NCBI GenBank assembly: GCA_003833135.1 | Contig: QZLH01000134.1 | Location: 1-42,150, forward strand | Length of the DNA: 42,150 nt | Source of the DNA: Oehlia diaphana | Taxonomy: Eukaryota > Glomeromycota > Glomeromycetes > Glomerales > Glomeraceae | Reading direction: 5' to 3' | Part shown: positions 1-42,150 of the stretch, one piece after another | Layout: every line of letters starts with the position of its first letter | Numbering within the stretch: the stretch's first letter is position 1 | Program-made: the position numbers and the translations under genes | Notes under the pieces: model-generated | The model's database searches: none | Told to the model about the DNA's origin: nothing | Seen by the model: the letters and a program-made list of their open reading frames with translations, nothing else

Positions 1-371
1 ATTTGTATTTTTCTTGTATCTTCCATTATAATAAAAAACTGAGTAAAATAAAATTAAAATTTTACTGCGGAATTGTTATGTTTTTTAATTTTTGAAGGAA
101 GAGTTTGTTTTTCGAAAATTAGTAATTTTTTATATAGTACTTTACCCATGTTTGATTTAATTATTTGACGGTACACCCTAACCAAACATGGTTGACTGAC
201 CGCTGATCAATTTTTTTTTTACCAATCATATAAGGGCACATTTTGCGTCCGACCAAGGGCTAAGTTATTTGTGATCAACTTTGAAACTTGTAATACTTCA
301 TATCCAAACTAATAAAGACGTTTAATAAAAAGACAATTTTTTAAGGAAATTTTAGATATAACTATACAATA
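1..371. other. A/T-rich 5' flank of the kinase gene
   Basis: No open frame or recognisable element is seen. This stretch would contain the promoter and 5' UTR of the kinase gene that I start at 372. A run of A/T-rich DNA around 205-245 lies just before a slightly more G/C-rich patch. No clear TATA box is placed well enough to call. Confidence 0.4.
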
Positions 372-3300
372 ATGAGTCAAGGTAAAAAGAATATAGCATG
401 AATATTTAATAAAAATTAGAATTATTCTAAAGTTATTAAAACAAATTTCAATATAATAAAAAACAATTTAAAGGAAGTAGCACTGAGGAATCTGAATATA
501 GTACTGAAAAACTTAGACGTAAATATGATATACTAAATAATTTGAAACGCTATTAAAATTCTTAATCATTATTATGTAAAACTAACTAAAATTATTTTAG
601 ATCGCTTACTTCGTACAATTCGTAAGTTAATAGTTATTCTATAATTAGAATAATAATGGAATTACTTATTTTTGTCATATTCTGTATACCTAAATAATTA
701 TTTGATGATTAATTTTTTACTGTATTTAACATAATATTTAAACTAACTTAACTCTTCATTTAAAAAATTATTTAATAGATCGTAAGTTATAAGTTATTTA
801 TTTAATTCTATTATTGTTATAATATTTACATATAATTTAAACTATCTAATTTCTTTATTTAAAAAATTATTAAATAATATAGGGTGTAAGTTATTTATTT
901 AATTCTATTATTACTTAATGTTATAATATTTACATATAATTTAAACTAACTAAATTCTTTATTTAATAGATCGTAAGTTATAAGTTATTTATTTAATTCT
1001 ATTATTACTTATTGTTATAATATTTACATATAATTTAAACTAACTAAATTCTTTATTTAATAGATCGTAAGTTATAAGTTTATTTATTTGATTCTATTAT
1101 TACTTATTGTTATAATATTTACATTTAATTTAAACTAACTAAATTCATTATTTAATAGATCGTAAGTTATAAGTTATTTGTTTGATTCTATTATTACTTA
1201 TTGTTATAATATTTACATATAATTTAAACTAACTAAATCTTTATTTAAAAATTATTTTGTAATTTCTTTTAGTTCGTGAGTATCATTACATAATTGTATA
1301 ATATTTGCATATAATTTAAACTAACTATTTTCTTTATATAAAAAATTATTAAATAATATAGCGGGTAAGTTATTTATTTAATCTATTATTACTTATTGTT
1401 ATATAATTTAAACTAACTAAATTCTTTATTTAATAGAATGTAAGTTATAAATTATTTATTTTTACTTATATTATAATATCCTTTAAACTAACTAAATTCT
1501 TTATTTAATAGGCGGTAAGTTATAAGTTATTTAATTATATACATGATATTAACATGTAATTAAATTAACCGAATTCTTATTAAAAATTATTGATAATATA
1601 GTTAGTAAGTTACTATCTAATTCTATAATTTACATAATATTAACATAATTTTAAACTAACTAAATTCTTCATTTAATAGATCGTAAGTTATCTAATTCCA
1701 TTATTACATATTTTTATTATATAATATTGGCATATACTAATTTAAACTAAATTTTTTATTTATAAAATTGTGTAATAATATAGCTTGTAAGTTATTTATT
1801 TAATTCTATTATTACATGGTTATATAATATTGCATATAATTTAATCGATTAAATCCTTTAAAAAATTATTTGATATTTATTTAGTTAGTAAGTCATAAAT
1901 CATTATTTAATTCTATTATTTCATATCTATATAATATTTGCATATAATTTAAATTAACTAAATTCTTTTTATTTAAAAAAATTATTCAATAATATATAAT
2001 GTATATAGCTTGTAAGTTATCTATTTAATTCTATTATTACTTATTTATATAATATTAGTTTATAATTTGAACTAATTAGTTTTTTATCTAAAAAATTATT
2101 TAATAATATAGCTCGTAAGTTATTTGTTCTATTCTTTCAGTATATTTATATAATATTGATATTTAATTTAATTCTTTATCTAAAAAAAATATTTTATGAT
2201 ATAGCAAGTAAGTTACTTATTTAATTCTATTGTAATATTAACGTAATTTAAATTAACTAAAATCTTTATTTAAAAAATTATTTATATATAGGGAGTAAGT
2301 TATTTTTATTACAACATTTATGTAATGTTTATTTTCAGCTTTATTTACTAAATTCTTCATTTGAAAAACTTAAAAAAAACTTAGATTCTTGTAAGTTAAC
2401 TTTATTAGTATATTCATGTAATAATAATTCTAGTTTAATTAATTAAACTCTATTTAAAAATTTCTGATACTTTAGTTGGTAAGTTAATTTTTACATAGTA
2501 TATTATATAAATACTATATTATATAAATACTAAGATTTTAATTTTAATATATTCCTAATTAAATTTTAGAGTAAGTATTAATTTTATTTTTTCTTCTTTA
2601 ATTTTAACAATAATAAAATAATTTCTAATTATTTATAGATATGAAGAAAAAAGTGGAAATACAATTTTAGATAAATTTATTTCTGAAAGAAAATTAAAAT
2701 GGATTTCTTATAATGAATTTAAAAATGTTGAATATCTTGATAAAGGAGGATACAGTATTGTATATAAAGCCATTTGGTTAGATAGAAATCGAAATAATCA
2801 AAACAAAGAAGTAGTTCTTAAATGTCTCAATAATTTGAATGAAAATTTAGATGAATTTTTAAATGAAGTATGATAATTATTGTTAATGTTTTTAAATTTA
2901 TTTATTTATTTATACTAATTACATATTTCTAATTTTGTGGAAGTATCATGAAAATTGTTTGAATTCAAATGAAATTATTAGTTTATATGGATTTACAAAA
3001 TTGCCATATAATTTGAATTATATGGTAGTATTGGATTATGCAAATAAAGGTAATTTAAGAAGAAATTTAACTAAAGTAATTAAAAATACTTGGAAACAAA
3101 ATTTATGTATGTTGTATAAAATTATTTCTGGGCTTCATGAAATACATGAATTAAATCTTATTCACTGTGATTTACATGATGGCAATATTTTATATCACAA
3201 CAATGAAAAGGATAAAGAGGATTTAGAAAATGATGATAATAATTTAGTTTTTATTAGTGATTTAGGATTATGCCAACCTGTAAAATCTTCTTTAAAAAAA

Positions 3301-3789
3301 GATGATATTTATGGAGTCATGCCATTTATGGCACCTGAAATTTTAAGAGGCAAACCTTATACTCCAGCTAGTGATATATATAGTTTTTCTATGATTATGT
3401 GGGAATTTACATCTGGAGTTCCACCATTTAATGATAGAGCACATGATCTTCAACTTAGTTTAAGTATTTGTAGAGGTGAACGCCCTAAAATTATTGAAAA
3501 TACTCCACAATGTTATATAGATTTAATGAAAAAATGTTGGGATAAAGATCCATCAAAAAGGCCATCTGCATCAGAAGTGAAATATGTTATTGAAAATTGG
3601 ATTTTCCGTCCTGATTATGATGAAGAAATTAATGAAGTAAAAAGCAATATTATGGAATTTACAGATGCACCGATTGAGAATAATAATCTTTCTACTGAAT
3701 CTCATCCACAAGCATATTATACAAGTCGCTTACTTAATTTTACTAGTGAAGAATTGAATGAAATTCTCAAAAGCGAAGATTTGAATTAA
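372..3789 (+). CDS. Tyrosine-kinase-like (TKL) protein kinase, N-terminus encoded by an array of micro-exons
   Basis: Inferred spliced gene; cytosolic Ser/Thr or dual-specificity kinase of the type expanded in Rhizophagus. Proposed exons: 372-381, 474-518, 601-621, twenty micro-exons between 779 and 2570 (see the repeat entry), 2639-2867 and 2944-3789. The total is 1212 nt, 403 codons plus TAA, with no stop in frame. The kinase domain is clear: glycine loop LDKGGYSIVYKA (about residues 79-90), lysine in VVLK (107), catalytic HCDLHDGN (from about 196), DLG in place of DFG (228-230), APE (252-254), and a C-lobe with DIYSFSMIMWE and RPSASEV. The start ATG is chosen because it carries phase 1 through every 3-nt exon and a 1-nt exon (2570) corrects it to the phase the kinase exon needs. 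The first two introns (382-473, 519-600) have weaker signals and are the least certain part. The acceptor before 2944 is also odd: the AG used removes two codons (W,K) that relatives usually keep. Kinase exons are near certain; the upstream exons are inference. Confidence 0.75.
601..2638 (+). repeat. Tandem array of intron-like units separated by 3-nt micro-exons
   Basis: Units of about 70-120 bp repeat about 20 times. Each begins GTAAGT (once GTGAGT), usually carries a branch-point-like CTAAC or CTAAT near its end, and ends in TAG. Between TAG and the next GTAAG lie exactly 3 nt in 18 cases: 779 ATC, 883 GGT, 970 ATC, 1064 ATC, 1159 ATC, 1273 TTC, 1362 CGG, 1437 AAT, 1512 GCG, 1602 TTA, 1680 ATC, 1784 CTT, 1885 TTA, 2009 CTT, 2112 CTC, 2205 CAA, 2292 GGA, 2476 TTG. 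Position 2385-2390 holds 6 nt (ATTCTT) and 2570 a single A. Units near 970-1240 are almost identical (recent copies); later ones have diverged strongly in the body but keep both splice motifs. Intron lengths (157,101,84,91,92,111,86,72,72,87,75,101,98,121,100,90,84,90,85,91,68) show no multiple-of-three rule, while the small exons do. Alternative reading: a minisatellite inside one 2-kb intron. Confidence 0.85.
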
Positions 3790-3825
3790 TTTATGATATG
3801 AAGTCATTAGGTATGTAATATAGTA
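3781..3825 (+). other. Frameshifted relic of the kinase C-terminus
   Basis: Just past the stop at 3787-3789 the sequence reads IYDMKSLG in another frame, followed by GTATGT, a good 5' splice site. Related kinases commonly end with a similar short tail. I infer that a small indel near 3785 created the present stop, so this protein is probably a few residues shorter than its relatives. Low certainty. Confidence 0.3.
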
Positions 3826-3999
3826 TAATAATTTGCATTTTATTTTATGTGTTATTAATTTATTTATTTTAATCATTTTATATATTAAAACTGATGAAAT
3901 TTATTAAATATTTGTGAATTCTTTTTTGAAATTTTTTTTAAGTCATATTTAATATTATGATTTATTCGACAGAAATTATTCTTCTTTATTTTATTTTAT

Positions 4000-4143
4000 T
4001 AGAATTATTTAAACACTAAGATTAGAGTAGTAAATATTTTACAAGTTTCTTGGTTTGTAATTTAAATAATTATTAGAAATATTTAAACACCAAGATTAGA
4101 GTAGTAAATATTTACAAATTTCTTAGTTTGTAATTTAATAATT
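4000..4143. repeat. Direct duplication, two copies of about 74 bp
   Basis: Copy 1 (about 4000-4072) and copy 2 (about 4073-4143) share ATTTAAACAC, then AAGATTAGAGTAGTAAATAT, then TTTGTAATTTAA, with few differences. The spacing of the shared AAACAC is 74 bp (4011 and 4085). This is a simple tandem duplication in the 3' flank of the kinase gene. Confidence 0.8.
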
Positions 4144-4204
4144 CTTTTTTTCATAACTTATCCAATTATTAAATATAAATTATCAAATTTTATTTTATTT
4201 ATAA

Positions 4205-4612
4205 TAACATTCAAAATTACAATATATGTATTTGAATTGAAAAGTTTTAACTGAACATGGTGCTATACATGATATATTTTTACAGGATGTAAAATATTGC
4301 ATTAATATGATGGTCTCCATTTCAGATTGTAACTCCCACAAGTACCAATCTACTTTTTCTTTTAAAAGTCTTTCTAAATTTTTATATCATTATTTGTAAG
4401 AATCCTTGATCGTCCTCGTAATGATAATAAATCTTCACACATCCATATTTGCGATGATTTTGGCAAATGTAAAATTTATAATCGGACAAATTTAACCATT
4501 CATTATTTAAAAAATACATATATAATATTGAATGGGGCGATGAGGGAGTAGCTATATCGGTCACAGGACCGAATGGTAGGATAAAAATGAACCACGTAGT
4601 TGTCATTTTCAC
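4205..4612 (-). pseudogene. Decayed transposase N-terminal region, IS630/Tc1-mariner-like
   Basis: Read on the minus strand, 4612-4382 is open for 76 codons. After a one-base shift near 4375 a second open stretch continues for about 60 codons to about 4205. The second stretch contains the segment LERLLKEKVDWYLWELQSEM. A block of the form 'LLKEKVDWYL-EL--EME' after a helix-turn-helix region is, as I recall it, characteristic of IS630/Tc1-mariner-like transposases abundant in Rhizophagus. The DDE catalytic part is missing, so the copy is inactive. Family assignment is from memory of the motif; the frameshift and missing C-terminus are seen directly. Confidence 0.45.
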
Positions 4613-4619
4613 AATTAAT

Positions 4620-6557
4620 GAAGGTCCCTGTAATCGATATAGTGTTATCGTTCTGACATTTTGATCATGCTTTTTTTAACTTTCTATGGATTTCATTTTT
4701 ATGCTATTTTTAATCCACTTTTATAAGGTTATATTTAAGTTTTTCCTATAAAATATTCACTTACACCATATTTTTTTACTTCACTTTATTATTAATCATG
4801 TATTGTCACTATGCCTAATAAAAATGTCGGTCTATGAAAACCTGCATGTTCCTATTGGGCTGGACGATAACAACATTTATGTAATAAAATTATAAACATT
4901 TAAAATAAAAAGATAATAAAAATAATGCACATATAAAATGCATTAAATAAAAAAAAAGTAATACTGAAATATGATGAAATCTTAAATGCTCTATGTCATT
5001 TATATTGTTGAATTTTGGCTGAAATTAAAAGAAAATCTTGGCCAAAATTAACAAAATCCGGCAATCTTCTACAGTAAACAATCTTTAGCGTTAGTTGGCG
5101 GTAAATTTTCTTCCATAAGGGATATTGGGAATGGCTTAATTTTTTGTTGGATCGAACCCATTGGACTAAATATGTCTAAACTATTAGGTAAGGAAGAGGT
5201 AAGAAAAAATTTTTTGTTGTTTCTTTCGCCAATTATGTTCTTCTTAAATTCTTTAGTTAATTGACTTCTTGGATTTTAAAGACAGCAAACAGGCTGTTTT
5301 TTTATTTCTTTTTTCCATTTCTCTACCTAATTACAACTTCTTCAAATATTTAAATTTTTTTTATAACTTTTAACATACCTCTTAAACTCAAAAATCGGTT
5401 AATGTCACGAGAAAGACATAGGAACAGATCGAATTTTTTAAAAAATTCATAATGATACGAACAATTACGAATGTTTCTGCTAAATATAGACTATTCAACT
5501 ATAAACTTCGAAACAACGTTCATTTTTATTCTTGCGCAGAAAAATTACTTTAATTTCTTTGACCAGATTAAAACTGACTTAAAGACAACTTATTAAGGAA
5601 TAAAATAATAAAAATTAAGACTTAAAGTGAGTAATATAAGGAATTTTGTGGTAATATAAGTTAAAAAATGATATTCTCTCTTTTTTTTTTATTTTAATGC
5701 GCATAGTTCTTTGAAATCGAACCAACCAGATTGATACGTTCAGTGTTTTTATTCTTTTCACTAATTGTACTTTATTTAGATTCAGGACAAGTATTCTCAT
5801 TGAATTTTTTTTTATTAGACAGGACTCAACTTTAGCTTTTTGACATCATTAATTTTAGGATAACAATTAACTGAAATTATTGTTATTTATTCAAGTACAA
5901 TATAAAATTCGTCTACCGAGTTAGTTTACAAATACAACATAAACTGCTCTTTTTTAGAAAGAAATAGAAGTATCATGTATGATAAACTAGGAAACGAAAA
6001 GCGGAGCGAAAAAAAAGATAAAACTCAGTTTTGCGATTTCATTGGATGACGTTACGTGAGGACAGAGAAACTCACGTGACTCATAATGTCACTAATTAGT
6101 CTCGCAACTTTTAACTGAATAAAATTTATAAAATTTAAACATGATAAAATGGGTTGAATGTTATATTTAGTATCTGAATTTTAGTGATACTAACTTTTGA
6201 TGATGGAAGGCTTATTTATTCAATTTACTTTAAAATTAAACGCTATTTTCATCGTCATTTTAAACATAAACAACGTAAATAATTATTAGTATCTTTAAAT
6301 TTATAAATAGTAAATAATGTTTATAGTACCTCTTAATTGTAATGAATTGGAGATAGTATTCGTAAAGTCATGTGTTGAAATTTTGGTCGAAGCTTCACAC
6401 AGACCGAACTTTGGCTGAAATTTAACCAAAAGTCGCATGACCAAATTTTTGATTGACTAGTGCAATAGAAATAGAAAATCTATTTAATCCGTATTTTTTT
6501 TAGACATATTCCAATTTGTTTAAGATAAATTAAGTTATAAATACTAATACGGTAAAT
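4620..6557. other. Gene-free A/T-rich stretch
   Basis: No open frame with protein-like composition is seen on either strand. Two CACGTGA/ACGTGAG-type patches lie near 6050-6085. A weak imperfect inverted match (GTCATG...TTTTGGT at 6367 against ACCAAAAG...CATGACC at about 6440) may be a relic of a small inverted-repeat element. Nothing firmer can be supported. Confidence 0.4.
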
Positions 6558-6790
6558 TAAGAAAACTTACTTCATTTAAATATTTGTCTGACATATTCTG
6601 TGATCCATTTAACCTTTTCAAACAGAAAATTCATCTATAAAAGATTGTTTACTATTTCTTACATTATACATTGTATCCCTTATAAACTTATCAATATCGG
6701 GATTTCACTAGTCCATCCTCCCATTATTATATATAATTTTTGGTGTTTATTTCTTTATCTTAAATACTTGAATTTTGAAAATAGTCCGAT
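6558..6790 (-). pseudogene. Decayed kinase N-terminal fragment
   Basis: On the minus strand the sequence near 6715-6660 reads GGWTS, then after a one-base loss NPDIDKFIRDTM, and near 6620-6570 RLNGSQNMSDKYLNE followed by GTAAGT. These are the hallmark 'WTSGN-DIDKFI' block and the 'LK-LNGSQN---LNE' exon end of Rhizophagus TKL kinases, which here lie too close together: the intervening glycine loop is absent. The GTAAGT keeps the family's usual intron position. Frameshift and internal deletion make it a pseudogene. The long plus-strand open frame across the same bases is antisense to this relic and has no protein-like features. Confidence 0.6.
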
Positions 6791-6919
6791 GGAAACCGAA
6801 TTTAATAAATTATTTTACGTGGAAAAAAAAATGTATTTTTTTTCTTTCGTTTTGGAACGAAAAATATCTTTTAATTGTTACTTATTTTATTTTATTTTAA
6901 CCAAAAATAGAAATTAAAT

Positions 6920-9400
6920 TGATTTATCTACATTGTACATTATGCTGTACTCGTATTATTTATTATTTACCATGTTACTAAAATGATCAAAAGTAAAATT
7001 CCCAACCATCGATAAATTATTTTTTTCGTATCATATTTCTTCCTATGCATGATGTATCTGCCTTCTGCGTTATTATTATTTGCTGGAATTTCTTACAAAA
7101 ACTTAAATAAATAAAAAGTTCTTAAAATACTAAATTTATAAACAAAATCAATATGTAATATAATACCATAATTACAACATAATTTGTCAGTGTTTCGACT
7201 TTCGATTTATCATAATTATTATTGTTTCATTTTGATCCATAGTTTGATCCATGTAGATTACAAAATATGAACACAACAAATTAGCAACTTATTTTTGAAA
7301 ACGAATTTTAATTACAAACAAAAAAAAAACGGAGAATAGTTTCGTGGATATACAATGTAATTTTAAAATAAGAGTTATCGAAAACACGTAAACGCTAAGT
7401 TTGTAAGAGGAATACTTGATTTATATTTTATAACGAATTTGGGTTTAAAACTTTGACAATTCAATATCATTTTTAGGTGAATGATGATAACAAATATCTT
7501 ATTATGAGTAAAGACCTAGAACTAAAATACATATTAAATTGTGGAATGATTGACATACTATTAATTGTGGAGTACCTTCCCTTGAATAATTGAAAATAAT
7601 GTCTTCTGCGCCATAAAGATACCAAATAATATTAAAAATTAATAAAAGTAAAAAACTTATTATTAAATTTGCATTTTTATGGTTAACTTTTAAACTTTGT
7701 AAGGTACACTTTTTTTAAACCATGTCACGAACGAATTTTCTTTATTTTTAGTTACGATTAATCCAATAATTTCGTTTAATTTAATTCAATAATTAATTGG
7801 AGTAATTGGATGTGCAGTGTGCACTTACAAATTAGGCACGATAGAAGAACAAAAACAGAAAATTTAAAACACGTGCGCACATCCTGTGCGACAGTAGATT
7901 TTCTTATATACAGTGTTTTCTACAAAAAAAAAAAAAAAAAAAAAATATTCTTCTCTCATATTGGAAATTAGCTCCACTTATTGGATTGATTGGAGTTAAT
8001 GTAGAATTACGTGAAAATTCTCATTTTGGTATATTAAAAGATCTACTTAAAAGCTGTAAAGGAGATTAGAACTTGTGCAATAAAGAGTAGCCATGATCCA
8101 GGCGGATTTACAGTTAACGAAATAACAGAAATGCGCTATTTAAAATGATAATAAATAAAGGGCTCACAAAGGTAAAGTTTTTAACCGAGCCAAAATGTAT
8201 TACAAGTAATTTCTAACAATACTAGAAGAAACAAATGAGAGAATTTGCGATTAGAATTCTTCCAATTAGTATAAATTTATTCGCTATTTTTGTAAATATT
8301 ATAAAAATTTAGTATAGAGAAGGTCTTCAGTTTGGAATCATTTTAGTTATCCCAAACTCATGTAGTTCATGTCAAGAGAGGAAGGTAGAGTAGTTTCATT
8401 TTCATAAAATTGGTATAACTTTATTAACAATACTCGCATTACTTGCTAATTTACAGACAAGTATTTTTATCTACCAATCAAGACAAATGAGTTCACTCTC
8501 TTACATCATAGTGCATCACGCTTTTCCTTCTTCTCTCTTTCGATGTGATCTCAATGAAGGAAGTAGTTACTGACAAGTGACCATCAAGTTTCTTCTTGTA
8601 ACTCCTAAAGATCAAATCATTAAATTCAACTTTTCTTACACGTATCTCTTATATTAATTGATGCGTTCACGTTTTGAAGACTACTAGGCGTGTACTGGGT
8701 TGCTGTGATGGCTGTTAAGTTGATATACTGTTATAATCTAAATTTCTTTGGATTTTTGATTTTCAACAAAATGTTATGTATGATTGCAATTTCGAACATT
8801 ATTGGTTAGTATAAATATTTTACCTTTTTTATGTATATATACGTATTTTTTTAATTACTTTTTCTAAATTTGTTTGTCAATTGTACAAATTTTTCCTAGA
8901 TAGAATATTGAGATTGGGAAAGGTTTCACAACTCCGAGAGTTAAAGGCTTTCAGGCGACGACTTCAAATATTCTTATGTATTGTCACAATAATGAGGGAT
9001 CGCCATTTGTTGCTATATGGTCCGATTAAATTTCACGAGCAAGCGAGTTCCCTATGATACCGAATTTATTAAAAAAGACTCCAAGGAATGTAAGAGTCGC
9101 GTAAACGTATGAAATATGTTGGAAATATAATAGAATTTCAAAGGAGAGGATTTATATGGATAAATCGCCGGAGGGTAAAAGGATTAGAATAGAATTAATT
9201 GTTCTAGAATGGCTATGTAAAACGTTTATATAATAAAACCATCAAGGTATTTTTTGCAATTTATATTTGAATTATGCATATTCGTTTGTTTTTCTACGTG
9301 TGAAAATCGCCGGTATTAAAAAAGCTGGTTTATCGAAAGAGCGCAAATGATGGAGTAGTGATAGACTGACGGACTAATAAAATTTTTAAATTCACAACCG
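6920..9400. other. Long intergenic stretch with poly-A tract
   Basis: No gene is supported. A run of 23 A lies at 7924-7946, just after a short inverted motif GTGCGCAC/GTGCGAC (about 7870-7892). The piece 8930-9240 is somewhat richer in G+C than its flanks and might be old coding sequence, but I could not find a consistent frame. Confidence 0.4.
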
Positions 9401-9409
9401 TTAGCAATA

Positions 9410-10085
9410 ATGGCATTACATAACCTTTCTACGGTATGATCCTAAGAGTCAATGCTTTCAGTCAGCTTATTTACTGGAACCAAATGACTACAGTGAAATG
9501 GTCGTCTACATATACTGGATGTGTACTGTAACGATAATTACAGTATCTTAAAGGAGCAGAATACTAATAATATAGCTTTTACTGATAGGTGTATACAGGC
9601 GATGACAATAGATGAGATTTACTGTACTGAAGGATGGAAATTATGTCCTAGATGCAACGTTTATACATATTCATAATTAAGGGAGTTACTAGTATACGAC
9701 TATACGAAGATTGTGGAGGTAGATCTAGTTGGTCCCAGAAATTCAAATTCGATCGTCAATTTATAGCGGGACTACTGTAAGGGCAAATGAGCATATCAAT
9801 TTTATTAAAAGCGTTGGTAAAGTTAATATTTACAATTACGATGACCCTGTGGACATTCATTTATTGGAAAATCATGCAGAATAGCTGTATTAATCGGATT
9901 AATACTTGGTCTCATTTATTAGTGTTATTCATTTATTAGTGCTATTTTTTTTTGTATTTATTACCAACATCGTAAGAATAAACAATACATTATGATGTCA
10001 TTCGATGATTTTTCTTGTCCATTTATTTTTTATTTGGTATTTTTTAGTTATAAAAAATCCGGCTAATTATGAGGTTATTAAATAA
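9410..10085 (+). pseudogene. Pseudogene copy A of the tandem WSYG/membrane protein family
   Basis: Aligns by eye along its whole length with the open copies at 10923, 15240 and 16845. Recognisable pieces are CTTATTTACTGGAACCAAATGACTAC..., AGGATGGAAATTATGTCCTAGATGCAACG..., GTGGACATTCATTTATTGGAAAATC and the final GAGGTTATTAAATAA at 10071-10085. Many frameshifts, internal stops and deletions break it. About 68 bp of extra sequence (about 9992-10059) is inserted in the tail region and ends TTTTTTAG; it lacks a GTAAG-type start, so I do not call it an intron. The sequence before the ATG (AAATTCACAACC...AATAATG) still matches the other copies. It is the most decayed full-length member. Confidence 0.8.
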
Positions 10086-10852
10086 GTGTGATTGTGAAAA
10101 GTAATTCTCCTATTCATTTAATTTTATTTTTATTTTTTTTATTTTTTTAGTTATGACAAATTACAGAGAACGTAAAATTTGCATGACTTAATAAGATGTA
10201 GTATAATGTAGGTGTAAATGTATTTACGCGATAAAATTATTAATATAATTTAGAAAATAAATTATACATTTATATTATTTATATTTAAAAAAAGACATAT
10301 ATTACTAAATAACATATTGTGTCATCGTACGATTTTCGTTTAAAGACTACATTATTTTGTAATTAAGTACATCCTAAATAAGTTGTTTACCTATATAAAT
10401 AGTTGAATCATTGGATTAACTTAGTTAATTGACCTTCATCAAATATTTGAATACTCTCGAATATCTCTTCAATTGTATCATACATCTTTGTAAAAAAATC
10501 AATCTCAGTTTTAGGGGTGATCACGTTATATTTTTAATTACATCTGTTTGTCCAATCAAATAATTGTATTGAAGCATGCGAAAGCGATATTAATAATCTT
10601 GCAGGAGCTGGGAACACTTTAAAGTCGAATCCTTTTTTCGAGATGCACATTTCACTTAGAACAACTACCGTAGATATATAATCCTTCGTATAAGAACTTG
10701 TCTTATCATCAATTTGAGTGGATAATATCTATGTTACAAAACAGACACATTAGATAATAAGAAAACTTAACATTTCTACTCATGTTTAAAACATGATCTT
10801 GATCTTCATGTGAATCAACATGATCTTGCATCTACCGATCTACACATTTATT

Positions 10853-10922
10853 ATACGGTTGATCATTTTGCAACATTTGAGAACGTACCATTCTTTTTTT
10901 AAATTCAAAATTGTATGAAATA
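10853..10922 (+). promoter_or_regulatory. Conserved proximal promoter/5' UTR of copy B
   Basis: This stretch matches 15167-15239 upstream of copy D: TATACG, GATCATTTTG, AACATTTGAGAACG, ACCATT, AAATTCA, GAAATAATG. Conservation right up to the ATG suggests that the core promoter was duplicated with the gene. The initiation site itself cannot be seen. Confidence 0.45.
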
Positions 10923-11666
10923 ATGCCGACTTGGTCATTAAATTCTGACTTCTCACTTATACATAATCCTTCTTCAGTATGGTCTTACGGCTCAAAGCCT
11001 GCCAGTTATCACGTAACCGGAACGTTCAGCTTATTTACACACACAGATCCGGAACCAAATAACTATAGCGAAATAATCGCATGGTTTGGGAGTGATACTG
11101 TATGGTATACTCACTGGCTAGGTGTTTATTATAACACCAAGCCAACGAATGTTACCTTAAAGGAACCGAATAATCACACTGTATCATTCGCTGCTAACGG
11201 TGTATCTATGCATCCGGGAGACGATGGTAGATACTCTGTCATAAGATTCACTGCACCAAAGGATGGAAATTATGCCTTAAACGCAACATTTACACATATT
11301 CATAATTGTGCAAAACATTCAGGAGTTTACGTAGTATATAATAACCTAATGGCTCTTTGGGAAATAGACCTAGTCGGTCCCGGAGATTCAAAATCGTTCA
11401 AAACAGATGATAGCGGGATTACTGTAAGAGCGCATGAGCCTATCGATTTCATTGTAGGCGTTGGTCTAGATAATATCTTCAATTGCGATATGACTCTTGC
11501 TCGTGTGGATATTCATTTATTAGATCATCAAATGGAAGTTTTCGCAGTTGTTGGAATAATCGGGTTTGTACTGGGTTTTGTTTTTTGTGCTATATTAGCT
11601 TGTATCCTTTGCCGATGTTGTAAGAAGAGACATAACGTTAATTTTGGTTATATGGCTATCAACTAA
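10923..11666 (+). CDS. Copy B: beta-sandwich-like domain protein with C-terminal membrane segment
   Basis: 247 residues, no intron. The start is the ATG giving MPTWSL, because copy D begins identically at its ATG and copy E begins MTTWSL. Residues 1-200 hold a domain with NPSSVWSYGSKP near the start and RFTAPKDGNY near the middle, ending in a strand-rich block with FIVGVG. This pattern resembles a domain of secreted bacterial proteins with 'NPNG-WSYG' and 'RFTAP--G-Y' motifs, probably a jelly-roll or carbohydrate-binding type fold (inference). Residues about 206-229 are a hydrophobic span, then a basic, cysteine-rich tail (CRCCKKRH). There is no N-terminal signal peptide, so the protein is either tail-anchored or uses an unseen leader exon. 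G+C content is clearly above that of the flanks. Exact function unknown. Confidence 0.85.
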   Translation: MPTWSLNSDFSLIHNPSSVWSYGSKPASYHVTGTFSLFTHTDPEPNNYSEIIAWFGSDTVWYTHWLGVYYNTKPTNVTLKEPNNHTVSFAANGVSMHPGDDGRYSVIRFTAPKDGNYALNATFTHIHNCAKHSGVYVVYNNLMALWEIDLVGPGDSKSFKTDDSGITVRAHEPIDFIVGVGLDNIFNCDMTLARVDIHLLDHQMEVFAVVGIIGFVLGFVFCAILACILCRCCKKRHNVNFGYMAIN

Positions 11667-11701
11667 GTGTAAATTGTGAACTTAGATGAGTTCTTTCTTT
11701 T

Positions 11702-11703
<2 letters not shown>

Positions 11704-11755
<52 letters not shown>
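11704..11755. repeat. Poly-T tract of about 52 bases
   Basis: An almost uninterrupted T run lies 38 bases after the stop of copy B, followed by further A/T-rich sequence. It is absent from the matching position after copies D and E, so it arose after duplication. Its length is probably unstable. Confidence 0.9.
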
Positions 11756-11757
<2 letters not shown>

Positions 11758-11769
11758 TTTTTTTTTTTT

Positions 11770-14090
11770 ATTTATTTCATTATCCGTTATGAAAATTGAA
11801 CGAAATTATAGTTAGATAAAGGAATCTGTATTTATGGTAAATGTAAATTTATAAATGTATGTATACGATTAAAAAATAAAGCCATTTATTAAAAATGTAA
11901 TATAAATAAATTATACATTTAATATTATACTAAAGAAGCTAACATATCGCCATGATCTCTAAATTATTTGTGATCATTACAATTTTTCGTAATTAGGTAC
12001 ATCCTAATAAGTTATTTTACCCTTGAACCATTGGATTAACTTTGTTAATTGACCTCATTAAATATCTAAATATAAATGATTTTCTCTTCCAATTGTATCT
12101 TACATCTTTTTTAAATAAATGAAGTCGCTAAAGCATCATTCGTTGATCAAGTTGGATTCTTAATTGTGGATATACTGGATGAACCTATTGAACATGATCA
12201 TCACACGTTTATATTTTTATTACGTCATTTTGAAGTCTGTCCTATTAATAATTGTTGAAAACAAATCAATCAAATTCGACATTACTTTTTTATTCTATAT
12301 AACTATGTATTTCAATACAAATACGACAATAGATGTGGAGACGTAGAATAACTAATAATCGAAGATTCATTGTTTCACATAATTTCACATAGTCGACCTC
12401 TATCCATAAAGAGAGTTATAGCATCGTATCAATTTTTGTGTTGATTTACAAAAAAATAATAGGTGAAAATTATCACATCTGTTATCATGATAACTGTATC
12501 TACGCTATCACATCGTACTTTTAATTCCAATTATCTTGCGAGGGTTTCTTTTTATGTCTCTATAACGTAATGTGTTCCATCATCTTTGTATAATTCGATT
12601 TCTTTCTATGAATATAATTATGAAAATCACTAGTTATTGAATGAATAAACGAATATGTCAGTAATATGTCAGTGAAAACATGCACACTTTTGTTTGTATT
12701 ACAAAAGACACCGTCTATAAGATATATAACGGTTGACGATATCATATGACCCAGACTATTGGCATCATCACAAGAGTTTTATGTCCGATAAGCTATAAGG
12801 ACACGTATATTATATTTTTATTCCATGGGTTTATCTCATTTTGTATACTACATAACCATGTAATCCAATACAAGTACAGTAGCAATAGAGGTAGAATAAC
12901 TAAAAAGGGAAGTTTCAGTGTTTCACATAATTTCCACATATTCCCAATGATCAACTTTTGTTCTCATTGAGTTGTAGCATAGTGATCATTATTTAAAACG
13001 GAGGATATGGAGACAAGAATTAACTACATTATCCTTCCATTGGCACTCTTCAGTATGATCTATCTTTGACACTTCATCTAACAACCAGAACCAATAACCC
13101 ATTATTTAAATATTTGTATATAGACAAAGTATCTAACACCATTTTCATGATCATTGTATTTGATCGAAGGTGCGGATCTCTATGATTTTAACCATTACCC
13201 CACTCGAAAAAATTCCGCTGGAACAATGGATACGTTATTTTTAGTTAATTTCTGTAATGTATATCTCAAACTTTCGTAATATAAAAAAACATTGCAGCAT
13301 GCGAATTTTACCTCTTTCCTAAAAAGGTGTATCCACAGTGTCACAGCTTATCACGTTCCATTCATATTGTGCAATAGTATGGCAAGTTAATATTACAAAT
13401 AATTTGCAGAAATCAAAAAATCAAAGAATGCCATCATACGTGTCCCAGATACAAGAGAAACAGAAATAGAGAATAGTATAGTATTTGTCGGTAATGTATA
13501 CAAAAGATCCCTTAGCTGTAGAGATATAAACAGTTAGTTAACAACTGAGTCACAAATCGTGTATTACTAAAGAAAAATAAATACAATGATTGAACAAATT
13601 GTTACCTCCGGTTGTCTTTAGATTCATAAACGTAACTATTATCCTGGAAGATAAATTTTCATCTCTTTCTCTCTATAATACATATGCGTACCATCATCGA
13701 ACCGACAAGCCAGTCGAAAATGGATTAGACATCACAAACGAAGAAAATCTCCATCTCTTTGCAACTAAATAACTGTAATAGTTGATATACTGTTTATGTT
13801 AACTCTCAAAAAAAAATTTTCATTTATTGATTCGCAAATCCGGTGTAAGTGTGTAACACAAGAGGTGTTGAAATTATTGGCTCGACGGATTATAATTTTG
13901 CCGCAATAGATTTAAAGATCTTAGACTGTGACCTGAAAGTCACGGTCGCCTTATTTATCATACTGCTAATCGCAAATCGAAAACAGTCAAACTATTAATA
14001 GATATTTCAACACTCATTGTATCAAATATTGAAAACGAATTATTATTTGTGTTTTATTGTCTAATAATCATACATTCCCGTATTTATCCT
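11770..14090. repeat. Decayed duplicated flank between copies B and C
   Basis: The downstream flank shared by all family members recurs here (ATAAATTATACATTTA, CATGATCTCTAAAT, GTACATCCTAA, GGATTAACTTTGTTAATTG). An imperfect direct repeat of about 140 bp occurs at about 12302-12440 and 12842-12985, with common pieces AGAATAACTAA, TGTTTCACATAATTTC and GAGTTATAGCAT / GAGTTGTAGCAT. A few bases near 13030-13065 resemble the start of the gene family, suggesting another nearly erased copy. No intact gene is supported. Confidence 0.5.
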
Positions 14091-14093
14091 GAA

Positions 14094-14345
14094 GGTTCAA
14101 AATCGTTCAAACAACTGATAGTATTGCTGTTAGGGTAAATGAACTTATCGATTTCATTGTAGGAGTTGGTTTCACCAATTGCGATATGACTCTTTGCTAG
14201 TGTGGATATTTATTTATTAGAAAATCAAATAGAATATCCCGTAATTGCTGGATCAATCGGATTTGTACTGGGTATTATTATTAGTGCTTATTCTATTTTA
14301 TATCTATTGCAGAACATTAATGTTGGTTATGAGATTATCAACTAA
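14094..14345 (+). pseudogene. Pseudogene copy C, 3' part only
   Basis: Matches the last third of copies B, D and E, from the GGTTCAAAATCGTTCAAA block through ATCGATTTCATTGTAGGAGT to the terminal GGTTATGAGATTATCAACTAA (14325-14345). The piece coding for LDNIFN has lost about 12 bases, and single-base shifts occur in the CTCTTTGCTAG and AGTGCTTATTC regions. The 5' two thirds are missing. It is closest to copy D in the piece before the membrane segment (GAATATCCCGTAATTGCTGG). Confidence 0.85.
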
Positions 14346-15166
14346 TGTAAATTGTGAACTTAATAAAATTATTGAGGTTGATTTTTTCATAAAATAAACA
14401 AACAAATAAATAAAAGAAATCATCTTAAAATAATCTGTATTATAGTATAATGTAAATTTCCAAATGTATCATATGGTTAAAAAAATAAAGGCATTTATTA
14501 GAAATGTAATATAAAAATAAATTATACATTTATATTTTTTATTTACTTTTTATATTTAAAGAAACTATATCACCATGATCTCTCTAAATAACATGTGTGA
14601 TCGTACGATTTTTCGTTTAAAGACTGCATTATTTGGTAATTAAGTACATCCTAAATAAGCTATTAACCTATAGTAGTAATTGAATCATCGGGATTAACTT
14701 TGTTAATTGATTTTCAACAAATATCTGAATACTCAATTTTCTCTTTAATTGTATCATACATCATCTTTTAAATTGATAATGATGTCGGTCGGCTTTTTGT
14801 TGATGTATCAATCGCAGTTTTGGGACGTGATCACACGTTATATCTTTTAATTACGTCGTCATTTAAAGTCTGTTCTTAATAATTTCTGTCTACTGAAAGC
14901 GATATTGATGATATCTTTGCAAAGCTTTAAAGCATGTTCGGAACACTTTAAGTCGAATTCTTTCTTCGAGAATGTCTTATTTAAAACTAGATATATAATC
15001 CCCGACTTAGGATGTCGTATAAGAACTTGTTTTATTATCAATTTGAGAAAGAGAATGCGGATAATATCTATGTTGCAAAGCAGAACATACATACTAGATA
15101 ATAGGAAATTTAACATTTCTACTCAAGAATCAACAGGAACTGAGATCTACTGATCTACGCGACGTC

Positions 15167-15239
15167 TTTTATACGTTGCAGATCATTTTGTAACACTTGA
15201 GAAACGCACCATTTTTTAAATTCACAACTATTTGAAATA
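15167..15239 (+). promoter_or_regulatory. Conserved proximal promoter/5' UTR of copy D
   Basis: Same order of short blocks as before copy B: TATACGTTG, GATCATTTTGTAAC, TTGAGAAACG, ACCATTTTTTAAATTCA, GAAATAATG. Farther upstream (14690-15130) the match to 10430-10850 also continues, showing that the whole intergenic piece was duplicated. Confidence 0.45.
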
Positions 15240-15980
15240 ATGCCGACTTGGTCATTAAGTTCTGACTTCTCTCTTATACATAATCCTTCTTCGGTATGGT
15301 CTTTCGGCTCAAAGCCCGCCGGTTATCACGTAACCGGAATGTTCAGCTTATTTACACACACAGATCCGGAACCAAATGACTATAGCGAAATAATCGCCTG
15401 GTTTGGGAGTGATACCGTATGGTATACTCACTGGCTTGGCGTTTATTATAACACTAAGCCAATGAATATTATCCTAAAGGAACCGAATACTAACATTATG
15501 ACATTTACTGCCAACGGTGTAGCTATGCATCCAGGAGACGATGGTAGATTCTCAGTCGTAAGATTCACTGCACCAAAGAATGGAAATTATGTCCTAGACA
15601 CAACATTTACACATATCCATAACTGTGCACAACATTCAGGAGTTTACATAGTATATAATAATAACCTGACGTTTTGGGAAATAGGCTTAGCCGGTCCTGG
15701 AGATTCAAAATCGTTCAAAACAACTGATAGTATTGCTGTTAGAGCAAATGAGCCTATCGATTTCATCGTAGGCGTTGGTCTAGATAATATCTTCAATTGT
15801 GATATGACTCTTGCTCGTGTGGATATTCATTTATTAGAGAATCAAATAGAATCTCCCGTAATTGCTGGATCAATCGGATTTGTATTGGGTATTATTTTTA
15901 CTGCTATTCTACTTTGTATCTATTACCGATATCGTGGGAATAGACAGAACGGTAATGCTGGTTACGAGGTTATCGGCTAA
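15240..15980 (+). CDS. Copy D: beta-sandwich-like domain protein with C-terminal membrane segment
   Basis: 246 residues, no intron, start MPTWSL. Very close to copy B throughout: NPSSVWSFGSKP, an aromatic-rich block with WYTHWLG, HPGDDGRF, RFTAPKNGNY, HIHNC and a final block with FIVGVG. The hydrophobic span near residues 205-228 (beginning SPVIAGSIGFVLG) is followed by a basic tail (YYRYRGNR) ending EVIG. The cysteines of the HIHNC and IFNC blocks are kept in all open copies apart from HIHSC in E. The tail differs much more between copies than the domain does, so the domain seems the constrained part. No signal peptide is visible. The next gene starts 865 bases downstream, the same spacing seen between the other members. 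Confidence 0.85.
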   Translation: MPTWSLSSDFSLIHNPSSVWSFGSKPAGYHVTGMFSLFTHTDPEPNDYSEIIAWFGSDTVWYTHWLGVYYNTKPMNIILKEPNTNIMTFTANGVAMHPGDDGRFSVVRFTAPKNGNYVLDTTFTHIHNCAQHSGVYIVYNNNLTFWEIGLAGPGDSKSFKTTDSIAVRANEPIDFIVGVGLDNIFNCDMTLARVDIHLLENQIESPVIAGSIGFVLGIIFTAILLCIYYRYRGNRQNGNAGYEVIG

Positions 15981-16844
15981 GTGTAAATTGTGAACTTAAG
16001 ATGATTTCTTTATTTGTTTATTTATTTATTTATGAAAATATGGTTAAAATAAAGGAGTTTATTAGAAATGTAATATAAAAATAAATTATACATTTATTAT
16101 TATAATAAAGAAACTCATATGTCACCATAATCTCGTGATCACTACACTTTTACGCTTAAGACTATTTTATTCAGGTAATTAGTAAGTTATTCACCTATTT
16201 AAGAAGTTGAATCATTGGCATCAATTATCTGATTACTTGATTGTTTCTTATCTTTAAATTATAAGTGATGTCGTTAAGCTCTTCGTTGATCAGGTTGGAT
16301 TCTTAATTTTTGATACGTAATCATTCTGTTTCTATATTAGATAATCGTTTCTTTACAACAAACCTATTGGTATACCAATCGGTGATCATACGACAAATGT
16401 TTGATCACATCATCATATTTCTTAGCCTGTTCTATTAATGATTGCTGAAGTCAAATAGAAATATTGAAGTATACTTAAGCGATATTGATGATCTTGCCGA
16501 AGCTTTATAACATATAACATAGAACACTCTTAAAGTTAAATTCTTCCTTCGAGGGACGCATCTTAGAATTATCTAAATTGAGAAATGTAATTTTCCGATT
16601 TTACAAGGATCTCGAGACAAGAACTTTTCTTATTATCAGTTTTATCAATAAGAAGAATGTGAAAAACTTTATCGTTACCAAATAGAACATAACATACCAG
16701 ACAATAAAAATAAAATTATAACATACTACCGTTAAATCAAAAGGATCAACCACGTCTTTTATAAATTGGTAATTACACGTGATCCAGTCGATACAATATG
16801 CACACTATGAGGAGTTGAGAAAAATTAAATGAAAATAAAAAATA

Positions 16845-17720
16845 ATGACTACATGGTCATTAAGCTCTGACTTCTCTCTTATACATAACCCTTCTTCTGT
16901 ATGGTCTTACGGCTCAAAACCTACCGGTTATCACGTAACCGGAACGTTCAGCTTATTTACACACTTAGATCGGGAACCAAATGACTATGGCGAAATAGTT
17001 GCCTGGTTTGGGCGTGATACCATATGGTATACCCATTGGCTGGGTGTTTATTATAACACCAAGCCAACGGATTTTATCTTAAAGGAACCGAATACTTCCA
17101 CTGTAGCTTTTACTGCTAACGGTGTAGCTATGCATCCAGGCAATGATGGTAGATTCTCAGTCGTAAGATTCACTGCACCGAAGGATGGAAATTATGTTCT
17201 AGACACAACGTTCACACATATTCATAGTTGTGCCCAACATTCAGGAGTTTACATAATATATAATAACCTAATTACGCTTTGGGAAATAGACTTAGCCGGT
17301 CCCGAAGATACAAGATCGTTCAAAACGACTGATAAAGGAATTGCTGTTAGAGCAAATGAGCCTATTGATTTCATCGTAGGCGTTGGTCTAGATAATATCT
17401 TCAATTGCGACATGACTCTTGCTCGTGTAGATATTCATTTATTGGAGAATCAAACAGAAGCTCCCGCAATAGCTGGATCAATCGGATTTATATTGGGTGT
17501 TATTATTAGTGCTATTCTGTTTCACATCTTTTTACAATATCGCGAGAATAAACAAAACATTAATATAAATCAGTCGGAGTCGGGGTTATCAACTAAATGT
17601 AGTTATGAACTTAAGATGACTTCTCCTATTGATTTATTTTTAATTTTAATTATGAAAAATCGGGTTAAAAATTATAGCCTTATAGGGAATAGAAGTTTGT
17701 GTGACTTAATAATTTATTAA
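16845..17720 (+). CDS. Copy E: same family with an extended C-terminus
   Basis: 291 residues, start MTTWSL. The domain and membrane span (about residues 206-228) match copies B and D. After the span the tail runs NKQNININQSESG and then LSTK; at that point the other copies have GYEVIG or GYMAIN and stop. A small indel near 17570-17590 shifts the frame, so the former stop TAA (in GTTATCAACTAAATG) is read as part of ACT-AAA and translation runs about 45 residues through what is 3' UTR in the sister copies (shared TATGAACTTAAGATGA) to TAA at 17718-17720. Its 5' flank has diverged most. The gene could be functional with a new tail or be in early decay. Confidence 0.8.
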   Translation: MTTWSLSSDFSLIHNPSSVWSYGSKPTGYHVTGTFSLFTHLDREPNDYGEIVAWFGRDTIWYTHWLGVYYNTKPTDFILKEPNTSTVAFTANGVAMHPGNDGRFSVVRFTAPKDGNYVLDTTFTHIHSCAQHSGVYIIYNNLITLWEIDLAGPEDTRSFKTTDKGIAVRANEPIDFIVGVGLDNIFNCDMTLARVDIHLLENQTEAPAIAGSIGFILGVIISAILFHIFLQYRENKQNININQSESGLSTKCSYELKMTSPIDLFLILIMKNRVKNYSLIGNRSLCDLIIY

Positions 17721-19140
17721 GATATTGTTTGGTACTATTGACATGTATACACGGTTAATTTACTGTGTATAACTAGCTAGCAAAAATTTATTAGATTTTT
17801 TCTTTGTATTTTTTTGTATTTTTTACAAAAAAAAAAAGTGTCACACAATAAATTACTTTCTCGTATCAAGTTTATAACAAAATTTCTATTATATATTATC
17901 AAATATTATCTCAATTATACAAATAATACCACAATTATGTACTTGCTAAAATTAAAATATTAAGTTATTACAGAATAAACTGGATCACCGAATCAACTTT
18001 GTTAGTTGATCTCACCAAACTTCCGAGTATTCTTGATGGTCTTCTCCAATTGTGTCATGTAATACATCTCTCTCAAATCATTACAAAAACCTTAGTGGTT
18101 TAACGTAGATTGTACCACAAAACGAAGAATATTATAAGATTCTCCGTAGAAAATCACCGAAATAAAATATCTGGAATGTCAATCAAGACTAAACGCTTTG
18201 CATTTATAAGTTGATGATGCGATAACGATAAATAATAAATTGCAGAGCATAATATGAAAATATAGCAATTTTTACCTTGTTTAACATGTCAGATTTTTTT
18301 TTTCTTGCGAATGTAGTAGAAATTCTGGCCAGTGATTTCCTCCTGCTTTATATGACAGTTTGACACAGCCAAAAGTATAATTAACCGTGCAAGAGGAATA
18401 CTCGATCATTTTTGAAAGGAACGCCCAATGATACATTTCTGTATTACAATTACGTTAGAATTACATTCTTTAAAATATTTAATAATCAAATTCCAAAGGT
18501 ACAATTACCTCATAACGCTATTCATATGTATTTACACTCTAGATCTTTATTTGTAATAAAGAAATTTGTCATCATCATTTGCCAAAGTTTGAAGTACGGT
18601 ATAATCTACTTTTAATTTGTAATAAATGGCCTTCTATATTACTCACGAGTGCTTTGATCTATGATTCGAATAATAAAAAAAGGCTAATATTAGTACCATA
18701 AACTTCGTAAAATCCGATCCATTTTTATTTAAATCGCGTACCATTTTCTAATAGGATTCGATTATATTAGAATTCATGATCACGGAGACGTTCCTTTACC
18801 CTTTCTTCTAACAAAATCACAAAATCAATCAATCCCCCACAAACATTATATTTTTGCTTTAATCATAAATGTGCCTCCACGTTACATATAACGAACTTCT
18901 TTTAATCGATAAAAGTGAAATCGACATTTGATCGATGTTGGTTTTTTACGGTATAACATTGACATCACGTGTATCGTCATAAAAATTTCATTTCGCCTTC
19001 GTTTGATCGGATGAAAATTTTAATTTTTTTGACAGATATAATTATTATTATTATTATTATCCATCTTAGGATGATTTATTAACAATTATATACATATCTA
19101 TATACAGAAATAAAAAAAAAAATCCCCCCTCCCCCAAAAA
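17721..19140. other. Intergenic region with ATT microsatellite
   Basis: The first 350 bases keep traces of the flank repeated after the other family members (GGATCACCGAATCAACTTTGTTAGTTG near 17970-18010). A short (ATT)n run lies at about 19041-19060, and a C-rich piece CCCCCCTCCCCC at about 19125-19136 marks the 3' flank of the F-box gene. The open frame at 18412-18615 has no protein-like features. Confidence 0.45.
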
Positions 19141-19151
19141 ATCAAATTTTT

Positions 19152-20567
19152 TTATGACCATTCAAAATCTTCGAAAGTACGCCCACACCTAGTATAATGA
19201 TCATATTTTTCAATCACTTTTTCAGCCTTATATTGTTCTTTTAATCTAAAATAGTTTATAATAAAATTATTTGATGAAATAGTTTGTAATAACATTGGAC
19301 GTTTATCACGTTTATCTTTCCAATTATCAAAAAATAATTTTAAAGATTCAAATTTAACTTGATTATTATAAAAATTAAATTTAAACTTGAATAAACAAGG
19401 TGGTGAAGATCTAGTTAATATTTCAAATAATTTATCCCAATCAAATAAATTATCATGAGCGAGAATAAATAAACCTTCCAAATATTTACAATTAATTAAT
19501 AATTTTTCTAATTCCAAAGTACCACTATATCTAAATAACATTTTAAGAAATTTAAGATTTGGACAATGTTGACAAATAGTTTGAATAATTATTTTATTAT
19601 CAAATTCATCATGATTTATACAATCAATATTTATCTCATTAAGATATCCACTCGTATTTTCAATTAAACTTGTTAAAGCTCTAATTGGAACTCTTTTAGC
19701 TCTTAATATTTGTAAAAAAGGTAAGGATAAATTTTTCAAACAATTCCAAGTATAATAATAATAACAATCCATTTCTAATACTTTTAGATTTATAAAAGAT
19801 GAAAGAACATTTGTGATTGGTTGTTTGGTTATCTTAAAATATTCTATAGTATTCGAATGTTGAATCAATGAATTTTCAAGAATTTTACAAAATGAATCAC
19901 CAACGTACTGATTATTGGGTAAAAGACGAATATTAAATAATTTTTTGGAATTTTCAATTAATCCAACAATTCCATAATTATTATTTTGAACTTCAATATT
20001 AAATTCTAATTCTTGTATTGATTTACATATTTCTATTAATCCATTTAAAACATTATCGTTTATATTAGTATTACAACTGAGGAATACAAGTTTTGAAAAG
20101 CATTGTTCAGCCCCAGGAATAAGATTTATTTGTTGATCAAATTGATAAGGTATATAAAGGTGTGTAAATTCTCTACTTTCATTAATAAAAAGATTTAATA
20201 TTTCATTTTTAATAATTGAAATTTTTGATTTTTCGTTAATAGTATTGATTATTTTTTTAATCGAATTAAAATTTAAATGTCTACAAAAACTAATATAATC
20301 AAATAAAGGTTTTTGATAACAATCTATTAAAAAATCAACTCCTTGACTCATTAAATCATTTTTAGATTCATTTGATAGATGTGAAACTATCACATTTAAT
20401 AATAATCTCTTCTTTTTCTTCAAATATTTCCATGGATTTTTCCATAAAATTGGTATAATTACTTCACACCAAGTTCTATTAACTGAAAGACATAAAAGGA
20501 GTGTTTTTTTATCATTTTGTAATCTTTTAAATATTAAATAAAGAATGTCTCGATTTAGGTCGGTCAT
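19152..20567 (-). CDS. F-box protein with leucine-rich C-terminal region
   Basis: 471 residues, single exon, start at 20567 on the minus strand. Residues 1 to about 47 form an F-box: LNRDILYLIFKRL, then LLLCLSVNRTWCEVIIPILW, the usual Skp1-binding pattern. The rest (about 150-420) has irregular leucine-rich repeats such as LKVLEMDCYY, LPFLQILRAK, CPNLKFLKML and LLINCKYLEGL. F-box/LRR proteins link a substrate to an SCF ubiquitin ligase, and Rhizophagus carries a large set of this shape. The length is usual for the family. The end GRTFEDFEWS is intact. No neighbour suggests a substrate. Codon use is strongly A/T-biased, as in the channel and kinase genes and unlike the WSYG family. Confidence 0.92.
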   Translation of the reverse strand: MTDLNRDILYLIFKRLQNDKKTLLLCLSVNRTWCEVIIPILWKNPWKYLKKKKRLLLNVIVSHLSNESKNDLMSQGVDFLIDCYQKPLFDYISFCRHLNFNSIKKIINTINEKSKISIIKNEILNLFINESREFTHLYIPYQFDQQINLIPGAEQCFSKLVFLSCNTNINDNVLNGLIEICKSIQELEFNIEVQNNNYGIVGLIENSKKLFNIRLLPNNQYVGDSFCKILENSLIQHSNTIEYFKITKQPITNVLSSFINLKVLEMDCYYYYTWNCLKNLSLPFLQILRAKRVPIRALTSLIENTSGYLNEINIDCINHDEFDNKIIIQTICQHCPNLKFLKMLFRYSGTLELEKLLINCKYLEGLFILAHDNLFDWDKLFEILTRSSPPCLFKFKFNFYNNQVKFESLKLFFDNWKDKRDKRPMLLQTISSNNFIINYFRLKEQYKAEKVIEKYDHYTRCGRTFEDFEWS

Positions 20568-21560
20568 TTTTATATATTTTTTTTTTTATGAAAAAGAAAA
20601 AAGTGTTGCAATATTTTTTATGACATATTTGTAATACATAAATATTTATCGCATCAATGATTTGTGGAATATGCATTAGTTCTGTGTTGTATCATGTGAT
20701 AATACTTTGTATGACGCAACGATCGATCAAATAATCCAAGAAATAGGTGATTACTTGTGATTTGGTTAGCAATTAAAATTATTAATCGAGTTTTACAAAA
20801 ATTCACAAATAAGAAAGAAACAAGAAAAATAATTTTCATATCAAATTCTTTTTATATCAAATCAATAGATCATTACATAAAAATTATAATTATGAGACGT
20901 TATAATATTAATAATAATTTTTATTTTAAACAAACATCATATAAATAATTAGTGGTCTCTGTGAATGCTTCAAATCAGTCATTGATGAGGTAGAGCGTGT
21001 AATATTTTTTATTGTGTCCAAAGAAACTAGGTTGATCTAGATATTTTGTGTACGATTCGTAGTTTTTGGCCGATATTTTCAGGAAACGAGTCAGTTACAA
21101 CGTGGCTTGTACGCAAATATTATCTTTTTGTCATTTTTTTTGACCTTCCTATATGTAACACAATATATGCGTAATTTTTGCGGCTTATACTGTGTCACAA
21201 TACGTCTAAACTAAGCACGATCTTTGTTTTCCCGCAGCTATTAACAAAATAGGATATTTGTACCGCAAAATGATCTTTCGGCGGTTTCTCATGTTCTTTT
21301 TATAACAGTCACTGCACGAATCTAGTTGTGAATACTGTAACAAGGTAAACAATATTAACGTTACTAAATACTAAGGTCCTTTGAAAACGAGTAAACATTT
21401 TTTAACGGTTTAGTTTTCATATGGATAAATTAACATTTCTTAGTTCCGGACTTTTGGAGCGTCATTGTAAAATTGAAGCATATCCTTTCAGGATCTTGAC
21501 TATAAAAAGAGACTCGTAAGTCAATTTTCAGTTACCTTGGTGAATAATTAGATATTTCGG
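20568..21560. other. Intergenic region upstream of the F-box gene
   Basis: Contains the promoter of the minus-strand F-box gene (next to 20568) and possibly the former promoter of the pseudogene that follows. No element can be called. Overlapping short open frames near 20654-20948 show no protein-like pattern. Confidence 0.4.
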
Positions 21561-23940
21561 ATATTTAATATTTTGTTGACAGCCCTTTTTCAAACAGTAA
21601 CTTACGAAAACAAGTATACATGTACTCGAAAAGGGTTCAATGCAAATACTTAGTTTATTTCCTATGTTATCACGAATTACCCTTAATCTATTTTTTCATG
21701 TTTATTTTAGTAATAATATTCCACCGTACAGAATTTAGTCAATCTTCAAGTAATCTTCAACTAAAACGTTTGATAGACTTAAAGGATGTGTTATCGATGA
21801 TGTGAAAAAATTGGAATTCTGGAATTCAGAAATACCGATATATCAACAATATTTTAGCGAGTTAGAGATAATTATGATTAGATCATTCGCATGTATTCGT
21901 CTTTATTCTCGTGTGAACAAACTCATTCAAGAATTTATGGGAAAAAAGGTAGAATGGATATTAATATACTACGTTATCAGTAACATCGAAATTTCGTAAT
22001 TAGTGAATGTACGACGTGTATAGAAAAACTAACATAATTTGTTAATTTTTAGGAAGCAAAGACAGATGTTCTTTTTTTAATTCATGAATGGAGATTCACT
22101 ATCATTGCTATTTTCTTCTATGGTATTGAGATTACAAAGAGCTATAGATAACGAACAAGCACCATTTGTAGAAAAATTGGAGATAGACGTACGAGGACAG
22201 ATAACACCTTTGACATCAAATGGCAAGGTTGATACGTTTAATATTGAAATTGGAGAAATAAGGAAATTCGACGTGCAGATTTTAACCAAAGGATATCGTC
22301 AGTTGTGGTTAAACTTGAAAGAGTGTGGGAAATCTGAATACAATTCATTTCCGAAATCCTTATATATGGCAAAAATCATTAGGCTTGATTGATCAATTTA
22401 TGTCTTTCGTAGCTTGTCAAATTGTATAAAGGATGATGTGGAAGCGGTCATTGGTTATGCCTTAAATACTATCTTTCCAGATTTGATAGGTAATCTATAT
22501 ACGTCTAAAACAAATAAGACTTTTAATTCGCAATACCATGATGGGTTTGATTAAACCGAGGTTACAACTATTATGTGAATCATATCACTATCTAGTATTT
22601 ACGTCCAATTTTTTACTTTGTCGATGTATGATCGTTTTTTAAATAATAAATAAAAATAGAAATAGTGATTTGATAGTATGATATCATTGTACACGAGAAA
22701 TTCTTCACACAAAGCTAATTTTAAACACGGTAACAATTTCTACATTACAAAATACAATTCGTGAGTAGTTATATCTATTGTCTAATCTGTTGTCAAAGAA
22801 AACATCCCCTCGAACGATGTTGATATGCTACCTCGAAAAATTGTCAAGAGAAAAGGGTTTCGGAGTTCAATAATTTCTCTGTAGATTTTCAAGATATTCT
22901 ACAGATCGCGTAATCAACTCACGATTACCTTATTTCATGACATCTGCGTACGTGCATGCGATGATATTTTTTCCGCAGCAATTAACAATGAACAATAATC
23001 CCTTATGAAAAATGTTATTCAGATTTAATTATGAATTTTCGTTAATGGTTAATTTGTTAATGTACCATAAAGAAGTTATAAATAAAATAAAACTAGTACC
23101 ATAATTAGAATAATTTTTTTTTACGCTAGATTGTAAGTCAATTTATTAAAGTAATAAAGTAAACAGTACAAAACCCATTGATACAAAAATTACATACTAA
23201 AAAGAACTACTTGCTCCCCTATATACCATAGTAAACTACCCAGACGAGAGAACCCAACCTTGCCATATAAAGTATTCACCCATACTAGCATAACTTTTTT
23301 TAGCACCCCAACAATATCTTAATACACAAAGATATAATAAAAATAGCAGATTTTGAGTGTTCATGTCTAAAATCAGATGATAATACTGGAGCACATAACA
23401 CTTTATATGGACCCTAAATTTTTCGAAGAATCGTTCATATCGTATAATCGAAAATCTGATATATACGCCTTGGGGGTATTATTCTGGGAGTTAACAAGTC
23501 GAAAATCGTTTTTTAAATACAAGACGGGAGACGATCACGCTCTAAGTTATTTATCCTTAATGGTTTAAGAGAAAAACTTATACGGGCTATACTAAACACG
23601 AATGTTATCAAGTAGATCTTCAAGTAACTAAATGGACACGGAGTCTAAGTATAAAATAGGTTATAATACTTTTCCGCAATGTTTTTTCACAATCTATTTT
23701 ATTAAAATGCAAACCAGATAATAGACCGAATATTCACCAAGTAATTTCGGAACTTAATCTTACTAACCCTGAAAACAGTAATGTATCAACTCCCAGAACA
23801 AGCGAAAATGAATTTATACTTGACAGATTAAATAAGCTTTGTCGCAATTTTAGGATATTTATATGCAAGGTTGTGATTTCGGACAACTCTGAATATTTTA
23901 CTTTTAGTTATAACTTTGTATTTATTGTATTATTGTAAAA
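21560..23940 (+). pseudogene. Large kinase-like pseudogene with a separate N-terminal region
   Basis: N-terminal pieces: LKRLIDLKD, KKLEFWNSEIPIYQQYFSEL and VNKLIQEFMGKK end at about 21947. A good intron follows (GTAGAA, branch CTAAC at about 22031, acceptor TTTTTAG at about 22052), then an open stretch at 22084-22392 (LSLLFSSMVLRLQ, LEIDVRGQITPL, FDVQILTKGYRQLWLNLK). Frameshifts after FPKSLYMAK and within CQIV/KDDVEAVIGYALNTIFPD lead to another 5' splice site at about 22487. At 23312-23567 comes a kinase C-lobe: NILIHKD, IKIADFE (DFG changed to DFE), MDPKFF, RKSDIYALGVLFWE. Shifted frames then give LREKLIRAILN and KCKPDNRPNIHQVISELN (about 23705-23765). The HRD region is not found. Multiple frameshifts make it inactive. 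I do not recognise the N-terminal part. Confidence 0.7.
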
Positions 23941-23998
23941 ATACCCCTGACTTACATTTTGCTAATAATTAAGAACTGATTCACAATCGAATCGATTA

Positions 23999-24538
23999 CA
24001 TTCAACGCTCGTTGTAGTGAAGCTCGTTATAGTACATTTGGCTTATAGTAAACTTTTTTTATTCGCCAGTTCACTTACTAATAAATCTTATTCGTTATAG
24101 TGAATATCACGTGAAATAATTAGACATTTGTTCACGAATCACTTTAAATACAAATTAGGATTGGTATTTCACTCTATTATTGATAATTAAATGATACCAA
24201 TGAAATTATTTGTATAAGGAATTAAATTTACAAGATCACTATTATCAGATAAAGAAATTATAATAATTCCAAATCCTGAAAATGATTATACAAAAGAGAA
24301 TGAAAAATTAGAAATAATATTATTATTAATAAAGAAATTAATAAAAATAATTCATTGGTCTAATTATACACAGAATTGGAATTCTTAAGACTTTAAAATT
24401 AAAAATTAACAAAATACTTTCGTTAAAAGAAGTAGTAATATTAAAGTTCACTGTAAAGAAATCTTTCGTTTTGTGATATTCGTTATAGTGAACAAAAAAT
24501 GGTTGGAACCGAGGGTTCACTATAACGAGCTTTGACTG
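23999..24538. mobile_element. Non-autonomous pogo/Tigger-like (Tc1-mariner) element with TA target site
   Basis: The right end, read outward on the minus strand, is CAGTCAAAGCTCGTTATAGT and the left end is CATTCAACGCTCGTTG, so the ends are imperfect terminal inverted repeats. A second internal pair, CGTTATAGTGAATATCAC (about 24094) and GTGATATTCGTTATAGTGAAC (about 24475), is nested inside, though in part in the same orientation. TA flanks both ends (23997-23998 and 24539-24540), the target duplication of this superfamily. Inside, about 24255-24290 encodes IIIIPNPENDYTKENEK, which resembles the C-terminus of a Tigger-type transposase. Most of the transposase gene is missing, so it can only have moved in trans. 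Confidence 0.65.
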
Positions 24539-24540
24539 TA

Positions 24541-25490
24541 CTCGTAAAACCGTAATTGCCTTTAAACGGTATTTCACGAATTTTGTAAGTAATAGATTAG
24601 AGAGTTAAAATAATTTGAAAATGGAAGTTTTTATTTACAACAAAAATACTGATTTGTTAATAAATGCGAAATGGAACCAAAAATTAAAGAATCGCTAAAA
24701 TCAGATCACTTCAAAAATAGAAATTTTATTATTCCGTCATCTACTGCATTACAGATCTCGATCCTATTGACCTATACATTCATTATACATAACGAATTTC
24801 TGTCGAAAATGACACGATTTTTCACGTTCGAACTTCTCTTTGGGCTTATTGTATTATCTGAAGTTAAGTATTCAATTTAATTAGTAATAAATCTCTAATC
24901 ATTTACAATAATTAAAATTTATTAATAGTGATTACATTATCTCGAAAAAAAACTTTTGTATATAAAACAGAGTATAACAGATAAAAAGAGAAAAATAAAA
25001 TAATTTGGTGATGTTTAGATTACACTTGTATTTCTTTTTTAACGTATGTGGGTTTTTTTGCATTTAATTTTGAGGCAAACAATGGTCCACTAGTCAATTT
25101 TGAGGTAAACAATGATCCTAGGCCAATTCAAATTGTTCGACTAGCGAATTTTATTGGTTGGTGTAGCCAGACCAGACGATCGGTCGAAATCATATTTTGC
25201 AGATTGTCCTTATTAATATTACAAAATATTACAATGTGAATATTGTCTAAATTTAAAAAAAATTGATCAGTAACTATAAATGGACAATGAAAAATACATT
25301 TAAACCCCTTAATTGCTTAGTTTGAATGTGTTTTATACAAAATTAATATCATTGTATTACATACTAATTAAAAAAACATACCTCTAAAAGATTATCTTAA
25401 AAAGATTTGTTTGCACGAAAAATAAAAATTGTGAAATTTTCTTTGAATCATTCTTTGAATTTAAGTGTAGAATAAGGACGACCTTTCAAA
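24541..25490. other. Intergenic region upstream of the secreted-protein gene
   Basis: A short local duplication is visible at about 25068-25115 (CAATTTTGAGGTAAACAATG and a near copy just before it). No gene, tRNA or element boundary is supported. The last 100 bases belong to the promoter of the small secreted protein. Confidence 0.4.
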
Positions 25491-25496
25491 TTTTGC

Positions 25497-25506
25497 TATA
25501 AATATA
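25497..25506 (+). promoter_or_regulatory. TATA box of the small secreted-protein gene
   Basis: TATAAATATA lies 73 bases before the ATG at 25579. That leaves room for a start site about 30 bases downstream and a short A-rich leader (AATTAAATTAAAATCAAA) directly before the ATG. Good spacing makes this the best core promoter candidate in the window. Confidence 0.55.
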
Positions 25507-25578
25507 CCTTCAATTCCATACGACTTGAACGATCAAAGAAAATTTCTTCGTAAAAAATCAAATTAAATTAAAATCAAA

Positions 25579-25887
25579 ATGAAATTCAAGCTTTTCTACC
25601 TTTTCTTTATCTTGGCTATTTTTGCTGCTATTACTTTAGCACTTGACGATCATTTGGTAAAACGTCAAGGTAATGATGAAAAAGATGTTGAAGCCGAAGC
25701 TTTGCCTGCTATTCTTCTCGCTCTTGCTAGGAAATTTGGCGCCTCTCTTGTTGCAAAGTGTCGTACTGACTCTTGTCGTGGTAGATGTCCTGATCAACTT
25801 TGCAAAGTTCCTAATCTGTCTTGTTGTAACCTGGCATGCGAAATCGGAATTGGTGCTCGCATTCCTCGTGTCGGCGGTCGGTGTTAA
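25579..25887 (+). CDS. Small secreted cysteine-rich protein with Kex2-type pro-region
   Basis: 102 residues, single exon. Residues 1-21 are a clear signal peptide (positive start, long hydrophobic core, cleavage likely after TLA). A short pro-segment ends in Lys-Arg at 28-29, a Kex2 protease site. A helix-prone acidic then hydrophobic segment follows (30-60). The C-terminal part has eight cysteines at 61, 66, 70, 75, 82, 83, 87 and 102, including one adjacent pair, enough for four disulfides. It is more G/C-rich than its surroundings and has a TATA box and A-rich leader. This architecture is that of secreted fungal peptides, including candidate symbiosis effectors and defensin-like peptides. 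I do not recognise a named family, and role and target are unknown. Confidence 0.85.
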   Translation: MKFKLFYLFFILAIFAAITLALDDHLVKRQGNDEKDVEAEALPAILLALARKFGASLVAKCRTDSCRGRCPDQLCKVPNLSCCNLACEIGIGARIPRVGGRC

Positions 25888-26731
25888 ATAATGGAAAAAC
25901 TTTAGAAAATTCGCATATTTAATTATATACTTTATATTAGAAGGTTAACAATTCAAAATTAAATATGACTTTCTTTTTTCTATTTCCTTCTTAATCTCAA
26001 TATTATAACTTTTGGTTTAGCACCATTTAGACATTTATACAAGTATAGTTTGTTTCTAGTAAATTTATTAGTGTTATTTTTGTATCCCTAGACTATTTAC
26101 ATGATATAAAACATACTAATAAATAATATACTAATAATATTATTACCGCGTTTTCAAAATCCTGTATTCACATGAATGTAATGAATGTAATGAATATCTT
26201 AGGATTTTGTACTTTCGGAACTTTCGGAACGAGATTTTGTAGTAATTCATTATAATTACTTAAACTCAATGAAATATCTCGTAATGACTAATTTTATCGT
26301 CGAATATAAAGATTAAACTGATCGTTCTCGAGTGAATTAGAAAAAAAGTCAATTTGGTATGTAGTATACACTATACAGAAGTGCAAGCACAGAGAAATGA
26401 ACAATAGGTTTTTATAGTTCCTTTTTTTTTTTAGTTCCAATTTTTTTTTTGCTCACAAATTTCACAACGATATCTTAAACTCAGCCCTAAAGCTATGTCA
26501 TTGTAATGAGATTTCATACTTCGCCATAATTCATTATTTCCTTATGCAAACGGACAATATACTCTCTAAATGAAACTCTCTTTATATTTCTTCTTAATAT
26601 GGTATGACAAAATGTAGAAAAGCCATAATAATTTTTTTTTTTTTTTTTGTTATAACGACATGTTTTGGGGCGGTTTTTTCTTAATACTCTATCTACGTCA
26701 TGTGACAATTGTGACATTAACCACTTCCCCA
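25888..26731. other. 3' flank of the secreted-protein gene and intergenic DNA
   Basis: Contains a short repeat (GAATGTAAT, GAATGTAAT, GAATATC at about 26173-26200) and an A/T-rich run. The minus-strand open frame at 26514-26867 is mostly low-complexity Lys/Asn and overlaps the left arm of the inverted-repeat element; I do not accept it as a gene. Confidence 0.4.
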
Positions 26732-26930
26732 GTAACACCACTAAATTTTTCACCCCACGTGACCTAATAATATTCATCACCGGAATCACCCCAACCGCGT
26801 TTTCACTGTTTATATTTATCTGAGGGACTTGGTTTTTTTTTTTGCCTTCCAAAATTATTTTTTTCACAACCCATTAAATATCACCGGTCACGTGGGGGTG
26901 AAATTTTAATTATAAAATTGGTGGTGTTAC
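26732..26930. mobile_element. Short inverted-repeat element (MITE-like) with CACGTG arms
   Basis: Left arm 26732-26764 begins GTAACACCACTAAATTTTTC and ends ACGTGACC. Right arm 26886-26930 begins GGTCACGTGGGGGTGAAATT and ends GTGGTGTTAC, the reverse complement with about 12 extra bases. The loop is about 120 bp. No transposase and no convincing target duplication are seen, so the superfamily is open. The transcript would fold into a hairpin of about 200 nt. Confidence 0.6.
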
Positions 26931-27039
26931 TACGGTAAATGACACGACTAATCATTAAAAATTCTATTTTCGGATTGTTTAAATTCAATACATTAACATA
27001 AAGGCGTCATGTAAAAAAATGTTACCGAATACTTAATAG

Positions 27040-27127
27040 TTATCCGGTATCCCGTGATTTGAATATTGCCTGATACACCTGATACACGATTTATTATAAT
27101 TATAAAAAATCACGTGATACCGGATAA
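27040..27127. mobile_element. Miniature inverted-repeat element, 88 bp
   Basis: The ends are TTATCCGGTATCCCGTGATTT (split 11+10 around one mismatch) and AAATCACGTGATACCGGATAA, an almost perfect inverted pair around a 46-bp centre. The piece TGATACACGATTT...ATACCGGATAAA recurs at about 30978-31013, so this is a family with at least a partial second copy in the window. Confidence 0.65.
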
Positions 27128-27239
27128 ATGTTATTATTTTAAACTGGATTAATAAATTATTTCTGTGTTATACCTTAAAAAATACGAAATAAAAGTAACA
27201 AAAAAAAAAAGAAAATCAAAGTAATGTAAAATTTCTCAT

Positions 27240-27825
27240 AATAAATAATCTAGTAAGTAACTAAATCATTTCATGTTCAACGTCCAACAAGCGGAGAGAA
27301 GGATCCGTTTGCTCAGCAAATGCAAGATACAGTATAATTTCGCCTCGATTACCTGCGTTAAGTATTCCAAGTTTTTGAATAAATTTCTCAAATAATTTGT
27401 TACATATTTCAACACTAATTTCGTTCAGTTTTGTGATGCCAAATGTTATATCTGCTATAAACTAAAATGTTGAATTTTAAAAATTTTTTAAAGACGACTC
27501 GTATACATGGTATAAATAAGCTATTAACGTCTGAGAGAATTTTGATTATATATTTTAACAACATCAATTTAATAAATAAATATAAACCGTTACTCGTTTC
27601 AAATAACGGATCAAAATTTCCTAGCATAATGCAAATATCGATTGCATCTTTGTGGTCCCTATTCTTTGAGTATATTATTTCCATGCATTTCGATATCACA
27701 CGCAACATAACGCTATCTATCGTTGTCCATTGACGATCCATTTTCTTACTATAATAGGGAACAACGTGCAAGACAAAAATCTCTCTCTCTTGTTGTCCAT
27801 AGGAAATTGAGTATTTTTTATACAT
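27240..27825 (-). pseudogene. Hypothetical protein remnant, two open pieces
   Basis: On the minus strand 27825-27415 is open for 136 codons with a protein-like mix (QQEREIFVLHVVPYYSKKMD, RQWTTIDSVMLRVISKCMEI, DHKDAIDICIMLGNFDPLFE). Shifting the frame near 27440 continues FGITKLNEISVEICNKLFEK, then NAGNRGEIILYLAFAEQTDP and a stop near 27267. The junction could be a frameshift or an unrecognised intron. No Kozak-like start or upstream exon is evident, and the piece may be the C-terminal part of a longer gene. I do not recognise the family. It may still be expressed if the junction is an intron. Confidence 0.5.
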
Positions 27826-27939
27826 ATCATGATCGTAATAGAACAGTGCATGAATAATTTGCCTATGTGTCCATCCTAGCCGACACGATCTCCAATTCTA
27901 TTACTCTACAAGATCCCTAAATATATTTTTTTGTGATTA

Positions 27940-28860
27940 ATACGAAGTATACAAAGTAATGATGATATACGAGAGCTGCACTTAGTTATAAGACAATATC
28001 TAAGTTAACTTTTTTTACATTGGTTATTTTCGAAGAAGGGATTACTTCAGTACGAGTCTTCATGTTTTGCTATGATAACGCACATGTTGTATAATAACTA
28101 GATTTATATTAGATTTAGAAAAAAAAATATGAATCAATAACAAGAAATCGGACGATAGTAGTATCAAGGTGAGTTACTAGTCAATAACAACAAACAATAA
28201 ATCCAAGATAATATCGCGATACTTTACTATTTAGTCATTCCTATTGATTTCGGTGGCAGCCATCAACAATTAATATATCAAATTCAACTCCATTAATACA
28301 CCAAAAACACGTATCTATTTGACGCATAAAGAAATCTTTTCTAGAAAAATTTTTGAATTGGCTGATTTTTATTAAATTTATCTTGTTGTTTATAATACAT
28401 TAAACTTTTTTACTTACTTTTTCGTGAATAAATGTTTTCAGGAAAATATACTAGTTATTTATTTATTACTTGGTCAATTCTATTATGCTGATTTTTGTTA
28501 ATGCATAAACAATTGATATTTTTTTATCAGTTAATATGACTACAAATTAATCCTTTAATAAGTTTTACAGTTTAGTTATACTTTTTAATACTCTCATAAT
28601 AATAATAGTATGATCTTATGTGATTGACGCCATTATTTAACAATTAATATTAGTAACTTGAATGTCAGTACCTTCCGTTGAGGGAATTTCAAGTTCTACG
28701 TAGATAAATCACGTGATTATTATTTTACGATGTTCTGAAGAGGTGGAATGATAACGATATACTGTATATGCGGCAGCGCGAAAAAAAACTCTTTCCTCTT
28801 CCCGATTTTTTTATTATAATTCCGCAGCATTTTTTTTTCTTTAAAAAAAATAACTTTTTA
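27940..28860. other. Intergenic A/T-rich stretch
   Basis: No gene is seen. One CACGTGATT site lies at about 28711. The end of the stretch (28800-28860) is a mix of short poly-T and poly-A runs just before the G/C-richer coding fragment. Confidence 0.4.
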
Positions 28861-28865
28861 ACTTT

Positions 28866-29289
28866 TACGAGGAGAGAGGATCACAGGGGTGGCCTCTGAC
28901 GGGAAGTGCTTCTCTATAAACCCCGACCTTCCGGAAAAATGGACTACCAAAAGCAACAAGATTATAGACCGTCTATACGAAGACGGAGGAGACAACTTTA
29001 ACCTGCTTATATATGACCCTCCACTCTTGTTTGGTGAGGTTTCAACAAAGACGAACACTTAATAATAAGTAAACTCCACTATGTTTCCGACAGACAAAAA
29101 GCACAACTTGACCCTGACAAAATACCCAAATGCACCCGAGAAGCTGACAAAAAAATTTCATGAATAGAGGCGTCAATACCGCGCTTACAAAAGGAGAATC
29201 GAAAATTTTGGCTCAATGGTATAGTGGAAAAATGCCAGCTTATATGCAAAATTAATCCAGATAAAATAAATAAAATTTTTTTAATCATT
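28866..29289 (+). pseudogene. Decayed coding fragment of unusual base composition
   Basis: Frame 1 runs from about 28868 to TAA at 29060-29062 (ITGVASDGKCFSINPDLPEK, then WTTKSNKIIDRLYEDGGDNF, NLLIYDPPLLFGE). A one-base shift near 29059 continues with LIISKLHYVSDRQKAQLDPD and KIPKCTREADKKIS. A TGA follows at 29161-29163, then the same frame goes on with IEASIPRLQKENRKFW and INPDKINKIF to a stop at about 29287-29289. This is about 140 residues of protein-like sequence with one shift and one stop. The first 200 bases are markedly richer in G+C, with many C/G-ending codons, unlike every neighbour. No ATG is found at the 5' end. I do not recognise the protein; transfer or a transposon passenger are both possible. 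Confidence 0.5.
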
Positions 29290-29859
29290 TAAATTACTTA
29301 TTTATTGAAATTATTATCTATTAAATTACCATTTATTAAAATCATAATCTATTTTATTAAAATTACTAGTAGAATATTCGATGGTTGACAGTAATTCAGG
29401 CCATCTATAATGCCAGCCTGAATATTGCGAAATTGATATTTGTCAAGAGGCAGCAATATCCAGCCCAGCTAAACAAAATTTGGGATTTTTGTAATTTTCG
29501 CCGCAATTATAATATGTTTGGCCCAAATTATTATCGATCCATAATTTTTTAAAAAAAAGATTTTTTCTAGATAGAATTAATTAATTTTAAGTTACAAAAT
29601 AGTATATAATTATAATAAGAATAATTAGTTTCTGTCCAATCTTCCATTATTTTACGATTTTAATGTGTTTTTTATATTTATAATAATGTATTTATTGCAA
29701 ATTTATGTTTCTCAAATAGACATAATTCAGGTAAAATCCGTAGTGCCAGCCAAAATTAAAATTTTATTTTATTTAAAATTAATAAAATATCACTAATTTA
29801 GTTATAAATATTAAGTCAAAATTTAATTAAGTTAATGCCACTGATATTATTTGTTAAGA

Positions 29860-30560
29860 TCGATCAAAAAAAAATTTTTTATATATAATCTTATCTGGGT
29901 TTCAAATATATTCGGATTTCCCATTTTCCCTATAAAAATAAATGTCCAGAAATTGTCTATGTAATGTCTGGAAATAGTCCTGAAAATATTTGATATGTCT
30001 GGAAGTTGTCCAGTTGTTTGACACAATTTAATTTTCAAAATTTTGTAATGTCCAGTTTCAGTCCAAAATATGTCCAGTATTATAATTCAGGACAATTTCA
30101 GGATAGACAAACCTGGACAAATTCTGGACAACAAAATTCAGACAATTTGAACTGGACAATTTCCAGACATAACTAAATTCTGGACAAATTCAGGATTTTG
30201 GTTTCTAAAAAGGAAAAATTAATTTTACAATCTTCTTTGTCATATTAATCAAAATTACAGAGAGGCAAAAATACTATAAATCTGTGATATAATTTAAGTT
30301 AAAATGGATATAGTGATGATCTTATGGCTAATTCTTGACATAGCCAAATTCTGGTCAAATTCCGGTCATATTCTGAATGTCAGAAACGGTCAAGATTTGG
30401 AACATTTCCTATGCATTTTCCAGACAGTAAAAATGTCCAGAATTTGCCCAAATTATCCAGATATTTTCCGGGTATATTATGGACATAATTTTTATAGGGT
30501 TTATATCCGAACTGGATAATCTAGATAAAAACTGGATATTTTTTTTAATTTATCCGGATA
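29860..30560. repeat. Foldback element dense in TGTCCAG / CTGGACA motifs
   Basis: About 20 degenerate copies of TGTCCAGAAATT or its reverse complement AATTTCTGGACA lie between 29941 and 30540. They run mainly as TGTCCAG from 29941 to about 30075, as CTGGACA from about 30080 to 30200, and as TGTCCAG again from about 30425. The outer part is an inverted pair: CCCTATAAAAATAAATGTCC (29928) against GGACATAATTTTTATAGGG (30481). Both flanks also carry ATCCGGATAA- or ATATTCGGAT-like pieces. There is no believable open frame. It may be a foldback transposon family or a satellite-like block. Confidence 0.6.
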
Positions 30561-31960
30561 ATGGTTTCTACCTGGATCAAAGCACTATTGCACGTATTCT
30601 TCACAACAGGCCTTCTTCCCGGATGTATCCATTAGTTTGAGTAGATTATTTAGCAATAATGGTTTAGTAGTATTGTTTCAATTTGTGATTCTTTATGTAA
30701 TATTCTGCTTAAAATCGTGTCATGTTGGGTTCCGTCCTAACTGATACCCATTAATAAAAATAAAAATAAAAGTAGAGCTTCCCAATAGTCTATACAATCA
30801 GATGTAAATAAAGGGTTTACACTAAACCAAAAACAATTAATAAATAAAGATAAGGTGTATATACGAAATTAAAGTGTATATTTAAAAGTGTAAGGTAACA
30901 ACTTTGTTACAATTTACAATGACTCTTTTTATAATGAAATCTATACTAATTACAATATATTAAACATATTCAGTATGCACTGATACACGATTTTTGACCT
31001 TATACCGGATAAAAAATTATTATTTGCATAAAATCTAATATTTTTTTTCAATTAGCTTACTTTGTTTCGGTATCCAATAAAAATACCGAAGATCGTTCAT
31101 CCGACTGACGCAGACCAATAAACATAATCTCGAAAGCTCATTCCCGACAATCCAAATTTTGGTCATTATCTTGACAAAGTTATTACCCTATAATGATTTA
31201 TCACATACAGCTTAATTTTACACTAATATCATCGTATTAATTAAATTATTTTATTACAATTATCTTATTTTTTATTACTGCTGCATTGTATGATTTTTTG
31301 TTCATTATTAAAATAATTCAATTTATCTTTTTAATTTTATGTATTTTTATCATTTTTTGTTTAATAAATTATTAAACTATAGCAGATAGTAAAATATTTT
31401 TTTATATTAAAGCAAGATAAATTTTTCGTGATCTTTAATGAGTACTGTTTATATAGAATCTTTATATGAAGTGAAAATTTTATCTATCCTTTTTTTAATA
31501 CGTAAATTTCATATTGAAATTAAAAAAAAAAATAAATAAAATTTGAAACTAGATGATTGTAGAATTTTGTAATGATTCGGATAATACCGAAAAAAATTTT
31601 AAATCTGAATATCTTTTACCTTTAGGAATTGTGGCATGTAACACATAGTATTCATATCTTAAAATTCTATATTTGTTACATTCGTATTAATCAATTGTTT
31701 ATAATAAGTATGAAACTGTAACTGTTACCACCACTTTTGGTTTAGTCACGTGATAGTAACAGAAATTAAACTTTAAAAAAATATAATGTATGTATACGAA
31801 AAGACGGTGTGATTGAAGAAGAAGAAGTACCAAAATGTATGCTTTATTTATTAACGATAAGATTTATAAAATAGAAATAGATAACAATGAAATAAACAAT
31901 GAAATAAACGACAGAATAAATATAATAAGAATATGACTAATAAAACGAAAACCAATATTG
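30561..31960. other. Intergenic region with a partial MITE copy
   Basis: About 30978-31013 repeats one side of the 27040-27127 element (TGATACACGATTT, TACCGGATAAA). About 31725-31762 has GTTACCACCACTTTTGG and CACGTGATAGTAAC, resembling one arm of the 26732-26930 element. No gene is seen. Confidence 0.45.
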
Positions 31961-32465
31961 TGTCACAGCCGGTGATCTGCAATAATTTAGTAATTATGGG
32001 GTCCGAGATGACGTAAAACTAGTGGATAGTGATTAAGAAATCAGGTGATTAATTTGTAGATCATGACGAAGATCTAAAATTAGGGTAATCATTAATTAAG
32101 GAAATTAGATTGAAGGTCAAATAGATGATAAAAATTAAATCTTCAATTTGTAAAAAGGACATCTTCAGATTTGTTGAAAGACATGAAGTGAAAGGAAGCG
32201 CAGTAAGTTTGAACAAAACATAGGGCAAAGAAAGTGTCCGTTAATCCAACAGGTTACTATTTACAAACAAGTATAAATAGCAGATCATTTTAAGCTTGTC
32301 AAAAATCAGGTTACGAATTTTTTAAAAATAATTTTGAATTTTAGGATAAATATTTAACCATTATTTAGTATTATTAAACCAAGCATATTATTGTATTTAT
32401 TTATATTATTAATAATGTCAATACTTAAGGTGGCAACGTGACTTATCACGGGCTTAAGTGTTACA
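31961..32465 (+). mobile_element. Probable solo LTR, about 505 bp
   Basis: Begins TGTCACAGCCGGTG and ends CACGGGCTTAAGTGTTACA. The two ends are imperfect inverted repeats, with the TG...CA limits usual for LTRs. Inside is a promoter-like GTATAAATAG at 32271-32280 about 185 bases from the end, a fitting U3/R layout. No gag, pol or primer-binding site follows, so it would be a solo LTR left by recombination. The flanking five bases (TATTG and ATGTC) do not match, which weakens the call or means that the flanks have changed. Confidence 0.45.
32271..32280 (+). promoter_or_regulatory. TATA box inside the probable LTR
   Basis: GTATAAATAG lies in the likely U3 region of the LTR. It could start cryptic transcription toward the channel gene about 800 bases downstream, but no evidence of that is visible in the sequence. 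Confidence 0.4.
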
Positions 32466-33073
32466 ATGTCTAAGGAACTATCGAATTATTAAACTATTCC
32501 TAAATCCGTTCGTCCTTCTTCTTAATCGATTACTGGCGATATTTATAATCTAAATTCGATATAAGTTATCGTTATATTAACTAAATTTGATATAAGTTAT
32601 ATATTAATAAGTTATATTAAATATAGGTAACAGAAACGTCGGACAATTAGAAATCCGTGTGTTTTCCTATTAACGCCATGTGACCGACGATCTTTTAACC
32701 ACATTATTTTCCTAATAAGGATTTCTCCGATCTCAATATTTAATACAAGACTACTATGTATAATTTCTTTTGTTTTATATTATTTAAAAAAAACAGATTT
32801 TTCATTTGAGATTTCCTTATATATACAGTATGTACAACCACGTACAAAAAAAAAAAAAAAATTAAAAATTTTTTTATGTCGAAGGATAATCATTGCTTAA
32901 TTAATAAAAAAATTTTTTTTTTATGCAAGAGGCTGAAATTTTTACGTACAGCCATGCATATTTATTTACACACGTGTTTCAAATAATAAAAAGTATATAA
33001 TCGCAAATGGACGATATAAAAAAATAAACAATAATTTCTTTGGTAAATTTATACATTTATAAGCAATTACCAA
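32466..33073. promoter_or_regulatory. 5' flank of the ion-transport gene
   Basis: Contains TA-rich direct repeats at about 32550-32625 (ATATAAGTTAT and variants), poly-A and poly-T runs at about 32846-32925, an ACACGTGT site at about 32971, and AGTATATAATCG at about 32992. The last is a possible TATA element about 80 bases before the ATG at 33074. Confidence 0.35.
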
Positions 33074-36000
33074 ATGAGTGACATTTCAGTCGAAATTAAC
33101 GATGATAAAATCGATGTTGATAAAAATGATGATAAAATATTTACCTTCGATAATGAACTACATAATGGTAAACCTATTACTAGGATAGAAATATCACCAA
33201 ATGAAAAATACCTTATTACTTATAGTAAAGAAGATTGTTCAATTGTCGGTTGGAATGTTGATGATAAAGATAAGGTTCAACTTAAATTTGATCAAACTGT
33301 TAAAATTAATGAAGATATTAAATATGAAATCGAAAGTTTGTGTGTTTCTGATGATAAGAAACTTGCTTATATTAACGTTAATAGATATGGTAAGTAATAT
33401 TATGTAATTATAAACTTATGGTAATTGATAATTATTTTAATATTTTTTTTTTAGGAGACAATATAATTAATATAATCGATATGAATAATAAAGATAAAAA
33501 AATTGCATTAAGTTTTGAATTTCAATCAGTGTATTGTACCTTTAATTTAAAAGGTGAATTTATTTTATATAGTAATGTTAGTTTTAAAATTAACATTATT
33601 TGGATTTATTCTGCACAAACTAAAAATAACAAATGGGAATGTAAGAGATTTTACGGGATACCCAAAGATTATGAATTAATTAGTATATCAAAACATGATA
33701 AAGTTTATCTGTTTTCAAATGATTACATTTGTGAATGGAATATTAATACTGAAAAAAGTGTAAAAATATTTGATAATAATAAGGATAAGAATAAGGTAAT
33801 AAATATTATAAAATTATTTTCAACCCAATTGATGTTAGATTATAATTAAATATATTAAATATTATTTATTTTTTAGATTAAATCATATGATATCGGAATA
33901 TTCAGTAATGAAAAGTTTAATATTTTAAAAGTCAATGATAATATCATCGTTTATTCAATTGAATTGGGAATTCCTATTGCTTCTTTGGATATAAATGATG
34001 GTAACCATTTTTAATAAATTTTATTTATGCTTTAATTATTACTCATATTAGATCACTATTTTTTTTTACATTTAGATATTCAACTTTATAATTTTATGAA
34101 TCATATTGGTTTATTTCTTTTACCTTCTTTATTCTATTATACACCAGATAAAGAAATCAAATATTGCTGGAATAGTAAATACAAAAATAGGTTTCTTGAT
34201 GAACTAACTGATGATGAACAAACAAAGTTTGTGTTTGGAATCCTAAATGAACGTGTTTGGAAATCTAAATTTTACGAAAATATGTCAAAAACTAAAGTTA
34301 TTGAATGTGATGATGATGATAAGAAAACTTACAAACACTTAAATGTTCATTCATTAAATCTATATATGGATACTGTATCTACATTATTTCAAAAAGCCAC
34401 ATACAATATTAAAGACAAATTAACTGAATCAATTGAAAATTTAATTAAATGGGAAATATATTCTGGTCTTAATGAAATTAGACTAGAAGTTTTCAAAAAA
34501 ATTAATACTGAATGGGAATTAATTAGCACGAGAATTGAAAATCATCCTTATAAACCTGGGTATAGTCATAATTTATGTGTGAGCTCATTATTTGATAATA
34601 ATGATATTGTTATATTGACAACATTTGGTATTCTTATTTATACTTTTAGTGAAAATTACAAATCTATTTCTTTCAACTACTTTTATTTTATGAATCTCAA
34701 TAATTATGGATATATAAATATGGAAATACTTCAACATAACAAAAGAATATTTTCAAAATCTACTTTACCATTACCAAATTATGATAGTTTTAGATTAAAT
34801 GGATGGGCTTTGGATGTAATAAATAATAAGTCAAGTCTTTTGAAATATGGAGTTGGATTATTAGCATTTGCAATTAAAGAACATAAGTTAGAATTAATTG
34901 ATGATATTTATAAAAAATGTATGACTTATTTTAAAGAGGATCCAATGAACAATAAGTCATTTTTAAGCATTATCACTTCTGCAATGCCATTACTAGACGA
35001 ATATTATCCAGAATATATTCTAAAATATTCATCAGAAACGAATATGATAATAGATTCTTCTTTTTATAGTATAGAACATCAAAATAAAAATTTCCATCTT
35101 TATTCTTTTTTTCAATCTCCACAATTAGCTAATTTATCGAAATCTCTTTTATTGACAAAATACCATTATAAACTTTATGAACTTTATCATGAAGCTAAAA
35201 AGACAAATTTATTAATATTTATTTTGTTAATTTTATATTATGCTATTCAAGCTTTAATAATACTTTTAACTTTACCCCTTTATTTAGCTACATTTTATAT
35301 TTTATCAAAATACAATTTTATTAATGATATTTATACTTCAGATGTATTTTCTGGTGCTTATTTTCGTGCTGTTGATTATGTTGGAGAATTTGAATACTAC
35401 TTTCGAAAATATATAAAAGATATAACAACAACACCAACAATTACTTTTATGATTCCTTATATTAATTTTGTTAATTATTCAAAAGATTATAATTGGTTCT
35501 TAGATTTAATTAGACCTCAACCTAGTCCATTTACTAAATCGATAAATAGAAATATCTATAAAACATGGAATGGTGAAGCATTAATTAATTTTAAATGGAA
35601 TGCTTATGGAAAATATTATTATGCAATAATTTGGATTTTATTTATAACTTTACTTGGATGCTTTACTGCTGCTGCAACAATTCCTCAGCGATATATCAAT
35701 GAAGAAGTTAGACAACAACTTTTTATTGCTTCGATTATACTTGGATTTACTCATCTGATTTTTGAAATTCGTCAATTTTTTTATAATATTACTAAATGGT
35801 TCTATAATTTTTGGAATATTTTTGGTAAATAGAAATGCTTAATTTATATATTTACAATATTTTAAGGAAATGAAATTAATTAATTATAATATTTCAGATA
35901 TAATTGCTTATATACTTTCAATTTACACTTCTATTTATTGGCTTCAAACAAATGATAAAAACAATAATTATCTAATTCAATTGCTTTCTTTTTCATGTTT

Positions 36001-37198
36001 ATTTTTGGATATAAAGTTTTTGTTATTTTTTAGAGCATTTGAATATTTTGGTGTATATTTTGCAATTATTATCAGTGTTGGAAAAAAGATTTTTTCTTTT
36101 CTAATAGTTATATTCATTATTATAATAAGTTTTGCACATGCATTTTATATTTTATTATCACCAAAATCTGAATTTTCACTTGAACAACATACAAATAATG
36201 ATGATCCGAATAATCCTTGGAATTTGGCTCCTAGTTATAGTCAAGTAACTGATAATGATGGAAATATAAACTCCAATCCATTTACTATGATTCAAACACC
36301 TGATAAAAATACAAACATGTTTATAGATATTAAAACTTCTCTTTTTGCCATATATTTATTTTTAGCAGGTACAGTATATTTAAATCTTTCATAATTATAT
36401 ATAAACATTTTCCAATATTTTTTTTTTATCGATAGGTGATTCAAGTGCATTATCCAATTGGTCATATGCTGATAATCCATCAATTGCAATATTGATTGTT
36501 TTATTTTCCCTCTTGGTTGTTGTATATCTTATGAACTTGTTGATTGGATTACTCAATAATGCAATTGAAGAAGATAATAATAGAATCTCATATTTGTTAC
36601 AGAAGGCAGAAGTAAATATATTAATATTAATCATTCTATTTTCTATAAATATGCTAATATTTCTCAATTTTTATTTTTTGAAGATTTTGACTGAGATTGA
36701 GTTATTTTACCTATTGCCACATCAGAGACGTTGGGATACATGGTTTCCGGAAGTAATGTATGTAATTTTGCTTTGTTTTTTAAAAAAATAATGTTATGAT
36801 TTTTATTAATTATTCAAATTTATTTTTTAAGACATTATTATGCTGATGCTGATAAGACTCGAATAGAAATTGAAAGATTGATTAAAGAGGGTGAATGGGA
36901 TAATAAGGAATTCATAAAGATGCAAGAAAAATTATTAGAACAACTTCAAATTAAACATAATCCTAATGGAAATGTGGTAATATTGGAGAAATTATCAGCA
37001 TTAGAAAAATTAGAAACATCTTACCATGAGAAATTAGAAAAATTAGATAAGTTAGAAACATTAGAAAAATCTTATTGTGAGAAATCAGAGAAAATAGATA
37101 AGTTGGAAATATTAGGTAAGTTGGAAACATTAGAAAAATCTCATTGTGAGATATTAGTTAAGTTAGAAAAATTATTGAAAGAAATGGATGCTAAATAA
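33074..37198 (+). CDS. Ion-transport-domain protein with WD40-like N-terminal region (TRP/polycystin-like channel)
   Basis: Eight exons read from splice motifs: 33074-33389, 33455-33795, 33877-34000, 34076-35824, 35898-36368, 36436-36611, 36684-36757, 36832-37198. Together they give 3618 nt, 1205 residues plus stop, with every phase matching. The N-terminal half has WD40-like blades (ITRIEISPNEKYLITYS, IVGWNVDD). Membrane spans begin near residue 640 (LLIFILLILYYAIQALIILL), then about 770, 806, 845 and beyond. The pore region AGDSSALSNW spans the exon 5/6 junction, and the last span reads LVVVYLMNLLIGLLNNAIE, the usual S6 end of an ion_trans (PF00520) channel. After it come FYLLPHQRRWDTWFPE and a charged coiled coil. 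Such WD40-plus-channel proteins form a large family in Rhizophagus and are presumably plasma-membrane cation channels. Ion selectivity cannot be read. Confidence 0.88.
36990..37192 (+). repeat. In-frame repeat coding a Leu/Glu/Lys coiled coil
   Basis: The last exon of the channel gene repeats LEKLETLEKSYCEK-like units (SALEKLETSYHEKLEKLDKL, ETLEKSYCEKSEKIDKLEIL, ETLEKSHCEILVKLEKLL) with the DNA core TTAGAAAAATTAGAAACATC. The pattern predicts a heptad coiled coil, fitting subunit assembly. Repeat number is likely to vary between strains or paralogues. Confidence 0.75.
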
Positions 37199-37274
37199 TT
37201 TTTAATATTATATTAGTTTATAATTTGATTACTGGAATTATGGATAGTGTATTATTATTAGATAGGCCAGTTTG

Positions 37275-37419
37275 ATAATAGTGTATTAGCCAAAAAATAA
37301 TTAGCCGCAACGTGATCCAGCTTGACGTAGATCATCATGGAATTCCAGGGATTATCTGCGATTAAACTGGGCCCAGACAATCAATTCGGCTCCGTTTTTT
37401 GGCTAACTACACCATTATA
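37275..37419. mobile_element. hAT-type MITE with 8-bp target duplication
   Basis: The left end ATAATAGTGTATTAGCC and the right end (read outward) TATAATGGTGTAGTTAGCC, both continuing with AAAAAA, form terminal inverted repeats. The 145-bp element is flanked by CCAGTTTG on both sides (37267-37274 and 37420-37427), an exact 8-bp direct repeat as made by hAT transposases. It has no coding capacity. It sits 77 bases after the stop of the channel gene and so may be part of its 3' UTR. Confidence 0.8.
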
Positions 37420-37800
37420 CCAGTTTGTAATCAATTATAAGTAAATTACTAATATAAATTAAATAAATTTAATTAAGTTTCCTAAATTAATTTTGTTTTT
37501 TTTTTAAAAAAAAAAAAAGATTGATAATATTGAAAATTTTTGCAAAGTATTATCTATATAATTAATCTTACTAACATGATATGAAAATAAGCTAAAGAGA
37601 AATAAAACTATTTCAACAAAAGTTATATTCTAAAGAGCACAGATCATCTGATACAATAACTTATAAATGTACTAACAATAGAAAACACGTTTAGAAATAT
37701 GTATATTTTTTATTATTTTATTTTTTTATTTTTATAAACTGAGCAGTAAGTACTAGTACATGAAAAACAAAATTTGCTAGTTTATATTTACAAATTATTG

Positions 37801-37930
37801 AACGGTACCATTCAAGAAATCTGTCACTACATGTATATTTTTGTTTATACAGTTACATTGTATCTTTTATAAACTTATCAATATCAGGATTTCCATTAGA
37901 CCATTTTCTATTCTTCTAAGATATAAAATG
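37801..37930 (-). pseudogene. Decayed kinase N-terminal fragment
   Basis: The minus strand reads RKWSNGNPDIDKFIKDTM at 37909-37856, the 'WTSGN-DIDKFI' block before Rhizophagus TKL kinase domains, and FLEWYR near 37820-37803, the 'EWIPY' stretch just before the kinase domain. The kinase domain itself is absent. The DNA matches the fragments at 6558-6790 and 40540-40905. Confidence 0.6.
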
Positions 37931-38124
37931 GTGTTTTAAATCAATACATTATAGCAATATATTAGAATTTGTCCTTTGAGTCAATATATACGTAAAGTCC
38001 TGAATATAAAACACCCCAGATTTTTATATTACCTGAAAGTAAGCACCCTTAACCAATACTAAACAGTAGATCAAGATGTTTTCATGGTGTATTTGTAATA
38101 CAGTACTATATGAAAGAACCAATT

Positions 38125-38200
38125 ACCGTAAAGTCCCAAATATAAGCAACCTTTTTTGTTATAAGGGTGGATGCTTATATTTGGGCAAATTTATATACTT
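38125..38200. repeat. Short perfect inverted repeat
   Basis: CCCAAATATAAGC (38135-38147) pairs perfectly with GCTTATATTTGGG (38173-38185) around a 25-base loop. A related but degenerate stretch (CGTAAAGTCCTGAATATAA) lies at about 37990. It looks like a tiny MITE or a hairpin; no target duplication is certain. Confidence 0.6.
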
Positions 38201-38689
38201 GGAATATTGTAGTACTATCAATCCAAGTGTTGGTTTGCATCTTTCCTATTATAATTTTTAGCTTTTCGATCGATAAATATTTTTAAATTTGATATAAAGT
38301 TTTAGAATTTTTATTATTCTTGTAAAATTTTATACCAAATATAATAAGATAAATTGTTTTGGGGTTTGCTAACCGTCACATCTCCTGGGTTTTTTTCCAA
38401 ATATGTCACGTGATGTACAATATATAAAGTAAATTAGCAAATTTATTTAATTGGCTGGTTAAACTTAAATTAAATTTTTTTGCAAACATATTTATTTAAT
38501 TTTATTCGCAAATATTAAAATTTAGTCACACATTTATGATTTTTAAAGAAAAAAATTACTGTATTTATTCTTAATGAAGTGATACAAATAAAAAAAAACA
38601 ATAATAATAAATAAAAAGATAAGTGAATTAAAATGATCAAGGATAAGGTGCTAATAAGAAAATGAAATAACAATAGAGTAGTGGAAAGT

Positions 38690-38935
38690 AATAGAAGATG
38701 AAAGGAGTAAAAATGAGTAATGAAAAGTGGTAGGAAACAAAAAGGAGAAATAGGACATGATGAGAGATAAAAAGTAGTGATGGGAGATGAAAGAAGTGAT
38801 GGGAGATGAAAAGGAGTGATGGAAGACAAAGAGAAGTGATGGAAGACGAAAAGGAGCGATGGGAGACGAAAAGAAGTGATGGGAAGGTGAATAGGAGTGA
38901 TGGGAGACAAAAAGGAGTAATGAGACTGTAAGAAT
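38690..38935. repeat. Purine-rich minisatellite, about 20-bp unit
   Basis: About eight clear degenerate copies of AGTGATGGGAGATGAAAAGG, preceded by looser copies. The opposite strand is open over 147 codons (38958-38515) but only because the unit lacks stops there (repeating PITPFHLPS-like text), so I do not call a gene. The reverse-complement type (CTCCCATTATT, GTCTCTCATCA) reappears at the window end, 42060-42150. Confidence 0.8.
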
Positions 38936-39258
38936 TTTGCGCTTACAACAGATAACAAGGCTGCTATATTATGTTTTTAAATTGCAAATTTGAAGTACTG
39001 AAACATAACCTTAAAAGGATAAAGTTTCAAGGTTTCACTTTTGTCCAATAACCAATTAGAGGTATATATTTGTATTTATTAATAAATCTGGTTTTTGTGT
39101 GGATCTTTATGATTCACCAGTTCTTAAAAAATTATTTGATAATCTGAATGGAACTGAGCTGCTCGAGTCAAATAACTCAGTTTTAAAAGAACTGAACCAG
39201 TTTTCAGTTTTTGTTCCATTTTAGTTCTGAACTGTACTTGAATTGCTAAGTCGCGGAA

Positions 39259-39575
39259 TGCCCCCATTCCTAGTAATGATAGGAAACTAAGTAAAAAATA
39301 AAACATAAAGTAAAAAAAAAATGTAGTTAGTAAGAAACGAAATGTAAGATAGAAATGAAATAAAAAAAAATAAATAAAAATAAAAAAATTTATCTTTATT
39401 AATGTATAACCGAAAGAACTAAATATCTAAAGAAAAGTTAGTGAAAAATGAAATGAAACAGAAACAAAATAAAAAAAAAAATAAAAAAATGAGTAAGAAA
39501 CAAAACATAAAGTGAAAAACAACTGAGCCTTAATTGCAGAACCGGAAGGTCAAAAGGACCTAGAAATGATGAAAT
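39259..39575 (+). repeat. Left arm of a large inverted repeat
   Basis: The reverse complement of 41728-42060 matches this stretch in order: AATGATAGGAAAC, AGTTAGTAAGAAACG, ATTAATGTATAACCGAAAGA, CAGAAACAAAATAAAAAAAA, AAAGTGAAAAA, TTAATTGCAGAACCGGAAGG. The outer purine-rich minisatellite is also mirrored. The arms enclose about 2.15 kb. Confidence 0.7.
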
Positions 39576-39889
39576 AGATTCCGCAACTTTGCATAAAAAA
39601 TACTAACAATAACATACAATTTCTTTCGCATATGATAAAGTGGGATCGATTCAAATTGTAACTTTTGATAAGCAGAGAGATGTTGTGCCCATTTTTTGTT
39701 ACCACTATACAAAGAGAATGGGTTGGGTCATATCACGTAAAGAAATCTCAAACTGATATTTCTCAATGCTAATGTCATTTCAATGATTAGATGACCTTGA
39801 ATAATATGATCCAAATTAATTAATGTTTATTTTTGAAAGACTATGTTATCATCAATGAATACTACCCTTATATTTCGTTGAACCACCTC

Positions 39890-39898
39890 TATAAAAGG
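39890..39898 (+). promoter_or_regulatory. TATA-like site without a clear gene
   Basis: TATAAAAGG looks like a strong core promoter, but downstream there is only the short frame starting ATG at 40006 (MEFPVEIYVKNLPKR, stop). It may be the promoter of a lost gene. Confidence 0.25.
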
Positions 39899-40539
39899 GT
39901 TATTATCGTCCTCACATATTATTTATACATCAGACGCTTGACTTGGAGAGCAATGCATATTAGAAATGTAAAGCAGAACGCAAAACAGAATTGATCAAAA
40001 TTTCTGAATGGAATTTCCCGTGGAAATTTATGTCAAGAATTTACCGAAGAGATGAGACAGCTTCCTTTTCCTCAGCTAAACTAGATGATTCATCTTTTTC
40101 TTTCGTCATCTTCAATAGTAGTAGTTTTGACCTATCCATATCATTTTTAAGGAGGATGCTTAGTCTCAAATTATTGGTTAAAAAGTATTATGCATATTAA
40201 TTTGTAAGCTATTTCCACTATAAAATCTTTATGAAATATCCTGATTTATGTAAAGCTCGCAGGTCATATGACAAAGCAACTAATAATTAATTATATCTTT
40301 CCATGAAATATTCTTGAAATTATTTTAAAGACTACTTTTCGAATCTCCTTCCTCAGCAAATTATCATAAATTCTTTAGTTCCTGGATATTTAGTCATTCC
40401 ATAAACTTTAATACGTATTTTTTGGACATATTCCAATGTGCTTTAAGCTATATTTTAATAAAATTTTAAATATAAATATTTTTAACAAATCTTAACATAA
40501 AACAATAAAAATGAAATAAATTAAATCAGAAATAAAATA

Positions 40540-40905
40540 GTATAAAAACGTACTTCATTTTATATATTTGTCTGTTATATTCTGAATTTCTGATAGATAT
40601 ATTGATCCATTTAGCCTTTTTAAAGTAACTTTCTTAAGTTTTTGTTCTCTTTTTTTATAACTTCCATTATTTTGTTTATTATATACTGAATTATCGTCAA
40701 AATCTATGCTGGAGACAAATCCACCTTCACCAATTTCTTTACATATATCAAACGGTATCATTCAAGAATTTCTTCAATAAAAATGTATATACTATTTCTC
40801 ATATCACAATTCATACATTGAAACTTTTTACCAATATCAGAATTACCGCTGGTCCATCCTTTCATTATTTTAAGTAGACCACATACTTCACGCCGTAATA
40901 CTTCA
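40540..40905 (-). pseudogene. Decayed kinase N-terminal fragment, longest of three
   Basis: On the minus strand: GWTSGNSDIG (about 40858-40829), EILEW, then IPFDICKEIGEGGFVSS (the start of the glycine loop, about 40755-40700), KKVTLKRLNGS (with the ATP-site lysine position) and IQNITDKYIK, followed by TGA where relatives have LNE and then GTACGT, the old 5' splice site. Shifts between these blocks and a missing V-YKA segment make it inactive. The open frame 40761-40555 (68 codons) covers only the middle part. Same family as the fragments at 6558 and 37801. Confidence 0.65.
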
Positions 40906-41458
40906 GTGAAAGGTTTATTGCAATAAGAGCAATATTTGTAGTATTTGCGCCTTTATATGAGATATTTAATTTGTTAATTCGGTTTCCATTAAGTATATTT
41001 TATACAGAAATTCTCTGTTATATAATATTTTATATACTGTATATACATATTCTGTTTTTAGTATTTTATGTATATTCATATTTGTGTTACTAAATAACCA
41101 AAAATAAAAAGTGATTTTTCCGTCCCGTATAATATTTATGAGTGATTAGCTTCCATGTTTAAAGTTCTCATTCTAATAATGAAATAATAAAAGAACTATT
41201 TTTTTTTTTTTTTTGAAAACCAAATAATTTTATAAAAAACTCATTAGAGATCTCATTATAATTTAGCTAACAGAAATAAAAAATCGTAAATCTTGCGCAA
41301 ATAAACGAAAAAATTTTCATTTCTCGTACTTTTTTAATAAATATGGGACTTATGTCGTATATTTGTTAATTAAACAATATTTGTATTTTACACTTTAACT
41401 TTGAGATCATACTAATGTTTGGAATATAATGAAAGTAAGTAACGGAAATTGGCTAAGT

Positions 41459-41550
41459 AAGTAACGTAAAGTCACATGATCTATTACGTTACTTCTCTTA
41501 TTTAAGGCACGGAACGTAAATTTTTTTGGTAAATACTTTACGTTACTCCT
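41459..41550. repeat. Inverted repeat with CGTTAC/GTAACG motifs
   Basis: AAGTAACGTAAAGT (41460-41473) and ACTTTACGTTACT (41535-41547) are reverse complements. Each is followed at about the same distance by ACATGATC (41475 and about 41561), and further GTAACG/CGTTAC copies lie at 41438 and 41496. This may be a small MITE or hairpin. Confidence 0.55.
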
Positions 41551-41727
41551 TATATTTGCCACATGATCGCGTCATGTTTATTTGTTTATTCTCGTTTCAG
41601 TATAGGTTCGTTTCCTCAGTTCTTTCGGTCTCAACTCTCAAGGTATTAAGGTATTTTTTTTTCTTTGTTTTTATTTCTAACTTACATTCTGCTTACACTT
41701 TGTTTCTTACTAACTATATTTCATTAT

Positions 41728-42060
41728 TTTTTAGTCTTTTAGTCCTTCCGGTTCTGCAATTAAGGTTCAGTTATTTTTCACTTTACATTTCTTTTCTTAC
41801 TTATTTTTTATTTTATTTTTTTTTATTTTGTTTCTGTTTAATATTTCGTTTTTCACTAATTTATTTCATTTTTTATTAGATATTTTAGTTCTTTCAGTTC
41901 TACAATTAATAAAGAAAGGTATTTTTTTATTTTTTATTTATTTATTTTTTTTCGTTTTTATCTTATATTTCGTTTTTTACTAACTTCATTTTTTTTTACT
42001 AACTTCATTTTTTTTTACTTTATGGTTTATTTTTTACCTGGTTTCCTATCATTCCCCAAC
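41728..42060 (-). repeat. Right arm of a large inverted repeat
   Basis: Reverse-complement partner of 39259-39575 (CCTTCCGGTTCTGCAATTAA, TTTTGTTTCTGTTTAATATT, TTTACTAACTTCATTTTTTT, GGTTTCCTATCATTCCCC). It continues past 42060 into CTCTCATCATT/CTCCCATTATT units, the mirror of the minisatellite at 38690, and runs off the window end. The open frame at 41526-41879 is an accident of this T-rich sequence. Confidence 0.7.
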
Positions 42061-42150
42061 CTCCTATCATGATCATTTTTTTATTTTTTGTCTCTCATCA
42101 TTTTTCACCTCATATACTTCTCATTATTCGTCTCCCATTATTTCTATTAC

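Follow-up and report, generated by a model that had tools for sequence, protein, structure and literature searches.

The gene at positions 372-3789 (forward strand) of the analyzed DNA, a 42,150-nt stretch of the Oehlia diaphana genome referred to below as the window, raises the question of whether exons of one-codon length can follow one another in a long row. Upstream of its kinase-coding part lie 20 borders at which an acceptor motif and a donor motif are separated by 1, 3 or 6 bases. Lone 1-nt exons, lone 3-nt exons and micro-exon genes are already known; among the literature matches listed, which covered few subscription papers and no preprints, there was neither an array of single-codon exons nor a micro-exon report for Rhizophagus. 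Judging from the DNA sequence (splice motifs, 3-nt exon size, phase, open frame, a 1-nt exon before the kinase exon, and spread in the genome), it is very probable that successive splicing of the 20 micro-exons builds the N-terminal tail of the kinase, and that the gene is one of a family of such arrays found throughout the genome.

In the predicted gene, exon 1 (372-381) supplies the ATG (MSQ plus one base; donor GTAAAA), and comparable short ATG exons were recognized by eye in paralogues. It is followed by an acidic exon 2 (474-518; GSSTEESEYSTEKLR; donor GTAAAT) and a 21-nt exon 3 (601-621; donor GTAAGT). The array proper (622-2638) comprises 20 micro-exons and 21 introns, the latter measuring 68-157 nt, as had been stated for the unit bodies in the initial annotation. 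Seventeen 3-nt exons, each with TAG on its 5′ side and GTRAGT on its 3′ side, are distributed over positions 779-2294 (first bases at 779, 883, 970, 1064, 1159, 1273, 1362, 1437, 1512, 1602, 1680, 1784, 1885, 2009, 2112, 2205 and 2292). They are followed by a 6-nt exon (ATTCTT, 2385-2390), an eighteenth 3-nt exon (TTG, 2476-2478) and a 1-nt exon (A, 2570), which puts the kinase in frame. Kinase exon 1 (2639-2867; donor GTATGA) has no Pfam match when taken alone; the protein kinase domain was identified in kinase exon 2 (2944-3789, including the stop codon) by both PF00069 (E = 1.4e-33) and PF07714 (E = 2.3e-33).

Joining of these segments (372-381, 474-518, 601-621, the 20 micro-exons, 2639-2867 and 2944-3789) yields a coding sequence of 1212 nt, i.e. 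403 codons with no internal stops, which bears out the earlier claim that stop-free micro-exons connect the ATG exon with the kinase exon. The micro-exons total 61 nt (1 mod 3), and the kinase frame is lost when 621 is joined directly to 2639. The window triplets are in phase 1, each 3-nt exon providing two bases of one codon and one base of the next. The repeat unit had been described as one intron plus one codon; the intron and the three exonic bases stand, but the triplets straddle codons. The open frame over the window triplets is, by itself, weak evidence, as an open frame is also found in 12.5% of versions with random composition and in 30% of those with shuffled order, and the case for exons in the window array is drawn from the genome-wide data rather than from the window frame alone.

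Splice motifs are present at all 20 borders, as initially annotated (18 of 3 nt, one of 6 nt at 2385-2390 and one of 1 nt at 2570). The acceptor is TAG in every case, and the donor is GTAAGT at 19 borders and GTGAGT at one (1276). The window contains 20 copies of TAG-NNN-GTAAG, of which 17 lie inside the array; shuffles gave an expectation of 0.72. A CTAAC motif 12-60 nt from the 3′ end was found in 9 of the 21 array introns (0.6 expected) and CTRAY in 15 (4.1 expected); the looser YTRAY, present in 20 of the 21, did not go beyond chance (15 expected, largest value 20). Alignment of the 18 units with 3-nt exons showed that TAG is invariant and GTAAGT changed once, while no three-column stretch among the 45 columns aligned is less conserved than the triplet (mean pairwise identity 0.31). 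Twelve kinds of triplet occur among the 18. G+C accounts for 23 of 61 bases in the micro-exons, compared to 260 of 1956 in the array introns (p = 2.5e-6); the corresponding values are 37% for exons 1-3 and 21% and 27% for the two kinase exons. In the unit pairs 883/1362, 970/1437 and 1064/1512, which have close flanks, 7 of 9 triplet bases differ, against 26 of 281 aligned flank bases; these pairs were selected post hoc, and three other close pairs keep ATC, so that a faster change of array codons than of their flanks is a lead only. Matches to the units elsewhere in the window were short or AT-rich only.

The distribution of such units was examined in the assembly from which the window comes (108.8 Mb, 1672 contigs). 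The strict pattern CTAAC-N{8,35}-TAG-NNN-GTAAGTTA gave 520 matches, compared to 5 for the reversed-pattern control. With exons of other sizes the numbers were 2 (control 2) for 2 nt, 0 (control 5) for 4 nt and 7 (control 1) for 6 nt. Triplets beginning with C accounted for 100 matches, located at approximately 65 separate places by hand count. Twenty-five loci, a minority of the genome's arrays, were read and used for the tests below: the window, a first set of 18, and six held-out loci named before their sequence was seen. In the loci read, 619 units corresponded to 164 pattern matches; at this ratio, the 520 matches would represent approximately 1960 units genome-wide, a rough figure because these loci had been chosen for their arrays. 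Three further arrays, L053, L054 and L055, are located on the contig of the window (C134:52000-61999, 78000-85000 and 119500-122607). In a survey confined to array introns, very similar introns recurred at many places in the genome; introner elements are defined by near-identical introns dispersed among many unrelated genes. Viral contigs contained neither an array nor a kinase relative. One locus, L058 (1297-4291; contig C38), holds 24 three-nt units with introns of unrelated consensus (..ttcaatattttaacctttttatattacattttatag NNN gtaagtttattta) and no kinase exon 1 of the window kind close downstream; no host gene was found for it.

On the array strand of the first 18 loci, TAG-N{k}-GTAAGT occurs 387 times at k = 3, 13 times at k = 1 and 8 times at k = 6, and 0-4 times at all other values up to 24 (opposite strand, 0-3); the held-out loci gave 167, 3 and 1, respectively, and otherwise 0-1. 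The peak at k = 3 in these loci is partly a matter of selection, as they were chosen for 3-nt units, but the genome-wide counts are free of this effect. On the opposite strand of L059-L064 the counts were 0-1, except for 8 occurrences of TAG-N12-GTAAGT and 5 of TAG-N16-GTAAGT. Where strict units are separated by a wide gap, the gap was inspected with a score that has no size preference: 79 of 121 gaps contained a good candidate unit, 71 of them of 3 nt (CAG acceptor in 37, TAG acceptor in 34). Intron lengths follow no rule modulo 3 (106, 102 and 109 in the first set and window; 41, 41 and 55 in the held-out loci).

Stop codons were counted in the frame set by the kinase, in which a codon consists of the last base of one triplet and the first two of the next (phase 1). 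The count was restricted to 3-nt units no more than 450 nt from a neighbor and to junctions whose intron measures 55-165 nt. In the first set and window, phase 1 stops occur at 1 of 317 junctions (13.6 expected; none of 2000 permutations was as low), compared to 49 of 317 in phase 2 (36 expected). The held-out loci gave 0 of 137 in phase 1 (4.4 expected, p 0.0034) and 18 of 137 in phase 2 (15.8 expected). In the pooled data, one phase 1 stop was found among 454 adjacent pairs versus 82 among 2314 non-adjacent or reversed pairs (p = 7e-6, an approximate value because pairs share triplets). The codon usage of the kinase also fits phase 1 best (-4.19 per codon, versus -4.40 and -5.08). The triplets read as codons themselves (phase 0) are likewise poor in stops, with 3 of 446 (19 expected) and 1 of 172 in the held-out loci; this shortage counts against the proposed model, which does not fully explain it.

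Of the 25 loci, 18 have kinase exon 1 after the array (13 of the 18 in the first set, four of the six held-out loci, and the window). Seventeen of these show a 1-nt exon (A in 13, G in 3 and T in 1) located 70-100 nt upstream of the kinase match; in the exception, L062, the strict pattern detected none and the acceptor position shows an apparent TAA. The combination of TTG exon, intron and A exon seen in the window occurs at 48 places in the genome and at none in the reversed control, and a CTAAC-anchored pattern for 1-nt exons yielded only 2 genome matches, versus 10 in the control. The remaining seven loci lack kinase exon 1: L043, L046 and L061 enter masked stretches, L055 ends with its contig, L060 has only a C-terminal piece of the kinase, L050 has no kinase piece and L058 is different.

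A chain search assembled 17 of the 18 arrays that precede a kinase exon 1 into 574 micro-exons, 7-57 per array; L057 was left unassembled because it has no acceptor in register. The search is blind to stops, but favors 3-nt exons and demands the kinase register at the last acceptor; starts were set by hand in L051-L054, and the L053 chain covers only the last 7 exons. The micro-exons measure 3 nt in 542 cases, 1 nt in 17, 6 nt in 12, 12 nt in two and 8 nt in one, and 547 of the 574 introns do not exceed 165 nt. The longest array, with 57 micro-exons, is L059; 10 were assembled in L044. Fifteen of the 17 assembled arrays are open, the stops being in L049 and L062; when the order of the 3-nt exons was shuffled within each array, 4.16 of 17 were open on average, and 15 were reached in none of 200000 draws. 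The micro-exon total is 1 mod 3 in 14 of the 17 (exceptions L045, L054 and L062). In L045 a second 1-nt exon was placed in the middle of the array (position 4894, array strand) and in L054 an 8-nt exon (position 1411, array strand); the totals of both deviate from 1 mod 3 despite an open frame.

The predicted tail peptides share motifs that span several micro-exons: 9 of the 17 arrays have x(D/N/H)W(F/W/Y) close to their start (in L044 counting its first exon), and 11 have (A/S)FE at their end. The first and last micro-exons are similar in different paralogues, which suggests that arrays have also been inherited as wholes and would be old. The initial annotation had proposed spread by tandem duplication; the near-identical neighboring units 970, 1064 and 1159 agree with this, while the similar ends qualify it. 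The L042 peptide (1271-5968, array strand) is strongly hydrophobic in its first part, which might form a membrane segment, and most other arrays encode charged peptides. Exon 1 of L050 and L063 reads MGQCIGK; starts of this type are potential sites of myristoylation or palmitoylation, and such a modification would bring the kinase to a membrane.

The array exons could be real and yet variably skipped, as proposed in the initial annotation, one gene giving rise to many tails that differ by whole residues. The frame would survive the loss of a 3-nt exon, and 72% of window versions with randomly skipped exons remained open. However, the array donors are nearly uniform and strong (GTAAGT in 489 and GTGAGT in 22 of 574, together GTRAGT in 511), which does not point to weak, optional exons, and regular skipping appears unlikely. 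Seventeen exon 1 and exon 2 donors, selected by eye from nine loci and the window where these exons were readable, include no GTRAGT; 12 of them follow AAAG.

Alternatively, the arrays may be relics, decaying upstream of a kinase that is now transcribed from a downstream start. Many public gene models of relatives do start at or near the kinase exon, and some loci have stops or lack kinase exon 1. The best 120 of the 1856 protein matches of the kinase were all named Rhizophagus; the closest kinases among the matches listed, R. irregularis P0045 and P0004, are 93-94% identical, and the predicted N-terminus is absent from both. In P0045, YEEKSGN is preceded by 20 unrelated residues, possibly a translated intron as judged from the protein alone, and P0004 starts inside the kinase. 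A search of the protein database with residues 1-56 of the window product returned four candidates, none of which scored, and one with residues 1-40 of the L044 product returned none. The absence of array-coded N-termini from the database weighs against the proposed gene model, yet gene finders would miss such exons. Against decay stand the 15 open arrays and the retention of the motifs in units whose bodies have diverged, and we regard relic status as very unlikely.

A minisatellite within a single 2-kb intron, its splice-like motifs being an unused repeat core, would account for the tandem repetition of the units (TRF periods of 94 and 189 in the window array), and tandem arrays in bacterial genomes also hold up to 51 TAG-NNN-GTRAG units. 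Thirty-two bacterial stretches with three chained units were found; in the 12 longest, the triplet is GGA in 344 of 344 units, at a spacing of approximately 72 bp. With one fixed triplet, against 12 kinds in 18 here, they were rejected as members of the same system and are presumably CRISPR-like. An intronic repeat is made very improbable by this contrast, by the position of the least conserved part of the unit between invariant motifs, by stop avoidance that is restricted to neighbors and to the kinase phase, and by the broken frame of the direct 621-2639 join. Recursive splicing, in which a long intron is removed stepwise at ratchet points with acceptor and donor almost side by side, as in the arrays, and the three bases are finally lost, is scarcely credible either, given that zero-base borders number one in the first 18 loci and none in the held-out loci, and that bases finally lost would not avoid stops in the kinase phase.

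Real, successively spliced exons have partial parallels in known systems. The bicycle genes of aphids form a family with many small phase-preserving exons, like the arrays, although their exons are several times longer. The micro-exon genes (MEGs) of Schistosoma mansoni, according to the available part of one account (PMC10526429), have 10-20 exons, mostly of 15 bp (range 6-81 bp; 3-81 bp in the abstract), and introns of 0.1-5 kb, and encode secreted proteins. They resemble the arrays in their consecutive very short exons, mostly multiples of three (here 542 of 574 of 3 nt and 12 of 6 nt), which are hard for gene finders. The arrays differ in that the exons are mostly of 3 nt, 7-57 in a row, the introns are near 100 nt long (68-157 nt in the window) rather than up to about 5 kb, and the product matches Pfam protein kinases. 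They would thus appear to work like micro-exon genes, yet to lie outside the schistosome MEG family.

Single 1-nt exons with transcript support were described, in the sections available, for plant APC11 (PMC4674806), plant VPS55 (PMC8831610, with GTRAGT donors) and Fusarium CYP621A (PMC12940212). There too the exon is needed to keep the frame, but one is present per gene, whereas here it closes a 3-nt array in at least 17 loci. Lone 3-nt exons are reported, in the excerpts available, for Drosophila hth (PMC7392893), where the donor is GTAAGT as in many exons of that gene, and for Ganoderma gpd (PMC8379801); these have the same one-codon length but do not form arrays. Fungal stwintrons, as presented in the accessible parts of PMC8469720 and PMC9024468, likewise involve consecutive splicing over adjoining splice sites; in them, however, the inner intron interrupts a splice element of the outer one, leaving no coding sequence between the successive sites, while in the arrays three bases with coding signal separate the introns.

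As an acceptor and the next donor are three bases apart, the introns would be recognized by intron definition and excised in order. The excision of one intron would turn the triplet behind it into the end of a normal exon, whose full GTAAGT donor could be used next. A freely varying triplet cannot aid pairing with U1 RNA, so the intron side would have to carry the full consensus. The authors of the APC11 study, in the part available, considered simultaneous removal of both introns very unlikely and proposed intron definition with successive removal (PMC4674806); the mechanism suggested here would extend such one-after-another removal to chains of up to 58 introns. Arrays would grow or shrink by tandem gain or loss of units of an intron plus 3 nt, a change that keeps the frame and would allow the tail to change residue by residue.

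Taken together, these observations probably reflect an exon-per-codon architecture with about 2000 single-codon exons at 65 or more places, up to 57 in a row, joined by residue-by-residue ratchet splicing; this includes the entry of most arrays into the kinase via a 1-nt exon, and the gain or loss of an intron plus 3 nt without frameshift. The tail may, as a guess, function in docking or as a variable linker ahead of the kinase domain. If true, signaling proteins would have a system by which their tails evolve residue by residue, the window gene would be among the most finely divided genes known, and exons would have been pushed to the codon limit in large numbers, not just as an isolated curiosity. 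The arrays also raise the question of how the spliceosome removes 20 to nearly 60 introns lying three bases apart, and would make minimum exon size, splicing order and fidelity testable within one gene family. They further suggest that many public Rhizophagus kinase models do not include the true N-termini.

Elsewhere in the window, three ORFs resemble one another (SDFSLIHNPSSVWS..; 246-291 aa) and are apparently tandem paralogues; they are located at positions 10911-11666, 15240-15980 and 16845-17720, and a tandem array of a 20-bp unit in approximately 8 copies is present at positions 38758-38922.
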